From: Halarcobacter mediterraneus
Lineage (GTDB): Bacteria; Campylobacterota; Campylobacteria; Campylobacterales; Arcobacteraceae
Assembly: GCF_004116625.1 (NCBI RefSeq)
Contig: NZ_NXIE01000002.1
Span: 434,001 to 498,000, forward strand
Length of the DNA: 64,000 nucleotides
Reading direction: 5' to 3'
The translations under genes were made by a program, and so were the position numbers. Each line of letters opens with the position of its first letter. Position 1 is the first letter of the stretch. This document shows positions 1 to 64,000 of this stretch, piece by piece. A model generated the notes under the pieces. That model saw only the letters and a program-made list of their open reading frames with translations. It had not been told where the DNA came from and ran no database searches.

Positions 1-65
1 TCTAATAATTTATTATCAATAGAATCTAATTTATCTCTTAATTCTTCTAAACCAGCTTCACTCAT
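1..65 (-). CDS. pheA: PheA chorismate mutase/prephenate dehydratase, N-terminal fragment
   Basis: Only the first 21 codons lie in the window; the gene runs off its left edge. The peptide begins MSEAGLEELRDKLDSIDNKL, which has the L-x-x-L-R-x-x-(I/L)-D-x-(I/L)-D pattern of the first helix of an AroQ-type chorismate mutase. In bifunctional PheA this domain makes prephenate from chorismate ahead of the dehydratase domain. It starts 11 bases after the lysA stop on the same strand, and lysA-pheA adjacency is common in Campylobacterota as I recall. A monofunctional chorismate mutase cannot be excluded from so short a piece. Confidence 0.65.
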   Translation of the reverse strand, partial: MSEAGLEELRDKLDSIDNKLL

Positions 66-76
66 ATTTTTCCTTT

Positions 77-1285
77 TTACTTTAGGTAATCTTCTTCTAA
101 AGCAATAATATCTTCGAAAGTTTCTCTTTTTCTTATTAATCTATCTTGTCCATTTTCAACAGCAATTTCGGCAACTTTTCCTCTTGTATTATAGTTACTA
201 GCCATTGTAAAACAGTATGCACCTGCTGAATAAATAGCAACTAAATCATTATGTTCTGTTTTTGGTAATTCAATATTTTTTGCAAAGAAATCTCCACTTT
301 CACACACAGGACCAACTAAGTTGCAATCACTAAACTCTTTATTATCATTTAATACTTCAATTTTATGATAAGCATTATATAAAGCAGGTCTAATTAAATC
401 ATTCATTGCCCCATCTACAATTACAAACCTTTTTTCTCCATTTACTTTTTCATAAAGTACTTTTGTAATAAATACCCCTGAATTTCCAACTAAAAATCTT
501 CCAGGCTCACAAACAACAGTAATATCAAGTCCAAATAAACACTCTAAAATAGCTTGGGCATATTCATTTGTATCAATTAACTTTTCATCATCATAAACAA
601 TTCCTAAGCCTCCACCAACATCAAAGAAAGATAATTCTATTTTGATTGCATTTAAATTTCTAACTAAATCAGCAACAATTTGAACTGACTCTTTTATAGG
701 CTCAAGTTGTGTTAACTGAGAACCAATATGACAATGTATTCCAGTAGGTTCAAGATTTTCCGAGTTTTTACATTGAATATACATTCTTTTTGCTGTATCT
801 ATATCTACACCAAATTTATTTTCATGTAATCCAGTTGAAATATATGGATGTGTTTGAGGATCAATATTTGGATTAACTCTAATTGAAATTCTTGCAATTT
901 TTCCTAATTCTTTTGCAATAAGTTCTACTCTATCAAGTTCTGCAGCACTTTCTACATTTATCATTAAAATACCAAGTTCTAAAGCTTCTTTTATTTCAGA
1001 ATCAATTTTTCCAACACCTGAAAAAATAATCTTATATGGTTCAATTCCAACTTTTAAAGCTCTTTTAACTTCTCCTATAGAAACACAGTCTGCACCTGCA
1101 CCAAGAGTTGCTAAATGCTTTATAACGCTTAAATTTGAGTTTGCTTTTACTGCATATGCAAGTAAAGATTTTCTTGCTTTAAATGCACTTTTTAATTCAT
1201 TGTATTGCCCTGAAATATAATCAAAATCATACACATAATAAGGTGTTTGATATTTATTTGCTAACTCTTTGAAATTTATACTCAT
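77..1285 (-). CDS. lysA: Diaminopimelate decarboxylase
   Basis: Converts meso-diaminopimelate to L-lysine, the last step of lysine synthesis, in the cytoplasm. The 402-residue protein is full length for this fold-type III PLP enzyme. Visible landmarks are the PLP lysine in YAVKANSN (K47), the HCHIGSQL segment, the glycine-rich phosphate loop FDVGGGLGI, CEPGRFLVG, the substrate-binding CESGDFF segment, and GAYCFTMASNYN near the C terminus. The start ATG is preceded by a weak AGGAAAA ribosome site. pheA follows 11 bases downstream, so the two are probably co-transcribed. Upstream lies a 212-base gap with two large hairpins, so lysA may have its own promoter rather than reading through from fabI. 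Confidence 0.96.
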   Translation of the reverse strand: MSINFKELANKYQTPYYVYDFDYISGQYNELKSAFKARKSLLAYAVKANSNLSVIKHLATLGAGADCVSIGEVKRALKVGIEPYKIIFSGVGKIDSEIKEALELGILMINVESAAELDRVELIAKELGKIARISIRVNPNIDPQTHPYISTGLHENKFGVDIDTAKRMYIQCKNSENLEPTGIHCHIGSQLTQLEPIKESVQIVADLVRNLNAIKIELSFFDVGGGLGIVYDDEKLIDTNEYAQAILECLFGLDITVVCEPGRFLVGNSGVFITKVLYEKVNGEKRFVIVDGAMNDLIRPALYNAYHKIEVLNDNKEFSDCNLVGPVCESGDFFAKNIELPKTEHNDLVAIYSAGAYCFTMASNYNTRGKVAEIAVENGQDRLIRKRETFEDIIALEEDYLK

Positions 1286-1304
1286 AATTTTCCTATACTT
1301 TTTT

Positions 1305-1348
1305 AAAATTTTAAATCTAAATTCTTAGGAATTTAAATTTAAAATTTT
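1305..1348. repeat. AT-rich inverted repeat in lysA leader
   Basis: A 12-base arm (1305-1316) and its exact complement (1337-1348) surround an inner 7-base stem (1318-1324 with 1329-1335) with loop TTAG; a single C.A mismatch separates the stems. It sits 20 bases upstream of the lysA ATG, so it would fold in the lysA 5' leader or, if transcription comes from fabI, just before lysA. There is no U-run after it in the minus direction, so it is not a classic terminator. AT richness lowers the significance of the match. Confidence 0.6.
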
Positions 1349-1405
1349 GTTTATTTTCACATAAGTAAGTTAGAAGTGTTAGATTTTATTCTGGACCAAG
1401 GCGGA

Positions 1406-1459
1406 AAGTAAATTTTAAGGAGGAGCTTACTTCTGTAAGTGAGTCTTTAAAATTTACTT
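1406..1459. repeat. Long palindromic element after fabI
   Basis: Perfect 13-base arms (1406-1418 and 1447-1459) enclose a second short stem CTTAC/GTAAG (1426-1430, 1435-1439) with loop TTCT. The sequence is less AT-biased than its surroundings (GGAGGAGC in the middle, flanks GGACCAAGGCGG and GACAACGCAGG), so it looks like a defined element rather than chance AT pairing. It begins about 40 bases past the fabI stop. It could be a dispersed palindromic unit or a structured 3' end; no U-tract follows on either strand. Confidence 0.6.
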
Positions 1460-1497
1460 GACAACGCAGGTATTGAGTAAAAGCTGACGCTTATAAG

Positions 1498-3034
<1,537 letters not shown>

Positions 3035-3037
3035 TAA

Positions 3038-4234
3038 TTAATCCTCTAAAACCAAAGCTTTAACACCTGGTAAAACTTTTCCTTCTATTAACTCTAAAGA
3101 AGCTCCACCACCTGTTGAAATAAAAGTCATGTCTTCTTCATCTCCTGTAACTCTTACTAAGTCAGCAGTATCTCCACCACCAACTACAGTCGTTGCATAT
3201 GATTGAGCTACAGTATTTGAAATCCTAGTACTACCTTTTGCAAATTTTTCCATTTCATAAACACCCATTGGTCCATTCCATAAAATTGTATTTGCATCTC
3301 CTAAAGCAAGTCTAAATAATTGTGCTGTAGCAGGTCCAATATCAAGTCCCATCCAAGACTCAGGTATTTCTTGTGTAGTTACAAGTTTTGCCATTGCTTC
3401 TGCATCAAAAGCTTCTGCAGCGACTACATCTACAGGTAAATAAAGTTTTACACCTAATTGTCTTGCTTCTTCAAGTATTTTTAAAGCCTCAGGAATTAAA
3501 TCATCTTCTACTAATGATTTTCCTACTTCATATCCTTGTGCTTTTAAGAAGGTAAAAGCCATACCTCCACCAATAAGTATTTTATCAACTTTAGTGATTA
3601 AATTATGTAAAACTTCAAGTTTTCCTGATACTTTTGAACCACCAACAATAGAAACAAAAGGTCTTTTTGGATTTTGTACAATATTATGAAAAAATTTAAT
3701 TTCTTTCGCTAATAGAAATCCTGCAGCTTTATGTTTTATATCAAAGTACTCAGTTATAGCTTGAACCGATGCATGAGCTCTATGAGACACTCCAAAGGCA
3801 TCATTTACATAAACATCAGCCATTGAAGCTAGTTTTTCAGCAAATTCTGGATCATTTTTCTTTTCACCAGAATGATATCTTAAATTTTCAAGAAGTAAAA
3901 CTTCTCCTGCTTGTAAGTTTTTTGCTAATTCTAAAGTATCATCTTCTACTACATTTTTTGCAATTTTTATTTCTTGTTTTAATAAAGTATGTAACCTCTT
4001 TGCCACAGGTTTTAGAGAATATTTTTCATCACCTGGTTTTTCTGGTCTTCCAAAATGCGAAGCTAAAATAATAGAACAATCTCTATCAATACAATATCTA
4101 ATAGTATTTAAAGCTGATTTTATTCTTCTATCATCTGTAATATTATTATATTCATCCATAGGAACATTAAAATCACATCTTATAAATACTTTTTTCCCAT
4201 CAATATCGATATTTCTAATTTCTTGTAGTTTCAT
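3038..4234 (-). CDS. pgk: Phosphoglycerate kinase
   Basis: Transfers the acyl phosphate of 1,3-bisphosphoglycerate to ADP, or the reverse in gluconeogenesis. The 398-residue length is standard. The N-domain begins with the RCDFNVP signature, has the substrate-binding HFGRP and [10 protein letters not shown] segments, and the nucleotide domain shows [30 protein letters not shown] and [16 protein letters not shown]. It lies between gap and tpiA with 8- and 3-base gaps, so expression is coupled to both. Confidence 0.97.
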
Positions 4235-4242
4235 TCTTTTCC

Positions 4243-5241
4243 TTATTTATTTGCAACAAAAACTGCCATGTCAATAAGTCTAGAAGAGTATCCCCACTCA
4301 TTGTCATACCAAGTCATTACCTTAATCATATCATCACCAATTACTTGAGTTAAATCACTTGCAACTATTGTAGAGTTTGTATTTCCTACTAAGTCTGAAG
4401 ATACTAGCATATCATTATCAACTGCTACGATTCCTGCTAATTCTTTTGCTTTTGACTCAAGTAATGCATTTATTTCTTCTTTTGTAGTTTTTGTATTTAC
4501 TACAAAGTTTACATCTACCATAGATACATTTGGTGTAGGAACTCTAACACTTTGTCCATGTAACTTCCCATCTAATTGTGGCATAATAAGTTTCATAGCT
4601 TTTGCAGCACCTGTTGATGTTGGTATCATATTTTGTGCACCAGCTCTAGCTCTTCTTTTATCTTTTTTATGTTTTACATCTAAAATATTTTGATCATTCG
4701 TATATGAGTGAATTGTAGTCATTAAACCTTTTTCTATACCATAAGCATCATCAATAATTTTTGCAATAGGTCCTAAACAATTTGTGGTACAAGAAGCATT
4801 TGAAATAATAGTTTGACCTTCGTAAGAAGCTTCATTTACACCTAATACAAATGTTGGAGTATCATCTTTTGCCGGAGCAGACATTACTACTTTTTTAGCT
4901 CCATTATCAATATGAACTTGACACTTTTCTTGAGTTAAATATGCACCTGTACATTCTAAAACTACTTCTGCACCGCACTCACTTGTAAAAGTTAACTCTT
5001 TTGCATCTCTAGTTGAATAAAGTTTTGCATTTATATTCCCCATTTTTAAAAAACCATTTTCTACTTTTACTTCACCATCAAATGTACCATGTACAGTATC
5101 ATATTTTGTAATATATTCTAACATCTCAGGCGTTGCAGTATCATTTATAGCAACTAATTCCACATCTTCTCTTTGTGCAATAATTCTTGCGACACATCTT
5201 CCAATTCTTCCAAAACCATTAATTGCAACTTTAACAGCCAT
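4243..5241 (-). CDS. gap: Glyceraldehyde-3-phosphate dehydrogenase (NAD-type)
   Basis: Oxidatively phosphorylates glyceraldehyde 3-phosphate. The 332-residue protein has the full Rossmann signature INGFGRIGR, the catalytic cysteine C151 in [10 protein letters not shown] and the assisting H178. The residue after the second beta strand is aspartate (AIND, D34), the residue that selects NAD over NADP in this family. It heads the gap-pgk-tpiA-fabI unit and is divergent from nadD. A second, clearly different GAPDH gene is at 49937-50935; comparing the two suggests this copy is the housekeeping one. Confidence 0.96.
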
Positions 5242-5292
5242 ATCTACCCTTTTGTTTATTATATTTTGGTAGATATTTTATCCAAAAGTTGC

Positions 5293-5298
5293 TATAAT
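5293..5298 (+). promoter_or_regulatory. Predicted -10 box of nadD-rsfS
   Basis: TATAAT preceded by TTGC, 33 bases before the nadD GTG, fits the extended -10 promoters of Campylobacterota, which lack a strong -35. On the opposite strand a TATAAT (5258-5263) and a TAAAAT (5275-5280) are candidates for the divergent gap promoter. Not experimentally supported. Confidence 0.5.
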
Positions 5299-5331
5299 AA
5301 AATTTAATTATAAATCAAAGGGAAAGAATAG

Positions 5332-5883
5332 GTGCAAATTGCTATTTTTGGTGGAAGTTTTGACCCACCACATATTGGTCATCAAACTATTGTAAAAAAA
5401 GCAATTAAAAAACTTGATATAGACCTATTAATTATTGTTCCTGCATTTTTAAATCCTTTAAAAGTCAAATCTTTTTTGAATGCAAAATCAAGATTTAACC
5501 TTTTAAAAAAATTATTTTCAAATAAAGAAAATATAAAAGTTTCAAAATATGAAATAAAACAAAACAGACCTGTTTATTCTATTGAAACGATTAAATATAT
5601 AAAAAAGAAATATAATCCTTCAAAAATATATTTAATTATTGGTGCAGACAATTATAAAAATTTCCACTTATGGGATAGTTATAAAGAGATTAAAGAGCTT
5701 GTGACTTTAGTTGTTGTTACAAGAGAGGGTTATGATTTTAAAGTTGAGGAACAAGCTAAAAAATTAAAAGTAAATATCAAAATTAGTTCTACTGAATTAA
5801 GAAATACTTTTAAGATTGAATACATCCCTAAAAAGATTAGACATGAAGTAAAAAAAATCTGGAGAAAAAGAGGTAAAATTTGA
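5332..5883 (+). CDS. nadD: Nicotinate-nucleotide adenylyltransferase
   Basis: Makes nicotinate adenine dinucleotide from nicotinate mononucleotide and ATP in NAD synthesis. The 183-residue protein begins at a GTG and carries the nucleotidyltransferase signature FGGSFDPPHIGH near the N terminus and the ISSTELR phosphate-binding motif near the C terminus, both typical of NadD. GADN in the middle matches the substrate pocket. The start has GGGAAAG as a ribosome site. The next gene, rsfS, starts inside the stop codon, a pairing (nadD-rsfS) common across bacteria. Confidence 0.93.
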   Translation: MQIAIFGGSFDPPHIGHQTIVKKAIKKLDIDLLIIVPAFLNPLKVKSFLNAKSRFNLLKKLFSNKENIKVSKYEIKQNRPVYSIETIKYIKKKYNPSKIYLIIGADNYKNFHLWDSYKEIKELVTLVVVTREGYDFKVEEQAKKLKVNIKISSTELRNTFKIEYIPKKIRHEVKKIWRKRGKI

Positions 5884-6203
5884 ACAAAAGAATAGAAGTA
5901 ATTAAAAATGTACTAGAAGACAAAAAAGCTGAGAATATCGAAGTAATCGATTTAAAAGAAAAAGATTATATTGTTGATTATGTTGTAATTGCAACAACTT
6001 TAAATCCTAAACATGCATTTGCATTATTAAATCATTTAAAAACAGAACTTAAACCTTTAAATGAAGAGTTTTTAAGAGTAGATGAAAATGATGATTGGAC
6101 AATCTGTGATTTAGGTGATATGTTTATTAATTTAATGAGTGAAAAAGCACGAGAAAAATACTCATTAGAAGATTTTCTTTCTGAAATAAAAGAAAGAAAT
6201 TAA
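5880..6203 (+). CDS. rsfS: Ribosomal silencing factor RsfS (Iojap family)
   Basis: Binds ribosomal protein uL14 on the large subunit and blocks subunit joining when nutrients are short. The 107-residue protein matches the family in length and in the segments DYVVIATTLNPKHAFAL and WTICDLGDMFINLM, followed by REKYSLEDFL. It starts with TTG overlapping the nadD stop (TTGA), so translation is coupled. A terminator hairpin follows immediately. Confidence 0.92.
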   Translation: MNKRIEVIKNVLEDKKAENIEVIDLKEKDYIVDYVVIATTLNPKHAFALLNHLKTELKPLNEEFLRVDENDDWTICDLGDMFINLMSEKAREKYSLEDFLSEIKERN

Positions 6204-6233
6204 AAAAGAGTAAGAAATTTTTCTTACCCTTTT
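6204..6233. terminator. Bidirectional terminator after rsfS
   Basis: GTAAGAAA (6210-6217) pairs with TTTCTTAC (6220-6227), with a flanking A-run on the left and T-run on the right that pair further. It follows the rsfS stop directly and also overlaps the stop of the convergent minus-strand mini-gene at 6232. Confidence 0.7.
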
Positions 6234-6348
6234 ATTTACCTGTTAAAATTTTATTATAATTTCCTGCAGCATCTTTAGCCCCACCGGTATATCCAGTGAT
6301 TAAAGCTATTCCAACTATTATTGCAAAAATTATTATAAACCATTTCAT
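6232..6348 (-). CDS. Small single-span membrane protein, 38 residues
   Basis: A short reading frame starting one base after the argS stop codon. The translation starts MKWFIIIFAIIVGIALITGY and continues with TGGAKDAAGNYNKILTGK, i.e. one hydrophobic helix (about residues 3-20) followed by a polar, Gly- and Asn-rich tail. AAGGAG lies 10 bases upstream of its ATG, within the last codons of argS, a good ribosome site. The reading frame ends at the rsfS terminator. Function is not recognised; it could be a conserved small inner-membrane protein translated with argS and tatA. The hydrophobic-then-polar design and the Shine-Dalgarno are the only support. Confidence 0.6.
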   Translation of the reverse strand: MKWFIIIFAIIVGIALITGYTGGAKDAAGNYNKILTGK

Positions 6349-6349
6349 T

Positions 6350-7939
6350 TTACATAGTCTCCTTAGGGGTAATTCCTAATAAATTTAAACTTGTCTTAAT
6401 AGAAAGAGAACAAAGACTTAATACTTTTAAGTACTTATCTTCATTTTCATTACCAACAATTTTGTATTCATTATAAAACCTATGTATTGAAGAAGCTAAA
6501 GAGTATAAATAATCAGTTATCTTTTGCATATCCCTTTTGTTAAAAGCTTCATTTAAAACATTAGGTAATAACAATGATTCATAAACCAAGTTTATACTAT
6601 CATTATTTAAATCTTCATAAGAAATTTCAATTACATCTTCAAAAGATTTTTCTGCTTTTTTAAATACTTGATTAATTCTTGCATATGCATAATTAATATA
6701 AAATATAGGATTTGAACTATCTTGATTTTTTAATTTATCAATATCAAAATCTAAATGAGTATCACTCTTTTTTGTTAAAAAAACAAATCTTAGGGCGTCA
6801 GAACCTATTTCTTCAACAATATCAGACATTAAGATTACATTTCCTGCTCTTTTACTCATTTTATAAGGTTCTCCACCTTTTAGTAACTGAACCATTTGGG
6901 CAAGTAATACTTCTAGTTTTTTAGGATCATTTCCTAAAAACTCAATTGCTGCTTTAACTCTTGCAATATATCCGTGATGATCTGCACCCCAAATATTAAT
7001 ATATTTATCAAAATTTCTATCATATTTATTTTTATGATAAATAATATCACCTGCAAGATAAGTAGGTATTCCATTATCTCTTACAACAACTCTATCAATA
7101 TCATCTCCTAATTCTGAAGATTTAATCCATAATTTGTCATCTTTTTCATAAAGTGAGCCATTTTTTTGTAATACTTCTTTTGTATCTTCCCAAGATGAGT
7201 AAAGAGACTTTTCACTAACATAATTGTCAAATACAATGCCTAAATCAGCCATATCTTTTTTGATTAATTCAAGAACTCTTTCTTTTGCAAAAAGTGCTAA
7301 TTCCATTTGTCTTGATTCATCAGTAAAGATTTCACTTCCTAATTCTTTTTCAACTTCTTTAGCAATATCAAAAAGGTAATCACCTCTATAATATTTTTCA
7401 GGATATTCAACTTCTTGATTTAAAATAGTTTCTTGTCCTGCAAGGGCTAATGAAAGTCCTAATAAATCCATTTGTGCACCGGCATCATTTACATAATACT
7501 CAGTGATAATATCATAACCTAAATGTTTTCCAAGCCTAGATAAAGCGTCACCTGTTACGGCTCCTCTTGCATGTCCTATATGTAATGGTCCAGTCGGGTT
7601 TGCACTTACATATTCTAAAAGTATTTTTTCATTCTTTGAAGATTCTTTAGCAAAAGTATCTTCTGCCAATAAAGCCTTCTTAGATTCATCTTCTAAAAAC
7701 TTTTTTGAAAGAGTAAAGTTAATAAACCCTTTTACAGCTTCAACTTTTTCAAAAATTCCAGAGTCTGAAAACTTTTGAGCTAATTCTTCAGCAATTATCA
7801 TTGGTGATTTTCTAAACTCTTTTGCTAAAGAAAAAGCAACAGGTGTTGCAAAGTGACCTAAAGATATATCCTTAGGTTTTTCTAAAACAATCTCTTTTTC
7901 TAAAACTTTTTCTATATGATTTTTAACTACAGTTTGCAA
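6350..7939 (-). CDS. argS: Arginyl-tRNA synthetase
   Basis: Charges tRNA-Arg in the cytoplasm. The 529-residue class I synthetase has an N-terminal Arg-N domain, the HIGH motif in HIGHARGAVTGD following ANPTGPLHIGHA, a KMSK variant (PYKMSKRAGN) and a C-terminal DALR anticodon-binding domain starting at DALRFVFLTKKS. Translation starts 12 bases after the tatA stop on the same strand, so tatA-argS-mini-gene form one unit. No unusual features. Confidence 0.97.
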   Translation of the reverse strand: MQTVVKNHIEKVLEKEIVLEKPKDISLGHFATPVAFSLAKEFRKSPMIIAEELAQKFSDSGIFEKVEAVKGFINFTLSKKFLEDESKKALLAEDTFAKESSKNEKILLEYVSANPTGPLHIGHARGAVTGDALSRLGKHLGYDIITEYYVNDAGAQMDLLGLSLALAGQETILNQEVEYPEKYYRGDYLFDIAKEVEKELGSEIFTDESRQMELALFAKERVLELIKKDMADLGIVFDNYVSEKSLYSSWEDTKEVLQKNGSLYEKDDKLWIKSSELGDDIDRVVVRDNGIPTYLAGDIIYHKNKYDRNFDKYINIWGADHHGYIARVKAAIEFLGNDPKKLEVLLAQMVQLLKGGEPYKMSKRAGNVILMSDIVEEIGSDALRFVFLTKKSDTHLDFDIDKLKNQDSSNPIFYINYAYARINQVFKKAEKSFEDVIEISYEDLNNDSINLVYESLLLPNVLNEAFNKRDMQKITDYLYSLASSIHRFYNEYKIVGNENEDKYLKVLSLCSLSIKTSLNLLGITPKETM

Positions 7940-7951
7940 TATTCACTCACA

Positions 7952-8182
7952 CTAAACAGTTTTATTTTCGTTTTTTGGTTCTTCAACTTTAGCTTCTTCT
8001 TTTTTTTCTATTTCTTCATTTTTATCAGTTGAAGCTACTTCTTCATCGTCTTTAACAGCTTTTTTGAAGTTTTTAATTCCACTTCCTAAACCTTTAGCAA
8101 GTTCTGGTATTTTTTTACCTCCAAAAAGTAAAAGTACTACTAGAGCGATTAAAACCCATTCCATACCACCTGGCATACCCAT
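7952..8182 (-). CDS. tatA: Sec-independent protein translocase TatA
   Basis: Pore-forming subunit of the twin-arginine export system. The 76-residue protein has the family layout: a short N terminus, one transmembrane helix (about residues 9-21, [21 protein letters not shown]), the FGxKxIPEL hinge, an amphipathic helix [16 protein letters not shown], and a charged Lys/Glu tail. It has its own predicted promoter and precedes argS. Confidence 0.94.
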
Positions 8183-8211
8183 GTTAAATCCTTAATGTAT
8201 AATTTTGAGAT

Positions 8212-8217
8212 ATTATA
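8212..8217 (-). promoter_or_regulatory. Predicted -10 box of tatA-argS
   Basis: On the minus strand TATAAT (in AAGATATAATATC) lies 30 bases before the tatA ATG. The AAGGA ribosome site of tatA is in between. Confidence 0.5.
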
Positions 8218-8248
8218 TCTTTTTGAAGCTTAAAAAAAATGAGAAAGG

Positions 8249-8278
8249 GCACTCCTTATTAGAAGCTAAAAGGAGTGC
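8249..8278 (-). terminator. Terminator of first TonB receptor gene
   Basis: A 9-base GC-containing stem GCACTCCTT / AAGGAGTGC with a 12-base loop begins 22 bases after the receptor stop; on the minus strand it is followed by CCTTTCTCA and a run of eight T. It separates the receptor from the tatA promoter. Confidence 0.75.
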
Positions 8279-8300
8279 AAAAAAATCAAAAAACTTTAGT

Positions 8301-10649
8301 CTAAAATTTATAATTTAATGAAATAGTGAAACTTCTTTCAGCTCCCCATGTGCTACCACTTGTATTTAACACATATTCTTCATCAAATAGATTATTAATA
8401 TTAAGATTCACATTAATATCTTTATTTAATTTATATTTTGCCATTATATTTACCAATGTATATGATTCTTGTCTATTTAAACTTTTTGCAAGCCCTGTTG
8501 AAGAAGAATTATAAATTTCACTCTGCCAATTTATACCACCACCAAGAGTCAATTTATTATAATTATAACTAGTAAATATTTTAAATGTTTGTTTTGGGTG
8601 AGCAGTATTTAAAGGTTCTCCCTCTTCATCTTGAGCATCTGTGTAAGTATATCCACCTGAAATATTCCATTGAGGTAAAATTTGACCACTAACTATTAAA
8701 TCCCAACCTTTTACTTCTGCTCCATCAATACTTTTATAAGCCTGTCCACCATCTGGTGTTAGATTTGAACCATCTGCAACAGCTTTATTATCTTGATTCG
8801 TTATAAAATATGCAATACTTGCATTTAATAAACCATCATAAAATTCTGATTTTAAACCAAATTCTAGGCTATTTCCTTCTTCTGGATCTAAGTAAGTACC
8901 ATTTTCATCTTTTCTTGTGCTAGGATTAAATATTGAAGTATAACTTGTATAAGTAGAAAAGTTTTCATTTATATCATAAACTAATCCTATATATGGTGTA
9001 AATTCACCATTATATTTTTGTGATTGTTCACTTGCAGTTCCTTTATTGTTTATTCTTTCCCAATTACTTATTCTACTTCCAACTATTAAGTTTAATGGAT
9101 CAATCAATTGAAAGTTTATTGCAGCAAATGCCCCTATTTGTTTTTCATCTACTTCTGATCTTCCATTTTGGACTATAGCTGTTCTATTTGCAACACTTCC
9201 ATTCCAGCCATTTATATCAACGGTATCCATAACTCTTCCATAAGATGGATCATCTGACTTTATACTATAACCATTTACTCCAAAAGATAAAGTATGCTCT
9301 TTTTCAAAAGTAGTGAAAGTACCACTTGTATATAAATCAATTGAATGAGTATCAGGAGTACTTTCATATCTACCCGAAGTTACAGACATTTTTCCTGTAG
9401 TATATGAAATATTACCCGAACCAGCAACTCCATATACTCTATCACTTTTTGCTTTTGTATAAGAATAGTTTGCTATACCTTTCCAATCATTATTAAAATG
9501 ATGCTCTATACCTAAAAATAAATTTAATTTTTCAGTATCACTATATGTATAATCTCCTGCAGCATTATCATATCTTCCGAAAGTAGTTTGTTTTTGTACT
9601 GGATTATCTTTTGTTATTAAAGGAAATCCATGTGCCGTTGCATTATCAATATTTGTTTTTTGATAAGTTAATCCTGAAGTTAAAAGTGTATTATCTGATA
9701 AATCATAATCTAAAGCACCATAAATTAAACTATTTTCTTGATGATATCTATCTTGCTGATTATCACCTTCACCATATGAAGCTACTAACCTTCCCCTTAA
9801 ACTTTTATCTTCATTTAATCCACCTGAAATATCAATTGTTCCCTTATAAGTATCCCAACTTCCATAAGAAATTTTTGCATTTCCTTGAAACTCTTTTGTA
9901 GGTTTTTTTCTTACATAATTTATACTAGCACTTGGATTACCACTACCATTTGTAAGGCCTGTAGAACCTTTTATTATTTCTACTTTTTCATAAACTGCAG
10001 AATCTTCTAAACCTAAGAAATCTCCACCCCTTCCAAAATTTGTTTCTGAAATAGGAATACCATCTCTTAAAACATTTGTTATTTCAAATCCTCTTGCATA
10101 ATAAGAAGTATATCCAGCACCTAGTTGTCCATACTGAGTTGAAACAACACCTGGAGTTTGTAATAAAATATCATTTACATTTTGAAGATTTTGGTCTTCA
10201 ATTTGTTTACTAGTAATTACTGAAATAGATTGTGGAGTTTCTTTTAAACTTAAGTTCATTTTTGTTGAACCTGAAGAGTTTTTGATAGTATAAGAATTTT
10301 TAAATTTATCACTATCATCAATTACATCAACAACACCTAAATTATTACTACTTGTAGAGATCTTTTTTTCTCGTATTATTATAGTTTTGTCTTTAATAAT
10401 TCCTTCTAAATTGGTATCTTTCAATACTTCTTTTAATACATTTTCAAGACCATCTATATTTTGTAAAGCAGGTGCTTTTTTACCTTCTAGTAATCTTCCA
10501 TCCACCATGTAAGTCATATTTGCTTTTTTTGAGATTTGTTTAATTGCCTCTTCTAAAGAACTATTTTCTATAGTAAATTCATTTGCAAGTAATGAACTAC
10601 AAAGTGCTATAGAAAGAGAAGAAGCCATTAATATTTTTCTTAACTTCAC
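8301..10649 (-). CDS. TonB-dependent siderophore-type receptor with STN signalling domain (copy 1)
   Basis: Outer-membrane gated channel predicted to take up a ferric siderophore or similar metal complex and signal its presence. The 782-residue protein has a signal peptide (about 1-22, ending LLA), an STN domain (about 24-97: FTIENSSLEEAIKQIS through TIIIREK) that would contact the FecR protein, a plug domain (about 125-250, with LKETPQSISVITSKQI and GVVSTQYG), and a 22-strand barrel ending in the aromatic SLNYKF. It is the third gene after sigma factor and FecR, so it belongs to a FecIRA-type cassette. A Fur-box-like palindrome lies 24 bases upstream. Substrate cannot be read from the sequence. 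Confidence 0.9.
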   Translation of the reverse strand: MKLRKILMASSLSIALCSSLLANEFTIENSSLEEAIKQISKKANMTYMVDGRLLEGKKAPALQNIDGLENVLKEVLKDTNLEGIIKDKTIIIREKKISTSSNNLGVVDVIDDSDKFKNSYTIKNSSGSTKMNLSLKETPQSISVITSKQIEDQNLQNVNDILLQTPGVVSTQYGQLGAGYTSYYARGFEITNVLRDGIPISETNFGRGGDFLGLEDSAVYEKVEIIKGSTGLTNGSGNPSASINYVRKKPTKEFQGNAKISYGSWDTYKGTIDISGGLNEDKSLRGRLVASYGEGDNQQDRYHQENSLIYGALDYDLSDNTLLTSGLTYQKTNIDNATAHGFPLITKDNPVQKQTTFGRYDNAAGDYTYSDTEKLNLFLGIEHHFNNDWKGIANYSYTKAKSDRVYGVAGSGNISYTTGKMSVTSGRYESTPDTHSIDLYTSGTFTTFEKEHTLSFGVNGYSIKSDDPSYGRVMDTVDINGWNGSVANRTAIVQNGRSEVDEKQIGAFAAINFQLIDPLNLIVGSRISNWERINNKGTASEQSQKYNGEFTPYIGLVYDINENFSTYTSYTSIFNPSTRKDENGTYLDPEEGNSLEFGLKSEFYDGLLNASIAYFITNQDNKAVADGSNLTPDGGQAYKSIDGAEVKGWDLIVSGQILPQWNISGGYTYTDAQDEEGEPLNTAHPKQTFKIFTSYNYNKLTLGGGINWQSEIYNSSSTGLAKSLNRQESYTLVNIMAKYKLNKDINVNLNINNLFDEEYVLNTSGSTWGAERSFTISLNYKF

Positions 10650-10672
10650 TATTTTTCCTTTTAGTATGATTT

Positions 10673-10687
10673 TGAGAATTATTCTCT
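10673..10687. promoter_or_regulatory. Predicted Fur box upstream of TonB receptor 1
   Basis: TGAGAATTATTCTCT has a perfect GAGAAT-T-ATTCTC core and matches the 7-1-7 Fur consensus TGATAATNATTATCA at 11 of 14 informative bases. It lies between the FecR gene and the receptor start, so the receptor may have its own iron-repressed promoter besides the sigma-factor route. Confidence 0.65.
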
Positions 10688-10725
10688 ATAATAGAAGTCG
10701 TAAAAAGTTCTAATTACTGACAAAA

Positions 10726-11700
10726 TTATGATTTTTTTTCTAAAATTTTTATCTTATTTTTATTTTTCTCTATTTTAAGAGGATAAATTAAAGGCAAGTA
10801 TTCCAAAAACTTATCAATACCATATAAACTAAATTCTCCTGTTATAGGGTAAATATTTGAAGAATTAAGATTTACATCTATTTCTTTATTAGTATATTTT
10901 GAAAACTCTTTTATAGCATTAGTTAAAGAGGTTTGATTGAAAACTACTTTTTCATCTTTCCAGTTTGCTATTTTAGACAAAGAAACCTTCTTCATACTAT
11001 TAACTTTTCCAAAATTTGAAATATCTAAGATATCTCCTTTCTCTAAATGCGTTATTATTTTTGAGTATTCATCTTCCCCATATCTAATTGCTACAGCACC
11101 TTCGAGTACTGAAATATTTACTTTCTCTTTTTCTTTTGATACTTCAAATTTTGTTCCAACAACATGAACTATAATAGAATTATTTCTTACTAAAAAAGGT
11201 CTATCTTTATTTGAACTTACTTTAAATAAAACTCTCCCCTCTTCTAAAAATACTTCTCTTTTCTCATCTGAAAAAGCTACTTTTATCTTAGTTTTTGCAT
11301 CAAGAAGAATTTTTGATTTATCAGGTAATTTCAATTTTTGTATTTTATTTTCAGTAAAAAACTCTTGAGTATATATTTCTTTTGGTTTAAATAAAAAAAC
11401 AAAGGTTATGAGAATACATGCTGCTAAAGGTATTAATATTTTTATATTTTTAAAAGCTCTTGCTCTTTTTAGTTCTTGTTTTGTTTTCTCAGAAAGTTTT
11501 TCTTTCTCTTTAGAAGACAAAGAAAAAATTTTATTTCGAAACTCTTTTTCCTCTTCAAAGATTTGTTTATGTTCTAAAGAGGTGTTTAGCCAAGAAAGAA
11601 ATTCTTCATTTGAGTAAAGTTCTAAACCTTCTTGCTCAGAACTTAACCAATGTCTAGCTTCTTCTAAAATCAATTTTTTATTCAAAACTTTCTTCCTCAT
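10726..11700 (-). CDS. fecR: FecR-family anti-sigma/sigma regulator (copy 1)
   Basis: Inner-membrane protein that holds or activates the ECF sigma factor depending on the state of the outer-membrane receptor. The 324-residue protein has an N-terminal cytoplasmic DUF4880-like part (EEARHWLSSEQEGL), one transmembrane helix (about 86-104), a periplasmic FecR domain (about 125-215, with FLEEGRVLFKV and VVGTKFEV) and a C-terminal STN-like/DUF4974-type segment (about 250-310). It overlaps the sigma gene by 23 bases, implying translational coupling, and is followed by its receptor. Confidence 0.88.
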   Translation of the reverse strand: MRKKVLNKKLILEEARHWLSSEQEGLELYSNEEFLSWLNTSLEHKQIFEEEKEFRNKIFSLSSKEKEKLSEKTKQELKRARAFKNIKILIPLAACILITFVFLFKPKEIYTQEFFTENKIQKLKLPDKSKILLDAKTKIKVAFSDEKREVFLEEGRVLFKVSSNKDRPFLVRNNSIIVHVVGTKFEVSKEKEKVNISVLEGAVAIRYGEDEYSKIITHLEKGDILDISNFGKVNSMKKVSLSKIANWKDEKVVFNQTSLTNAIKEFSKYTNKEIDVNLNSSNIYPITGEFSLYGIDKFLEYLPLIYPLKIEKNKNKIKILEKKS

Positions 11701-12163
11701 TTTTACTTAGGTTTTCTTTTAATTGATTACTAGCTCTTGCTATATGTTGTTCTACTGCATTAAAAGATATATTCATTATCTCAGCTACTTCTTGTCTTGA
11801 ATAACCATCAATCATATGTAAGGTAAAAGCCTGTCTTCTTTTTTTGGGGAGTTTATCAATTTCTTCCATAAGTTGACTTCTTTGTTCAGCTTCTATTATT
11901 TGATTTTCTATAGTATTTTCTTCTTGGAAAAACTCTTCTTCATTAAAAGCTATTTTATCAATTCTATTTTTTTCTCTATATAAATCAACCATAATATTTT
12001 TGGCAATTCTATATAATAAAGCTCTTTCATTTTCAATATTCTTGGAATCTGCTTTTTTAATAACTCTGGCAAATGCTTCTTGAGTAATATCTTCAGCTAA
12101 ATCTCTGTCAAAAACAGATTTCTTGATATATATATAAATTTCTTTATAGTATTTTTTAATCAT
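11678..12163 (-). CDS. fecI: FecI-like ECF RNA polymerase sigma factor (copy 1)
   Basis: Extracytoplasmic-function sigma factor expected to transcribe the adjacent receptor gene. Region 2 is seen as RDLAEDITQEAFARVIKK with the downstream ALLYRIAKNIMVDLYREK, and region 4 as LPKKRRQAFTLHMIDGYSRQEVAEIM followed by the helix-turn-helix NAVEQHIARA (segments quoted across gaps). I place the start at the internal ATG giving MIKKYYKEIY, because this aligns with the start of the second copy (MIEHYNELVY); an ATG six codons further up (12181) is possible but has no ribosome site. A Fur-like box lies 28 bases upstream. Confidence 0.88.
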   Translation of the reverse strand: MIKKYYKEIYIYIKKSVFDRDLAEDITQEAFARVIKKADSKNIENERALLYRIAKNIMVDLYREKNRIDKIAFNEEEFFQEENTIENQIIEAEQRSQLMEEIDKLPKKRRQAFTLHMIDGYSRQEVAEIMNISFNAVEQHIARASNQLKENLSKNEEESFE

Positions 12164-12190
12164 AAGTGGACAAGCTCTCATTAAACATAA

Positions 12191-12205
12191 TGAGAATTAT
12201 AATCA
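12191..12205. promoter_or_regulatory. Predicted Fur box upstream of fecI copy 1
   Basis: TGAGAATTATAATCA matches the 7-1-7 Fur consensus at 12 of 14 informative positions, the best match in the window. Its position just upstream of the sigma gene fits iron repression of the whole fecI-fecR-receptor cassette. Confidence 0.65.
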
Positions 12206-12258
12206 TTAATTATAAAAATAGAGCTTAAAAGTAGAATAATATATTTTTATTACAAGTT

Positions 12259-12284
12259 TATAAAGAGACAAAAGTCTCTTTATA
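12259..12284. terminator. Terminator-like hairpin after TonB receptor 2
   Basis: An 11-base perfect stem TATAAAGAGAC / GTCTCTTTATA with an AAAA loop begins one base past the receptor stop. The following minus-strand sequence has only a short T-run (TTTATAAACTT is within the stem exit), so efficiency is uncertain. Confidence 0.6.
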
Positions 12285-12285
12285 T

Positions 12286-14670
12286 TTAGAATCTCATATT
12301 CATAGATAATAAAAATGTTCTAGGAGCACCTATCACATTTCCACCAGTATCCCAACCTAGAGTTTGATAATATTCTTTATCTAATAGATTATATACATTT
12401 AGTAAAAAATCAAGATTTTTGCTATATTGATATTTGGTATTAACTCCAACAGTATAATATCCACCTTGTTTTATCTTATCATAATCATTTGATTTTATAT
12501 CATTTTGAGCATAGATATTTGCTCCAACGATCCATTTATTAAACTCAGCAGGCAATCTATAAGTAGTTGAAAGTTTAAATTGGTGTTTTGGTAAAGTTGT
12601 GTCAAAAGTCTTACCAATATTACTACTATCTACATCTTTTGTATATTCTGTTTTCAAATAAGTATATCCTGCAACTAACTGCCAATTATCAGTAATTGCT
12701 CCACTAATTTCTGTTTCAAAACCTTTGCTTTCAACTTCTCCAGAAGCTCTTTTACAATAGCCATAAGTACTTCCAGGGCAAGGATTTGGTCCAGTTAAAT
12801 CATCGGTTGCTCTATTTTGTTGTTTGATTAAAAATGTTGCTAAATTCGCATTTAATGCCCCATCAAAATATTCACCTTTTATACCAGCTTCATAATTTGT
12901 TCCAGTTATTGGTTCTAATAAATCCCCATTTATATCTTTACTACTTTGTGGCTGAAAAATCTCTGTCCAACTTGTATAAATAGAATGATTATCATCTAAA
13001 TCATAAACAATTCCAGCATAAGGAACAACTTCAGCAGTAGCTTTATATGTACTATTTGTTCCTAAGTTTTTATTTTTATACCAACTCAATCTTGAACCTA
13101 AAATAAGATTTAAAGAATCAGTTAAATTCAATCTAGTTACTAAATATGTACTTTTTTGAGTTACATCAAATTTATATTTCCATTTATCCATATTAATATT
13201 TGGTTTTGATACAAGAGAAGAGTTCCAATTATAGGGATTTACTAAAGGACCATTACTTGTCCATTCATAATCAGACCAACCTCCCCAATTTCTATTTTCA
13301 AATTTTCTATAATCTGCACCAAGCATTAATTCATGATTTCTTCCAAATAAAGAGTATGGTCCACTTAAATATAAATCATAAGAGTCTTGTTTATTATCAA
13401 GTTTATATCCTTGAGTACCTTGATATAAATTACCAGAATGCCTACTTAAAGTTGAAAATAATATATCTTGTTCAGGTCTTTTCCAATTTCCTGCTAGTTT
13501 TACTTTCCAATCATTATTAAAGATATATTCTAATTGTGAAAAAACTGTTTTATCTGTTTGCTTCCAATAGTCAAAATCATTTGATAAATTTGTTTTTCTA
13601 CTTACATCTAAAAAACTTCCATCTTCATTTGTTGGCAATCTATTATATCCGCCTGTATTATCAACTTTTCTATAATGAAAACCTACTGTAGCCATTAAAT
13701 CATCAGTTATATCAGCTTCAACTATACTATAAAATTGATAGTTTTTTTGTTCAGCATTATCATAAAACATATCTCTATCTTGAGCTGTTATTATAGTTCT
13801 TGCTCTTATAGTTTTATCTTCATTTAAAGCTCCACCAATATCAAAAGTTCCTCTAAAATTATCATAACTTCCATAACTTATACTAGCATTGCCTTTTAAC
13901 TCTTTTGTTGGTCTTTTTCTTACTAAATTTACAGTTGCTGATGGTGTTCCTGTACCAGTTGTTAACCCCGTTGCTCCCCTCACTACTTCAACTCTATCAT
14001 AGATATCTAAAGAATCATTATTTGCATTATAAGTTCCATTTGATTCTGTACTGGTTGGTATACCATCTAACAAAATATTTGATATTTCAAATCCTCTAGC
14101 ATTAAATCTTGCAGAATCTCCTGCATCATAACCTTTTTCTAAAACTATACCTGTCATATTTTGCATAGCAGCATCAAGTGTTGTATATCCAAAATCTTCT
14201 ATTTGCTGTCTTGTCATAACACTAACTGATTGAGGAGTTTCTCTTATTGAGAGGTTTAGTTTTGTAGCTGTACTCATACTTTCTGTTGTGTATGAGTTTG
14301 TTCCTTCAGTCGTAGAACTATTTGCTAGAATTTCTACATTTCCTAAATCATTTCCATTATTAGAACTGTTATTTAATTCTTTTTTTCTTATTAAAATAGT
14401 TCCATCTTCTATTATAGCTTTTAGTTTTGTTCCTTCTAAAACTTTGTCTAAAGCTTTTTGTACACCTTCTACATCTTTTATATTTGGTGCAGTTTTCCCT
14501 TCAAGTAGTTTTGCATCTACCATATAAGGAATATTTGCTTTTTGTGAGATTTGCTCTATTGCTTGGCTTAGAGATTTATCTTCTACTGTGTATAATTGCT
14601 CTGCATTTAGATTTGTGCATAAAACAAAAGCTAAAGCAGGAGCAATAAATCTTGATTTTAGTTTAATCAT
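12286..14670 (-). CDS. TonB-dependent siderophore-type receptor with STN signalling domain (copy 2)
   Basis: Second outer-membrane transducer receptor, 794 residues, same architecture as the one at 8301: signal peptide (about 1-23, ending LNA), STN domain (about 25-97), plug with IRETPQSVSVMTRQQIEDFG, barrel ending LLSMNMRF. The two share the STN and plug motifs but differ widely in the barrel, so they probably recognise different ligands. A cysteine pair (CPGSTYGYC) in a predicted extracellular loop is absent from copy 1. It follows its own FecI and FecR genes. Only a weak Fur-like sequence (GAACAATTATTGAAA, 14691-14705, 8 of 14) is in front of it. Confidence 0.9.
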   Translation of the reverse strand: MIKLKSRFIAPALAFVLCTNLNAEQLYTVEDKSLSQAIEQISQKANIPYMVDAKLLEGKTAPNIKDVEGVQKALDKVLEGTKLKAIIEDGTILIRKKELNNSSNNGNDLGNVEILANSSTTEGTNSYTTESMSTATKLNLSIRETPQSVSVMTRQQIEDFGYTTLDAAMQNMTGIVLEKGYDAGDSARFNARGFEISNILLDGIPTSTESNGTYNANNDSLDIYDRVEVVRGATGLTTGTGTPSATVNLVRKRPTKELKGNASISYGSYDNFRGTFDIGGALNEDKTIRARTIITAQDRDMFYDNAEQKNYQFYSIVEADITDDLMATVGFHYRKVDNTGGYNRLPTNEDGSFLDVSRKTNLSNDFDYWKQTDKTVFSQLEYIFNNDWKVKLAGNWKRPEQDILFSTLSRHSGNLYQGTQGYKLDNKQDSYDLYLSGPYSLFGRNHELMLGADYRKFENRNWGGWSDYEWTSNGPLVNPYNWNSSLVSKPNINMDKWKYKFDVTQKSTYLVTRLNLTDSLNLILGSRLSWYKNKNLGTNSTYKATAEVVPYAGIVYDLDDNHSIYTSWTEIFQPQSSKDINGDLLEPITGTNYEAGIKGEYFDGALNANLATFLIKQQNRATDDLTGPNPCPGSTYGYCKRASGEVESKGFETEISGAITDNWQLVAGYTYLKTEYTKDVDSSNIGKTFDTTLPKHQFKLSTTYRLPAEFNKWIVGANIYAQNDIKSNDYDKIKQGGYYTVGVNTKYQYSKNLDFLLNVYNLLDKEYYQTLGWDTGGNVIGAPRTFLLSMNMRF

Positions 14671-14750
14671 TTAGTCTCCTTTTATTTTAAGAACAATTAT
14701 TGAAATCATTCTTTCTATTAGTAAGACGTTTGAGTTTTAAAAATCAGACA

Positions 14751-15716
14751 CTAATTTTGAGAAATCTTTATATTTCTATTGTTTTTATCTAATTTTAAAG
14801 GATAGATTTTAGGTAAAGCTTCTAGAAATTTATTAAATTCATTTATTGCAAACTTTCCTGTAATAGCTGTATATGCTACATCTTCATTTTCATACTTTAC
14901 ATCAATATCTACATATCTTGAGAATTCTTTAATTACAGTCTTAAGTGGTGTTCCATAAAAAGATAAAAAACCTTTTTCCCAAGTTGCTATTTTTTCTAGT
15001 TCAATTTTTCCATAGTCTGAAACTTTTCCATTTCTATTTAAAGTAAGTTGTTCTTTTTTTGTCAAAATGATTATTGTTTTGATTTTATCATACTCTTTTT
15101 TAGATATTTTTACTGTTCCTTCTTTTACTTTTATGCTTACTTTATCATTTAGATTACTTACTTCAAAACTTGTACCTAAAACTTCTATTTGGGCATTACT
15201 TGCATTTATTATAAAGGGTCTGCTTTTATCTTTTGCCACATAAAAGACAGCTTTTCCTTTTGGAAAAATCACTTCTCTTCTATTTTTATAATAGTCTATA
15301 TTCATAGTTGAATTTACATCTAATACAATTTTAGAATTATCAGGGAGTAAATACTTATCTTCTATTTTATTGTTTGATATTAATGCTTTAGAAAAACTTG
15401 GATTTATAAAATCTATATAGTAATTATATGAGCCAATTCCTACTGCCAAAAGAAATATTGCAGCTGTAGAAAAGTATCTAATTTTTTGTATAAACTTTGC
15501 TCTTTTTATACCTGTATTTGCTTTTTCTTTTAATTCTTCTTTTTTATTACTTGGTAAAGACTTAAAAGTCTCTCTTATAAGTTTATTACTTACATAGGCT
15601 TCTTTATGTTCTTTACTTTCATTTAGCCATTGTTCTAGCTCTTTTTTCTCACAGGTAGATAATCCTTCTTGTTCTTTAATAAGCCATAAGATTGCTTCTT
15701 CATTTATACTTTTCAT
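14751..15716 (-). CDS. fecR: FecR-family anti-sigma/sigma regulator (copy 2)
   Basis: Inner-membrane signal relay between the STN domain of receptor 2 and the ECF sigma factor. The 321-residue protein has the N-terminal EEAILWLIKEQEGL motif in the cytoplasm, one transmembrane helix (about 80-100), a periplasmic FecR domain (about 125-210, with VIFPKGKAVFYV and VLGTSFEV) and a C-terminal segment (about 255-310) ending KIYPLKLDK, similar to KFLEYLPLIYPLKIEK of copy 1. Its ATG overlaps the sigma stop by one base (TAATG). Confidence 0.88.
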   Translation of the reverse strand: MKSINEEAILWLIKEQEGLSTCEKKELEQWLNESKEHKEAYVSNKLIRETFKSLPSNKKEELKEKANTGIKRAKFIQKIRYFSTAAIFLLAVGIGSYNYYIDFINPSFSKALISNNKIEDKYLLPDNSKIVLDVNSTMNIDYYKNRREVIFPKGKAVFYVAKDKSRPFIINASNAQIEVLGTSFEVSNLNDKVSIKVKEGTVKISKKEYDKIKTIIILTKKEQLTLNRNGKVSDYGKIELEKIATWEKGFLSFYGTPLKTVIKEFSRYVDIDVKYENEDVAYTAITGKFAINEFNKFLEALPKIYPLKLDKNNRNIKISQN

Positions 15717-16195
15717 TATTTAATTCCTAATTTTCTTTGCATCTTTTCTTTCAACTTTTCACTTGCCCGAATTATGTGTTTTTCAACTGCTCCAACACTT
15801 ACTCCCATTTTTTCAGCGATTTCTTTTCTTGAAAAGCCTTCAAGTATATGTAAAGTAAAAGCTTGTTGATTTTTTTCAGGTAAGGTAGCTAATATTTGAA
15901 GTAGTAATTCTTGCTGATTTGCTTGACAAACCTGTTCTTCAGGTTGTTCTTCAATCGGTATACTATGTTCTTCCTCTTCATAAATAATACTTGAAGCATT
16001 TTTTTCTCTTCTAGCTTGGTCAATTGCAATATTTCTTGCTAATTTATATAAAAAAGCTCTTTTATTTTTTACTGGGGTTCTTTTATCAATAACTAACATT
16101 CTGCTATATGCTTCTTGAATGATATCTTTGGCTTTTTCTTTATCTCCAACCATTCGATAAATATAATATACTAACTCATTATAGTGTTCAATCAT
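15716..16195 (-). CDS. fecI: FecI-like ECF RNA polymerase sigma factor (copy 2)
   Basis: A 159-residue ECF sigma factor: region 2 with KAKDIIQEAYSRMLV and AFLYKLARNIAIDQARREK, region 4 with LPEKNQQAFTLHILEGFSRK followed by EIAEKMGVSVGAVEKHIIRA. It is overlapped by fecR copy 2 and would drive receptor 2. Similarity to copy 1 is clear across both regions, consistent with an ancient tandem duplication or parallel acquisition. A Fur-like box lies 27 bases upstream. Confidence 0.9.
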   Translation of the reverse strand: MIEHYNELVYYIYRMVGDKEKAKDIIQEAYSRMLVIDKRTPVKNKRAFLYKLARNIAIDQARREKNASSIIYEEEEHSIPIEEQPEEQVCQANQQELLLQILATLPEKNQQAFTLHILEGFSRKEIAEKMGVSVGAVEKHIIRASEKLKEKMQRKLGIK

Positions 16196-16221
16196 AAGGA
16201 GCTAACCTTTTATAGTATTTT

Positions 16222-16236
16222 TGAGATACATTATCA
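16222..16236. promoter_or_regulatory. Predicted Fur box upstream of fecI copy 2
   Basis: On the minus strand TGATAATGTATCTCA has a perfect left half-site TGATAAT and a 4 of 7 right half-site against the Fur 7-1-7 consensus. It sits between the crcB stop and the sigma gene. Confidence 0.5.
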
Positions 16237-16299
16237 TAATTAGAATTATATAAAAATAAATGAAAAGCTTTACATGACAAGCAAAACTATTAAAATGTA

Positions 16300-16695
16300 C
16301 TATTTTATAAAAAAATGAAGAAGTTTATATCCACTTGCAGCAGCTAAGATTGTACCAAAAAGATTTAAGAACATATTAGTTAGTCCTAAAAAAAATGAAG
16401 TTTGAAGTAAAAAAAAGCTTTCTATAGCAAAGGTAGAATATGTAGTTAAAGCACCTAAAAATCCCGTTATTAAAAAAGATTTTGTAATATCTGAAAGTAA
16501 ATTATGTGTAACGAAAGCAAATAAACATCCTATAATAAAACTACCTACAATATTTACAAGAAGTATTCCTACTGGAAAATCTATGGGGAAATGCTTATTT
16601 GTAAGATGAACAACATAAGCTCTTGCTACAGCACCTAAAAAACCACCTAATCCTATAGCTAAAACTGTTTGCCAACTAAAAGTCATTTTTTTCAA
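16300..16695 (-). CDS. crcB: Fluoride exporter CrcB/FluC
   Basis: Small membrane protein of the fluoride channel family, which works as an antiparallel dimer to expel fluoride. The 131-residue sequence has four hydrophobic helices and the family motifs GGFLGAVARAYV near the N terminus, the NIVGSF segment in helix 2 and GFLGALTTYSTFAIE in helix 3, which contains the Phe and Thr residues lining the fluoride pore. It overlaps plsC by 20 bases as the last gene of the ctpA-pur-plsC block. I saw no fluoride riboswitch in front. Confidence 0.92.
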   Translation of the reverse strand: MKKMTFSWQTVLAIGLGGFLGAVARAYVVHLTNKHFPIDFPVGILLVNIVGSFIIGCLFAFVTHNLLSDITKSFLITGFLGALTTYSTFAIESFFLLQTSFFLGLTNMFLNLFGTILAAASGYKLLHFFIK

Positions 16696-17365
16696 GCTCT
16701 TCTTTGAAAACTCTATTCATTTCTTCTTCTAGGTCTTCAAACCAAGTTGTTCCTTTTTGAGCTTGTACAGGTTTTAAATAGATGACTTTTACTATCCCTG
16801 GTTCTTGCTTTACTCGTCTTGAGTCTAGAATTTTTTTTGTATTTAAAATTATTGCTGGCTGGACTCGAAGATTTAATTTATTTGCAATCATTTTAGCACC
16901 AGGTTTAAACTTTAACATATGTTTTCCATCACTTCTTGTTCCTTCAGGAAACATAGCTATAGGTCTACCTTTTGATAATCTGTCTTTTGCTTCTTTTAAT
17001 AAATGAATAATTCCTGCTTTATTTTCTCTATCTACAGATATCATTTGTGGAGCTTTTATAATATGTCCAAAAAAGAATAAATCAGTAATTTCTTTTTTTG
17101 CAACCCAAGCTAAGTGCTTATTATGAAGATGTTCCATAACAATAATATCTAATAAGCTTTGATGATTCATAATAACCATATCACAAGAATCATCTAACTC
17201 ACCTTCTATCTGAAACTTTATACCTAATAAATAAGTTTGGACTTTCATCCATATTTTAATTATTTCATGGGTTTTATTTTTAAATAAATACATAGCAACT
17301 ACAACTATTGCAACAGTAATTGAGAATTGTATAAGAACGATAAAACCTCTAATTCTTGATAACAT
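16676..17365 (-). CDS. plsC: 1-acyl-sn-glycerol-3-phosphate acyltransferase
   Basis: Acylates lysophosphatidic acid to phosphatidic acid at the inner membrane. The 229-residue protein has an N-terminal membrane helix (about 8-28), the catalytic HX4D motif (H68 to D73 in NHQSLLD) and the glycerophosphate-binding FPEGTR motif (139-144). The gene overlaps the periplasmic-protein gene upstream by 17 bases and crcB downstream by 20, the order I recall for Cj0515-Cj0516-Cj0517. Confidence 0.93.
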   Translation of the reverse strand: MLSRIRGFIVLIQFSITVAIVVVAMYLFKNKTHEIIKIWMKVQTYLLGIKFQIEGELDDSCDMVIMNHQSLLDIIVMEHLHNKHLAWVAKKEITDLFFFGHIIKAPQMISVDRENKAGIIHLLKEAKDRLSKGRPIAMFPEGTRSDGKHMLKFKPGAKMIANKLNLRVQPAIILNTKKILDSRRVKQEPGIVKVIYLKPVQAQKGTTWFEDLEEEMNRVFKEELEKNDF

Positions 17366-18551
17366 CTTCTTCCTTTACCCAACCAATATATTTATTATCA
17401 TCTTTTTGAAACATAATTTTAACAAAATTGTTTCTTCTTTTCATTTCTTCTACAGTAGTTTGAGATGGGATTTGTTGAAAAATTGTAGAATTCTTTGTAG
17501 GCAAAATATAAATTACCGTATTTTCTTTTAATTTTATATTCTGATTTGGCATTGCAAATAGCATAAAAGCTATTGCTAAAATTAAAAATACTATTAAATA
17601 TAAATAGTTTCTCTTCCAAATAAAAAGAATTAAAAATACTAAAGATAAAGCTCCTATAGCAAGTTTTTTATAAAACTCAAAACTTGAATTATTTGGGTTT
17701 AAATCAGTTTGAGTGCTCACTAGTTCTTCTTCAAATTTAATTGGGATACTAATATTTTCTAATCTATTTTTAGTACTATTATAATAATTAAATGAAATAG
17801 ATTTTTGATGAATAGGAATAACTACATAATATATCATATGTTGTTCAGGATAATTATCTTCAATTAAAGTAATTCCCTGTTCTTCAACTCCTTGTATAAG
17901 AAAATCTTCAAAATTTGAATACTTACCTTGTAAATCAATAATCACTAAGGCTTCTTTATTTGTATATTGTTTTGCTTTTGAACCTAATAAAGTTACTTCA
18001 TTTGCAATTATATTTGAAAATCTTTTATCCCCTTTTGCTATTTCTGAAAAGTTTATCTTAGGAGGAAGTAGTTTTCTACTCTCTACTAAAACATCATTAT
18101 CAAAAAGTTTTACTTCAATTGTAGGAAGTAAAAAGTTTGGTTCATAGGCTTTAAAATAATATTTATTTTCATATATATTTGTTGTTCCTTGAGCTAAATT
18201 CCAAGAATCTTCAGCATTTAAAGGAATCATATTAATTCCATCTATAAAGTGTGTTTCTATTCTATCATAATTAGTTCTTGTAATTAAAGCTTTAACATCT
18301 ACTTCAAATCTTTGATTTTTATAAATTTGTTCAGGATATTTTTTATATGAAAGATAAAGATTTTTTGTCACCACTGAAGGTTCCATATTTTCACCTTCAG
18401 CAGACTGATTATTTTGTGAAAAATTATTATTAGTTATAATTTCATGTTCTAAGTTATCATCTGTAAACACAGAAGATTCATTTTTTACAAAATCATTATT
18501 TGCAAAAATAAAAGAAATGAAAAGAAGGATTATTACTAATATTTTTTTCAC
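17349..18551 (-). CDS. Periplasmic/membrane protein with C-terminal SH3-like domain, function unknown
   Basis: A 400-residue protein starting at GTG that overlaps the purQ stop (TAGTG). It has a signal peptide (about 1-17), a periplasmic part (about 60-275) that begins with SLYLSYKKYPEQIYKNQRFEV-like beta structure reminiscent of BatD-type immunoglobulin folds, two adjacent transmembrane helices (about 296-311 and 316-334), and a C-terminal segment (about 342-398, VIYILPTKNSTIF to GWVKEEDV) that looks like a bacterial SH3 domain. I recognise the position, between purQ and plsC, as that of C. jejuni Cj0515, but no function. A role in envelope maintenance is a guess from topology. Confidence 0.75.
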   Translation of the reverse strand: MKKILVIILLFISFIFANNDFVKNESSVFTDDNLEHEIITNNNFSQNNQSAEGENMEPSVVTKNLYLSYKKYPEQIYKNQRFEVDVKALITRTNYDRIETHFIDGINMIPLNAEDSWNLAQGTTNIYENKYYFKAYEPNFLLPTIEVKLFDNDVLVESRKLLPPKINFSEIAKGDKRFSNIIANEVTLLGSKAKQYTNKEALVIIDLQGKYSNFEDFLIQGVEEQGITLIEDNYPEQHMIYYVVIPIHQKSISFNYYNSTKNRLENISIPIKFEEELVSTQTDLNPNNSSFEFYKKLAIGALSLVFLILFIWKRNYLYLIVFLILAIAFMLFAMPNQNIKLKENTVIYILPTKNSTIFQQIPSQTTVEEMKRRNNFVKIMFQKDDNKYIGWVKEEDVIKN

Positions 18552-19222
18552 TATTTTAAAAATCCTTTTAGCATATTAAGTCCATCATCACAACCTAATA
18601 GAGTTTCAATTGCTCTTTCTGGATGAGGCATTAATCCAAATACATTTTTTTCTTTATTACAAATACCTGCAATATTTGATACAGAACCATTGATATTTTT
18701 TAGTTCAGCATTTTCATCACAATATTTTAAAAGAATTTGATTATTTTCTTCAAGCTCTTTTAATCCTTTTTCATCAATAAAATAATTACCATCATGATGA
18801 GCTACAGGAATATTTACAACATCACCTTTTTTTAACAATGATAAAAAAATATTGTCATTATTTATTACTTTTAGATGATTATATTTAGAAATAAAATGTA
18901 AAGAGTCATTTCTTTTCATAGCACCTGGTAAAAGTCCTGCTTCAAGTAAAATCTGAAATCCATTACAAATACCTAAAATTTTTCCACCTTTAGAAGCATA
19001 TTCTTGAACTGATTCCATAATATTTGCAAATCTTGCAATTGCTCCTGATCTTAGATAATCACCATATGAAAATCCCCCAGGTATTACCAAAAGGTCTGTG
19101 TTTTCAGGAATTTCTTTATCCTTATGCCAAACTATTGTAACATCACAATTCAATTTTTCAAAAGCATATTTTGTGTCATATTCACAATTAGTACCAGGAA
19201 ATTGTAGTACAGATACATTCAT
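18551..19222 (-). CDS. purQ: Phosphoribosylformylglycinamidine synthase subunit PurQ
   Basis: Glutaminase subunit that delivers ammonia to PurL for FGAM synthesis in purine biosynthesis. The 223-residue class I amidotransferase has the oxyanion region GGFSYGDYLRSGAIARF, the nucleophile cysteine in ILGICNGFQILLEAGLLPG and the His-Glu pair in MPHPERA. It follows purS by 4 bases; the three-component PurS-PurQ-PurL arrangement is therefore used, with purL elsewhere. Confidence 0.96.
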   Translation of the reverse strand: MNVSVLQFPGTNCEYDTKYAFEKLNCDVTIVWHKDKEIPENTDLLVIPGGFSYGDYLRSGAIARFANIMESVQEYASKGGKILGICNGFQILLEAGLLPGAMKRNDSLHFISKYNHLKVINNDNIFLSLLKKGDVVNIPVAHHDGNYFIDEKGLKELEENNQILLKYCDENAELKNINGSVSNIAGICNKEKNVFGLMPHPERAIETLLGCDDGLNMLKGFLK

Positions 19223-19226
19223 TGTC

Positions 19227-19472
19227 TTAACCTACTATCTCAATTTGATAATCTTCAATTACAGTGTTTGCTAAAAGTTTTTCACACATTTTTGTTACTT
19301 CTTCTTTTGCTTCATCTTCATTTGATGAATTTAATTCCATAATAATTTGTTTACCAATTCTTACATCTTTTACAATATCTTTAAAACCTAACGTATCTAA
19401 CGCATGATGAGTTGCTTTTCCTTGATCATCAAGAACACCTTGCTTTAATGCTACATTTATGATTGCTTTCAT
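19227..19472 (-). CDS. purS: Phosphoribosylformylglycinamidine synthase subunit PurS
   Basis: Small structural subunit bridging PurQ and PurL. The 81-residue protein shows the family features: N-terminal strand KAIINVALKQGVLDDQGKA, the GFKDIVKDVRIGKQI segment and a C-terminal LLANTVIEDYQIEI strand. Located between purC and purQ in the expected order. Confidence 0.95.
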   Translation of the reverse strand: MKAIINVALKQGVLDDQGKATHHALDTLGFKDIVKDVRIGKQIIMELNSSNEDEAKEEVTKMCEKLLANTVIEDYQIEIVG

Positions 19473-19538
19473 TTATTACCTTCTATTTATATTTTTGCGA
19501 TTATATCTAAAATTATCTTATAGCAATTTACTTCAAAA

Positions 19539-20492
19539 TTACTTAATCAAGCTATTTTGAATAGTGCTATAGCCACTTAAAATTTCATTCTTAATAGAAT
19601 CTGGAACTATAACATCTAATTTTTGACCAGCTTCTAAACTTTTTGCCTGTTCTTTCCAGCTATTATCTTTTGCAAAATTTCTAAGAATTTGCTTATCCAT
19701 TGAAATATAATTTTGAGCTTCAAAATCTTTTTTTGCAATAAATCTCGAACTTTCAGGAGTTAGAACTTCATCACCAAGAACCCATTCACCTTTTGAGTTA
19801 ATAAAAATCTCAAACTTTGTATCAACTACAATAATTCCATTCTCTTCTGCAAATACAGTAAAGTCTTTAAACAGTTTTTCTAAATTAGAAATAATTTCAG
19901 GGAATCTCTTTCTAACTTCTGTAGAGTTTAAAGGTTCATCTTTTACCCCTTTTGTAGTAGGAGTAAAAATTGGTGTTTCAAATTTGTACCATTGTTTTAA
20001 ATTAGGTGCTAATTCTAATCCATATGGATCTTTTCCATTTTGACATGCTTCATATAAAGAACCTGTCAAATAGTTTCTAAAAATAAACTCAAACTGAACA
20101 ATATCACCATCTATTTCAGCTTCCAGAGGTTTACAAAGTTCCATTACTTGGCATCTTGGAGAAATATCTAAAGAGTCATCTATCTTTTCATCTAAAATAG
20201 CTGTTTTTATTCCAGATTTTTTTGCAAACTCTGCACCATTATTTGAAATTGAAGTTTGATATATACCTTTTCCTTCTATTTCAAGGTTTAAAGGAATATC
20301 AAAAACAGAACATCTGTCACTTCTTACTAATAATACTTTTGGTTCATTTCCAGGACAAGTATATAAATCTGCATTTTTTCCTATATAAAAAAGATTATAC
20401 CCAAGGTTTTCTAACTCAGGAAGTCCTTTTTTATTTGTAGTTTTTTTTGATTCAGGCCATAGACCAAGTGCTACAATCTCACTTATATTCAT
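19539..20492 (-). CDS. purC: SAICAR synthase
   Basis: Ligates aspartate to CAIR with ATP to form SAICAR in purine synthesis. At 317 residues it is the longer form of the family (about 300), not the 240-residue form found in many bacteria. Landmarks are SDRCSVFDIPL near the N terminus, the FIFRNYLTGS segment, PIFTPTTKG, and the ATP/metal motif VDTKFEIFIN...GDEVLTPESSRFI. It is preceded by ctpA (15-base gap) and followed by purS. Confidence 0.93.
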   Translation of the reverse strand: MNISEIVALGLWPESKKTTNKKGLPELENLGYNLFYIGKNADLYTCPGNEPKVLLVRSDRCSVFDIPLNLEIEGKGIYQTSISNNGAEFAKKSGIKTAILDEKIDDSLDISPRCQVMELCKPLEAEIDGDIVQFEFIFRNYLTGSLYEACQNGKDPYGLELAPNLKQWYKFETPIFTPTTKGVKDEPLNSTEVRKRFPEIISNLEKLFKDFTVFAEENGIIVVDTKFEIFINSKGEWVLGDEVLTPESSRFIAKKDFEAQNYISMDKQILRNFAKDNSWKEQAKSLEAGQKLDVIVPDSIKNEILSGYSTIQNSLIK

Positions 20493-20507
20493 CGACTATT
20501 TCTCCCA

Positions 20508-21812
20508 TTATTTGTTAATAATTATTAATGATTTTAATATACCAATTGCTGTATTAAGTTGATTATCTTTTAAAATATCTTCTTCTGTTATAGTTTTTTT
20601 ATCTTCTTTTTCTTTAGTATCTTCTTCTTTATCTTTTTTCTCTTTATCTTCTTTAGTTAATTCACTTTCTAAATGTTTCTTTAAATCTGCTTCTTTTAAT
20701 TTAAACTCTGCATTTTTTTCTGCAACCACTTCTCCTGCATGAGATATTACATCTGGAGTTATTCCTGTTGCTTGAATAGTTCTACCACTTGGAAGATAAT
20801 ATTTTGCAATTGTTATTTTAATATTTTCACTTCTATCTTGTGTAATTGGTAAAATTGCTTGAACTGAACCTTTTCCAAAAGTTTTTTCTCCAATTACAAT
20901 AGCTCTTTTATGATCTTGTAAAGAACCACTTACAATTTCAGAAGCTGAAGCTGAACCACCATTAACTAAAACTACTAAAGGTACGTCTGTCATAGTTTGA
21001 GAAGCTTTCGCCTCAAACTTCTCTTCTTCTTCTGTATTTCTTCCTTTTTGAGAAACTATAATACCTTCATTTACAAATAAGTCAACAACTCCTATTGCTT
21101 GCGTTAATAATCCACCAGGATTGTTTCTTAGGTCTAAAATGATTCCTTTCGTTTTAGGGTTAGCTTCAATTGCCTCTTCTAATTTTTTGGTAACATTTCT
21201 ATCAAAACTTGAAACTCTTAAATATAATAAATTTTCATTTTCTATATTTTTTGCAAAAACTGATTCTATCTTAATAATGTCTCTTACTATATCAATTTTG
21301 ATTGGTTTATTTTCACCTTTTCTAACTAAAGTTAAAGCTATTGGTGTTTTTGGTTTTCCCCTCATTAAAGCAACTGCTTCATCTAAAGTCATATTTAAAG
21401 TAGAATTATCATCAATTTTCAAAATAATATCACCTGATTTAACACCTGCTTTATATGCTGGTGTATCATCGATTGGTGCAATGATTGTCAAAGCACCATC
21501 TCTCATTCCAACAGTAATACCTAAACCACCAAACTCTCCTTGAGTTTGAATATCCATTTCTTTTGATGACTTTTTATCTAAATAAGTAGAGTGTGCATCT
21601 AATTCTTGCATAAGTCCTTTTAAAGCCTTATCTACTATTTCTTGAAGTTTTATATCATCAACATAATACTTTTCAACAGTACCTATAACTTGTGTCAATT
21701 TTGATAAAGATTCGAATCTTGTTTGATTTGAATCATCCTCTTTTTTCTCATTTGCAAAAATGCTTTGAGATAATAATATAACTATTGATAAAACTAATAA
21801 AAATCTATTCAT
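20508..21812 (-). CDS. ctpA: C-terminal processing protease (S41 family)
   Basis: Periplasmic serine protease that trims or degrades envelope proteins. The 434-residue protein has a signal peptide (about 1-20), a PDZ domain (about 95-165, starting GGLGITVGMRDG), and the S41 catalytic core with the SASAS serine motif (287-291) and the lysine of TFGKG (K314). The C-terminal tail (about 385-415) is a low-complexity Lys/Glu/Asp stretch. As first gene of the ctpA-purC-purS-purQ block it reproduces the gene order I recall for Cj0511-Cj0514. Confidence 0.94.
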   Translation of the reverse strand: MNRFLLVLSIVILLSQSIFANEKKEDDSNQTRFESLSKLTQVIGTVEKYYVDDIKLQEIVDKALKGLMQELDAHSTYLDKKSSKEMDIQTQGEFGGLGITVGMRDGALTIIAPIDDTPAYKAGVKSGDIILKIDDNSTLNMTLDEAVALMRGKPKTPIALTLVRKGENKPIKIDIVRDIIKIESVFAKNIENENLLYLRVSSFDRNVTKKLEEAIEANPKTKGIILDLRNNPGGLLTQAIGVVDLFVNEGIIVSQKGRNTEEEEKFEAKASQTMTDVPLVVLVNGGSASASEIVSGSLQDHKRAIVIGEKTFGKGSVQAILPITQDRSENIKITIAKYYLPSGRTIQATGITPDVISHAGEVVAEKNAEFKLKEADLKKHLESELTKEDKEKKDKEEDTKEKEDKKTITEEDILKDNQLNTAIGILKSLIIINK

Positions 21813-21851
21813 AAATTAACCTTCATTCTTTTAATAAGAGTACGATTATAT

Positions 21852-21889
21852 AAAAAAATTTATAAAAGTAAGGTTTTATAAATTTTTTT
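21852..21889. repeat. 16-base perfect inverted repeat between divergent genes
   Basis: Arms 21852-21867 and 21874-21889 are exact complements around a GTAAGG loop. The stem is all A and T, with seven A leading and seven T trailing, so on the plus strand it looks like a terminator with U-run although no plus-strand gene ends here. It separates the ctpA promoter from that of the YfgM-like gene. Confidence 0.6.
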
Positions 21890-21924
21890 GTATTATATTA
21901 CCTAAATTTAGTAGAAGGTTTTAA

Positions 21925-22506
21925 ATGAGTCTTAAAGATAATGTTGACTATGTAAAAGAAGAACTAAGTAGTGAAGAGAAGTTTCTGGAAAGCTTTGTAA
22001 AAGTTGAAAGAATTTATAAAAAATATAAAATGTTAATTATTTTAGCAGTTGTTGTTATTTTAGGTCTTGCAATTGGTTTATATACTACAAAAACTATTCA
22101 AGAAAAACAAAAAAAAGAAGCAAATATTGCATTCAATCAATTTCTTGAAAATAATCAAGATAAAGATGCATTAAAAACTTTAGAAGAAAACAATAAACAG
22201 CTTTTTCAAATTGCAAAATATATTCAAGCTAAAAAAGAAAATAAAACTTATGATATTGAAGTTAAGTTTTTTAAAGAAATTGCAGCTTATCAAAAAGCTT
22301 TAGATGAAAATAGTATTGATAAATTAAATGCTGTTTCTATGGAAAAAGATTTTTTATTAAAAGAGTTCGCAATTTTTAATAAAGCTCTACTGCAAGCTAA
22401 AGAAGGAAAATATGAAGATGCAAAAGCAACTTTAAAATTAATTCCTGAAGATTCACAAGTTAATGATTTAGCTACTTCATTAAAACATTTTTTAGTAACA
22501 AAATAA
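21925..22506 (+). CDS. YfgM-like single-span membrane protein
   Basis: A 193-residue protein with a cytoplasmic N terminus (about 1-35), one transmembrane helix (about 36-53) and a periplasmic alpha-helical region with TPR-like character (about 65-190, for example FNKALLQAKEGKYEDAKATL). This is the layout of E. coli YfgM, an inner-membrane partner of SecYEG and the chaperone network. It is followed 9 bases later by a lipoprotein resembling BamB, and yfgM-bamB are neighbours in gamma-proteobacteria, which supports the assignment. Sequence similarity alone is weak. Confidence 0.6.
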   Translation: MSLKDNVDYVKEELSSEEKFLESFVKVERIYKKYKMLIILAVVVILGLAIGLYTTKTIQEKQKKEANIAFNQFLENNQDKDALKTLEENNKQLFQIAKYIQAKKENKTYDIEVKFFKEIAAYQKALDENSIDKLNAVSMEKDFLLKEFAIFNKALLQAKEGKYEDAKATLKLIPEDSQVNDLATSLKHFLVTK

Positions 22507-22515
22507 GGATAACAA

Positions 22516-23493
22516 GTGAAGCACTTAATATTTTTTATAAGTTTAATTTTTATATTTGTAGGTTGTTCATCAAAAGAGTACTTTGAACCAGAGGATACAT
22601 TAGGAGATTATAAACAAACTTTATCTTCTTCTTTAAATGGAGATATCCTTTCTTTTAATAAAGATGGGGCAACACTAGATAATCAGGAAATTATTACAAA
22701 AAGAGGTGTATCTAATTTCAAAATTCCAGAGGGTTATCAATTTTTAAATATAGTTAATGATACTGTTATTTCTTCAAACTATAAAGATACTGTTTTAGTT
22801 GGAGACAAAAAAATCAACCTCGGAGCAGTTGTAGTAGCAGCAAGTTTAAATGAAAATAAACTTGCACTTTTATTTTCTGATAATTCAATTATGCTTTATG
22901 ATATGAATGAAGAAAAAGCTATTTTAAAAGAGTATTTTAATCACTCTTTTGTAAATGACACTAGAATTGCAAATCCTTATTTTATGAGTAATATTATTCT
23001 TTTCCCTACTCTAGATGGGAAAATTGTTGTTGTGGCAAATGAAACAAATAAAGTAGTTAGAAATATTGTTGTTGATGCAAATGGACAATTTAATAATATT
23101 ATCTTTTTAGATGTTATTGATGATACTCTAGTTGCTGCTACAGGGAATAAAGTTATCTCTGTTGGAGATGGTGTTTTAAATTTAAAGGATTATAATATTA
23201 GAGATATTATAACTAAAGATAGAGAGATTTTTATTGCAACTATTGATGGTCAAATTATCCAAACGGATATTTCTTTAAATATTATGCATAGAAAGAAATA
23301 TAAATTTGCAAAATTTTATGCTTTAGCTTATGGAGAATCATTATATGCTTTAGAGTCTCAAGGTTTTTTAATAAAAATCTCTAAAGATTTTAAGACAGAT
23401 GCAATATATGATTTTGACTTTGACAATGAAGAGAAAGTAATTGCCTTAGAAGATACAATTTATTATAATGATGAATTTATCACTTTAAAATAA
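22516..23493 (+). CDS. BamB-like lipoprotein (beta-propeller)
   Basis: Starts at GTG. The lipobox FVGC puts lipidation at C17, so the 325-residue protein is a lipoprotein. The rest is made of repeated short beta segments, with recurring patterns such as NGDILSFNKDG, DNSIMLYDMNE, DGKIVVVANETN and DGQIIQTDIS, as in PQQ-type beta-propellers. With the YfgM-like gene directly upstream it is most simply a divergent BamB, the accessory lipoprotein of the outer-membrane protein assembly machine. It lacks obvious tryptophan docking motifs, so it may instead be a lineage-specific propeller. Confidence 0.6.
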   Translation: MKHLIFFISLIFIFVGCSSKEYFEPEDTLGDYKQTLSSSLNGDILSFNKDGATLDNQEIITKRGVSNFKIPEGYQFLNIVNDTVISSNYKDTVLVGDKKINLGAVVVAASLNENKLALLFSDNSIMLYDMNEEKAILKEYFNHSFVNDTRIANPYFMSNIILFPTLDGKIVVVANETNKVVRNIVVDANGQFNNIIFLDVIDDTLVAATGNKVISVGDGVLNLKDYNIRDIITKDREIFIATIDGQIIQTDISLNIMHRKKYKFAKFYALAYGESLYALESQGFLIKISKDFKTDAIYDFDFDNEEKVIALEDTIYYNDEFITLK

Positions 23494-23510
23494 AATACTT
23501 TATTCACATA

Positions 23511-23532
23511 AAAAGCTTCAATAGAAGCTTTT
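23511..23532. terminator. Bidirectional terminator between bamB-like gene and truD
   Basis: AAAAGCTTC (23511-23519) and GAAGCTTTT (23524-23532) form a perfect 9-base stem with loop AATA; A- and T-runs on the two sides serve both convergent genes. Its right end touches the truD stop codon. Confidence 0.8.
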
Positions 23533-24533
23533 TATACTCTTAAATTCCTATTAGCAATATTCTCAATCAATACTGTTGCATAAGAGCCTTTGGGCAAAGT
23601 AAACCTTAGAGTACAAACTTTATTTTCTTTATTATAATTTACACTAATATCTTTAGGATAAACAAGAGCATCACGTCTTAATCCTTTTTCTTGAATATAC
23701 AAATCATCAAACTTCTCTTCTATTTGTCTTGCTTTACTAAGACTTCTAAAAACTTTTCTTCCAGGAAGTAATCCTGTAAACATAATTTTTTTATTTGTAA
23801 AGTCCTTAATAATAGAATCATTTAAACTTTTTGGAGTAAAAAATTTATTATTTGAATATTGTTTAAAAACATCGCCATCTAAAAGTTTATATTCATCGTC
23901 ACTTAACTTTAATCGTTCAACTAACCATGAATTAAAAAAATAACTTTGATACATAGAAATTAACATTTTAGATAATTTTCTATCTTTTATTATTAGATCT
24001 CCATATATAAGATTTTTTGCTTTTTCAAAATTTTCTTCTGCATCTATTCCAAATCTTTGATATCCAAAGTAATTTGGCATTCCAATTTTAGAAATTTGCT
24101 TCAATATTTTTTCAATCTTTCCTAAATCTTCTAGTTGCACTTCATGTAAATTTATAGTAAAACTATTTGACTCTAAATCACCAATACTTAATTTATTTGA
24201 GTGTAAAACTGTATCTAAAATAGTCACTTTTTTATGTTTGAATTTTTTTAATTCTTTTGAATATTTTTTAGGAATAGAGATATATTGTGTTGTAGTTGCA
24301 TTTTTATCTTTTAATCCAGCATAACCAATTTCATTTTCATAAATTTTAAGATTTCTAGCTAGAGTATCAAGTAAATCCCAAGTACCTAACTCTTGTTTTT
24401 TTATTTTCATAACAATAAAATTTCCACGTTGTGTAAATCTTATAGGATTTTCTTCAACTATAAAATCATCAATATTCTGATAGAATTTAAACTTTATTGG
24501 TTTATGTTTTTGTATATATTCTCTTTTTATCAT
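23532..24533 (-). CDS. truD: tRNA pseudouridine(13) synthase TruD
   Basis: Isomerises U13 of tRNA-Glu. The 333-residue protein has the TruD signature IGYAGLKDKNATTTQ with catalytic D76, the NYFGYQRFG segment (around 155-163) and the MYQSYFFN motif. It is somewhat shorter than the E. coli enzyme. Convergent with the lipoprotein gene, divergent from the MazG-like gene. Confidence 0.93.
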   Translation of the reverse strand: MIKREYIQKHKPIKFKFYQNIDDFIVEENPIRFTQRGNFIVMKIKKQELGTWDLLDTLARNLKIYENEIGYAGLKDKNATTTQYISIPKKYSKELKKFKHKKVTILDTVLHSNKLSIGDLESNSFTINLHEVQLEDLGKIEKILKQISKIGMPNYFGYQRFGIDAEENFEKAKNLIYGDLIIKDRKLSKMLISMYQSYFFNSWLVERLKLSDDEYKLLDGDVFKQYSNNKFFTPKSLNDSIIKDFTNKKIMFTGLLPGRKVFRSLSKARQIEEKFDDLYIQEKGLRRDALVYPKDISVNYNKENKVCTLRFTLPKGSYATVLIENIANRNLRV

Positions 24534-24563
24534 TTAGTATCTTTTTTTAAAATTTTGGTATTA

Positions 24564-24569
24564 TATAAT
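24564..24569 (+). promoter_or_regulatory. Predicted -10 box of MazG/NDT pair
   Basis: TATAAT in GGTATTATATAATAATT lies 27 bases before the ATG at 24596; the ribosome site AAAGG is in between. Confidence 0.45.
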
Positions 24570-24595
24570 AATTATTACTTACAAAGGTTTAATTT

Positions 24596-24943
24596 ATGGA
24601 TATGCAACAAATAGAAGATATTATTAAAAATTTTTCCACTCAAAGAGACTGGGAAAAGTTTCATAATCCAAAAAACTTGGCAATGGCACTTAGTGTTGAA
24701 GCCTCTGAATTAGTAGAAATTTTTCAATGGCTTGATTTAAAAGAAGCAGAAAACTTATCAGAAGAAAAAAAGCAGCATACAAAAGAAGAACTTGCAGATA
24801 TTGCAGTTTATCTAATAAGATTATGTATGAAATTTAATATCAATTTAGAAGAAGCTATTATAGAGAAAATGAAAAAAAATGAAAAAAAATATCCTTTAAC
24901 TGATGAATATGGTCAAAAAATTTTATATGGGAAAAAAAATTAA
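24596..24943 (+). CDS. MazG-like nucleotide pyrophosphohydrolase
   Basis: Small all-alpha NTP pyrophosphatase expected to remove non-canonical or excess (deoxy)nucleoside triphosphates. The 115-residue protein shows the metal-binding pairs of the superfamily: EASELVEIFQW (E35, E38) and the EELADIAVYLIRL segment (E64/E65, D68). Length and motif resemble the RS21-C6/dCTPase-like branch. Its stop overlaps the ATG of the deoxyribosyltransferase gene (TAATG), so both act together on nucleotide pools. Confidence 0.88.
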   Translation: MDMQQIEDIIKNFSTQRDWEKFHNPKNLAMALSVEASELVEIFQWLDLKEAENLSEEKKQHTKEELADIAVYLIRLCMKFNINLEEAIIEKMKKNEKKYPLTDEYGQKILYGKKN

Positions 24944-25437
24944 TGAAAAAGATTTACATTGCTGGTCCAGATGTTTTTGAGCAAGATTCAATACAAATTG
25001 GAGAAGAATACACAGAACTATGTAAAAAATATGGATATGAAGGTTTATACCCATTGGATAATGTAATTAACTTCAAACAAGAAAAAAAGAAAATTGCACA
25101 AGATATTTTTATTGCAAATAAAAAACTTATCGACTCATGCGATATTGTAATTGCAAACTTAAACTCTTTTAGAGGGAAAGAGTGTGATAGTGGCACAGCT
25201 TGGGAATGTGGTTATGCTAGTGCTTTAGGTAAAAAAGTTTATGCTTATTTAAAGAGAACAAGCTCTTATCAAGGTCAATTTTCATATGATGAAAAAATGT
25301 CAAGTAAAGATGGCTTTGTTGATTTAAATGGTAGAATTATTGAAAACTTTGACTATCCTGTAAATTTAATGTTAGCTTGCAGTGTTGAAAAAATTATTAT
25401 AGGAAATTTTGAAAATGTATTACAGAATTTAGATTAA
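24943..25437 (+). CDS. Nucleoside 2-deoxyribosyltransferase
   Basis: Cleaves or exchanges the base of 2'-deoxyribonucleosides or their monophosphates. The 164-residue protein begins with IYIAGPDVF, has the DSCDIVIANLNSFRG segment and the catalytic DSGTAWECGYA motif with nucleophile E88, all diagnostic of the family. Coupled by overlap to the MazG-like gene; a pair that breaks down dNTP to dNMP and then releases the base would fit nucleotide house-cleaning. Whether it prefers nucleosides or 5'-monophosphates (DNPH1-like) is not clear. Confidence 0.88.
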   Translation: MKKIYIAGPDVFEQDSIQIGEEYTELCKKYGYEGLYPLDNVINFKQEKKKIAQDIFIANKKLIDSCDIVIANLNSFRGKECDSGTAWECGYASALGKKVYAYLKRTSSYQGQFSYDEKMSSKDGFVDLNGRIIENFDYPVNLMLACSVEKIIIGNFENVLQNLD

Positions 25438-25490
25438 TTTTTTTCTTTTTTTGTATAATACATAATATAAGTTATTATAAAGGATATATT

Positions 25491-27269
25491 ATTTCAAACT
25501 CTTATAATAAAGACTTTTTTATTTTAAAAATAAAGTTCTTTTTTTTATTTATTCTATTATCTATAGTTAGTTATTTCATTTTTGATTTCATTTCAAATAA
25601 AACTAAAAGTTATCATTTACAACAAAAAGCAGCCAATTATGAGAAGGCTTACCAAACTATTTATACTCAATATAAAGAGTTGTCCTATGTAATCTATACA
25701 GGGCTTATAAAATTAACAGATGTAAATTACAAATTTCATCATTTAAACAAGCGAACTCTAAAAGAAAAACAAGAAATAAAAAAAGAGTTATATTTACAGA
25801 CTTTAGAAAGATTCAAAACTTTAAAAAAGAAGCATCTTACAAATATTGAATTTATTCTTCCAAATAAAACTATTTTCTTGAATATGACTTCCTCATCAAA
25901 TGAAAAACTAAGAGAAGTGAAAAGTAAAGCCTTGGAAAAAGTAAAGAAAACAAAAAAACCTATTGACTCTTTTATTGTCAATAATAAAAATACAGGTTTT
26001 CAATTTATCTACCCTATTATGGTAGAAGACGATTTTGTAGGTTTTTTGAATATTACTTTTAGTGAACAAGGTCTTACATCATCTTTAATGAAACAATATT
26101 ATGTTTTAAGTAATTTTATTATCAAAGAAGATAGTTTTTCAAAAGAGTTTTTAAAATATGATTCTTTATATAAAGAAGCAAATTTTAAAGGCTATTTACA
26201 CAATAAAAATATATTAAAAGAGCTAGAAAAAATTTCAAGAAAAGATATTATGGAAATAAAACCTAAAAAAGAGGTTTCAGAAAAAATATATTTAAAGGCA
26301 ATGAATCAAAAAATAAATTCTACTATAATTGAAAAAGAAGATACTATTGTAACTACAATCCCAATTATAAATACTATAACTCAAGAGCAAGAAGCTTTTT
26401 TAGCAATTTTAAGTAAAGAAAAAATAATTTCAAATCTTAATTATACTTATAAACTTATTTTAGTATTAGTTATTTTTCTACTTGCTACGACTTTATTTGC
26501 AATATATTTTCAAATTGCAAAATCTTTAATCCAAAAAGATAATTTAAATAAAATAATTCAAAAAGATAAACAACTACTTGAACAAATGAAACTTGCCCAA
26601 ATGGGGGAAATGATTGGAAACATTGCTCATCAATGGAGACAGCCACTGTCTACAATTAGTACTGCAGCTAGTGGACTAAAAATGAAACATGAATTTAATA
26701 TGATAGAAGAGAATGATATTCCAGAATATACAGATACAATTGTAAATAATGCAAAATATTTATCTGAAACAATCGATACTTTTAGAGACTTTATAAAAGA
26801 AGATAATGAAGAAAAAGAAATAATACTTCAAGAGAAAATTGATGAAACTATAAAAATTGTAAAAGCAAGTTTGGAAAATCATCATATAAAATTAATTAAT
26901 AATATTGATTATTCTAAACCTTTAAAAGTAAAAACAATTGCAGAAGAATTAGCCCAAGTTTTAATAAATGTAATTAATAATGCAAAAGATGTATTAGTAG
27001 AAAGAGAAATAGAGAATGCTTCAATAACTTTAAATTTATTTGAAGATAAAAATAACTTTTCCATAAGTATTGAAGATAATGCTGGAGGTATAGAAAAAGA
27101 GATTTTACCAAAAATCTTTGATCCATACTTTACTACAAAACATCAATTTCATGGTACTGGTCTAGGTTTATATATGAGTAAAAATATTGTGGAAAAACAT
27201 TTAAATGGTTATTTAGAAGTATCTAATACAAAAAATGGAGCAAAGTTTACTATAAATATAAAATACTAA
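25491..27269 (+). CDS. Orphan membrane sensor histidine kinase (non-standard start)
   Basis: Two-component sensor autophosphorylating on a histidine. From the in-frame TTG at 25680 the protein has 529 residues, but the same frame continues upstream without a stop and encodes a hydrophobic helix (FFFLFILLSIVSYFIFDF) that such a sensor needs; the position with a well-spaced AAAGGA site is ATT at 25491, giving 592 residues. Layout from there: TM1 (about 16-35), periplasmic cache-like sensor (about 45-315), TM2 (about 321-341), H-box GNIAHQWRQPLS (H380), N-box INVINNAKDVLV, G-boxes DNAGGI and GTGLGLYMSK. No response regulator is nearby. The start codon is the main uncertainty. Confidence 0.85.
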   Translation: MSNSYNKDFFILKIKFFFLFILLSIVSYFIFDFISNKTKSYHLQQKAANYEKAYQTIYTQYKELSYVIYTGLIKLTDVNYKFHHLNKRTLKEKQEIKKELYLQTLERFKTLKKKHLTNIEFILPNKTIFLNMTSSSNEKLREVKSKALEKVKKTKKPIDSFIVNNKNTGFQFIYPIMVEDDFVGFLNITFSEQGLTSSLMKQYYVLSNFIIKEDSFSKEFLKYDSLYKEANFKGYLHNKNILKELEKISRKDIMEIKPKKEVSEKIYLKAMNQKINSTIIEKEDTIVTTIPIINTITQEQEAFLAILSKEKIISNLNYTYKLILVLVIFLLATTLFAIYFQIAKSLIQKDNLNKIIQKDKQLLEQMKLAQMGEMIGNIAHQWRQPLSTISTAASGLKMKHEFNMIEENDIPEYTDTIVNNAKYLSETIDTFRDFIKEDNEEKEIILQEKIDETIKIVKASLENHHIKLINNIDYSKPLKVKTIAEELAQVLINVINNAKDVLVEREIENASITLNLFEDKNNFSISIEDNAGGIEKEILPKIFDPYFTTKHQFHGTGLGLYMSKNIVEKHLNGYLEVSNTKNGAKFTINIKY

Positions 27270-30058
27270 TCAATTATTTTAGTAAACTCTTCATATAAGT
27301 TTGAAGTGAGTTCTTTTTCAAGTTTAAGCTCTAAGTCAATTGGTTTATTATTTTTATATTTAAAAGTATTTGCTAAACCTAAATATATAAAACCTTGAAC
27401 TTTCTTATCAACGTGAGAAAACTTTCTTACAAATATATGTAATTTAACATTATACTTTTTATTATCAATTAGTTTTTTTCCATCACCTTTGTCTTGGCTC
27501 ATTGAAGGTTTACTTGAATAAGTAAGAATATCTTTAGAAAGAAAAGCATTATGATATTTACTGCCTTTTGTAAACTTATCTTTTTCTATAGTTATAAATA
27601 AGAAAAAATCCTCTTTATATTTTAGAAAACCACTACCTCTAAAAGAACTATGTATTTTATTAAAATTACATAATAAAGCTATATTTTGCATATTATATTT
27701 TGCATAAAGTTTTAAAAAAGGTTTACCATAATTAGTATTTGAAAAGATTTTTTTATATTCAATTAAAGAGTAATTAATAGTTTCTAGAAGCAACTGTTTT
27801 TTTAAATCATTTTCTAAAAGCATTTTAAATTCTTCACTTAAAGATAAATGCATTTTATCTAAAGTAACAAGTTTTAAAAATCTTTCCTTTTGAGAACTAT
27901 CAAAAAACTCTTGGGCTAAATATCTAAAACTATGTTCACAAGTTTCAATATCAACTTCATGTAAATATTTACTTAAATAGTCACTTACTTTTTCTATATT
28001 TAAATTTTCTTCTTTTATTAAAGCTTTTAAAATAGCCATTTCATAAGGTCTTTTTATAGGTAATAATCCTTGTAAAAACCTTATTGCTTTTAGAAAGTTT
28101 TCATCCTCACATATTTTTTTATAGTTTTCTTCTTTTTCTACTTTTAAAATAAACTCTTCATAAGATTTTGCATATGAAATAAAATCTAAAATAGAAATAT
28201 ATTCAGTATATTCTATAAAATCTGTAAGTCTTGGTATTTCATTAAAATTAAAAGCCTTTTTAAATTCAAAATATTGTTCTTTTAAATATTTTAAAGTATT
28301 GAAACTCTCATTTTCTATTTGTTCTAAAACTCTTTTTTTAGAAATCTCATCCATAATAATATAAGCATTTGAGAAGTTGGAAAAATTATTGTTAATAGAG
28401 AGTTTCATACTATCTTTATCTATCTTTCTATTTCCCATTAAAGCCTTAGTAACCATATAACTTCTTTCATGATTACCAATAAAGTCCAATACTGTTAAAA
28501 ACTTTTTGTCTTCAATTTTCCTAAGTCCTCTTCCTAATTGCTGAATAAATACTATAGGAGAATTTGTTGGTCTTAACATTAAAAGAGTATTTACATTAGG
28601 GATATCAACCCCTTCATTAAAAATATCAACAGTAAAAATTACTTGTAAATCATTACTTAAGCTTTGCAATCTATTAATATATAATTGCCTAGTTTCAATT
28701 GTATCATCACTAGTTAAATATTTAGAAGAAACTCCTCTTTTTTTGAACTCTTCACTCATAAACTTTGCATGCTCTTTATTTACACAAAAACCTAAAGCCC
28801 TTCTTTTATCTCCACTGAAATCATAAAAATTCATTTTTGAAATAATATAGTCAACTCTTTTGTTTACCATAAGTAATTTTGAAAGTTTTTGAATATCATT
28901 TAAATTTACTTCTTGATAATCTATTGATTGTAAATCTTCAATACCAAAATAATGAAAAGAACTTACAAGATTTTCATCTAAAGCCTCATTTAAAGTAATT
29001 TCATAAGCTAAATTATCATCAAAATAATCATAAATAGAAACCTTATCAGTTCTATTTGCCGTTGCAGTTAGTCCTAAAAGGAATTTAGGTTTAAAATATT
29101 CTTTTATACAATTATAACTCTTACTTGCTATATGATGAGCTTCATCAACAATTATATAGTCAAAATTTGTAGAAGAAAATCTTTTAAAATGTTTACTTAA
29201 AGTTTGAATAGTTGTAAAAATATATTCACAATCAAGGTCTTTTTTATTTCCTGTAAAAAATCCCATTTCTTTATTTGAAATGATTTTTTCAAAACTTTTT
29301 CTTGCAGAAATTAATATATCTTCCCTATGCACAATAAAAAGCATTTTTTTTGCATTAAATTGTTTTACATCAAAAGCGCTTAAGTAAGTTTTGCCTGTCC
29401 CTGTTGAAGCAATAACTAAAGCTTTGTCTTGATTTTGTTCTCTTAAAAACTTTAAATTATGTAAAGCTTTTTTTTGCATTGCATTTATTTTTATTCTTTT
29501 TGCATATGAAAATCTTTTTGTTTCTTTATTCTCTTCTTTAAAATCTCTATATTCATTTAAAAAATCTTCATCTACAAAATATGAAAGCTCAAAAAGTTTA
29601 TTAAATTCAAAAAAAATATCATTTAAAAAATTTTCTTCTTTCTTTAAAACTGTTTTAATATTCCATTCAATGTTAGACTTAAAAGCACTTGCTGTTATAT
29701 TTGAAGAGCCTAATAATATTTTAAATTCATTCTCATACTCAAAAATATAAGCCTTAGGATGAAAACCTTTATTTTGTTCTTCACAATCAAAAATTTTCAA
29801 TTGAATATTTGTAAACTCTTTTAATTTTTCTAAAGCTTTTAATTCTGTAAAATTTAAATATGTAGATGTTAAAACTTTTCCTTGAACCTTTCTTTCTTCA
29901 CACTTTTTTAGCTCATTCAAAATTAATTGTAAGCCTGAATAATTTATGAAAGCTACATTAAAATAAAAAGCCTTACAAGAAGAAAGAAGCTTTACAAATT
30001 GATTATAAAAGTTCTCATCTTGAGTATTTAAAATGAGTTTAGAGTTTCTCAAAGGCAA
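27266..30058 (-). CDS. PLD-like nuclease / SF2 helicase / DUF3427 protein
   Basis: A 930-residue multidomain protein of the kind seen in phage-defence or restriction contexts. N-terminal phospholipase-D-like domain (about 1-170) with a single HxK...GSSN motif (H100, K102, S118, N120). SF2 helicase core (about 190-560): Q-motif region, Walker A STGTGKT (219-225), DEAH (305-308), TATANR motif III, and motif VI QQLGRGLRK. C-terminal region (about 770-930) resembles DUF3427 (FRGSGFLKY, SYSSKPSMSQ-like, GFIYLGLA). The start is TTG within the end of the glucokinase gene (20-base overlap), and the stop overlaps that of the convergent kinase. Function inferred from domains only; a repair role is also possible. 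Confidence 0.85.
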   Translation of the reverse strand: MPLRNSKLILNTQDENFYNQFVKLLSSCKAFYFNVAFINYSGLQLILNELKKCEERKVQGKVLTSTYLNFTELKALEKLKEFTNIQLKIFDCEEQNKGFHPKAYIFEYENEFKILLGSSNITASAFKSNIEWNIKTVLKKEENFLNDIFFEFNKLFELSYFVDEDFLNEYRDFKEENKETKRFSYAKRIKINAMQKKALHNLKFLREQNQDKALVIASTGTGKTYLSAFDVKQFNAKKMLFIVHREDILISARKSFEKIISNKEMGFFTGNKKDLDCEYIFTTIQTLSKHFKRFSSTNFDYIIVDEAHHIASKSYNCIKEYFKPKFLLGLTATANRTDKVSIYDYFDDNLAYEITLNEALDENLVSSFHYFGIEDLQSIDYQEVNLNDIQKLSKLLMVNKRVDYIISKMNFYDFSGDKRRALGFCVNKEHAKFMSEEFKKRGVSSKYLTSDDTIETRQLYINRLQSLSNDLQVIFTVDIFNEGVDIPNVNTLLMLRPTNSPIVFIQQLGRGLRKIEDKKFLTVLDFIGNHERSYMVTKALMGNRKIDKDSMKLSINNNFSNFSNAYIIMDEISKKRVLEQIENESFNTLKYLKEQYFEFKKAFNFNEIPRLTDFIEYTEYISILDFISYAKSYEEFILKVEKEENYKKICEDENFLKAIRFLQGLLPIKRPYEMAILKALIKEENLNIEKVSDYLSKYLHEVDIETCEHSFRYLAQEFFDSSQKERFLKLVTLDKMHLSLSEEFKMLLENDLKKQLLLETINYSLIEYKKIFSNTNYGKPFLKLYAKYNMQNIALLCNFNKIHSSFRGSGFLKYKEDFFLFITIEKDKFTKGSKYHNAFLSKDILTYSSKPSMSQDKGDGKKLIDNKKYNVKLHIFVRKFSHVDKKVQGFIYLGLANTFKYKNNKPIDLELKLEKELTSNLYEEFTKIID

Positions 30059-31007
30059 ACTTCACTGCTCCTATCAAAGCGGTATCTTTGTTTTTTGATA
30101 CCTTTATTGGAATATTTTTCATTAAAGATTCAAATCTACCTTTAGCATAAAAACTATCTAGAAAATTGCTATTTTCTAAAATTTCTAAATTCTTTAAAGC
30201 AATTCCACCTGCAATATAAAGACCACCAAAACAAAGCGATTTTAATGCTAAGTTAGAAGCTTCTGCTGCATATATTTCAAAAAACATTTCCATTGTTTTA
30301 ATAGCTAAATTATCATCTTTATTTTTAGCAAACTTACTTATTAATTTAATTTTTTCATCTTTATTGGATGCATTTTCTAAAGAAATTGCAGGAGTAATAC
30401 CTCTTTCTAATAAAAACTCATAAATATTTAAAATTCCTTCTCCAGATAAAATTCTTTCATAACTAACATGAGAAATATATTTCTTTCTAAGCCAGACTAA
30501 GAATTCATCTTGCAAAGGGTTCATGGGAGCAAAATCACAATGTCCTCCTTCTGTAGAAAGAGGATAAAACTGTTTATTTTCAAGGTTTAGAATTGCTTCA
30601 CCTAATCCTGTTCCAGCAGCTATAACTGCAATGTTACCTTTTGTATTTTTACCTTTATTTAAAAGAAAAAAATCCTTTTCTTTTAAATAAAGCATTCCAT
30701 AAGCAGTTGCTTCTAAATCATTTAACAATTTAACTTTTTTAATTCTGAATTTTTTTTGGATTTTTGAAGCTTTTATTTTCCAAGAGAGATTTGTGATTTT
30801 GGCTTTATTTTCAATAACTAAACCAGCTACACCAAAGCAAGCCTTATCTATTTTAAAAGTGTTTTGAGCTAAAAAATCTAATAAAATATCTTCAAAACTT
30901 TTATACTGATTACTTTGATAAACTTCTTGTTTTATTATCTTTAAAGTATTATTTTTAAAAATAGCTAGACTTGTTTTCGTCCCACCAATATCACCAACTA
31001 AAATCAT
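30039..31007 (-). CDS. glk: Glucokinase
   Basis: Phosphorylates glucose with ATP, feeding free glucose from alpha-glucan breakdown or uptake into glycolysis. I place the start at the ATG giving MILVGDIGGTKTSLAIF because AGGAAA precedes it; a frame extension to 31052 adds 15 residues not seen in the family. The 322-residue protein has the phosphate-1 motif GDIGGTKT, the GTGLGEA segment, and EGGHCDFAP of the bacterial Glk family (not ROK: no CXCGXXGC zinc motif). It has its own predicted promoter and ends inside the helicase gene. Confidence 0.9.
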   Translation of the reverse strand: MILVGDIGGTKTSLAIFKNNTLKIIKQEVYQSNQYKSFEDILLDFLAQNTFKIDKACFGVAGLVIENKAKITNLSWKIKASKIQKKFRIKKVKLLNDLEATAYGMLYLKEKDFFLLNKGKNTKGNIAVIAAGTGLGEAILNLENKQFYPLSTEGGHCDFAPMNPLQDEFLVWLRKKYISHVSYERILSGEGILNIYEFLLERGITPAISLENASNKDEKIKLISKFAKNKDDNLAIKTMEMFFEIYAAEASNLALKSLCFGGLYIAGGIALKNLEILENSNFLDSFYAKGRFESLMKNIPIKVSKNKDTALIGAVKFAFEKL

Positions 31008-31038
31008 AAAATTTCCTAGAAAATTATAAAATTCTAAG

Positions 31039-31044
31039 ATTATA
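31039..31044 (-). promoter_or_regulatory. Predicted -10 box of glk
   Basis: On the minus strand TATAAT (in TTTCGTATAATC) lies 32 bases upstream of the glk ATG at 31007, in the 77-base gap after modD. It would also serve the PLD-helicase gene. Confidence 0.5.
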
Positions 31045-31084
31045 CGAAACAAAGTATAAATAGAACTTAATTTTTAAACTTATT

Positions 31085-31930
31085 CTATTTTATAATATTA
31101 AGTTTTACACCTAAATCAGCCATACCACAATTATATAAAGAACTTGTAACCACTCCATCTATCCCTAATTTTACGTAATCCTGAACATTCGATATATTAA
31201 TTCCACCAGCTACTAGTATTTTTGTATTTGGATATTGTATATTTTTAAAAGAGACAACATTTTCTACTAATTCTAGGCTTCCTTTATCTATTTGAATAAC
31301 ATCAACTCCATATTTTAATAAAGCTTTTATATCTTTAAACTTTGAAGATTCTACTATTATCTTTTTTTCTGGTGCCATATTTTTAAATTTATAAATATTT
31401 TTATAGAACTCTTCATTTGAAGAGTATAGCTCTCTATGTTGTTTAAAAAAAAGTATAGTTTCACTAAGTCCTAGTCGATGAGGCATTGCGCCACCATTTA
31501 AAATTGATTTTATACAAAATTTTTTAGAAAAAGGAAAACTTTTTCTTGTAGTTAATAATTCACAAGTTGGGTTACTTTCTTTAATTATCTTATACATTTT
31601 ATTTGTAGTTGTCGCTATTTTACAACTATATTCTAAAAGTACTTGCATTAACTTATAAGCTTCATGTATTTTAGAGAAACTACCTTCTATTCTTATAAGC
31701 ACTTCATCTTTTTTTATTTCTTGTTTACTGGGAATAAAGAAATTCACTTTACAAGATAAAAGTTCTGCTATACTACAAGCTTCTTCAGTACAGGAAGAAA
31801 TTATATTTTCTCTTGTAAAAATTTCTAAACTAGCTTTTGTATCATCACTTTCTTGTAAATATGTTGTTAAATCGAAATAAGGTAAATCTTCTTTTATATA
31901 TTCTAAAAGTTCAGCATCACTTATAATCAT
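31085..31930 (-). CDS. modD: ModD-type nicotinate-nucleotide pyrophosphorylase homologue
   Basis: Paralogue of quinolinate phosphoribosyltransferase (NadC) found in molybdenum-transport operons; its exact reaction is not established. The 281-residue protein has the NadC fold landmarks LLTTRKSFPFSKKF (TTRK), HRLGLSETILF, the IQIDKGSLE strand and VAGGINISNV near the C terminus. It is the last gene of modE-modA-mop-modB-modC-modD, 9 bases after modC, which distinguishes it from the NAD-synthesis enzyme. Confidence 0.88.
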   Translation of the reverse strand: MIISDAELLEYIKEDLPYFDLTTYLQESDDTKASLEIFTRENIISSCTEEACSIAELLSCKVNFFIPSKQEIKKDEVLIRIEGSFSKIHEAYKLMQVLLEYSCKIATTTNKMYKIIKESNPTCELLTTRKSFPFSKKFCIKSILNGGAMPHRLGLSETILFFKQHRELYSSNEEFYKNIYKFKNMAPEKKIIVESSKFKDIKALLKYGVDVIQIDKGSLELVENVVSFKNIQYPNTKILVAGGINISNVQDYVKLGIDGVVTSSLYNCGMADLGVKLNIIK

Positions 31931-31939
31931 ATTTTCCCT

Positions 31940-32788
31940 TCATTTTATCCAAGGAGCAAAAGCTTTAGTACTTACAGTAATATCTTGCCCAATTTTAAAG
32001 TTTTCTGCTTCTTGTGAGCTTATAGTAACTTCAACTATTTGCTGACCAATTGCAATTATTGCTATATAAATAACATCTACTTTGATAATATCTAAAAGTT
32101 TCCCATCAAAAGAAAATTTTGCGCTTCCTGTAGTTTTAAGTAAAATATCTTTGGCTTTTCCGTCATCAGTTATTTTTCCATCTTTTAAGACTATAACTCT
32201 TTGACTTAATTTATAAATTTCACTTGGATCATGACTTACCATTATTGTAGTGGTATTAAACTCTTTGTGAAGTTGTAAAATTTCATTTTGAAGTTTTATT
32301 CTCATCTGAGGATCCAAAGCAGATAAAGGTTCATCCATTAAAAGTAGTTTTGGTCTATTCATCATAGCTCTACATAAGCTTACTCTTTGTTTTTGTCCAC
32401 CACTTAAAGTATTTGGTAATCTATCTTTTAAAGTTAATAAATCTGTTATTTCAAGAAGGTGTGTAGCTAATTTCTTATCTTTTGAAACATATAACAAGTT
32501 TTCAAGAACACTCATATTTTCAAATAATGCATAATCTTGAAAAACAAATCCAATTTTTCGTTTTTGAACAGGTAAGAAAATATTTGTATCTTGCCAAATC
32601 TCATTTTCAACTTCTATTGTTCCTTGTGCTTTTTCAAGTCCTGCAAGACTTCTTAATAGTGTAGTTTTACCACTTCCACTAAGACCAGTTAAAGCAACAA
32701 ATTCTCCTTGAGAAATAGAGATATTTACATCTAAATTCATTTTACCAATTGCACCATGCAACTGTTTTTGTAAAGATATTTTTAACAT
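31940..32788 (-). CDS. modC: Molybdate ABC transporter ATP-binding protein
   Basis: Energises molybdate (or tungstate) import. The 282-residue protein has Walker A GLSGSGKTT (35-43), Q-loop FVFQDYALF, the ABC signature LSGGQ (128-132) with QRVSLCRA, Walker B LLMDEPLSALDP (149-160) and the switch histidine in MVSHD. A short C-terminal extension (about 220-282) is a single Mop/TOBE domain, less than in E. coli ModC. Starts at the final base of modB. Confidence 0.93.
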   Translation of the reverse strand: MLKISLQKQLHGAIGKMNLDVNISISQGEFVALTGLSGSGKTTLLRSLAGLEKAQGTIEVENEIWQDTNIFLPVQKRKIGFVFQDYALFENMSVLENLLYVSKDKKLATHLLEITDLLTLKDRLPNTLSGGQKQRVSLCRAMMNRPKLLLMDEPLSALDPQMRIKLQNEILQLHKEFNTTTIMVSHDPSEIYKLSQRVIVLKDGKITDDGKAKDILLKTTGSAKFSFDGKLLDIIKVDVIYIAIIAIGQQIVEVTISSQEAENFKIGQDITVSTKAFAPWIK

Positions 32789-33486
32789 TAATTTATTCCT
32801 GTAACTCTCTTTTTGTATCTTAAGTTGAAAATATAAACTAATAAAAGAACTAAAAAACTAATAAACAACATTATTGCACTATAAATATGAGCTGAGTTGT
32901 AATCTAATATCTCCACAAATTCATATATTGCAACAGAAGCAACTTTTGTTTCTCCTGGAATACTTCCACCAACCATTAAAACAACACCAAATTCTCCTAC
33001 AGTGTGAGCAAAAGTCACTATTAAAGCCGTCATTAGTGCTGGTTTTATATTAGGAAGTGCAACTTTAAATAGAGTTTGAATTTTACTTTTACCAGCAATA
33101 AAACTTGCTTCAAGCATATTTTTATTTAAACTTTCAAAACCACTTTGTAAAGGTTGAACCATAAAAGGCAAACTATAAAAGCAACTAGCTATAACAACGC
33201 CTGTAAAATTAAATACTAATTTTATACCAAAAACTTCATCAAAAAACTCACCAATAGGTGAATTTATTGATAAAGCCCATAATATATAAAAACCTATAAC
33301 AGAAGGGGGTAAAACTATTGGTAAGGCAGTTATTGCTTCTATAAAAGGTTTTACTTTTGATTTAGTTTGAGATAAATACCAACTTAAAGGTAAAGAAACA
33401 AAAAATAAAATTACAGTAGTTACAAAAGCTAGTTTAAAAGAGAGAATAAAGGGCTCAAACTCTAAATTATTTAAAATATCAATCAT
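32788..33486 (-). CDS. modB: Molybdate ABC transporter permease
   Basis: Inner-membrane channel of the molybdate importer. The 232-residue protein has about five to six membrane helices, the conserved [16 protein letters not shown] segment and the EAA loop [22 protein letters not shown] that docks ModC, followed by [21 protein letters not shown]. It overlaps the Mop-like gene upstream by 8 bases. Confidence 0.93.
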
Positions 33487-33880
33487 CTAAAATATCCAAT
33501 ATTGCTAAGTCACTTGCTTTAAATAAAAGATTTATCTCTTCATTTAAAACAAGTTTTAATTTCTCTAATGACTTAGTAGTAATAATTGTTTGGAATTGAG
33601 TATTAAAAATTTTACTTGTAATACAAGTAAGAAGTTTTCCTATTTCAATATTATCAATAGTTGCAGTTAAGTTATTTGAAGAACTTATTAAGCCTTTTAG
33701 TTCTTTTGCTAAAGTTATATTAGTTGGTTTTAAAGATAATACTACCTTTTTACCAACTTTAATTTCTTTACTTAAATCCAAACTTATCATTGTAAGAGTT
33801 TGTTCTTCAAATTGAAAAGAAACAAGGTTTAAATTCTCCATTGATTCAATTTCAATAACAACTGCTTCTATCTTATTCAT
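33479..33880 (-). CDS. Small di-Mop (TOBE) molybdate-binding protein
   Basis: A 133-residue cytoplasmic protein consisting of TOBE/Mop-type beta structure (two halves, about 1-65 and 66-133; [18 protein letters not shown] and [11 protein letters not shown] in the second). Such molbindins store molybdate or deliver it to cofactor synthesis. Gene order modA-mop-modB with 4- and 8-base overlaps matches what I recall for C. jejuni Cj0303c-Cj0302c-Cj0301c. The first half is weakly conserved, so the number of functional sites is uncertain. Confidence 0.8.
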
Positions 33881-34623
33881 GGCACTAAATATCCATATTC
33901 CTTAAATATTTTTTTTGCTTCATTACTTAACATAAAATCATAAAAAGCTTTTGCCTCTTTTTTATCTTTTGCATTTTTTAAAATTACAATACCTTGGTTA
34001 ATTGGTGTATAAAGTTTTGGATCAACATCTGTCCAATTTATACCCTCTTTATATTTTTTCATTTTATCGCTGTATAAAGATGATTTTGCAATAAATCCAA
34101 GGTCAGCTGCAGTAACTGCATAGGATACAGTCTGAGAAATTGATTCTCCATAAACAAATTTAGTAACTACATCATCATAGATTTTTGCATTTTTCATAGC
34201 CTCAACACTTGCTTTACCATAAGGTGCAGTTTTAGGGTTTGCTATTGCTATTTTTGTAATAGTATTTTCTTTAACAAGATTAATTCCTTTTGAATAGTCT
34301 CTTTGTTTAGCACTTAAAATTGCTAAACTTCCTTGAGCATATACAATTGGTTCTGTTATAGCTATCTTTTCAGCATATAAAGTATCAGGATATTTCATAT
34401 TTGCTGCCATAAAGATTTCATAGGGTGCACCATTTTTTATTTGTGCAGTTAATTTTCCACTACTTCCTAATGTAACTAATACTTTAGTATCCGGATTCTT
34501 TTCATTAAACTTTTTTATTAAATCATCAATTGCATAACTTACATTTGCTGCAACTGCTATATTAAGCTTTTGGGCAAATAAACTTACACTAAGAAATAAT
34601 AAAACTAAAAATATCTTTTTCAT
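33877..34623 (-). CDS. modA: Molybdate-binding periplasmic protein
   Basis: High-affinity molybdate receptor. The 248-residue protein has a signal peptide (about 1-18, ending LFA), the ligand-contact segments AVAANVSYAI, GSSGKLTAQI, IFMAANMKYPD and the central IAIANPKTAPYGKASVEAM, and the C-terminal FYDFMLSNEAKKIFKEYGY, all standard for ModA. It is preceded by modE without a gap. Confidence 0.94.
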   Translation of the reverse strand: MKKIFLVLLFLSVSLFAQKLNIAVAANVSYAIDDLIKKFNEKNPDTKVLVTLGSSGKLTAQIKNGAPYEIFMAANMKYPDTLYAEKIAITEPIVYAQGSLAILSAKQRDYSKGINLVKENTITKIAIANPKTAPYGKASVEAMKNAKIYDDVVTKFVYGESISQTVSYAVTAADLGFIAKSSLYSDKMKKYKEGINWTDVDPKLYTPINQGIVILKNAKDKKEAKAFYDFMLSNEAKKIFKEYGYLVP

Positions 34624-35406
34624 TTATTTTCCTATCATTACATCACTTGATTTTATTATGGCACATACTGCCATGCCTTCTTCTAAGCCTAAACTTTTTA
34701 TGGCTTGTGTTGTTATTACAGATACTATTTTTTCTGAGTCTGCAATATTTACAATTACTTCAGAATTTATTTCATCTTCATTTATAGAATCAATTATACC
34801 TTCAAACTTATTTCTTGCACTTATTGCTAAATTTGAATCCTTTGATATTAAAACATTACTTGATTTAAAAAAAGCAGTAACTTCATCATTTTGTCTTACA
34901 TGAAGATTATCAACTGCTGTTTTCGTAATATTTGAAACTAAAGTATTGCCACTTTTCAATCTTACATAAACTTGGGCACTTACTTCTGAATGTTCTACTT
35001 TTTCTACAATTCCTTGAATTTGATTTCTTGCACTAATTTGCATTGCAATTCTTCCTATTGTTTTTAATGTTCCATTATCAATATCAGTCATACTTTCTAA
35101 TCTATTTAAAAAACTTTTCTGCTCATTTTTTAAGAACTTATAAGTTTTTAATAAATTTTCTCCATATGGTGTTAGAAATGTTCCACCACCACCTTTTCCA
35201 CCTTTTTCAGTCTTAACAACTGCCATTGAGGATAAGTTATTCATTGTGTCTACTGCTTCCCATGCTTTTTTATAACTCATTGGAACTTCTTTTGCAGCTT
35301 TACTGATTGAACCACATTTTTTAATTGCAAAAAGTAAATCAATTCTTTTTTCCAATAAAAAAGGTTGATTTAAAAGATTCAATGTTAAATTAGATGAAAT
35401 TTCCAT
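34624..35406 (-). CDS. modE: Molybdate-responsive transcriptional regulator ModE
   Basis: Represses the mod operon when molybdate is bound. The 260-residue protein has the N-terminal LysR-like winged helix (about 15-110: SISKAAKEVPMSYKKAWEAVD and KTEKGGKGGGGTFLTPYG) and two C-terminal TOBE/Mop domains opened by ISARNQIQGIV (about 128) and ISARNKFEGII (about 195). Both binding domains are present, so full molybdate sensing is expected. A palindrome overlapping its promoter region supports autoregulation. Confidence 0.94.
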   Translation of the reverse strand: MEISSNLTLNLLNQPFLLEKRIDLLFAIKKCGSISKAAKEVPMSYKKAWEAVDTMNNLSSMAVVKTEKGGKGGGGTFLTPYGENLLKTYKFLKNEQKSFLNRLESMTDIDNGTLKTIGRIAMQISARNQIQGIVEKVEHSEVSAQVYVRLKSGNTLVSNITKTAVDNLHVRQNDEVTAFFKSSNVLISKDSNLAISARNKFEGIIDSINEDEINSEVIVNIADSEKIVSVITTQAIKSLGLEEGMAVCAIIKSSDVMIGK

Positions 35407-35428
35407 AAATTTCCTTTTCCTTATTTCA

Positions 35429-35495
35429 TAAGGTATATAGCGCTATATAATATAAAAAACCGAACGGAAAGAAAATACTAACGTTATATACCTTA
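35429..35495. promoter_or_regulatory. ModE-type operator region upstream of modE
   Basis: A perfect 16-base palindrome TATATAGCGCTATATA (35434-35449) sits 28 bases before the modE ATG. Around it an 11-base arm TAAGGTATATA (35429-35439) is repeated in exact inverted form, TATATACCTTA, at 35485-35495, and the match extends to 14 bases with one change (ATATAGCG versus ATATAACG). Half-sites of the form CGNTATATA are those of the ModE boxes I know from E. coli. Two sites about 50 bases apart could allow looped repression of the mod promoter. Confidence 0.65.
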
Positions 35496-35508
35496 ATACA
35501 TATTGAAT

Positions 35509-35538
35509 AAACTAATATAGAAAATTCTATATTAGTTT
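35509..35538. terminator. Bidirectional terminator between fbp-like gene and mod operon
   Basis: Perfect 14-base AT-rich stem (35509-35522 with 35525-35538) with AA at its tip, overlapping the stop of the FBPase-like gene and followed on both sides by T- or A-rich sequence. It closes the long polysaccharide operon. Confidence 0.65.
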
Positions 35539-36374
35539 AAAAAAGAGTCTTCTACTTTTTGTAATTCGTATGAAGAACCAAAATAAAGAGGTGTTTGTTG
35601 ATCAATTTCTACATTCGTAGTATCTAGAATACGACCTTTTTTGCTAATAGCTCGTCCACCAGCTTGTTCAATAATATAAGAAATTGGAAAAGCTTCAAAA
35701 ATAAAATCATGTTTTCCATTAGGGAAAGATTTTGTTGCAGGAGAAGAGTAAACTCCTCCTCTTTTAAAAAGTATTTGATGAGTATCTAAAGATAAAGAAT
35801 CAGAATATCTTAATCTATAACCTTCATTAAAAAAACCTGTAATTAGCTCTTTATGTTCATCTGTCCATTCACTTGCTAATCCACCTGTAGAATTAATATT
35901 ACCTTTTTTTTCTAAAGATAAAGGGTCTTGTTCTATAAACTCTCCATCTTCATATGAAAAGTAAATCACACCTTCTGATTTTGAAGCAAAAACCAATTGA
36001 AATGTTGGTCCATAAGTAATGTACATAGCTGCTTTTAAGTGAAAAGCATCCATTTGTTGTTCATATATTCCAAAAATACTTCCTAAAGAAAAATCAACAT
36101 CTAATAAATCTAGGTTATCTATAGCAATATATGAGATTTTGTATTTTCCATTTTCATTTATTGTTTTATATTCTTTTTTAACTTTTCCTATAAATCCATG
36201 TACTGATTTTACTCTTCTAAATTCTCTTTCAATAATTTCTGAACAATAAGCATGAACTTTTTCATGCATTTGTTTATCACTTAAACCACAAGAAAGAAAC
36301 TTTTCACAATCAACAAAAACATTTTTTTCTATATCTTCTGCAATATTAGTAATGGCATTAAAAACTGCAATCAT
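35532..36374 (-). CDS. FBPase class I homologue lacking catalytic motifs
   Basis: A 280-residue homologue of fructose-1,6-bisphosphatase, recognisable from FSLGSIFGIYE, AAMYITYGPTFQLV, RYSDSLSLDTHQILFKRGGVY, PNGKHDFIFEAFPISYIIEQAGGRA and GRILD. The active site is altered: the metal-binding SEE stretch before residue 86 is absent (GFIGKVKKEYK instead), and DPLDGSSNIDVN is reduced to DNLDLLDVD (86-94), removing the Gly-Ser-Ser that holds the phosphate. The Tyr of the GGIYLYP motif is also changed (GGVYSSP). It is the last gene of the glycogen/pfkA operon. A regulator or inactive paralogue is more likely than a working phosphatase. Confidence 0.75.
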   Translation of the reverse strand: MIAVFNAITNIAEDIEKNVFVDCEKFLSCGLSDKQMHEKVHAYCSEIIEREFRRVKSVHGFIGKVKKEYKTINENGKYKISYIAIDNLDLLDVDFSLGSIFGIYEQQMDAFHLKAAMYITYGPTFQLVFASKSEGVIYFSYEDGEFIEQDPLSLEKKGNINSTGGLASEWTDEHKELITGFFNEGYRLRYSDSLSLDTHQILFKRGGVYSSPATKSFPNGKHDFIFEAFPISYIIEQAGGRAISKKGRILDTTNVEIDQQTPLYFGSSYELQKVEDSFLN

Positions 36375-36388
36375 TAAATTTAGCCTTT

Positions 36389-37975
36389 TTAACTAGTAAT
36401 AAATATTCTAAAATCGATAAAATTAAATATTGAATTTTTATATTCTAAATACTCTAATCTATCTATATCGATATTATAGTCATCTATCATACCAAGTAAT
36501 TCATTAAAATTTGATATATGCTCTTTTGTTCTATTTACACTATATTCAGTAGCTGTTGCTGTTGTCATTAAAAAAGCCCAATCACTACTTTGAGCTAATA
36601 ATAATTCTCTTAACATCTGATTTAAAACTCTTGTTGTATTAAAATCACTAACATTAAAATACTCAGATGCTCTTTCTTCCATTACATCTGCCATATTATG
36701 TAAATGTCTATAAATCCAAGCATTACCTTCATTTAACCAAACATCATAATACCCTTGATCTCCCCAAGAAGAAGGATTTGGCTCTTGCATCTGATTTTTT
36801 GGATACATATTTAAATACTCAATTGGAGTAATAGCTTTTATAACTTTATGTTCATCTATTTGTTTAAAAAGATTATATAAAAATTCAGGACCTTCAAACC
36901 ACCAATGTCCAAATAATTCTGCATCATAAGGAGAAACAATAAGAGGTGTTCTATCCATTAAACTTGATAAATGTTCAAATTGTTTTTCCCTATTATGATG
37001 AAAGTTTTCAGCATGTCCAATAGTTTTTTGTTTTGCAACAAATGGTTCATAAACTTCTTTATAATTACTTGTACCTGTTATTTTATGATATTTAAATCCT
37101 GTAAAAACTCTTACTCCATCTGGATTTATATATGGTTTTATATAATCAAAATCTAAGTCATATCCAATATCTCTATAAAAGTCTCTATAAGAGAAATCTC
37201 CAGGATAACCTTCTTTTGAACTCCAAACTTGTTTTGAAGATTCTCCATCTCTTCCAAATGCAGCAACAGAACTTGGTGTATACGTTGGAGCAAATACTCC
37301 ATTTAAAGAAGTTGGTTTTCCAAATGTTAAAGCATGGGAATCTACAATAAAGAATTTAATTCCTTTTTCTTTTAAAATCTTATCAAGTCCCTCGTAATAG
37401 GCACACTCAGGAAGCCAAATTCCTTTTGGTTTTCTTCCAAAATGTTTTTCATGGGCTTTTACTGCTACTTCTATTTGAGTCCTAACTGCTTTTTCATTTA
37501 CACTTAATATAGGTAAGAAACCATGTGTTGCACCACAAGTTATAACTTCTACTTTTCCACTATTATAAAAATATCTATATCCATTTAAAACATTTTTATT
37601 TAAAAAACCATCAAAAAACTCTTTTGTTTCTAAAAACATATTTTGATAAAATAAAGATATTTCTTTAAAGTTTTCATCATTTTTAGTTCGTTCTACTTCT
37701 TTTTGAGCTAATTCTAGTTGTTTTATTAAATACTTTTCATATTTTTCCATTAAATGTCTATCATCTAACATTTCAGCTAAAGGTGGTGTTACAGAAGTTG
37801 TTAATCTAAAATCTATATTTTCATCTTCTAGTTTTTTCAATCTTTGTAAAAGAGGAATATAACACTCAGTAATAGCTTCAAAAAGCCAATGTTCTTCTAA
37901 AAAGTTGTCATAATCTGGGTGCTTAACAAAGGGTAAGTGTGAGTGTAAAACTGGTGTCCAATATCCTTTAAGCAT
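36389..37975 (-). CDS. GH57 1,4-alpha-glucan branching enzyme (DUF1957 type)
   Basis: Predicted to form alpha-1,6 branches in glycogen. I place the start at the second ATG (MLKGYWTPVLHSHLPF) because GGAGGT lies 4 bases upstream, inside the first-ATG extension. The 528-residue protein has the GH57 signature HSHLPF, the nucleophile region WLPECAYYEG (E190 from this start) and the acid/base region SPYDAELFGHWWFEGPEFL (D351), the form specific to GH57 branching enzymes such as TK1436/TTHA1902. It overlaps the DUF4912 gene by 8 bases. No GH13 GlgB is in the window. Confidence 0.88.
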   Translation of the reverse strand: MLKGYWTPVLHSHLPFVKHPDYDNFLEEHWLFEAITECYIPLLQRLKKLEDENIDFRLTTSVTPPLAEMLDDRHLMEKYEKYLIKQLELAQKEVERTKNDENFKEISLFYQNMFLETKEFFDGFLNKNVLNGYRYFYNSGKVEVITCGATHGFLPILSVNEKAVRTQIEVAVKAHEKHFGRKPKGIWLPECAYYEGLDKILKEKGIKFFIVDSHALTFGKPTSLNGVFAPTYTPSSVAAFGRDGESSKQVWSSKEGYPGDFSYRDFYRDIGYDLDFDYIKPYINPDGVRVFTGFKYHKITGTSNYKEVYEPFVAKQKTIGHAENFHHNREKQFEHLSSLMDRTPLIVSPYDAELFGHWWFEGPEFLYNLFKQIDEHKVIKAITPIEYLNMYPKNQMQEPNPSSWGDQGYYDVWLNEGNAWIYRHLHNMADVMEERASEYFNVSDFNTTRVLNQMLRELLLAQSSDWAFLMTTATATEYSVNRTKEHISNFNELLGMIDDYNIDIDRLEYLEYKNSIFNFIDFRIFITS

Positions 37976-38609
37976 TTTTACCTCCATTGATAAAAGAAGA
38001 TGAACTCAAACTTTCTTTTTCATATTGTTCAAATTCTTTAAGTCTTTCAAGTTCTTCTACATATTTTGATGATGACATTCCTAATGTAAAATGTGTCATT
38101 GTTGAACGAATTATCTCTGTAAATCCATTAGTTTTATTAATCCAAACTTCACTATCTTTTGTTGGAAGTTTTATTTTTGTATTAAATGTATGAATAGTAT
38201 TAGAAGCTAAAATTTCAATAAATTTAGAGTTTCTATATATTCCTACTTTTACTTGAATATCTAAATCTTCTATTTTTTCTTTTAAAAAATATTCTCCTAG
38301 AGCAAATTTTGAATCGAATGAATATAATTCATTTCCTTCATTTATAACTTTAAAATATAGTTTATCTTTTTGTAAATTTATCCCATATTCTTCCAAAGTA
38401 AAATCACTAAATTCCCAATATATATAAAACTTAGAAGTATTAACTAATACTATTCTAAGGTAATCTTTATTATATCTTGAAGGAATTGTAAATTTTAATT
38501 TTTGTTCATCTACTTCTTGAGCTAGAGTATCAATTGTATGAGATGAGCTAGAAAAACTATCATCTACTTCTATACTTTTATTTAATAAATCTTGGGTTTT
38601 TGAACTCAT
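37968..38609 (-). CDS. DUF4912 domain protein
   Basis: A 213-residue soluble protein with a DUF4912 core (about 45-140: YLRIVLVNTSKFYIYWEFSD and following) and low-complexity Ser-rich termini. No enzyme motif is visible. It overlaps the GH57 branching enzyme by 8 bases and follows pgm by 68 bases. I recall DUF4912 genes next to GH57 or glycogen genes in other bacteria, so a carbohydrate-binding or regulatory accessory for branching is plausible, but this is inference. Confidence 0.75.
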   Translation of the reverse strand: MSSKTQDLLNKSIEVDDSFSSSSHTIDTLAQEVDEQKLKFTIPSRYNKDYLRIVLVNTSKFYIYWEFSDFTLEEYGINLQKDKLYFKVINEGNELYSFDSKFALGEYFLKEKIEDLDIQVKVGIYRNSKFIEILASNTIHTFNTKIKLPTKDSEVWINKTNGFTEIIRSTMTHFTLGMSSSKYVEELERLKEFEQYEKESLSSSSFINGGKNA

Positions 38610-38677
38610 AACTATTCCTATTATTGTTTTTCTTGATTATACCTAAAACAGGTTATATTTTGTTAAATAATAATATC

Positions 38678-40288
38678 TTATTTAAAAACTTCTGAAGCAA
38701 TTTTTTTTGCATCACCTTGAATAAGTTTAAGATGATTTTTATCAATAAAACTTTCTGCATATATTTTATAAATATCTTCTGTACCAGAAGGCCTTATTGC
38801 AAACCATCCATTCTTACTAAGTACTTTTAATCCACCTATTTTAGCACCATTAGTAGCTATTGTTAAAATTTGTTCAATTTTCTCTCCTGCTAAAACCTCT
38901 TGTTTTATATCTTCAGGTTTTAAGTTCTTTAAAACTTTTTTTTGTTCACTATTAGCAGGAGCATCAATTCTTTCATAAACTGGGTTTCCATATTTTAAAA
39001 CAAGTTTATCATAATATTCGCCTGGGTCAAGCTTTGTTTTGGCTAAAATTTCTGCAGCTAAAAGATTTAATATTATTCCATCTTTATCAGTAGTCCATAC
39101 TTCTTTATTTTTTCTTAAAAAAGAAGCCCCTGCACTCTCCTCTCCTGCAAAAAATATTTTCTTTTTTACTAAAGGTTCAACAAACCATTTAAATCCAACT
39201 GGTGTTTCAATTACTTTTATATTGTTATCTTCTGCAACTTTATCTATCATAGAACTAGAAACAAGTGTCTTCCCAATAGCTAAATCAGAGAAGTCTCTAT
39301 TTTTTGCTAAATAATCAATTGCCACAGCTAAATAATGATTAGGGTTTAATAAACCAGAACTTTTAGTTATAATTCCATGTCTATCAAAATCAGTGTCATT
39401 ACCAAATGCAATATCAAAATCATCTTTTAATTTAATTAAAGAGGCCATTGCAAAGGAAGAAGAACAATCCATTCTTATCTTCCCATCTTTATCACAAGTC
39501 ATAAAAGAAAAAGTAAAATCTACATAATCATTAAATATTTGCATATCTAAATCATATTTTTCTTTTATTGCTTTATAATATTCAATTCCTGAACCACCCA
39601 TTGCATCAGCAGCTATTTTTAATTTTGATTCTTTTATTGCTTTTATATCAATAATATTTTCTAAATCATTTACATAAGGAGTTACATAATCATATTCATG
39701 AATAAAGCCACTTTTTATAGCATCTTCTAAATCAATAATATTAACATCTTCTAAATCATTCATTAAAATCTCATTAGCTCGTTGTTCTATTATTTTAGTA
39801 GTTTCTTCATTTGCTGGTCCTCCATCACAAGAGTTATACTTAAACCCTCCATCACTTGGGGGATTATGAGAAGGAGTAATAACTATTCCATCACTATTTT
39901 TATTAGTTAAAATTGCATGAGAAATTACAGGTGTAGGAGTATAAGAAAAATTCTTTGCATAAAAGGTTTGAATTTTATTCCCAGCTAAAACCTCTAAAGT
40001 TGTTTTATGTGCAGGAGTTGACAAAGCATGGGTATCCATTCCTAAAAATAGTTTTTCATGACCTTGTTTCTTATGATATTCTGCCACAGCTTGAGCCATT
40101 GCCATTATATGTTTTTCATTAAAACTATTTTTACTTGAACTTCCTCTATGTCCAGAAGTTCCAAAAGATATTAACTGTTCCTTATTAGAAAGATTAGGAG
40201 TTCTTGTATAATAATCACTTACTAAAAGAGCAATATTTTCCAAGATTTCCTTTGGGGCAGTTTTCCCGGCATTCTTATGTAAACTCAT
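38678..40288 (-). CDS. pgm: Alpha-D-glucose phosphoglucomutase
   Basis: Interconverts glucose 1-phosphate and glucose 6-phosphate, linking the glucan enzymes to glycolysis. The 536-residue protein matches the long E. coli Pgm type: FGTSGHRGSS, the phosphoserine loop ITPSHNPPSDGGFKYN, the metal loop FGNDTDFDRHG (all Asp present), the sugar-specificity loop AGEESAGASFL, and the C-terminal RPSGTEDIYKIYAES. All catalytic elements are intact, unlike the PMM domain encoded at 46449. Confidence 0.95.
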   Translation of the reverse strand: MSLHKNAGKTAPKEILENIALLVSDYYTRTPNLSNKEQLISFGTSGHRGSSSKNSFNEKHIMAMAQAVAEYHKKQGHEKLFLGMDTHALSTPAHKTTLEVLAGNKIQTFYAKNFSYTPTPVISHAILTNKNSDGIVITPSHNPPSDGGFKYNSCDGGPANEETTKIIEQRANEILMNDLEDVNIIDLEDAIKSGFIHEYDYVTPYVNDLENIIDIKAIKESKLKIAADAMGGSGIEYYKAIKEKYDLDMQIFNDYVDFTFSFMTCDKDGKIRMDCSSSFAMASLIKLKDDFDIAFGNDTDFDRHGIITKSSGLLNPNHYLAVAIDYLAKNRDFSDLAIGKTLVSSSMIDKVAEDNNIKVIETPVGFKWFVEPLVKKKIFFAGEESAGASFLRKNKEVWTTDKDGIILNLLAAEILAKTKLDPGEYYDKLVLKYGNPVYERIDAPANSEQKKVLKNLKPEDIKQEVLAGEKIEQILTIATNGAKIGGLKVLSKNGWFAIRPSGTEDIYKIYAESFIDKNHLKLIQGDAKKIASEVFK

Positions 40289-40300
40289 TTTTAACCTTTT

Positions 40301-41950
40301 TTAGTTTTGATATTTATACATTAACTCGTAATATTCATGTGCCATTCGTCCAGAGTCAAAAGCTGGAATTACATCTGAAATAGAGTTTTTCTTTACTTTC
40401 AACCACTCTTTTGTATTATCATAATAAAGAGGAATAATTTTGTTTTCTAAAACATCCATTAAGTTTTTATTATCTATTCTATCTTGTTCTTCAATACTTA
40501 AATTCCTTGTTTCAGTAGGGATTGTAAAACTATTGATCCCTTCTTTACAAAATTCAGGATGCCAACCATCTGCAATTGATAAATTTATGGCACCATTCAT
40601 AGCTGCACTCATTCCACTTGTACCACTAGCTTCCCTTGTAACTCTTGGGGTATTAAGCCAAATATCACTACCTTTTTTAAGTTTCATTGATAGATCTAAT
40701 TCATATCCTACTAAAACTGCAATATTTTTGTAAGACCTTGCCATATAATTTATTTCATTAAAAATATTTATTGCTTGTGCATCAAAAGGATAAGGTTTTC
40801 CTGCCCAAATAATTTGCACAGGATATTCTTCATTTGTAATTAATTTATTAAATCTCTCTAAATCATATTTTAAAAGCCCTGGTCTTTTATATTCCGCAAA
40901 CCTTCTTGCCCAAATTATAGTTAAAATATTTTCATCAAACATTTTTCCTGTTTGGTTAGCAACCTCATCAAATAATTGTCTTTTTAAGTGTTTTTTTCTT
41001 GCATCAAGTTCATATTCTTCATGCTCATCTAAAGCTCTTAAAAGAGGTTTATCTGCCCAATATCTCCTATTTTGAGCATTTGTGATAGAAATTATTTTAC
41101 ATTTATTCTCAACATAATTCCACATCTCATTTGCAACTTCACCATGGATTTTTGAAACTCCATTTGCTATTTTTGCAAGTCTTAAAGCACCAACGGTAAG
41201 AGAAAATCTATCTGAAGTAATACCTGTAATATTTCTAACTTCTTCTAAAGGTACTTCTGAGAAGAATCCCATTTTCTCTAATAAATTAATATCATGTTCT
41301 TCATTTCCTGCTGTTTCAGGAGTATGGGTTGTAAAAACAACTCTTTTCTTTACTTCTTCTAAATTTTTATATTTTCTATATAATTCAAAAGTCATAGGCA
41401 AAGAGTGACCTTCATTCATATGATAAATTTCTGGTTCTAAATTCAAAGCTTCTAAAATTTTTGCCCCACCAACACCAAGTACAATTTCTTGAGCAATTCT
41501 AGTTTCATTATTTGCATCATATAATTTATGGGTAATAGTTCTTGATAAATAATCATTTTCTTCCACATCAGTTGATAAAAGAATCATTGGTGCTGTACTA
41601 AATAAATTACTTGGAAGTAAAAAAGCTTTTACTATAACTGGTATAGAATTGATATTTACAGTAACACTTACATCTAAATCTTTTAAAAAGAAATATCTCT
41701 TTCTTCTAAACTCTACTTTTAAGTATCTATCTTCATCTCTTGATTGGTCATAATAACCATAGCTCCAAAGCATACCAACACCAATTATATTTTGGTTTAA
41801 GTCAAAGGCACTTCTCATATGAGAACCTGCTAAAAATCCTAAGCCCCCTGAATATATTTTTAATGCTTGATGGATTGCAAACTCCATAGAAAAATAAGCA
41901 ACACTTTTTGAATATTTTTCATCTATTTCATAACTATGTAAATGACTCAT
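40301..41950 (-). CDS. glgP: Alpha-glucan phosphorylase-like protein with Ser at the PLP-lysine position
   Basis: A GT35-type protein of the short alpha-glucan phosphorylase family (549 residues): SMEFAIHQALKIYSGGLGFLAGSH at the N terminus (quoted in parts), YHMNEGHS, FTTHTPETAGNEEHD, ARRFAEYKRPGLL (nucleotide/phosphate site) and the C-terminal TREASGTSGMSAAMNG. In phosphorylases the last motif reads GTSGMKAA and the Lys forms the Schiff base with PLP; here it is Ser (S448, codon AGT at 40607-40609). The protein may therefore not use PLP. It is between pgm and glgA in the operon, 2 bases after glgA. Role is either degradation by another mechanism or a sugar-nucleotide dependent transferase. 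Confidence 0.8.
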   Translation of the reverse strand: MSHLHSYEIDEKYSKSVAYFSMEFAIHQALKIYSGGLGFLAGSHMRSAFDLNQNIIGVGMLWSYGYYDQSRDEDRYLKVEFRRKRYFFLKDLDVSVTVNINSIPVIVKAFLLPSNLFSTAPMILLSTDVEENDYLSRTITHKLYDANNETRIAQEIVLGVGGAKILEALNLEPEIYHMNEGHSLPMTFELYRKYKNLEEVKKRVVFTTHTPETAGNEEHDINLLEKMGFFSEVPLEEVRNITGITSDRFSLTVGALRLAKIANGVSKIHGEVANEMWNYVENKCKIISITNAQNRRYWADKPLLRALDEHEEYELDARKKHLKRQLFDEVANQTGKMFDENILTIIWARRFAEYKRPGLLKYDLERFNKLITNEEYPVQIIWAGKPYPFDAQAINIFNEINYMARSYKNIAVLVGYELDLSMKLKKGSDIWLNTPRVTREASGTSGMSAAMNGAINLSIADGWHPEFCKEGINSFTIPTETRNLSIEEQDRIDNKNLMDVLENKIIPLYYDNTKEWLKVKKNSISDVIPAFDSGRMAHEYYELMYKYQN

Positions 41951-41952
41951 TA

Positions 41953-43380
41953 TTATCCTTTATAAATTTCTATATACTTTTTAATTGAGTTTGTCCACGA
42001 ATTATCAACACCCATATTATGCTTAGATATTTTTTCAAATTTTGGTTTATTTGAATATAAAGATAAAGCCTTTGCAAGTGCATGATTAAACCAAAAAAGA
42101 TTATGCTCAAAAAAGCTTATTCCTATTCCTGAATTAAAATTATCTATATCATCTATATTTGTAAAATCACTTACCGTATCCCTCAGTCCACCGGTTTCAC
42201 AAACAAGAGGTAAGACTCCATACTGCATACTAATCATTTGATTTAAACCACAAGGCTCAAAAGTGGATGGCATTAGTAAAAAATCTGCTGCAGCATAAAG
42301 TTTTCTTGAAAACTCTTCGTTATATCCTATTTCTATATGTATATTTTTATATCTACCTTTTATAGAATCAAAGGCTTTTGTATAAAACTCTTCTCCACTT
42401 CCTAAGAATATAAAATTAGCTTCATAAGATCTTATTAGATTTATTGATTCAAGTAATAAATCAACTCCTTTTTGAGAAGTGAATCTTCCAATAAAAATAA
42501 ATATAGGTCTATTAGAATCTTCTAAATTTAAATTTTCTATTAGCTTCTTCTTATTTATATATTTCTTTTCATAACTTTCTAAAGAGAATTGTTCATATAA
42601 AAACTTATCAGTTTTAGGATTGAAAACTTCTGAACTTATTCCATTTACAATTCCCGAAAGTTTGTAAGCATTTGAACGTAAAACATCATCTAAATCTTTA
42701 CCAAATGCAGAAGTTTGAATTTCATTGGCATAAGTTTCACTTACTGTTGTAACTTTATCACTAAAATTTATACCTGCTTTTAAATAGTTAACATTATCAT
42801 AATACTCTATACCACTAAATTTAAAACAAGCATCCCAATCTAATTCTAACTCATTCATTAAGCTTTTTGGGAAAACTCCTTGATAGGCTAAATTATGAAT
42901 TGTTAAAACTATTTTTTGAGATAAATGATATTTCGTTTTTGCAAGTAATGCAAGTAATGAAGTTTGCCAATCATTAATATGAATCACATCTATTTTTAAT
43001 TTTTTTCTTAGCATTAATTCTATAACTGCATATGAAAAAAGTCCAAATCTTAATCCATTGTCTCCAAAATCTCCATATTCATCATCATAAAGTCCTAATC
43101 TATCACATAAGATTGGGTTATATATAAAAAACTCATTTTGAGAATCTTCTTTACAAAAAATATCAAATTGATGTCTTATTCCATTTAAATAATAATCAAA
43201 ACTCAATCCACTATATATGATAGAGAATTTCTTTCTATCAACTTGATTATATAAAGGCATAACTGTATAAACACCTATATTCTCTTTTCTTAGTTCTAAG
43301 GGTAAAGAGTATGCTACATCAGCTAACCCTCCACTTTTAGCATAAGGAAAGATTTCACTTGCTACAAATAAAATATTCAA
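41953..43380 (-). CDS. glgA: Glycogen/starch synthase
   Basis: Extends alpha-1,4-glucan from a nucleotide-glucose donor. The 475-residue GT5 protein starts with TTG (TTGA overlap with the galT-like stop), has FPYAKSGGLADV with the donor-binding KSGGL loop, and PSTFEPCGLNQMISMQYG with the catalytic glutamate near the C terminus. There is no glgC in the window, so the donor may come from the fused nucleotidyltransferase or the GalT-like enzyme of the same operon; GlgA donor preference (ADP-, UDP- or GDP-glucose) cannot be read from the motif. Confidence 0.92.
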   Translation of the reverse strand: MNILFVASEIFPYAKSGGLADVAYSLPLELRKENIGVYTVMPLYNQVDRKKFSIIYSGLSFDYYLNGIRHQFDIFCKEDSQNEFFIYNPILCDRLGLYDDEYGDFGDNGLRFGLFSYAVIELMLRKKLKIDVIHINDWQTSLLALLAKTKYHLSQKIVLTIHNLAYQGVFPKSLMNELELDWDACFKFSGIEYYDNVNYLKAGINFSDKVTTVSETYANEIQTSAFGKDLDDVLRSNAYKLSGIVNGISSEVFNPKTDKFLYEQFSLESYEKKYINKKKLIENLNLEDSNRPIFIFIGRFTSQKGVDLLLESINLIRSYEANFIFLGSGEEFYTKAFDSIKGRYKNIHIEIGYNEEFSRKLYAAADFLLMPSTFEPCGLNQMISMQYGVLPLVCETGGLRDTVSDFTNIDDIDNFNSGIGISFFEHNLFWFNHALAKALSLYSNKPKFEKISKHNMGVDNSWTNSIKKYIEIYKG

Positions 43381-44375
43381 TTTTTCTCCTTGTAAACACT
43401 ACAAGCTTTATTAGGATATATTACATTCATTGTCATATGAGTACTTAACTCAAATCCTGCGTATTTATATATTCTTGGAATTATTTCAATATTAAATCTA
43501 AAATACTCTTTTGTTTTTTCATCATATTCAAAATAAGGAGCATTATTAATTATCATATTAAAACTAACATCACCTAAAGCTTTATAAAACATATAAAAAA
43601 ACTCTTTTGTTATATCACTTAAAGAACTTAATTCACTTTGAGTAAATTCACTAAGTGAAGAAAGTTTTTTTAAAGATACTATTTTTACTTCAAAAGGGTT
43701 TCTTGAAGCATAAGGACAATAAACTACAAAATCAGAATTACTAAGCACTATATTTTTTTTATATTGTAATTCTTCATAAACTAAATCATCTAATAAAGCT
43801 CTTGAAGTCTTCTTATAATAGGCTTTTTTATGTTTAATTAAGTCTTTAATTTTCTTAGGTAAAAAAGGTAAAGCCATTATTTGAGAATGGGAATGCTTTA
43901 TTGATGCACCTGCTTCTTTACCTTGATTTTTAAAAACACTTATAAAAGCTAATCTAGAGTCTAATTGTAAATTAGAAACCCTTTGTTGAATTATTGAAAA
44001 ATAGTTTATAAAATCATTATAATCATAATCAAATATTTGTTTATCATGATTTGGAGTTTCTATCACTATTTCATGAGCACCCATTCCTGTTTTTTTTTCA
44101 AAATATTTATCTCTAAAACTTTCTAAGTTAATATCCACACTTAAAGCATTAAACATATTAGGAACAACTCTACACTTCCATTTATTATCTTGTTCAATTC
44201 TAGTTATCTCATTGGGAGTAAACTCTTCTTTTCCTAAATCAAAAGGACAATTATCATGAATCAACTCCCCTGGTTGTTCATCTTTTTTATTATCTAAATC
44301 TGTAGGTCTTTTTAGTCTTTGAGGAGCATATAAAACCCATTCTTCATATAACTTACAATATCTAAATTCAGACAT
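43377..44375 (-). CDS. GalT-like nucleotidyl transferase (HIT superfamily)
   Basis: Member of the galactose-1-phosphate uridylyltransferase/ADP-glucose phosphorylase family. I start it at MSEFRYCKLYEEW, whose ATG overlaps the stop of the GH57 gene (TAATG). The 332-residue protein has the active-site GASIKHSHSQIMALPF, an HxHxQ motif with nucleophile H163, and ETPNHDKQ. The usual CPFC zinc pair is CPFD here. No galK or galE is nearby; in a glycogen operon the family is more likely to act on glucose 1-phosphate with ADP or UDP sugar. Assignment within the family is uncertain. Confidence 0.8.
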   Translation of the reverse strand: MSEFRYCKLYEEWVLYAPQRLKRPTDLDNKKDEQPGELIHDNCPFDLGKEEFTPNEITRIEQDNKWKCRVVPNMFNALSVDINLESFRDKYFEKKTGMGAHEIVIETPNHDKQIFDYDYNDFINYFSIIQQRVSNLQLDSRLAFISVFKNQGKEAGASIKHSHSQIMALPFLPKKIKDLIKHKKAYYKKTSRALLDDLVYEELQYKKNIVLSNSDFVVYCPYASRNPFEVKIVSLKKLSSLSEFTQSELSSLSDITKEFFYMFYKALGDVSFNMIINNAPYFEYDEKTKEYFRFNIEIIPRIYKYAGFELSTHMTMNVIYPNKACSVYKEKN

Positions 44376-46456
44376 TAAATATACCAACTTTTTAAAAACA
44401 AATTTTCAAAATCAAAAACTACTTTATCATATTTTGGATACATTTGAATAACGTTATTTTTTTCTAAAAGTTCAAAAGAAAAATCTGCTTTTTTTAAATT
44501 AAAATTTTCAAGTTTTAATTCTAAGCCCATATCAAAAGCTATAATAAAACTTTTTTCTTTTTGTTCTAACTTTCTTCTTTCTCTTTTTAGGTCAAATATA
44601 TAATCTGTATTATCAATTTCTATTTTTATTTTTAAATCTTTTTTTAAATCTTTTAACTTTTGACCTTCAAAATAAATATATAAACAATGTTCCCTATCTA
44701 TTCCATAATATAGTTTTTCAATTATTGATGTAGAGTCCATTGTACTAAACTCTTTTTTAATATCAATATAACCGCTATTTAGCCATTCAAAAAAGTTACT
44801 CATATTTCCATCAACAGTTGGTCTTATATAGTCTGTTGGTGTTTTATTTGTAATATTTTTAGAACTTTTTTCAACAATTAAATCAAAAACTTCTTTTGGT
44901 ACTTCTTGATTCATTAATTCATAAATATTTTTTATATGAAATCTAAATTGTTCATCAAAATAATGATTTACATCACTATAATGGTCATCTCCATACCACC
45001 AAAACCAATCACTTCCTAAAGCTATTAAAAACTCTTCATCAATTTTTTCTATTGTTTCTTTATCTAAGTTTTCTCTTTGAATATCAAAGTTATTTTTTAC
45101 TGTATCAAGAAGTTGCCAAGCTTTATTTTTTTCACAAGAACCAATCCAAATATCAAAATTACCATTTATCCAACTGCCAGTTGCCAATGTTGATAACTTT
45201 TCTGCTTTTAAATCTTCTATATTTTCTGTTTCATCAAATAATATAGTTTTACACCATGAAGTCTCTTTTTCCAATAAAGAATAAAGTTCTTCAAAAAAGT
45301 CCCAAGCATTGTTTTTATAAAAGTCCCAAGCATTTTCTCCATCTAAGATGATAGGAACAATACAAGATTCTTTAGAATCTAAATAAATATTTTTTAAATG
45401 ATTGATAAAATCTTGTGCTGCTTCTTTAGGTTCTTTTTTGCTAAAATCAAAACCTATCAAATCACTTAAATACTTGTCCCTAAAAAATATATTTATTTTC
45501 TCATCTTCCAGTTCTAAAAAATATGGTTTATAAAGTAGCTCTTTATTGTATGAACCTAAAGATTTAAATAAAACTTCTTCATCACTACAAAACCATTTGA
45601 TTTGATTTTCATTTAAAAGTTTTGCTGTTTTTAAACTTACACTTCCTTCACTAGGCCAAAAACCTTTTGGCTTAAAATTAAAAGTATTTTGAAAATACAT
45701 AATAGCTTTTTTGACTTGTAAAGAAGCATACTCTTCATAAGTAGCAAGGGAAGAAGGAAGATTTACATCATGTCTTGCTTCTTTTGCACTATTTCTATCA
45801 AGAAGAAGAGGAAGAATAGGATGATAAAAAGGTGTAGTTGAAATATCTATTTGCCCTTTTTCATCTAAACTTTTATAAAAAGGAATTATTTCTTTTAAAA
45901 ACTCTAAAAGTTCTTCTATTAGGCTTAATTTTTCAGCTCTTGAAAAATCTCTTTGTTTTTTTAATAACTCTTTTATTAAAAAACTTTCACTTCTTAAATA
46001 ATTCCCACACCAAGAAAGTAAAAATAGAGTTTGTAAATCTAAAACCTCTTGGTTTGAGAAATTGTCTAAACTTTTATTTTCACTTTTAAATTTAATTCTT
46101 AATTCATTAAAGCGAGGAAGAGGCTTAATCATATTTTCTTCATTACATAAAAATAGGTATTCTTCTAAAAAGTCTTTTTCTTCAACTTTTAAGAAATTTA
46201 CATCTTTCTTTAAAATATCTAATAACTTGTCATTTGCTGTTCCATCTATATAAGCTTCAAGTTGAGTAAGTAAAGAAGGTACTAAGTTAAAAGTAGCTTT
46301 TAGTTTATCAAACCTACTTAAATACCAAGGGATATCATAGTAATCTTTTATTGCATGTAAAAATACCCAAGGCATAGTTGTTATATCTTTACTGTTATCT
46401 TTATAATAAGGTTGATGCATATGCCATAAAAATGACAAATATAATGTTTTATTCAC
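44375..46456 (-). CDS. GH57 family alpha-amylase/glucanotransferase
   Basis: A 693-residue GH57 glycoside hydrolase of the COG1449 type. Catalytic landmarks: HMHQPYYKD (12-20), the nucleophile motif GFWPSEGSVS (E270), and the acid/base motif ILDGENAWDFY (D372). The C-terminal 250 residues form a separate beta-rich domain found in these amylases. A direct 16-base repeat (45295-45310 and 45319-45334) duplicates the NAWDF peptide next to the acid/base residue. The gene overlaps the nucleotidyltransferase gene upstream by 8 bases. Likely degrades or remodels the storage glucan; hydrolysis versus transglycosylation cannot be decided. Confidence 0.85.
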   Translation of the reverse strand: MNKTLYLSFLWHMHQPYYKDNSKDITTMPWVFLHAIKDYYDIPWYLSRFDKLKATFNLVPSLLTQLEAYIDGTANDKLLDILKKDVNFLKVEEKDFLEEYLFLCNEENMIKPLPRFNELRIKFKSENKSLDNFSNQEVLDLQTLFLLSWCGNYLRSESFLIKELLKKQRDFSRAEKLSLIEELLEFLKEIIPFYKSLDEKGQIDISTTPFYHPILPLLLDRNSAKEARHDVNLPSSLATYEEYASLQVKKAIMYFQNTFNFKPKGFWPSEGSVSLKTAKLLNENQIKWFCSDEEVLFKSLGSYNKELLYKPYFLELEDEKINIFFRDKYLSDLIGFDFSKKEPKEAAQDFINHLKNIYLDSKESCIVPIILDGENAWDFYKNNAWDFFEELYSLLEKETSWCKTILFDETENIEDLKAEKLSTLATGSWINGNFDIWIGSCEKNKAWQLLDTVKNNFDIQRENLDKETIEKIDEEFLIALGSDWFWWYGDDHYSDVNHYFDEQFRFHIKNIYELMNQEVPKEVFDLIVEKSSKNITNKTPTDYIRPTVDGNMSNFFEWLNSGYIDIKKEFSTMDSTSIIEKLYYGIDREHCLYIYFEGQKLKDLKKDLKIKIEIDNTDYIFDLKRERRKLEQKEKSFIIAFDMGLELKLENFNLKKADFSFELLEKNNVIQMYPKYDKVVFDFENLFLKSWYI

Positions 46457-48932
46457 TTATCCACTTTTCTATTTTATCTTGATATTTATAAAAAATCTTT
46501 CCAGCAGTTTTTTCATCTTCTGCTTGAACATATATATTTAAATATTCAGCATATTGATCTGGAACCATTAAAATCCATTGGTCTTCATCTATCCAAATTT
46601 TAACTCCATCAACAGAAGAACTTTTTTTCTTTTTTGCATCTTCAAGGAATTTTCTCATTATTTTCCCTTTTTTAGAGCTAGGGCAAGAGATATTCTCCCC
46701 TTTGAAACAAAATTTAGGAAGATTATTTACAATTTTTGATAATCTAACATTTGCCTTTTGAATCAATTCCAATATTTTAAAACTTGTAAAGATTGCATCT
46801 TTATTCAAGCCAAATTCACTAAAAGCAAAATGTCCATCTGTATCAGCAATTAAATCATATTCTCTTAATTCATCTGCTTTAAAGTTTGTTAATTTTGCTC
46901 TTGTGATATTTAAGTTTTTATAATTTACAAAATCAGGTGCCCAAGCAGGAAGTAATATATTTAGTTGCTTCGAACTAGTGATATCAAGTAACTGTAACAT
47001 TACAAGAAGCATTTTATAGTCATAAATTAACTCACCCTCATCATCTACTACTTGGATTTTATGTCCATTTGGATAGATTAAAAAACCACAACTTAGATTA
47101 ACTCCTCTTACAATATCTTGCATATTTTGTTGAAATTTAACTATATCAAAAGCTTTTCTTTTTTCTGTTTGATGAGCATTTAAAATTATATTTTCAATAC
47201 CTAATTCATTTATAATTACAGGATAAATATCTGAAGTTGAACCATTCATTATATCAACAGCTACTTTTAACTCAGAAGATTGAAACATTTTAATATCAGA
47301 AGAGTTTATTATTTGCTTAATATAGTTTTCTCTTAATTGATTATCTTCACAAACAGAACCTATTTCTAAATGATTTACTCTCCTAAAATTTTCTCGAAAA
47401 AATACTCTTTCAATTGCTTGAGATAATTTGCTATCTAAAAGTAAGCCCTCATTTGTATAAAAAATTATCTGTGTTTGAGTTGAATCATAAACTGATTGTC
47501 TAAGGTGAACACCAGCAATAATATTACCATTTTTACTCAAACTATGTCTCATTACATTTGAAGGAACATTTTTAGGATCAACTACATTAACTCCTGTAGA
47601 TAAGATACCACTTAAAAAAGCTCTTTTTAACATAAATGAAGTATTGTGATAGTCCCTTGAAATATAAATACTACTTCCTACAGGCAAAGTTGAACCAAAA
47701 GCTTCAGCTAATTTAGTAGACATTTGACAAGACAATTCAACATTTGTTCTTCCTATTACTGAACCATTTTCAAAAATTGAGGATTTATATTTATTCCCCC
47801 AAATTATATTTGTACTTACAACAGAAGAAGCTTCTACTATTTTTTCAGGCCATATAATAATATCTTTTTCAAAGGATACTTTTTTATTAATTTCACAATC
47901 TTCTGCAATTGTAACTCCATATGGAGCTTTTACTTCATCTTTAATAATATTATCATTACAAATCACACTATTATTTAATTTTACTTTTGCACCTATTGAA
48001 GTATTTTCCCAGATGATTGAGTCTAAGACTTCAGAGTGTTTTTTTACTTTTACATTGTCTCCTAAAACACAATCTTTTAAAGTTACACCTTCAGCAATAC
48101 TTACATTCTTACCTAGTACAACAGTTCCTTTTAATCTTACTTTTTCTGGAAGTTCTACATTCTCTTCCATAAAAACTTTTGCATTAGAGATATTTTTTTC
48201 TTCACCTTTAAAACTTAACTTTATTTGCTCATCAAAAATATCCTTATATACATCTCTATAACTTTTTGGATTTCCTACATCTCTCCAATAACCTTCTAAA
48301 GAATATCCCCATAAAGGTATTTCTTCAGCCATTAAACTAGGAAATAAATCTTTTGCAAAATCAAAATCTTGTTTATAAGGAATATAATCTAATATTTCAG
48401 GTTCGATTACATAAATTCCCGTATTTATAGTATCACTAAAGACCTCTCCCCAACTAGGTTTTTCTAAGAATCTTACAATTCTTTCATCTTCATCTGTAAT
48501 AACAACTCCAAACTGTAAAGGGTTTTCTACAGAAGTTAAAGTTATTGTTAGTTTTGATTTCTTCTTTTCATGGAATTTCTTGATTTTTTTAAAGTCAAAG
48601 TTTGTAACTAAATCTCCACTTACAATAATAAAAGTCTCATCTAAAAACTCCCTTGCAAAAGCAACAGCACCTGCTGTACCATAATCATCATCTGGTTGAA
48701 AATAAGTGATATTTACACCTAAATCTTTTCCATCTTTAAAATAGTCTTTTATTATTTCAGGCTTGAAATATAGCAAAACTGCTATTTCTGTAATACCAAG
48801 TTCATCTCTTAATTTTAAGATAATATGTTCCATCATAGGTCTATTTAAAATTGGTAACATTGGTTTTGGAATAGAGTTTGTAAGGGGTTGTATTCTAGTT
48901 CCGAAACCTCCTGCTAAAACTATTGCTTTCAT
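46449..48932 (-). CDS. Sugar-phosphate nucleotidyltransferase fused to degenerate phosphomannomutase domain
   Basis: An 827-residue protein. Residues 1-235 form a nucleotidyltransferase (AGGFGTRIQPLT, FVSGD-type IIVSGDLVTNFD, FLEKPSWGE, EGYWRDVG), then a left-handed beta-helix (about 250-395), then a phosphohexomutase-like domain (about 400-827). The mutase domain is inactive by motif: TASHNP is replaced by GVHLRQS (474-480), the DGDADR metal loop by YPNGHK (620-625) and the RPSGTEP loop by PDQYAEY. The same degeneration exists in the mannose-1-phosphate guanyltransferase family of Actinobacteria and Cyanobacteria as I recall. In this operon it may supply nucleotide-glucose for GlgA in place of GlgC. 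Confidence 0.85.
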   Translation of the reverse strand: MKAIVLAGGFGTRIQPLTNSIPKPMLPILNRPMMEHIILKLRDELGITEIAVLLYFKPEIIKDYFKDGKDLGVNITYFQPDDDYGTAGAVAFAREFLDETFIIVSGDLVTNFDFKKIKKFHEKKKSKLTITLTSVENPLQFGVVITDEDERIVRFLEKPSWGEVFSDTINTGIYVIEPEILDYIPYKQDFDFAKDLFPSLMAEEIPLWGYSLEGYWRDVGNPKSYRDVYKDIFDEQIKLSFKGEEKNISNAKVFMEENVELPEKVRLKGTVVLGKNVSIAEGVTLKDCVLGDNVKVKKHSEVLDSIIWENTSIGAKVKLNNSVICNDNIIKDEVKAPYGVTIAEDCEINKKVSFEKDIIIWPEKIVEASSVVSTNIIWGNKYKSSIFENGSVIGRTNVELSCQMSTKLAEAFGSTLPVGSSIYISRDYHNTSFMLKRAFLSGILSTGVNVVDPKNVPSNVMRHSLSKNGNIIAGVHLRQSVYDSTQTQIIFYTNEGLLLDSKLSQAIERVFFRENFRRVNHLEIGSVCEDNQLRENYIKQIINSSDIKMFQSSELKVAVDIMNGSTSDIYPVIINELGIENIILNAHQTEKRKAFDIVKFQQNMQDIVRGVNLSCGFLIYPNGHKIQVVDDEGELIYDYKMLLVMLQLLDITSSKQLNILLPAWAPDFVNYKNLNITRAKLTNFKADELREYDLIADTDGHFAFSEFGLNKDAIFTSFKILELIQKANVRLSKIVNNLPKFCFKGENISCPSSKKGKIMRKFLEDAKKKKSSSVDGVKIWIDEDQWILMVPDQYAEYLNIYVQAEDEKTAGKIFYKYQDKIEKWISE

Positions 48933-48944
48933 TCATTTTCCTTT

Positions 48945-49922
48945 TTAGTTTATTAGCCGTCTTGCTAAATCAAGTAATTCTTTTTTAATTTCATATTTTT
49001 GTGAATTTACATAATCTATTGATACAAACTGAAACTCACTTTTATTATAGACAATAACATGATTACATTTTTCATCATCAAGAATTTTATCAATTGCATA
49101 AGTTGCAAATTCTGAAGCCATTAATCTATCATACACAGTAGGATTTCCACCTCTTTGTACATGTCCTAAAATTGTAGCTCTAGTTTCAATACCCACATCT
49201 TCTTCTAACCATTTTACAAGACCATTAGTATTAGTACAAACCTGAGAATTACAACCTTCAGCAACAATGCAAACTATATATTTTCTTCCATTTTTCAACT
49301 CTTCTTTTAATCTCTTACCTATCTTATCCAAATCATACTCAAGTTCAGGGATTATACAAACCTCAGCTCCACAAGTAATAGCTGAAACCAAGGCTAAATA
49401 ACCACAATCTCTTCCCATCGTTTCAATAACACAAGCTCTTTTAAAAGAAGCAGAAGTATCCCTTACTGCATCTGTTGCTTCTCTTATAATATTTAATGCA
49501 GTATCTACACCTAAGCAATACTCTGTTCCAAAAATATCGTTATCTATTGTTGAAGGAATTCCTACAAAATTAACTCCAAAATCTTTATAAAATTGATCTA
49601 GCGCTCTAAAAGAACCATCTCCTCCTAGAATAATCAATTTATCAATTCCATGTTTTTGTAGATTTTCATAAGCTATTTTTCTATACTCATATTCAAAAAA
49701 TCTCTTTGAACGAGAGGAACGAATCATTGTTCCTCCTTGATGCATCATTCCTGCTACATCTTCATAACTTGCTTTTTTTATATCCCCATCAATTAAACCT
49801 TCCAACCCATCATAAATCAGATAAGGTTGAATGTTTTTTGAAAAACAATAATCTACAAACTGCTTAATTGCAGGATTCATTCCTGCACAATCACCACCTG
49901 AAGTAAGTATTGCTATTGCCAT
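48945..49922 (-). CDS. pfkA: 6-phosphofructokinase (ATP-dependent)
   Basis: Phosphorylates fructose 6-phosphate, the committed step of glycolysis. The 325-residue PfkA has the ATP loop GGDGS (100-104) with Gly at the position that is Asp in PPi-dependent enzymes, the catalytic base motif PSTIDND (D127), METMGRDCG-like substrate loop (TMGRDCGYLAL) and GHVQRGG. A conserved N-terminal LTSGGDCAGMN matches the family. It lies between gap2 and the nucleotidyltransferase with 14- and 12-base gaps. Campylobacter and Helicobacter lack this enzyme, so the cluster is likely acquired. Confidence 0.95.
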   Translation of the reverse strand: MAIAILTSGGDCAGMNPAIKQFVDYCFSKNIQPYLIYDGLEGLIDGDIKKASYEDVAGMMHQGGTMIRSSRSKRFFEYEYRKIAYENLQKHGIDKLIILGGDGSFRALDQFYKDFGVNFVGIPSTIDNDIFGTEYCLGVDTALNIIREATDAVRDTSASFKRACVIETMGRDCGYLALVSAITCGAEVCIIPELEYDLDKIGKRLKEELKNGRKYIVCIVAEGCNSQVCTNTNGLVKWLEEDVGIETRATILGHVQRGGNPTVYDRLMASEFATYAIDKILDDEKCNHVIVYNKSEFQFVSIDYVNSQKYEIKKELLDLARRLIN

Positions 49923-49936
49923 TAAAGCTTCCTTTA

Positions 49937-50935
49937 TTAAATATCTTTCCCAATAAATAGAGCCATATCAACAAGTCTACTTGTATATCCCCATTCATTA
50001 TCATACCAAGCTAAAACTTTTACTGTTTTATCGTCTACTACACTAGTCATATCAGGAACAAAAGTAGCAGAATATGAGCTTCCTATAAAATCACTTGATA
50101 CTCTTTTATCCTCATCAATCTCAATTAATCCATCAAAAGCTTCTAAACTTGCATCTTTCATAACTTTATTGATTTCTTCCTTTGTTGTATCTTTTTTAAG
50201 GTTTACTGTTAAATCTACAACAGAAACATCCGCTGTTGGAACTCTCATTGCATAACCATTTAATTTTCCTAATAAATTTGGCATTACTTTTCCAATTGCT
50301 TTTGCTGCACCAGTTGTTGTTGGTATCATATTAAGTGCTGCTGCTCTTGCTCTTCTCATATCTTTATTATGTTTTACATCTAAGATATTTTGATCATTTG
50401 TATAGGAATGAATTGTTGTCATCAAACCATTTTCAATTCCAAAATTATCATCTAAAACTTTACATATTGGAGCTAAACAATTTGTTGTGCAAGAGGCGTT
50501 TGAAATAATTTTTTCACCAGAATAATTATCACTATTTATTTTATATACATAAGTAGGAGTATCATCTTTTGCTGGAGCACTCATTATAACTCTTTCAACA
50601 CCTTCTCTTAAGTGATCTTGGCAAGATTCAGTAGTTAAAAATTTACCTGTACACTCTATAACAACCTTTGCACCATATTGTCCAAAATCTAACTCTTTTG
50701 GATTTCTTGTACTAAATACTTTTACTTTACAACCATTAATTTCAATATGTTCATCATCAATAATTTCTGCTTGTACACCTAAATGTACAGAATCATATTT
50801 TAAAAGATAAACTAACATCTCCAAATCAGAAGTTGTATTTATTGCTACTAGTTCAATATCATTTCTTTGGGCAATAATTTTTGCCGCTATTATTCCTATT
50901 CTTCCTGTACCATTTATTGCTACTTTTAATGCCAT
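49937..50935 (-). CDS. Second glyceraldehyde-3-phosphate dehydrogenase, altered cofactor site
   Basis: A 332-residue GAPDH with intact catalytic C149 ([10 protein letters not shown]) and H176. It differs from the copy at 4243 in the cofactor region: the NAD-selecting aspartate after strand two is Thr (AINTTSD, T34), and the glycine motif reads NGTGRIGI instead of NGFGRIGR. Loss of this Asp is associated with NADP use in GapB-type enzymes. It is the first gene of the polysaccharide/glycolysis operon. Whether it works in glycolysis or in NADPH-linked gluconeogenesis is not decided. Confidence 0.9.
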   Translation of the reverse strand: MALKVAINGTGRIGIIAAKIIAQRNDIELVAINTTSDLEMLVYLLKYDSVHLGVQAEIIDDEHIEINGCKVKVFSTRNPKELDFGQYGAKVVIECTGKFLTTESCQDHLREGVERVIMSAPAKDDTPTYVYKINSDNYSGEKIISNASCTTNCLAPICKVLDDNFGIENGLMTTIHSYTNDQNILDVKHNKDMRRARAAALNMIPTTTGAAKAIGKVMPNLLGKLNGYAMRVPTADVSVVDLTVNLKKDTTKEEINKVMKDASLEAFDGLIEIDEDKRVSSDFIGSSYSATFVPDMTSVVDDKTVKVLAWYDNEWGYTSRLVDMALFIGKDI

Positions 50936-50958
50936 GATTAATCCTTTACTAGTTTCCT

Positions 50959-50964
50959 ATTATA
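50959..50964 (-). promoter_or_regulatory. Predicted -10 box of the gap2-pfkA-glycogen operon
   Basis: On the minus strand TATAAT (in GTACTATAATAGG) lies 24 bases before the gap2 ATG with an AAAGGA ribosome site between. All following gaps to 35532 are 68 bases or less, so this promoter could drive 11 genes. The same 158-base gap must carry the promoter of the divergent GH57 gene at 51094, where TATTAT-like boxes occur near 51035-51062. Confidence 0.5.
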
Positions 50965-51093
50965 GTACATTTTAAAGATTACAGTATAATTGCATTTGTA
51001 TATCTTGTAACCTTTTTGTAAATATATAGTATTATTATATTTTAAGTATAAAGTTATATTATGTTATTGTTTAAAAACTCATTAAGGATATAA

Positions 51094-53091
51094 ATGAAAA
51101 CTGAACTATTATTTGGAGTACATTGTCATCAACCTGTTGATAATTTTGATAAGGTAGTTTATGAAATTATAGAAAAGTCTTATAAACCATTTTTTACTAC
51201 TTTAAAACAATTCCCTGAATTTAAATGTTCTGTTCACTTTAGTGGTTGGCTTTTAGAATTTATAAAAACAAACGATAAAGAACTTTTTGATTTATTAAAA
51301 AGCTTAACTAAGCAGTTAGAGTTTTTTACAGGTGGTTTTTATGAACCTATTTTAGCTTCAATTCCTAGCTTTGATAGAATAGAACAAATAAATATGCTTT
51401 CAGATTATATTGAGGAAAACTTTAAACAACGTCCAAGGGGGTTATGGCTTACTGAAAGAATTTGGGATGACTCGATAATAGATGATTTAAAAAAATGTAA
51501 TATTGATTATGTAATGGTAGATGATTACCATTTAATTGCTTCAGGATTTGATAAGTCAAACCTTAAAGGATACTTTCTAACAGAGAATAGCAATGATAAA
51601 ATTGCTTTATTTCCTATTAATAAAGATTTACGTTATATGATTCCTTTTTCTAATATTGATAATACTATGAACAAATTAAACTCTTTTTCCAATGAAAAAG
51701 GCAAAAATGCTGCAATAATCTTTGATGATGGTGAAAAATTTGGAGTTTGGCCTAAAACTCATGAAAGAGTATATGAAAAACAATGGTTAGAAAAGTTTTT
51801 TAAATCTTGTATTGAAGATGATAATATTAATATTTCTACTTTTTGTGAGTTCTATGATAATAATAAAGCTATTTCACTAAGCTATTTGCCTACAGTTTCT
51901 TATCATGAAATGGGAGAATGGTCTGTTTTACCAAATATTTCAGATGATTATTATGATTTATTATCAAGAAATATGCATCAAGAGTATTTAATAAGAGGTG
52001 GTATTTGGAAAAACTTCTTTTTGAAATATAATGAAAGTAATTGGATTCATAAAAGAGTTTTACAATTATCAAAAGAAGAGAATCAAACAGAAGAATTTAA
52101 AAACTTATTATTTAAAGCACAATGTAATGATGTTTTATGGCATGGTGTTTTTGGAGGTATTTATCTTCCAAATTTAAGAGACAATGCTTATAAATATATA
52201 ATTCAATGTGAGAATCTTTTAAACAAAGAAAACTCTTGTACGAAATATGATATTAATATAGATTCTATTAATGAATATAAATATTATACAAAAAATTTAA
52301 TAGTAATTATTGACCCAAAATTAGCAGGACAAATAGTAGAACTAGACTTAAAAGAAAAACTATTTAATTACCAAAATACTCTTACTAGATATAGTGAACC
52401 TTATCATAAAAAAATAGAAAAAAAAGATAGCCTAGAAGAAGTAGAAATAACGACAGAAGATGAAATTGATAATATTCATACTAATACTTTATCAACAAGT
52501 GAAGACGTTGAGTTTTATAAGGATTGGTATTTAAAAAAATCTGCTATTGACCATATATGTGATAATTCATTAAACTTAGAGAAGTTTAAAACTTGTACCT
52601 TCAAAGAGTATGCAGATTTTGCAAATCAAGAATTCGAAGTTTTAAAACAAAATAACAATTCACTATCTTTAAAAAGAATTGGTGGGGTTTACAAAGAAGA
52701 AAAATTTGAAACTACTTTACAAAAAGAATTTGACTTTTTAAAAAATGAAATATCTTCAAATATAAAAATAACTACAGAATGTAACGAGTCTTTAAAATAT
52801 TTATTAGAGTGGAATTTACACTTCCAAGTTTATGATATAGTAACAATTAATGGTCATAATGTAAATGAAGAATTAAAACTTGAAAATTCTCAATTAACTA
52901 TTATTGACCAAAGTTTAAATAGAACTATCTTTTTTCAATTTGACCAATGTGTTGATATTTATATGTACCCTGTAAAAAGTGTTAGTCAAAGTGAAATAGG
53001 AGTTGATTATACAATTCAAGGTTTATGTTTTAGTTTTTCTTTAGAGTTCAAATCAATATTAGATTTAAAATATAGTGTAACTATTAAATAA
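51094..53091 (+). CDS. GH57 4-alpha-glucanotransferase-type enzyme
   Basis: A 665-residue GH57 protein of the Thermococcus litoralis 4-alpha-glucanotransferase/amylase type: N-terminal catalytic barrel with GVHCHQPVDNF (8-18), nucleophile motif RGLWLTERIW (E121) and IFDDGEKFGVWP (D211-D212), followed by a large C-terminal beta domain (about 400-665, DUF1925/DUF1926-like). Enzymes of this type move maltooligosaccharides between chains. It is divergent from gap2 and has an AAGGA ribosome site, so it is likely co-regulated with the operon while transcribed separately. Confidence 0.85.
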   Translation: MKTELLFGVHCHQPVDNFDKVVYEIIEKSYKPFFTTLKQFPEFKCSVHFSGWLLEFIKTNDKELFDLLKSLTKQLEFFTGGFYEPILASIPSFDRIEQINMLSDYIEENFKQRPRGLWLTERIWDDSIIDDLKKCNIDYVMVDDYHLIASGFDKSNLKGYFLTENSNDKIALFPINKDLRYMIPFSNIDNTMNKLNSFSNEKGKNAAIIFDDGEKFGVWPKTHERVYEKQWLEKFFKSCIEDDNINISTFCEFYDNNKAISLSYLPTVSYHEMGEWSVLPNISDDYYDLLSRNMHQEYLIRGGIWKNFFLKYNESNWIHKRVLQLSKEENQTEEFKNLLFKAQCNDVLWHGVFGGIYLPNLRDNAYKYIIQCENLLNKENSCTKYDINIDSINEYKYYTKNLIVIIDPKLAGQIVELDLKEKLFNYQNTLTRYSEPYHKKIEKKDSLEEVEITTEDEIDNIHTNTLSTSEDVEFYKDWYLKKSAIDHICDNSLNLEKFKTCTFKEYADFANQEFEVLKQNNNSLSLKRIGGVYKEEKFETTLQKEFDFLKNEISSNIKITTECNESLKYLLEWNLHFQVYDIVTINGHNVNEELKLENSQLTIIDQSLNRTIFFQFDQCVDIYMYPVKSVSQSEIGVDYTIQGLCFSFSLEFKSILDLKYSVTIK

Positions 53092-53098
53092 GGAGTTT

Positions 53099-53452
53099 AT
53101 GATGAAAGTATATGGTATCAGTAATTGTGCTAGTGTAAAAAAAGCAAAAAAGTTTTTTGATGAACATTCAATCCTTTATGAATTTGTTGATTTAAGTAAA
53201 ACATCTTTAGACAAAGAAAAAATAGAGTCTTGGCAAAACTTTTTACCAGCAGGACAAATGTTAAATTCAAGAAGTAAATCTTATAGAGAAATGGATTTGA
53301 AAAATAAAAAACTAGATGATAAAAAAGCCTTAAAAGCAATTTTAAAAGATAATTTAATACTAAAAAGACCTATTATTGAACATGGTTTAAATGGAGAACA
53401 AAAGTTTACAATAGGTTTTGATGAGCAAGAGTATAAACAAACTTTTCTGTAA
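53099..53452 (+). CDS. ArsC/Spx-family thioredoxin-fold protein
   Basis: A 117-residue protein of the ArsC/YffB/Spx family. The N-terminal VYGISNCASVKKAKKFF holds a single cysteine (C10) where arsenate reductases have their nucleophile; the CxxC of Spx is not present (CASV). The remainder fits the family length and the KRPIIEHGL-type segment (LILKRPIIEHG) that contacts the active site. Both Met1 and Met2 could be the start; the second has better spacing to GGAG. It follows the GH57 gene by 7 bases. A role in arsenate resistance is not indicated by the neighbours. Confidence 0.8.
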   Translation: MMKVYGISNCASVKKAKKFFDEHSILYEFVDLSKTSLDKEKIESWQNFLPAGQMLNSRSKSYREMDLKNKKLDDKKALKAILKDNLILKRPIIEHGLNGEQKFTIGFDEQEYKQTFL

Positions 53453-53484
53453 GTAATAGGATTATTTCCTACTACTTACTTTTC
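53449..53484. terminator. Terminator between arsC-like gene and AI-2E-type permease
   Basis: GTAAGTA-A-TAGGA (53449-53461) pairs with TCCTA-C-TACTTAC (53467-53479) with one mismatch and loop TTATT, followed by TTTTCTTG. It overlaps the ends of both convergent genes and can serve either. Confidence 0.7.
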
Positions 53485-54502
53485 TTGTTTTTATATCAGA
53501 CATCAATACTGCAAGCCATTGGGTACTTGTATTTGAACTAAAAGCAATTTTTAAAGTCATTGTAATAGGAACAGCTAAAAACATACCAACTATTCCTAAC
53601 ACCCATCCCCAAAGAATTAAAGAAAAGAAAATTACTAAAGGAGAAAGACCCAACTCTTTACCCATAAGTTTTGGTTCTATTATATTACTTATAGAGATAT
53701 TAATCGCTACATAAAAGATAATTAATATTATTGTAGTATTTAAATCTACATTAACTAAAGATAATAAAACTGCTGGAATAGCAGCTATAATTGACCCTAC
53801 AACAGGAACAAAATTAAAAAGCATTGCAATTACACCCCAAAGAATAGGATAATCTATATCAAAAAATATAAGTCCTATAGTAATGATTGCACCTGTTAAA
53901 AAACTTGTTGTACTTTTTACTAAAAAATATTTTTGGATATTATGAGAAAAAAGTTTAAAGTGTTCTAGTTCTTCACTATTTTGTTTAAAAATTGCTCTTG
54001 TCTTTTTTTCAAAGGATTTAGACTCTGCTAAAATAAAAGCAACTCCAATTACTATAAGTAAAAATTTAGAAAGAAAAGTTCCTATACTTCCAATTAAGTC
54101 TGTAGTAATCCCAAAAAAAGATTTAAAATTTAAAGCTTCCAAAACCATATTTTTATCAATCTTAAAGCCATAACTTTCCCCTAAAGCTACAATATTTACC
54201 ACTACACTTTGAAGCTGTTTTTCATATTGAGGTAAGTTTGAAATAAAATCTTTTAAAGATATATTTACAATATAAGCCAAAAGTAAAGATATTAAAACAA
54301 AAAGTCCTATAACTAAAAGATAAGAAAATAATCTAGGAATATGTTTACTCTCTAAAAACCTAAGTAATGTAGAAAAAATAGAAGATATAAAGATTGCTAA
54401 AAATAAGATTACAACAATTTCACTGGCAACTTTTAACCCAGCAATGATAATAACAATACAAGCTAAATAAAAAAAATAATTTCTTAAATTTACTGCATCC
54501 AC
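53462..54502 (-). CDS. AI-2E family (PerM/TqsA-like) transporter
   Basis: Integral membrane protein, 346 residues with about eight hydrophobic helices. The paired GVIAMLFNFVPVVGSIIAAIPAVLL segment (quoted across its length) and the later IIEPKLMGKELGLSPLVIFFSL segment are the family hallmarks. Members export quorum signals or act in Na+/H+ exchange; the substrate here is unknown. It starts on the last base of the DUF502 gene (1-base overlap), so both are one unit. Confidence 0.88.
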   Translation of the reverse strand: MDAVNLRNYFFYLACIVIIIAGLKVASEIVVILFLAIFISSIFSTLLRFLESKHIPRLFSYLLVIGLFVLISLLLAYIVNISLKDFISNLPQYEKQLQSVVVNIVALGESYGFKIDKNMVLEALNFKSFFGITTDLIGSIGTFLSKFLLIVIGVAFILAESKSFEKKTRAIFKQNSEELEHFKLFSHNIQKYFLVKSTTSFLTGAIITIGLIFFDIDYPILWGVIAMLFNFVPVVGSIIAAIPAVLLSLVNVDLNTTIILIIFYVAINISISNIIEPKLMGKELGLSPLVIFFSLILWGWVLGIVGMFLAVPITMTLKIAFSSNTSTQWLAVLMSDIKTRKVSSRK

Positions 54503-55191
54503 TAAATCTCCTTTTTATCAATATTATTTTCTAAAAATTCACTCAATGTTTTAAATTCTTCTATTTTTCTAGGTTCAACATTTATTATATCAGCTAAAGA
54601 TTTAACACCCATAGATAAAAGATATTGTAAATTTGAATCAAAACTTGCTTCTTGAATAACCCTGATTTTATCTTTATGCACTTCAAACATATAACCACCA
54701 TTTGGAATTGGTGTCATTGATAAAACTACGGTATAATGATCTTTTACTACTGACTCTTTTGTTGAATACATTAATCCGACATTATAATCATCTTTTGAGA
54801 AACCTCTAATTAAAACAACTAAAACCTTTTTTTCTCCAGATTTAGAAGTATTGAAAATATTGATTAATTCTTTAATTGTTGCATAACCAGGTATTTTTGA
54901 ATAAGCTTTTTGAATTAAAGCCACAAGTCTTGTTTCTGCAAATACCCCAAGAATATAAGCAAAAAATGCCATTAAAATTACTCCAACGATTGTCCAGAGA
55001 AAAGGAAATTTCTCAGCTTCAAAACCAAGTAAATCAAACATACTTCCAGTTAAGGCATTTATTTTTTCATATACCCATAAAATAATTACAGTAATAGCAG
55101 CTATAGGCGCTAACCAAAAGAGCCCTTTTAATATCACTGTAAAAACATGATTTTTACCATATGAAAAATATTTTTTTATTGTATCTAGCAT
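54502..55191 (-). CDS. DUF502 family membrane protein
   Basis: A 229-residue protein with two N-terminal transmembrane helices (about 17-38 and 62-85, FWLAPIAAITVIILWVYEKI and WTIVGVILMAFFAYILGVF) and a cytoplasmic domain with the IPGYATIKELINIF segment and SMTPIPNGGYMFEV, both typical of DUF502. Function of the family is not known. Co-transcribed with the AI-2E-family gene. Confidence 0.88.
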   Translation of the reverse strand: MLDTIKKYFSYGKNHVFTVILKGLFWLAPIAAITVIILWVYEKINALTGSMFDLLGFEAEKFPFLWTIVGVILMAFFAYILGVFAETRLVALIQKAYSKIPGYATIKELINIFNTSKSGEKKVLVVLIRGFSKDDYNVGLMYSTKESVVKDHYTVVLSMTPIPNGGYMFEVHKDKIRVIQEASFDSNLQYLLSMGVKSLADIINVEPRKIEEFKTLSEFLENNIDKKEI

Positions 55192-55304
55192 TTTCCTACC
55201 TAAAAAATTATTCTAAGTAATAATATAATGATTTTCTTAATATTAGTGTAAATTACATACAAGTAGAAATATTTTTTATTAGTTTCTTCTGATAAAATAT
55301 AAAT

Positions 55305-56903
55305 ATGGAAACAACACTATTTATATTTTTTATTTCACTAGCCCTAGCTACGACACTGAATTTAGTTCTTAAAAAACTATCAATTTCTCATATTATTGGT
55401 TATATTTTAACTGGAACAATAATAACAAGCTTTTTTAGTTTGTCAAAAGAAAGCAACTTACATTCTTTAGAACTTATTGCTGAGTTTGGAATTGTCTTTT
55501 TAATGTTTACAATTGGTCTTGAGATGCCTTTGGAAAAAATCAAAAGATTAAGAAAACTACTTTTTAAGAATGGTTTACTTCAAGTAACTCTTAGTTCCTT
55601 AATAATTTTCCTTTTTAGTCGTTTTTTATTTGATTTAGATTGGATTTCTTCAATAATTATTGCTTTAGCTTTTTCATTATCATCAACAGCAATTGTTTTA
55701 AGTTATTTAAAACAATCAAAAGATATTTATACACCCTATGGAGAAAGAGCAACTTCTATTTTAGTATTTCAAGACTTAGCAGTTATTCCAATTTTATTAT
55801 TAATTACTTTTTTGTCTCACAATTCAGCAAATATGGAGAGTATTATTTTAAAAACAATTTTTTCTGCTTTTATAATAATTATTTTTATGTTTACAATTGG
55901 TAAGAAAATAGTTAGTTATTTACTTCATTTTTCTTCAAAAACAAACTTAGAAGAACTATTTTTAGCTTCTGTCTTATCTATTGTTTTAGGAGCTTCAATT
56001 CTATCCCATGAACTTGGTTTTTCATACTCACTTGGAGCATTTATTGCAGGAATGATTATTGCAGAAACAAAATATAGTATAAAAGTAGAATCAGATATTG
56101 CTAGTTATAAAGACTTACTTCTAGGAACATTTTTCTTTTCAGTAGGAACTAAAATTGATATTTCTTATTTTTTAGATAATTTTATTTATTTGATTTTAGT
56201 TTTAATTGCAGTAATGTTTATAAAAGCTTTTGTAATTTACTTTATAATAAAAACAGAAGCTAATAAAAGTGATTCAATAAAATCTGCACTAGCTCTTTGT
56301 CAAATTGGAGAATTTTCTTTTGCAGTTTTTGCTTTAGCCTCAACAAATAATCTCTTAGATGAAAATACAAGTAACTTTTTAATCTTAGTTACTGTTTTAT
56401 CAATGATTATCACACCTTTTATAATAAGTAATATTTATAAACTATCTTCTTACTTTGTAGTTGAGTTTTTTGAATCTGATAAAATTACTCCCATTGATAA
56501 AGAAGACCATATAATTATTTGTGGATATTCAACTTTAGGAAGAATTCTTGCTCATAGATTAGCAGAAAAACAAAAGGATTTTATTATTATATCTGATAAT
56601 TTAAAACATGTATTATTAGCAAGAAAAAATGGATATATGGCTTATTTTGGGCATATAGAAAAAAAGACTGTTATTGAATCCCTTAAAGTTGAGAATGCTA
56701 CAAAAATCATATTAACTTTAAATAATTTAAATACAAAATCTTTAATTTGTGAAGCAATATTAAAATACAACCCAAAAGCCAACTTAATAGTAAAAATTGA
56801 TTCAAGAAATGAAAAAAAACATTTGTCTAATTTTGACATTAAACACTTTATTCACGCTCAACAAGAAACTGCAAATTTAATATTTGAAAAAATTGAAGAA
56901 TAA
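55305..56903 (+). CDS. CPA2-type cation/proton antiporter with TrkA-N domain (KefB-like)
   Basis: Membrane antiporter for K+ or Na+ against protons. The 532-residue protein has about 12 helices (residues 1-385), including the conserved FGIVFLMFTIGLEMP, FQDLAVIPILL and LGAFIAGMIIAETKY segments, then a cytoplasmic RCK/TrkA-N domain (about 398-532) with the nucleotide-binding GYSTLGRILAHRLAE. It lacks the TrkA-C part. Divergent from the DUF502 gene and followed by a terminator. Confidence 0.9.
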   Translation: METTLFIFFISLALATTLNLVLKKLSISHIIGYILTGTIITSFFSLSKESNLHSLELIAEFGIVFLMFTIGLEMPLEKIKRLRKLLFKNGLLQVTLSSLIIFLFSRFLFDLDWISSIIIALAFSLSSTAIVLSYLKQSKDIYTPYGERATSILVFQDLAVIPILLLITFLSHNSANMESIILKTIFSAFIIIIFMFTIGKKIVSYLLHFSSKTNLEELFLASVLSIVLGASILSHELGFSYSLGAFIAGMIIAETKYSIKVESDIASYKDLLLGTFFFSVGTKIDISYFLDNFIYLILVLIAVMFIKAFVIYFIIKTEANKSDSIKSALALCQIGEFSFAVFALASTNNLLDENTSNFLILVTVLSMIITPFIISNIYKLSSYFVVEFFESDKITPIDKEDHIIICGYSTLGRILAHRLAEKQKDFIIISDNLKHVLLARKNGYMAYFGHIEKKTVIESLKVENATKIILTLNNLNTKSLICEAILKYNPKANLIVKIDSRNEKKHLSNFDIKHFIHAQQETANLIFEKIEE

Positions 56904-56931
56904 AAGAAGTGAAAATAACTCCACTTCTTTT
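56902..56931 (+). terminator. Terminator of KefB-like gene
   Basis: AAAAGAAGTG (56902-56911) and CACTTCTTTT (56922-56931) form a perfect 10-base stem with a 10-base loop, starting inside the stop codon and ending in a T-run. Confidence 0.8.
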
Positions 56932-56981
56932 CTCTACTATGAAGGACGTTTAATTAGTAGGTAAAGAAATTATAACTAGCT

Positions 56982-57002
56982 ACAATAGCAAAACAATAGC
57001 AA
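56982..57002. repeat. Tandem ACAATAGCAA repeat
   Basis: ACAATAGCAA occurs twice (56982-56991 and 56993-57002), one base apart, in the 162-base gap upstream of bioF. It lies about 40 bases ahead of the bioF -10 box. Nothing else is recognised in this gap besides the terminator and promoter. Confidence 0.5.
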
Positions 57003-57039
57003 TTCAAAGAAATTCAACATATTTTTAAAAAATTTTTAC

Positions 57040-57045
57040 TATAAT
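57040..57045 (+). promoter_or_regulatory. Predicted -10 box of bioF operon
   Basis: TATAAT in TTTTTACTATAATCAC lies 21 bases before the bioF start; the ribosome site TTAGGAG follows. It would drive the five genes 57066-60462. Confidence 0.5.
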
Positions 57046-57065
57046 CACTAAACCCTTAGGAGAAA

Positions 57066-58163
57066 TTGTTGTACGAAAAAGAATTAAGTTCAATAAAAAA
57101 AGCCAATAGATATCGTACTAGAAGAACTTTCAACAATAATTTAATTGATCTAGCTTCAAATGACTATTTAGGTCTTGCTTCACAAAAACAACTTTTTGAA
57201 AGTGCTTACAAAAGAGTTTACAAAGAAAACTTTTTTTCACCAAAAGCTTCCATGCTAGTAAATGGATATAGTAATATTCATAAAGAGTTTGAAGAAGATT
57301 TAAAATATATAAATAATTTTGAAGATGCTATAGTTGTAGGAAGTGGTTTCCTTGCAAATCTATCAATGATAGAAGCACTAACAAGAAAAAATGACTTACT
57401 TTTTATTGATGAAAGTTACCATGCAAGTGGAATGTTAGCAACAAGAGTTTTAAATAAACAACAAGTGATTATTTTCAAGCATAATGATTATGAAGATTTA
57501 AAAGAAAAATTTGAAACCAATCCAACAAAAGGCAGAAAAATAATTGCAATTGAAGGTGTTTATTCTATGGAAGGGGATTTAGCCCCTAAAGAGATTTTTG
57601 ATTTTGCAAATGAAAAAGAAGCTTTATTAATTGTAGATGAAGCACATTCTTCTGGAGTTTTAGGAGATAATTTACTTGGGATTTTTGATTATTATAAAAT
57701 TAAGCCTCAAGTAAATCACATAAAAATGGGAACATTAGGGAAATCCTATGGAAGTTATGGGGCATATATTCTTGCATCAAAGACAATTATTGATTTTCTA
57801 TTAAATAGAGCTAAAGCTATTATTTATACTACTGCACCTTCATTATTTGATATGGCACTAGGACATGAAGCTCTAAAATATATACAAAGCAACAAAAAAG
57901 AACTAAAATTAAAAATTGACTCTAATTTAAAAACCATATACAATAATTTAAAAATCAATTCAAAAAGTTTAATTATTCCTATAAAAATAGGAGATAATAA
58001 AAAAGTTCTCGAAATACAAAAAAAGCTTGAAGAAAAAGGCTTTTTAGTAGGGGCAATTAGACAGCCAACCGTAAAAAGTGCAATAATTAGACTTATTGCA
58101 AAAGTTGATATAAATGAAAAACAACTAAATGAAGTTTGTAAAATATTAAAGGAAATAAGATGA
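57066..58163 (+). CDS. bioF: 8-amino-7-oxononanoate synthase family aminotransferase
   Basis: PLP-dependent acyl-CoA:amino acid condensing enzyme; the biotin-pathway member joins pimeloyl chain and alanine. The 365-residue protein has the family residues H119 (DESYHASG, stacks on PLP), D191 and H194 (VDEAHSSG) and the Schiff-base K226 (MGTLGKSYGSYG). Start is one of two consecutive TTG codons; the second is better spaced from GGAG. BioF and 2-amino-3-ketobutyrate CoA ligase are hard to tell apart, but the short N terminus and genome context favour BioF. Confidence 0.85.
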   Translation: MLYEKELSSIKKANRYRTRRTFNNNLIDLASNDYLGLASQKQLFESAYKRVYKENFFSPKASMLVNGYSNIHKEFEEDLKYINNFEDAIVVGSGFLANLSMIEALTRKNDLLFIDESYHASGMLATRVLNKQQVIIFKHNDYEDLKEKFETNPTKGRKIIAIEGVYSMEGDLAPKEIFDFANEKEALLIVDEAHSSGVLGDNLLGIFDYYKIKPQVNHIKMGTLGKSYGSYGAYILASKTIIDFLLNRAKAIIYTTAPSLFDMALGHEALKYIQSNKKELKLKIDSNLKTIYNNLKINSKSLIIPIKIGDNKKVLEIQKKLEEKGFLVGAIRQPTVKSAIIRLIAKVDINEKQLNEVCKILKEIR

Positions 58164-58408
58164 AAAAGATTTTGCTTTTTATAGCTTTAATCCATAGTTT
58201 TCTTTTTGCACAAGATAATATAATAAATATGAAAAAATGTGAAAGTGTAAAAGTTTCAAAATACACTTCTATAGTATCTTGTCATAAAGTTGATTATTTA
58301 ATAGAATATAGATATATTGATGATGTAGAAAAAGATTCAGTAAAAAAGATAACTGTTATTACTCCTCAAAAACAAGTTATTGTTAAGGATATAGGAAATA
58401 AAAGATGA
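58160..58408 (+). CDS. Small secreted protein with two cysteines, function unknown
   Basis: An 82-residue protein with a signal peptide (about 1-17, cleaved after LFA) and a mature part of about 65 residues holding two cysteines (C27 and C41) that could form a disulfide. It overlaps bioF and the carbonic anhydrase gene by 4 bases each (ATGA), so it is translated as part of the operon. No family is recognised. Confidence 0.75.
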   Translation: MKKILLFIALIHSFLFAQDNIINMKKCESVKVSKYTSIVSCHKVDYLIEYRYIDDVEKDSVKKITVITPQKQVIVKDIGNKR

Positions 58409-59055
58409 TTCTAAATGAACTAATTAAAGGTAATGAAGAGTTCAGAAAATCAAACTTCTTAGAATTAGAAGAAGAAATAAAAGAGTTAGTCGAACATGGG
58501 CAAAAACCTGAAGTTTTATTTATAGGTTGTTCAGATAGTAGAGTTACTCCTGATTTAATGCTAAACTCAAAACCTGGGGATATGTTTATTTTAAGAAATG
58601 TTGGTAATTTTGTACCTCCATATAAACATGATGAAGATTATCATGGAAGTGCTGCAGCAATTGAATATGCTGTTGCTGTCTTAAAAGTTAAACATATCAT
58701 TGTTTGTGGACATTCTCATTGTGGAGCCTGTAAATCATTATATGAAGACATTCCAGATACTGAATCTTTAATTCATATCAAAACTTGGTTAAGGCTTGGA
58801 TCAAAAGCAAAAGAAAGAACATTAAAAAATAAAAAGTTTACAACAGAAGAAGAAATGTATAGAGCAACAGAAAGAAACTCTATACGAAATCAATTAGAAA
58901 ATTTACTTACATATCCTGATGTAGTAAAATTTCTAAAAAGTGGTGAACTTAAAATTCATGGCTGGTACTATGATATAGAAACAGCAAGAATTGATTACTA
59001 CGATCAAGAAGATGATAATTTTAAACCTTTAAGTGAGTTTACATATGAAGCATAA
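58405..59055 (+). CDS. Beta-class carbonic anhydrase
   Basis: Interconverts CO2 and bicarbonate. The 216-residue protein has all zinc ligands and the Asp-Arg dyad: C42, D44 and R46 in GCSDSRVTPD, and H103 and C106 in CGHSHCGACK. This is the Can/CynT type. It lies between the small secreted protein and a membrane-protein gene in the bioF-mqnE operon; no cyanate lyase (cynS) is adjacent, so a role in bicarbonate supply for biosynthesis is likelier. Confidence 0.94.
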   Translation: MILNELIKGNEEFRKSNFLELEEEIKELVEHGQKPEVLFIGCSDSRVTPDLMLNSKPGDMFILRNVGNFVPPYKHDEDYHGSAAAIEYAVAVLKVKHIIVCGHSHCGACKSLYEDIPDTESLIHIKTWLRLGSKAKERTLKNKKFTTEEEMYRATERNSIRNQLENLLTYPDVVKFLKSGELKIHGWYYDIETARIDYYDQEDDNFKPLSEFTYEA

Positions 59056-59368
59056 TTCAGAAGTTAGAAGACTTCCTAAAAAAACTATTGTTATAATCAT
59101 AATAATGTCTCTTATTACAGTTTTAGGTTTTATTTTTGTAGTCTTTACAAAAAACTTAAAAATGCAAGAAGTATTAGCAGAACTAGGACATAAACATATA
59201 TCAAATATAAAAGTTGTTAATAAAATGAGTGTAGAAGACACTCAAACTAAAATTAAAAGTACTGTCTACAAAGTAATCTTTTTTGATGAAGAATTGAATA
59301 AAGAGTGCATAGGTTTCGTACATAGAAGTAATGATGGAAAATATAGCAAAGATATAGATTGCAAATAG
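59045..59368 (+). CDS. Single-span membrane protein, function unknown
   Basis: Starting at the ATG inside the carbonic anhydrase end (11-base overlap) gives 107 residues: a charged N terminus, one helix (about 16-36, TIVIIIIMSLITVLGFIFVV) and a C-terminal domain (about 40-107) of mixed alpha/beta character with two cysteines (C88 and C106). A GTG 12 bases upstream would add four residues. No family is recognised. Confidence 0.7.
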   Translation: MKHNSEVRRLPKKTIVIIIIMSLITVLGFIFVVFTKNLKMQEVLAELGHKHISNIKVVNKMSVEDTQTKIKSTVYKVIFFDEELNKECIGFVHRSNDGKYSKDIDCK

Positions 59369-59400
59369 TAAATAAAATTAAGAATGAGAAGTATAAATAA

Positions 59401-60462
59401 ATGAGTATATTAGAAAAAATTGAAAAAAGACAAAGACTTGAATATGATGATGCTATAAAACTTTATGATTTAGACCTTTTTGATTTAGCATCTATTGCAA
59501 ATGAAATAAGAAAAGAAAAACATCAAGACAAAACATATTTTAATATAAATAGGCATATTAATCCCACAAATGTCTGTAAAGATGTCTGTGCTTTCTGTGC
59601 TTATAGTGCAAGTAGAAAAAACCCTAATCCTTACACAATGAGTCATGAACAAATCTTAGAAATAGTTAAAAACTCATCAAAAAATGGAATCAAAGAAGTA
59701 CACATTGTATCTGCACATAACCCCGATACTGGTTTAAAATGGTACTTAGATATTTTTAGAAAAATTAAAGAACAATTTCCCGATATTCATGTAAAAGCTT
59801 TAACAGCAGCAGAAGTACACTTTTTATCAAAGCAGTATAATCTTACTTATGAAGAAATTATCAATAAAATGATAGAAAGTGGTGTTGATTCTATGCCCGG
59901 TGGAGGAGCTGAGATTTTTGATGAAAAAGTAAGAAAAAGAGTTTGTGGAGGAAAAGTAACTTCACAACAATGGTTAGATATTCATAAACTTTGGCATAAA
60001 TCAGGACATGAAAGTAATGCTACTATGCTTTTTGGGCATGTAGAACAAAGAGAACACAGAATAGACCATATGCTTAGACTTAGAAAACTACAAGATGAAA
60101 CTCAAGGATTTAATGCCTTTATTCCACTTGTTTACCAAAAAGAAAATAATTATCTAAGAGTAAAAGAATTTTTAACAGGACAAGAAATCTTAAAAACAAT
60201 GGCTATTTCAAGAATATTACTTGATAATATTCCTCATATAAAAGCATATTGGGTTACATCAACTGTAAAGCTTGCATTATTAGCTCAAGAGTTTGGAGCA
60301 AATGATTTAGATGGAACAATCGAAAAAGAATCTATTCAAAGTGCAGCAGGAGCAAAAAGTGCAAATGGTATGCCTTTAGAACAATTTGTAGACTTGATTA
60401 AAAACTCAGGGTTTACCCCAGTAGAACGAGATTCTTTATATAATGAGATAAAGTTTTGGTAA
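59401..60462 (+). CDS. mqnE: Aminofutalosine synthase
   Basis: Radical-SAM enzyme of the futalosine route to menaquinone. The 353-residue protein has the cluster motif CKDVCAFC (C59, C63, C66; CX3CX2C), HIVSAHNPDTGL, the MPGGGAEIFDEKVRKRVC segment and the SAAGAKSANGM motif, the pattern of MqnE rather than MqnC. It ends the operon led by bioF and its stop codon lies in a strong terminator. This pathway is typical of Campylobacterota. Confidence 0.93.
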   Translation: MSILEKIEKRQRLEYDDAIKLYDLDLFDLASIANEIRKEKHQDKTYFNINRHINPTNVCKDVCAFCAYSASRKNPNPYTMSHEQILEIVKNSSKNGIKEVHIVSAHNPDTGLKWYLDIFRKIKEQFPDIHVKALTAAEVHFLSKQYNLTYEEIINKMIESGVDSMPGGGAEIFDEKVRKRVCGGKVTSQQWLDIHKLWHKSGHESNATMLFGHVEQREHRIDHMLRLRKLQDETQGFNAFIPLVYQKENNYLRVKEFLTGQEILKTMAISRILLDNIPHIKAYWVTSTVKLALLAQEFGANDLDGTIEKESIQSAAGAKSANGMPLEQFVDLIKNSGFTPVERDSLYNEIKFW

Positions 60463-60477
60463 AACTTTATCTTTTTT
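60447..60477 (+). terminator. Terminator of mqnE
   Basis: GATAAAGTTTT (60447-60457) and AAAACTTTATC (60461-60471) form a perfect 11-base stem with loop GGT that includes the mqnE stop codon, followed by TTTTTT. Confidence 0.88.
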
Positions 60478-60481
60478 GATT

Positions 60482-61477
60482 TCACTTTTTTACTATTTTT
60501 ATATCTTCTTTTTTTATATCTATAAAACACTTTTCTTTATTAGCTAAATCATTAATAAATGATGTTTTTAGGATTATTTCATTGTTGAAATCTTCTAAAT
60601 AAACTTCTAGTTCATAATAATCCCCACAATAAGAAATATCTAATATTTTTCCTTTTAGTCTAGTACTATCTTGAGATAAAATAACTTTATCAATAGATAA
60701 TACAGCAGTATCATTTAAAGAGATATTTATTCCTAATGTTTCAACTAACTTAGTAGGAAGCTTATTAACTCTATTTAAAAAATTTGCTACATAAAAAGAG
60801 CTGGGATTTTCAAAAAGTTCAAAAGGAGTTCCAAACTGTTCTATTTTTTTATTATTTATAATCGCAATTTTATCAGACATACTTAAGGCTTCTTTTTGAT
60901 CATGGGTAACTAAAATAGCACTCAATCCTAAATCTTTTATCATTTTCTTTAGCCAAATTTTTGTCTTATTCCTTAAGATAGTATCTAAATTAGAAAAAGG
61001 TTCATCAAGTAAAATAACTTTTGGTTCATAGGCTAAAACTCTTGCAATAGAAACTCTTTGTTGTTGCCCTCCACTTAATTCATGTATTTGTTTATTTGCA
61101 TGAACTTCTAAATCAAACTGTTTTAATAAGCTTTCTACTTTTTCTTTTTTTTCATTACTTTTTAGCTTATAAAGAGCAAACTCTATATTTTCTTTTACAC
61201 TTAAATGGGGGAAAAGTGCATAATCTTGAAAAATATATCCAATATCTGTATTACACTCTCTTTTTCCATTATTTACCAAACAAGTTTCATTTAAATAGAT
61301 TTCACCTGTATATTCATTATGTAAAGAAGAAATACATCTTAAAATAGTACTTTTCCCACATCCACTTGGACCTAAAATTGTAACTATTTCACCTGCTTGA
61401 ACTTCAAATGAAATATTCTCTAAGATTTTTAATTCTCCAAAAGATACAGTTAAATCTCTTATACTAATGCCTATCAT
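60482..61477 (-). CDS. fbpC: Iron(III) ABC transporter ATP-binding protein
   Basis: ATPase of the ferric ion importer. The 331-residue protein has Walker A GPSGCGKST (36-44), Q-loop IFQDYALFP, signature LSGGQ (134-138), Walker B LLDEP (156-160), the switch VTHDQKEA and a C-terminal TOBE domain (about 245-331) as in FbpC/PotA-type ATPases. It is 6 bases after fbpB in the fbpA-fbpB-fbpC unit. Confidence 0.9.
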   Translation of the reverse strand: MIGISIRDLTVSFGELKILENISFEVQAGEIVTILGPSGCGKSTILRCISSLHNEYTGEIYLNETCLVNNGKRECNTDIGYIFQDYALFPHLSVKENIEFALYKLKSNEKKEKVESLLKQFDLEVHANKQIHELSGGQQQRVSIARVLAYEPKVILLDEPFSNLDTILRNKTKIWLKKMIKDLGLSAILVTHDQKEALSMSDKIAIINNKKIEQFGTPFELFENPSSFYVANFLNRVNKLPTKLVETLGINISLNDTAVLSIDKVILSQDSTRLKGKILDISYCGDYYELEVYLEDFNNEIILKTSFINDLANKEKCFIDIKKEDIKIVKK

Positions 61478-61483
61478 AAAGTA

Positions 61484-63064
61484 TTAATCCTTAATCATTT
61501 TTTTTGCTAAAATTAAAACAGATACTATTCCTAGTCCAACTATAAACATTGCAGGAACGCTTGATTCTATAACTTGGGCTTGTGTTACAAGCTCATGGGA
61601 TAAAACAGAAAGAGTATCAAAATTAAATGGTCTTAAAATCATTGTAAGAGGTAACTCTTTTATAACTTCAATAAAAATTACAATAGATCCTGCCAATGCA
61701 GAGTTTTTAATTAAAGGTAAAATTATTTTGTAAAAAGTATGAAAAGAACTTACTCCCATAGTTTTACAAGCATCATCGTAACTATTTGGTATTTTAGAAA
61801 AGCCTGATTCAAAATTATTTATTGAAATTGCTATAAATCTCACAATGTAACCAAAAATAATTCCTAAAATTGTACCACTTATTAAAATATCAAGAAGACT
61901 GTCAATTGAAGAAAAAAAGCTAAGAATTCCAACTGCAACAACTGCCCCTGGAATAGAATATCCTAACTTTGATACTTGAATCAAATTATCTGCTAATTTA
62001 TTTTTATGAAGTCTTACATTATAAGTAATAATAAAAGCAAGAACTGTTATAAGAACTGCACTAAAAATTCCTAAAGATAAAGTTTGATAAAGAATTGTTA
62101 AAAAATCTTCATCTATAACATCTTTATATGACCTAAAAAACCAAATTGTCATTTGAGAAAAGGGTAATAAAAATCCAAAAAAGAAAGGAAAAAAGCAAAT
62201 TAAAAAAGCTAACACATTTTTATAACCTTTTAATTTTCTTTTAGCAATTGGTTTAAAATCTTTTCCACTACTTTTATATCTCTTATTTCTTCTTTGGAAA
62301 CGTTCTAAAAAAATCAACATAAAAATAAATAGCATTAGCATTGAAGCTAATTTAGAAGCATCTTCAACACTTCCCATACCAAGCCAAGTTCTAAAAATAC
62401 CAGTTACAAAAGTAGAAACACCATAATAATCCATCACACCAAAGTCTGCAACAGCTTCCATCACGGCTAAAATAACTCCTGCAACAATTGCAGGTCTTGA
62501 AATAGGAAGAATTACTTTATAAAAAATCTGAAAATCACTTAAACCCATAGTTTTTGAAGCATCAATTATAGATGAAGATTCTGCTCTTAAATATGTTTTA
62601 CAAATTAAATAAACATATGGATATAAAACTAAAGACATTACAATAATCGCACCATCTATTGACATAATATCAAAAAAGTATACTTCACTTAAATTTTTTC
62701 CTAATAAATCTAAAATAAATCTAGTAACAGTTCCTGTTATATCAAACATTCCACCATAAATATAAGACATAATATAAGTAGGTATTGCAAAAGGAAGAAT
62801 CAAAGCATAATGAAAAAATGCAGAACCAGTAAAACTATATAATGAAGTTATATAAGCTGTAGAAAAACCTAGAATAGATGTTATAACTGCAACTCCAAAC
62901 ATAATATATAAAGAATTAAACACATATTCAAATAATACAGTGTCAACTAAATGTTGCCAATTATCACTACTTGAAAATATATTTGAGATTAATATTATTG
63001 CAGGAACAGAAATAAGTAGTGTTAAAAAAACACTACTTACTGTTAATTTATTTAAATACTTCAA
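61484..63064 (-). CDS. fbpB: Iron(III) ABC transporter permease (fused two-domain)
   Basis: Inner-membrane channel made of two fused permease halves, 526 residues with about 12 helices. Each half has an EAA-type loop: ASKTMGLSDFQIFYKVILP (about residue 170) and ACKTMGVSSFHTFYKIILP (about residue 430). This fusion is typical of FbpB/AfuB ferric transporters. Located 14 bases after fbpA. Confidence 0.9.
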   Translation of the reverse strand: MKYLNKLTVSSVFLTLLISVPAIILISNIFSSSDNWQHLVDTVLFEYVFNSLYIMFGVAVITSILGFSTAYITSLYSFTGSAFFHYALILPFAIPTYIMSYIYGGMFDITGTVTRFILDLLGKNLSEVYFFDIMSIDGAIIVMSLVLYPYVYLICKTYLRAESSSIIDASKTMGLSDFQIFYKVILPISRPAIVAGVILAVMEAVADFGVMDYYGVSTFVTGIFRTWLGMGSVEDASKLASMLMLFIFMLIFLERFQRRNKRYKSSGKDFKPIAKRKLKGYKNVLAFLICFFPFFFGFLLPFSQMTIWFFRSYKDVIDEDFLTILYQTLSLGIFSAVLITVLAFIITYNVRLHKNKLADNLIQVSKLGYSIPGAVVAVGILSFFSSIDSLLDILISGTILGIIFGYIVRFIAISINNFESGFSKIPNSYDDACKTMGVSSFHTFYKIILPLIKNSALAGSIVIFIEVIKELPLTMILRPFNFDTLSVLSHELVTQAQVIESSVPAMFIVGLGIVSVLILAKKMIKD

Positions 63065-63078
63065 TTATTGTAAGACCT

Positions 63079-64000
63079 CTATCTCCAACCAGCTTTGTCA
63101 AAGATTTTTACAGCTTTTGCATTATTTTTTCCTAAAGTATTAATTGAAATTGAGTCATCACTAAATGTTCCCCAAGAAGAAACAACATCATTTTTCTTAA
63201 CACCTTTTGTAACTGGATATTCAAAATTACTGTTTGCAAATAAATCTTGTGCTTCAGGACTAGCTAAAAACTCTATAAATTTAATCGCATTTTCTTTGTT
63301 TGGAGCATATTTTGCAACTCCAGCACCACTCACATTAATATGTGTGCCACCATTCTCAAATTTAGGGAAAATGATTTTCACTTTCTCAACAGCTTCTGAC
63401 TCTGATAAATCTTTATTACCTACCATTTTACCAACATAATATGTATTTGCAATTGCAATTTTTCCCAGTCCATTTGCTACAGCTTTTACTTGATACCTAT
63501 CATTACCTTTTGGTCTTCTTGCCATATTTGCAACAACACCCTTTGCCCATTTAAGAGCATATTCTTCTCCATGATGAGCAATTACTGCTGCAAGTAAAGA
63601 TTGATTATAAACATGACTTGATGATCTTACCATAACCATTCCTTTAAATTCTGGATTAGCTAACTGTTCGTAAGTAATTAGTTTTTCTTCTAATTTACTA
63701 TCTTTTGGTACTATAAAAGCCCTAACTCTTTTTGTAAGAGCAAACCATTTATTTTCTTCATCTCTTAATTTTGTAGGAATATTTTCAATTAAATATTTTG
63801 AATCAATTGATTGCAATAAATCTTTTTCTTTTGCTTGATATAGTCTTCCAGCATCAACTGTTATTAATACATCAGCAGGTGAATTTTTACCTTCACTTTC
63901 TAACCTTTTTATTAAAGCGTTTGCATCAGCTTTTACAACATTTACTTTAATTCCCGTTTTATCTTCAAACATTTTAAAAAGTTGTTTATCTGTATCATAA
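63079..64000 (-). CDS. fbpA: Iron(III)-binding periplasmic protein, N terminus cut by window edge
   Basis: Periplasmic iron-binding protein of the FbpA/FutA type. An internal ATG gives 297 residues, but the frame stays open to the end of the window and encodes YDTDKQLFKMFEDKTGIKV, the usual beginning of the mature domain, so the real start lies beyond 64000. Iron-binding tyrosines are seen in IANTYYVGKM; further landmarks are NKWFALTKRVRAFI and GAGVAKYAPN. It leads fbpA-fbpB-fbpC on the minus strand. Confidence 0.88.
   Translation of the reverse strand, partial: YDTDKQLFKMFEDKTGIKVNVVKADANALIKRLESEGKNSPADVLITVDAGRLYQAKEKDLLQSIDSKYLIENIPTKLRDEENKWFALTKRVRAFIVPKDSKLEEKLITYEQLANPEFKGMVMVRSSSHVYNQSLLAAVIAHHGEEYALKWAKGVVANMARRPKGNDRYQVKAVANGLGKIAIANTYYVGKMVGNKDLSESEAVEKVKIIFPKFENGGTHINVSGAGVAKYAPNKENAIKFIEFLASPEAQDLFANSNFEYPVTKGVKKNDVVSSWGTFSDDSISINTLGKNNAKAVKIFDKAGWR

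Follow-up and report, generated by a model that had tools for sequence, protein, structure and literature searches.

A homologue of the GT35 alpha-glucan phosphorylases, encoded in the window (the whole stretch of 64,000 nucleotides analysed here), carries serine at the position of the lysine that holds PLP in these enzymes. It belongs to a large multi-phylum clade in which, and this is the new element, the loss of Lys448 is mirrored by the gain of K425 in an exact exchange.

Serine at the PLP-lysine position

The window protein scores 465.9 bits against the NCBIfam profile TIGR02094 (cut-off 191.7), which places it in family GT35. Its sole Pfam match at E 0.001 is PF00343 (58 bits, cut-off 27), with an alignment confined to residues 299-465. 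The GT5 profile TIGR02095 is absent from the five families matching the protein at E 0.001, leaving it without a GT5 profile match; PF05693 of the GT3 glycogen synthases has no match in the source genome either.

Residue 448 is encoded by ACT on the forward strand, thus AGT (Ser) on the reverse strand, within EASGTSGMSAAMNG. In a 299-row alignment it occupies the column of E. coli MalP K646, named as the PLP-carrying lysine in PMC11046441. The preliminary description had read a serine at the Schiff-base position of a phosphorylase homologue, and both codon and column bear this out. With Ser448 the protein lacks the PLP-lysine motif GT[SG][GN]xK; as this defining lysine is absent, we do not class it among the PLP-dependent phosphorylases, though it is GT35 by homology.

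The agreement of 235 distinct relatives rules out that S448 reflects an isolated mutation or a sequencing error, and a pseudogene is ruled out by the intact frame and a dN/dS of about 0.12 against four relatives. Judging from these ratios (0.107-0.129, at dS values of 0.93-1.64 that bring the comparison near saturation), selection on the gene is purifying.

The structural model, based on 84 aligned sequences (mean pLDDT 94.4, pTM 0.93), has the GT-B fold. Its best match is the glycogen phosphorylase of Segatella copri (9l6i; VIA Z 35.5, rmsd 2.0, 536 residues aligned, 34% identity), followed by E. coli MalP (1l5v, Z 33.3) and then by many other phosphorylases. Starch and glycogen synthases reach Z 32.1-32.3.

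Table 1. Coordinates of the features discussed (window positions, except for the last row).
Feature	Position	Strand	Details
GH57 glycogen branching enzyme	36389..37987	-	PF03065, PF09210
DUF4912 protein	37968..38609	-	PF16258, 40.6 bits
Phosphoglucomutase (PGM)	38678..40288	-	adjoins the GT35 gene on the side opposite GlgA; TIGR01132 759.5 bits, slightly below the cut-off of 778.05; four PGM_PMM domains
GT35 homologue without PLP lysine, 'alpha-glucan family phosphorylase'	40301..41950	-	open reading frame, ATG start, 549 aa
S448 (AGT), PLP-lysine position	40607..40609	-	alignment column of MalP K646
E440, glucose-site glutamate (presumed)	40631..40633	-	MalP E638; E in 235/235 clade members and 43/43 Lys448 sequences
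K425 (AAA), clade-specific lysine	40676..40678	-	MalP I623; K in 235/235 clade members
S421, clade-specific	40688..40690	-	MalP A619; S in 235/235; A/G in 43/43 Lys448 sequences
E417, clade-specific	40700..40702	-	MalP C615; E in 235/235; D/G/N/S/C in 43 Lys448 sequences
K355, phosphate-site lysine	40886..40888	-	MalP K540; K in 235/235 clade members and 43/43 Lys448 sequences
R350, phosphate-site arginine (presumed)	40901..40903	-	MalP R535; R in 235/235 clade members and 43/43 Lys448 sequences
H209, glucose-site histidine (presumed)	41324..41326	-	MalP H346; H in 235/235 clade members and 43/43 Lys448 sequences
GT5 glycogen synthase GlgA	41953..43380	-	adjoins the GT35 gene; TIGR02095 491.4 bits, cut-off 328.45
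GalT-like hexose-1-phosphate nucleotidyltransferase	43377..44387	-	TIGR00209 112.7 bits, cut-off 102.1
GH57 protein	44375..46456	-	PF03065, 189.6 bits
NTP_transferase / hexapeptide / PGM fusion	46449..48932	-	827 aa; PF00483, PF02878, others
GH57 alpha-amylase / 4-alpha-glucanotransferase	51094..53091	+	PF09095, PF03065, PF09094
L314, Lys-bearing sister of the clade	1986-3710 (G703)		575 aa

Spread, origin and pocket of the variant

An alignment of GT35 around residue 448, proposed in the preliminary description as a check, separates two groups. The 235 distinct relatives of the window protein have Thr (134), Ser (99) or Ala (2) and never Lys; the 43 other distinct GT35 sequences collected all have Lys. 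Sequences count as distinct when they differ within residues 301-545, and rows shorter than 500 aa, contig-edge fragments shorter than 530 aa and repeats were left out. Searches without any condition on the residue supplied at least 138 of the distinct non-Lys and 30 of the Lys sequences. The preliminary description suspected a PLP-independent subfamily, with Thr in proteins of Bacteroidota. It is borne out in part: a GT35 subfamily without the PLP lysine exists, and it may or may not be PLP-independent. The 235 sequences come from Campylobacterota, Bacteroidota, Verrucomicrobiota, Gastranaerophilales and a few other groups, and all 29 loci from the Bacteroidota search have Thr (five more, taken by place, have T or S).

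Within the family of the source organism, 19 of 104 genomes have a match; in 18 it is the short form, whose residue 448 is S, T or A, and the nineteenth match, 37% identical, has K there. Among 397 Campylobacterota genomes, 75 have a match: the short form occurs in 69 (67 at full length, read by hand), the long form of about 700 aa in 16, and both forms in 11 (counted by hand). The full-length short forms fetched (61-82% identical) all have S, T or A, and the intact long forms fetched all have K; in two genomes (G406, G417) the short form is present as fragments only. In one further genome of this phylum (G153) the GT35 gene lies in three pieces, a broken long form without the motif (L084), and TIGR02095 is likewise below its cut-off.

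A scan of genome contigs for the S/T form of the motif gave at least 119 stretches, and all 119 listed encode homologues. Among the matches listed are Bacteroidota (Chitinophagaceae, Chryseobacterium, Pedobacter, Hymenobacter, Algoriphagus and others), Verrucomicrobiota (Akkermansia, Prosthecobacter, Luteolibacter), Campylobacterota and Gastranaerophilales, together with a small number of contigs labelled Halopseudomonas, Sphingomonadales, Beijerinckiaceae and Desulfurellales. Two pattern matches in IMG/VR (L106, L107) encode no homologue by phmmer. Since the contig scan selected for S/T, it is silent on the absence of Lys, and residue-blind searches were therefore made in two more phyla, Bacteroidota (296 genomes) and the phylum of Gastranaerophilales (244 genomes). 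The fetched matches (L241 upward) above 450 bits have S or T in 80/80 cases, 15 of them in genomes found by the pattern, and those below 450 bits have K in 13/13. The presumed Gastranaerophilales contributed roughly 100 variant matches, of which 29 new loci and two taken by place were fetched, all with S. Verrucomicrobiota were found solely through the S/T-selecting scan; whole-genome searches of two of them (G460, G470) returned the variant only. Two RefSeq plasmids, of Runella rosea (L227) and Pontibacter, carry clade members annotated glgP, 'alpha-glucan family phosphorylase'. A literature search over titles and abstract openings, outside most subscription papers, named no GT35 clade without the PLP lysine.

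In a 57-row IQ-TREE phylogeny rooted on E. coli GlgP/MalP, the 24 non-Lys rows form one clade (100/100), and residue 448 changes once in 100% of 200 bootstrap trees. The sister of this clade is the Lys-bearing L314 from a Bacteroidota-sample genome (100/98), below which more Lys-bearing groups branch (98/88). Two faster trees of more rows (115 and 76) likewise require a single change; all these trees include the Lys column, one of more than 550. In the earlier of the two fast trees, which did not contain L314, the Lys-bearing sequences (K-types) of TIGR02094 formed a single sister group with support of 86, a topology compatible with either polarity. As the sampled non-Lys rows are one clade with a Lys-bearing sister, the PLP lysine is, on this phylogeny, ancestral and lost once, a polarity that depends on the GlgP/MalP rooting. 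Under the same rooting, a relic of a PLP-free ancestor is ruled out, the clade being nested among Lys-bearing sequences. L314 has W62, N216, E217 and D300 in common with the clade and keeps the pocket state of the Lys group at D415, D417, G421, T425, F347, G346, G292 and H294. The variant of two Halopseudomonas genomes (L162, L178) branches among Bacteroidota sequences, which suggests acquisition by lateral transfer.

K425 lies 23 residues from S448, on the preceding helix of the same C-terminal domain. The 43 Lys448 sequences have V, I, T, Y or L there and never Lys, so that the two lysines are mutually exclusive: one or the other, never both, is found in 278/278 distinct sequences. Apart from E417 and S421 (Table 1), the clade is likewise altered, with few exceptions each, at G415 (248/255 variant rows against 0/43 Lys448 rows), W347, V/T346, A292 and N294. 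Seven residues, H209, N291, W298, R350, Y354, K355 and E440, are invariant in 235/235 clade members and 43/43 Lys448 sequences, and the protein thus has the complete glucose and phosphate set (H209, N291, R350, Y354, K355, E440), which we take to correspond to H377, N484, R569, Y573, K574 and E672 of rabbit glycogen phosphorylase. R350 is presumably the phosphate-site arginine, and E440 and H209 are presumably glucose-site residues. From structures of glycogen phosphorylase we also take it that the residues around the PLP ring are the counterparts of 416, 417, 418 and 421, and that 448 corresponds to the residue holding PLP. The lysine equivalent to K355, MalP K540, is named in PMC11046441. 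Conservation of at least 95% in both groups extends to Y33, G35, G36, R349, Y416, N433 and T444. With the glucose and phosphate residues invariant in both groups, those two sites are intact, and it is the cofactor side that has changed; by these residue patterns the cofactor pocket of the clade is rebuilt rather than merely broken. The model places residue 425 in a helix spanning 418-427 and S448 in one spanning 445-451; by helix position (two turns in for 425, about one for 448), it is doubtful that K425 reaches the PLP site.

Genomes and neighbourhoods

In the window, the variant stands in a same-strand run of glycogen and hexose-phosphate genes, in the order FBPase, GH57 branching enzyme, DUF4912 protein, PGM, GT35 variant, GlgA, GalT-like protein, GH57 protein, NTP_transferase-PGM fusion, PFK and GAPDH. 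Campylobacterota copies are mostly found among such genes, and within their glycogen cluster the NTP_transferase-PGM fusion recurs beside the variant; this fusion, with its hexapeptide part, is possibly a source of sugar nucleotide. Outside Campylobacterota no neighbour is conserved, the commonest neighbour family reaching only 15 of 99 loci with the variant. On the Runella rosea plasmid (L227, 11947-14082) the variant is followed after 30 bp by a same-strand gene for a 'pyridoxamine 5'-phosphate oxidase family protein', which may hint, weakly, at a link to PLP; no such gene was seen beside the Pontibacter plasmid copy.

The source genome encodes no other GT35 detectable with TIGR02094 and PF00343. 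A PF00343 search covered 59 genomes with the variant, nearly all outside Campylobacterota (15 traced from named loci, 32 additional Bacteroidota and 12 presumed Gastranaerophilales; the K-type sister is in a sixtieth genome, G703). No other GT35 was found in 58 of them, the exception (G770) combining the variant with a classical enzyme (1112 bits); two genomes (G571, G662) carry two copies of the variant each. By row count, the residue-blind Bacteroidota sample contains 33 variant-bearing genomes out of 296, none with another GT35. Of the remaining 263, 217 match the window protein, 166 strongly (E <1e-30) and 51 weakly (hand count); the weak matches may include GlgA or classical GT35, and one Campylobacterota match did turn out to be GlgA. 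The Bacteroidota pattern looks like functional replacement, a resemblance confounded by phylogeny.

In Campylobacterota, where the search for classical GT35 covered the source genome only, 58 of the 69 genomes with the variant are without a long Lys-type match and 11 carry the Lys-type too (hand count). Four genomes (G115, G131, G132, G137) have both in one same-strand cluster, for which two different functions fit better than replacement and which offers a natural pair for comparing function. Such same-strand clusters of both forms, at L070, L073, L074 and L075, also include two GH57 genes, PGM and the NTP_transferase-PGM fusion, which is split in L073.

A GT5 GlgA above the cut-off is present in 56/59 of the Campylobacterota genomes searched, including 51 of the 52 among them with the variant, and in 41/60 other genomes; 8 of the 19 left among the latter have a GT3 enzyme. 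The remaining 11 comprise three with a full-length GT5-like gene below the cut-off (G460, G463, G470), three that combine the variant and GlgB without a full-length GT5 or GT3 synthase (G465, G472, G590), in which chain elongation could fall to the variant, and five without either a full-length GT5 or GT3 synthase or a GH13 branching enzyme above the cut-off (G466, G469, G548, G583, G666; the 1.3-Mb assembly of G466 may be incomplete). The variant is tied to no single synthase type, and a general role as sole glycogen synthase is ruled out by these counts of GT5 and GT3.

Possible functions and known systems

The best explanation, to which we give about an even chance, is that the variant still acts on alpha-1,4-glucan as a phosphorylase whose cofactor site has been re-tooled. 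In this clade of short proteins (about 550 aa) the PLP lysine was, on the rooted phylogeny, lost once, and the invariant K425 gained on the preceding helix together with E417 and S421; the residues binding the glucosyl group and the phosphate were retained. The enzyme would still serve as the cell's glucan phosphorylase, a role suggested by its being usually the sole GT35 of its genome. We also count for this reading the low dN/dS and the fact that, of the solved structures, a glycogen phosphorylase comes nearest. Counting against it are the 11 Campylobacterota genomes with both forms and the five variant genomes with neither synthase nor branching enzyme. As for the cofactor, PLP might, tentatively and from the residue patterns, now be anchored by K425 across the pocket, which is the binding through another lysine named in the preliminary description as a refuting outcome, or, by analogy and with still lower probability, be gone, phosphorolysis proceeding with Pi and R350/K355 alone, as in the GT4 trehalose phosphorylase, which needs no PLP. 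Against re-anchoring stands the doubtful reach of K425, and no PLP fold type is known in which the Schiff-base lysine changed its place. The exact exchange of lysines and the retention of Y33, W298, Y416 and N433 in both groups favour re-anchoring, which we rate slightly higher. In PMC11046441, PLP of GT35 is described as acting through its 5'-phosphate, which would leave the anchor point chemically free to move.

That mode of action (PMC11046441) and the many conserved residues common to both groups would also suit an ordinary phosphorylase in which PLP sits non-covalently, and weakly held, in its old place. We consider this very improbable: it leaves unexplained the invariant E417, S421 and K425, and the absence of Lys448 from 235/235 distinct sequences. 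Somewhat easier to entertain, yet improbable too, is a protein without GT35 chemistry, be it a glucan-binding regulator, a pseudoenzyme or a transferase acting on another acceptor or donor. The residue defining the known mechanism is indeed lost, and the variable surroundings outside Campylobacterota imply no pathway; however, a pseudoenzyme would not need glucose and phosphate residues that are invariant in 235/235 sequences, and the Campylobacterota copies keep mostly to glycogen and hexose-phosphate genes.

A more serious competitor, which we hold possible but clearly short of even, is a nucleotide-sugar-dependent, possibly reversible alpha-glucan glucosyltransferase, with the nucleotide part of NDP-glucose in the vacated PLP site. 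Retaining GT-B enzymes have an EX7E motif with two Glu, and residue 448, being E440+8, presumably takes the position of the second Glu in the others. G415 of the variant matches the Gly before Tyr of GT5 synthases (21/23), a faint hint, as are the median scores against the GlgA profile: 22.0 bits for the clade (255 rows, 20 repeats) against 6.9 and 7.8 for the K-types (8 short and 35 long), whose inserts may lower their scores, and 18.8 for the variant against 9.3 for the K-type within Campylobacterota. Starch synthase IV (Z 32.3) and the glycogen synthase of E. coli (Z 32.2) are level with many phosphorylases, but ties of less than 1 in Z are uninformative, so the fold search speaks neither for nor against a synthase. 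The three genomes that hold the variant and GlgB with neither GT5 nor GT3 above the cut-off would fit such a transferase, as would the K-type and variant pairs clustered in four genomes. On the other side, the first-domain loop of the variant is the GT35-type YSGGL where GlgA of the window has KSGGL, a GT5 GlgA is already present in nearly all the Campylobacterota genomes with the variant that were searched, and S421 is not diagnostic of GT5 (S in 12, A in 10 and G in 1 of 23 GlgA). An NDP-sugar-dependent proto-GT35 that later gained PLP has been proposed (PMC11046441), but the clade is nested among K-types and hence is no relic of it. Put more broadly, we see a comparable, minority chance that the clade is a GT35 lineage without PLP in which a nucleotide, as NDP-glucose donor or free, would occupy the vacated site, with K425, E417 and S421 as predicted ligand contacts. 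Such use of a nucleotide may be a natural reversal of the replacement of nucleotide by PLP proposed for the ancestor of glycogen phosphorylase.

Textbooks present glycogen phosphorylase as the example of PLP being used for its phosphate and not its aldehyde. If PLP is re-anchored in the clade, a single enzyme family would contain a Schiff-base lysine that has moved. If instead the clade has given up PLP, its entry into GT35 would become open to direct test, since L314 and the clade are sisters that differ in the lysine. Either way, pathways of glycogen degradation deduced from the annotation 'alpha-glucan family phosphorylase' are unproven in many genomes.

Among known systems, the GT4 trehalose phosphorylase, likened here by description only, is also a retaining GT-family phosphorylase (PMC8950772), with trehalose as its substrate. 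The GT5 synthases (2qzs, 6gne) share with the clade the GT-B fold, Gly-Tyr in the equivalent loop and the absence of a PLP lysine; the variant genes, however, score 35.5-40.9 bits in Campylobacterota and 42.0-49.8 bits in the other genomes against TIGR02095 among the matches listed (cut-off 328.45), and the YSGGL loop and GTSGM motif are of GT35 type, unlike GT5. E. coli MalP and GlgP have the GT-B fold in common with the variant, which keeps the equivalents of MalP R535, K540, E638 and H346; MalP Lys646 is replaced in the clade by Ser/Thr and I623 by Lys, at 21% identity over 534 aligned residues. Closest of all, the S. copri glycogen phosphorylase (9l6i) belongs to the same TIGR02094 family and has the same glucose- and phosphate-site residues, but it is an enzyme of 852 aa with Lys in GTSGEKAEMNG, whereas the clade has S/T/A at this position together with K425, E417 and S421, and its open frames are shorter, with a median of 564 aa where the K-types have 720 aa.
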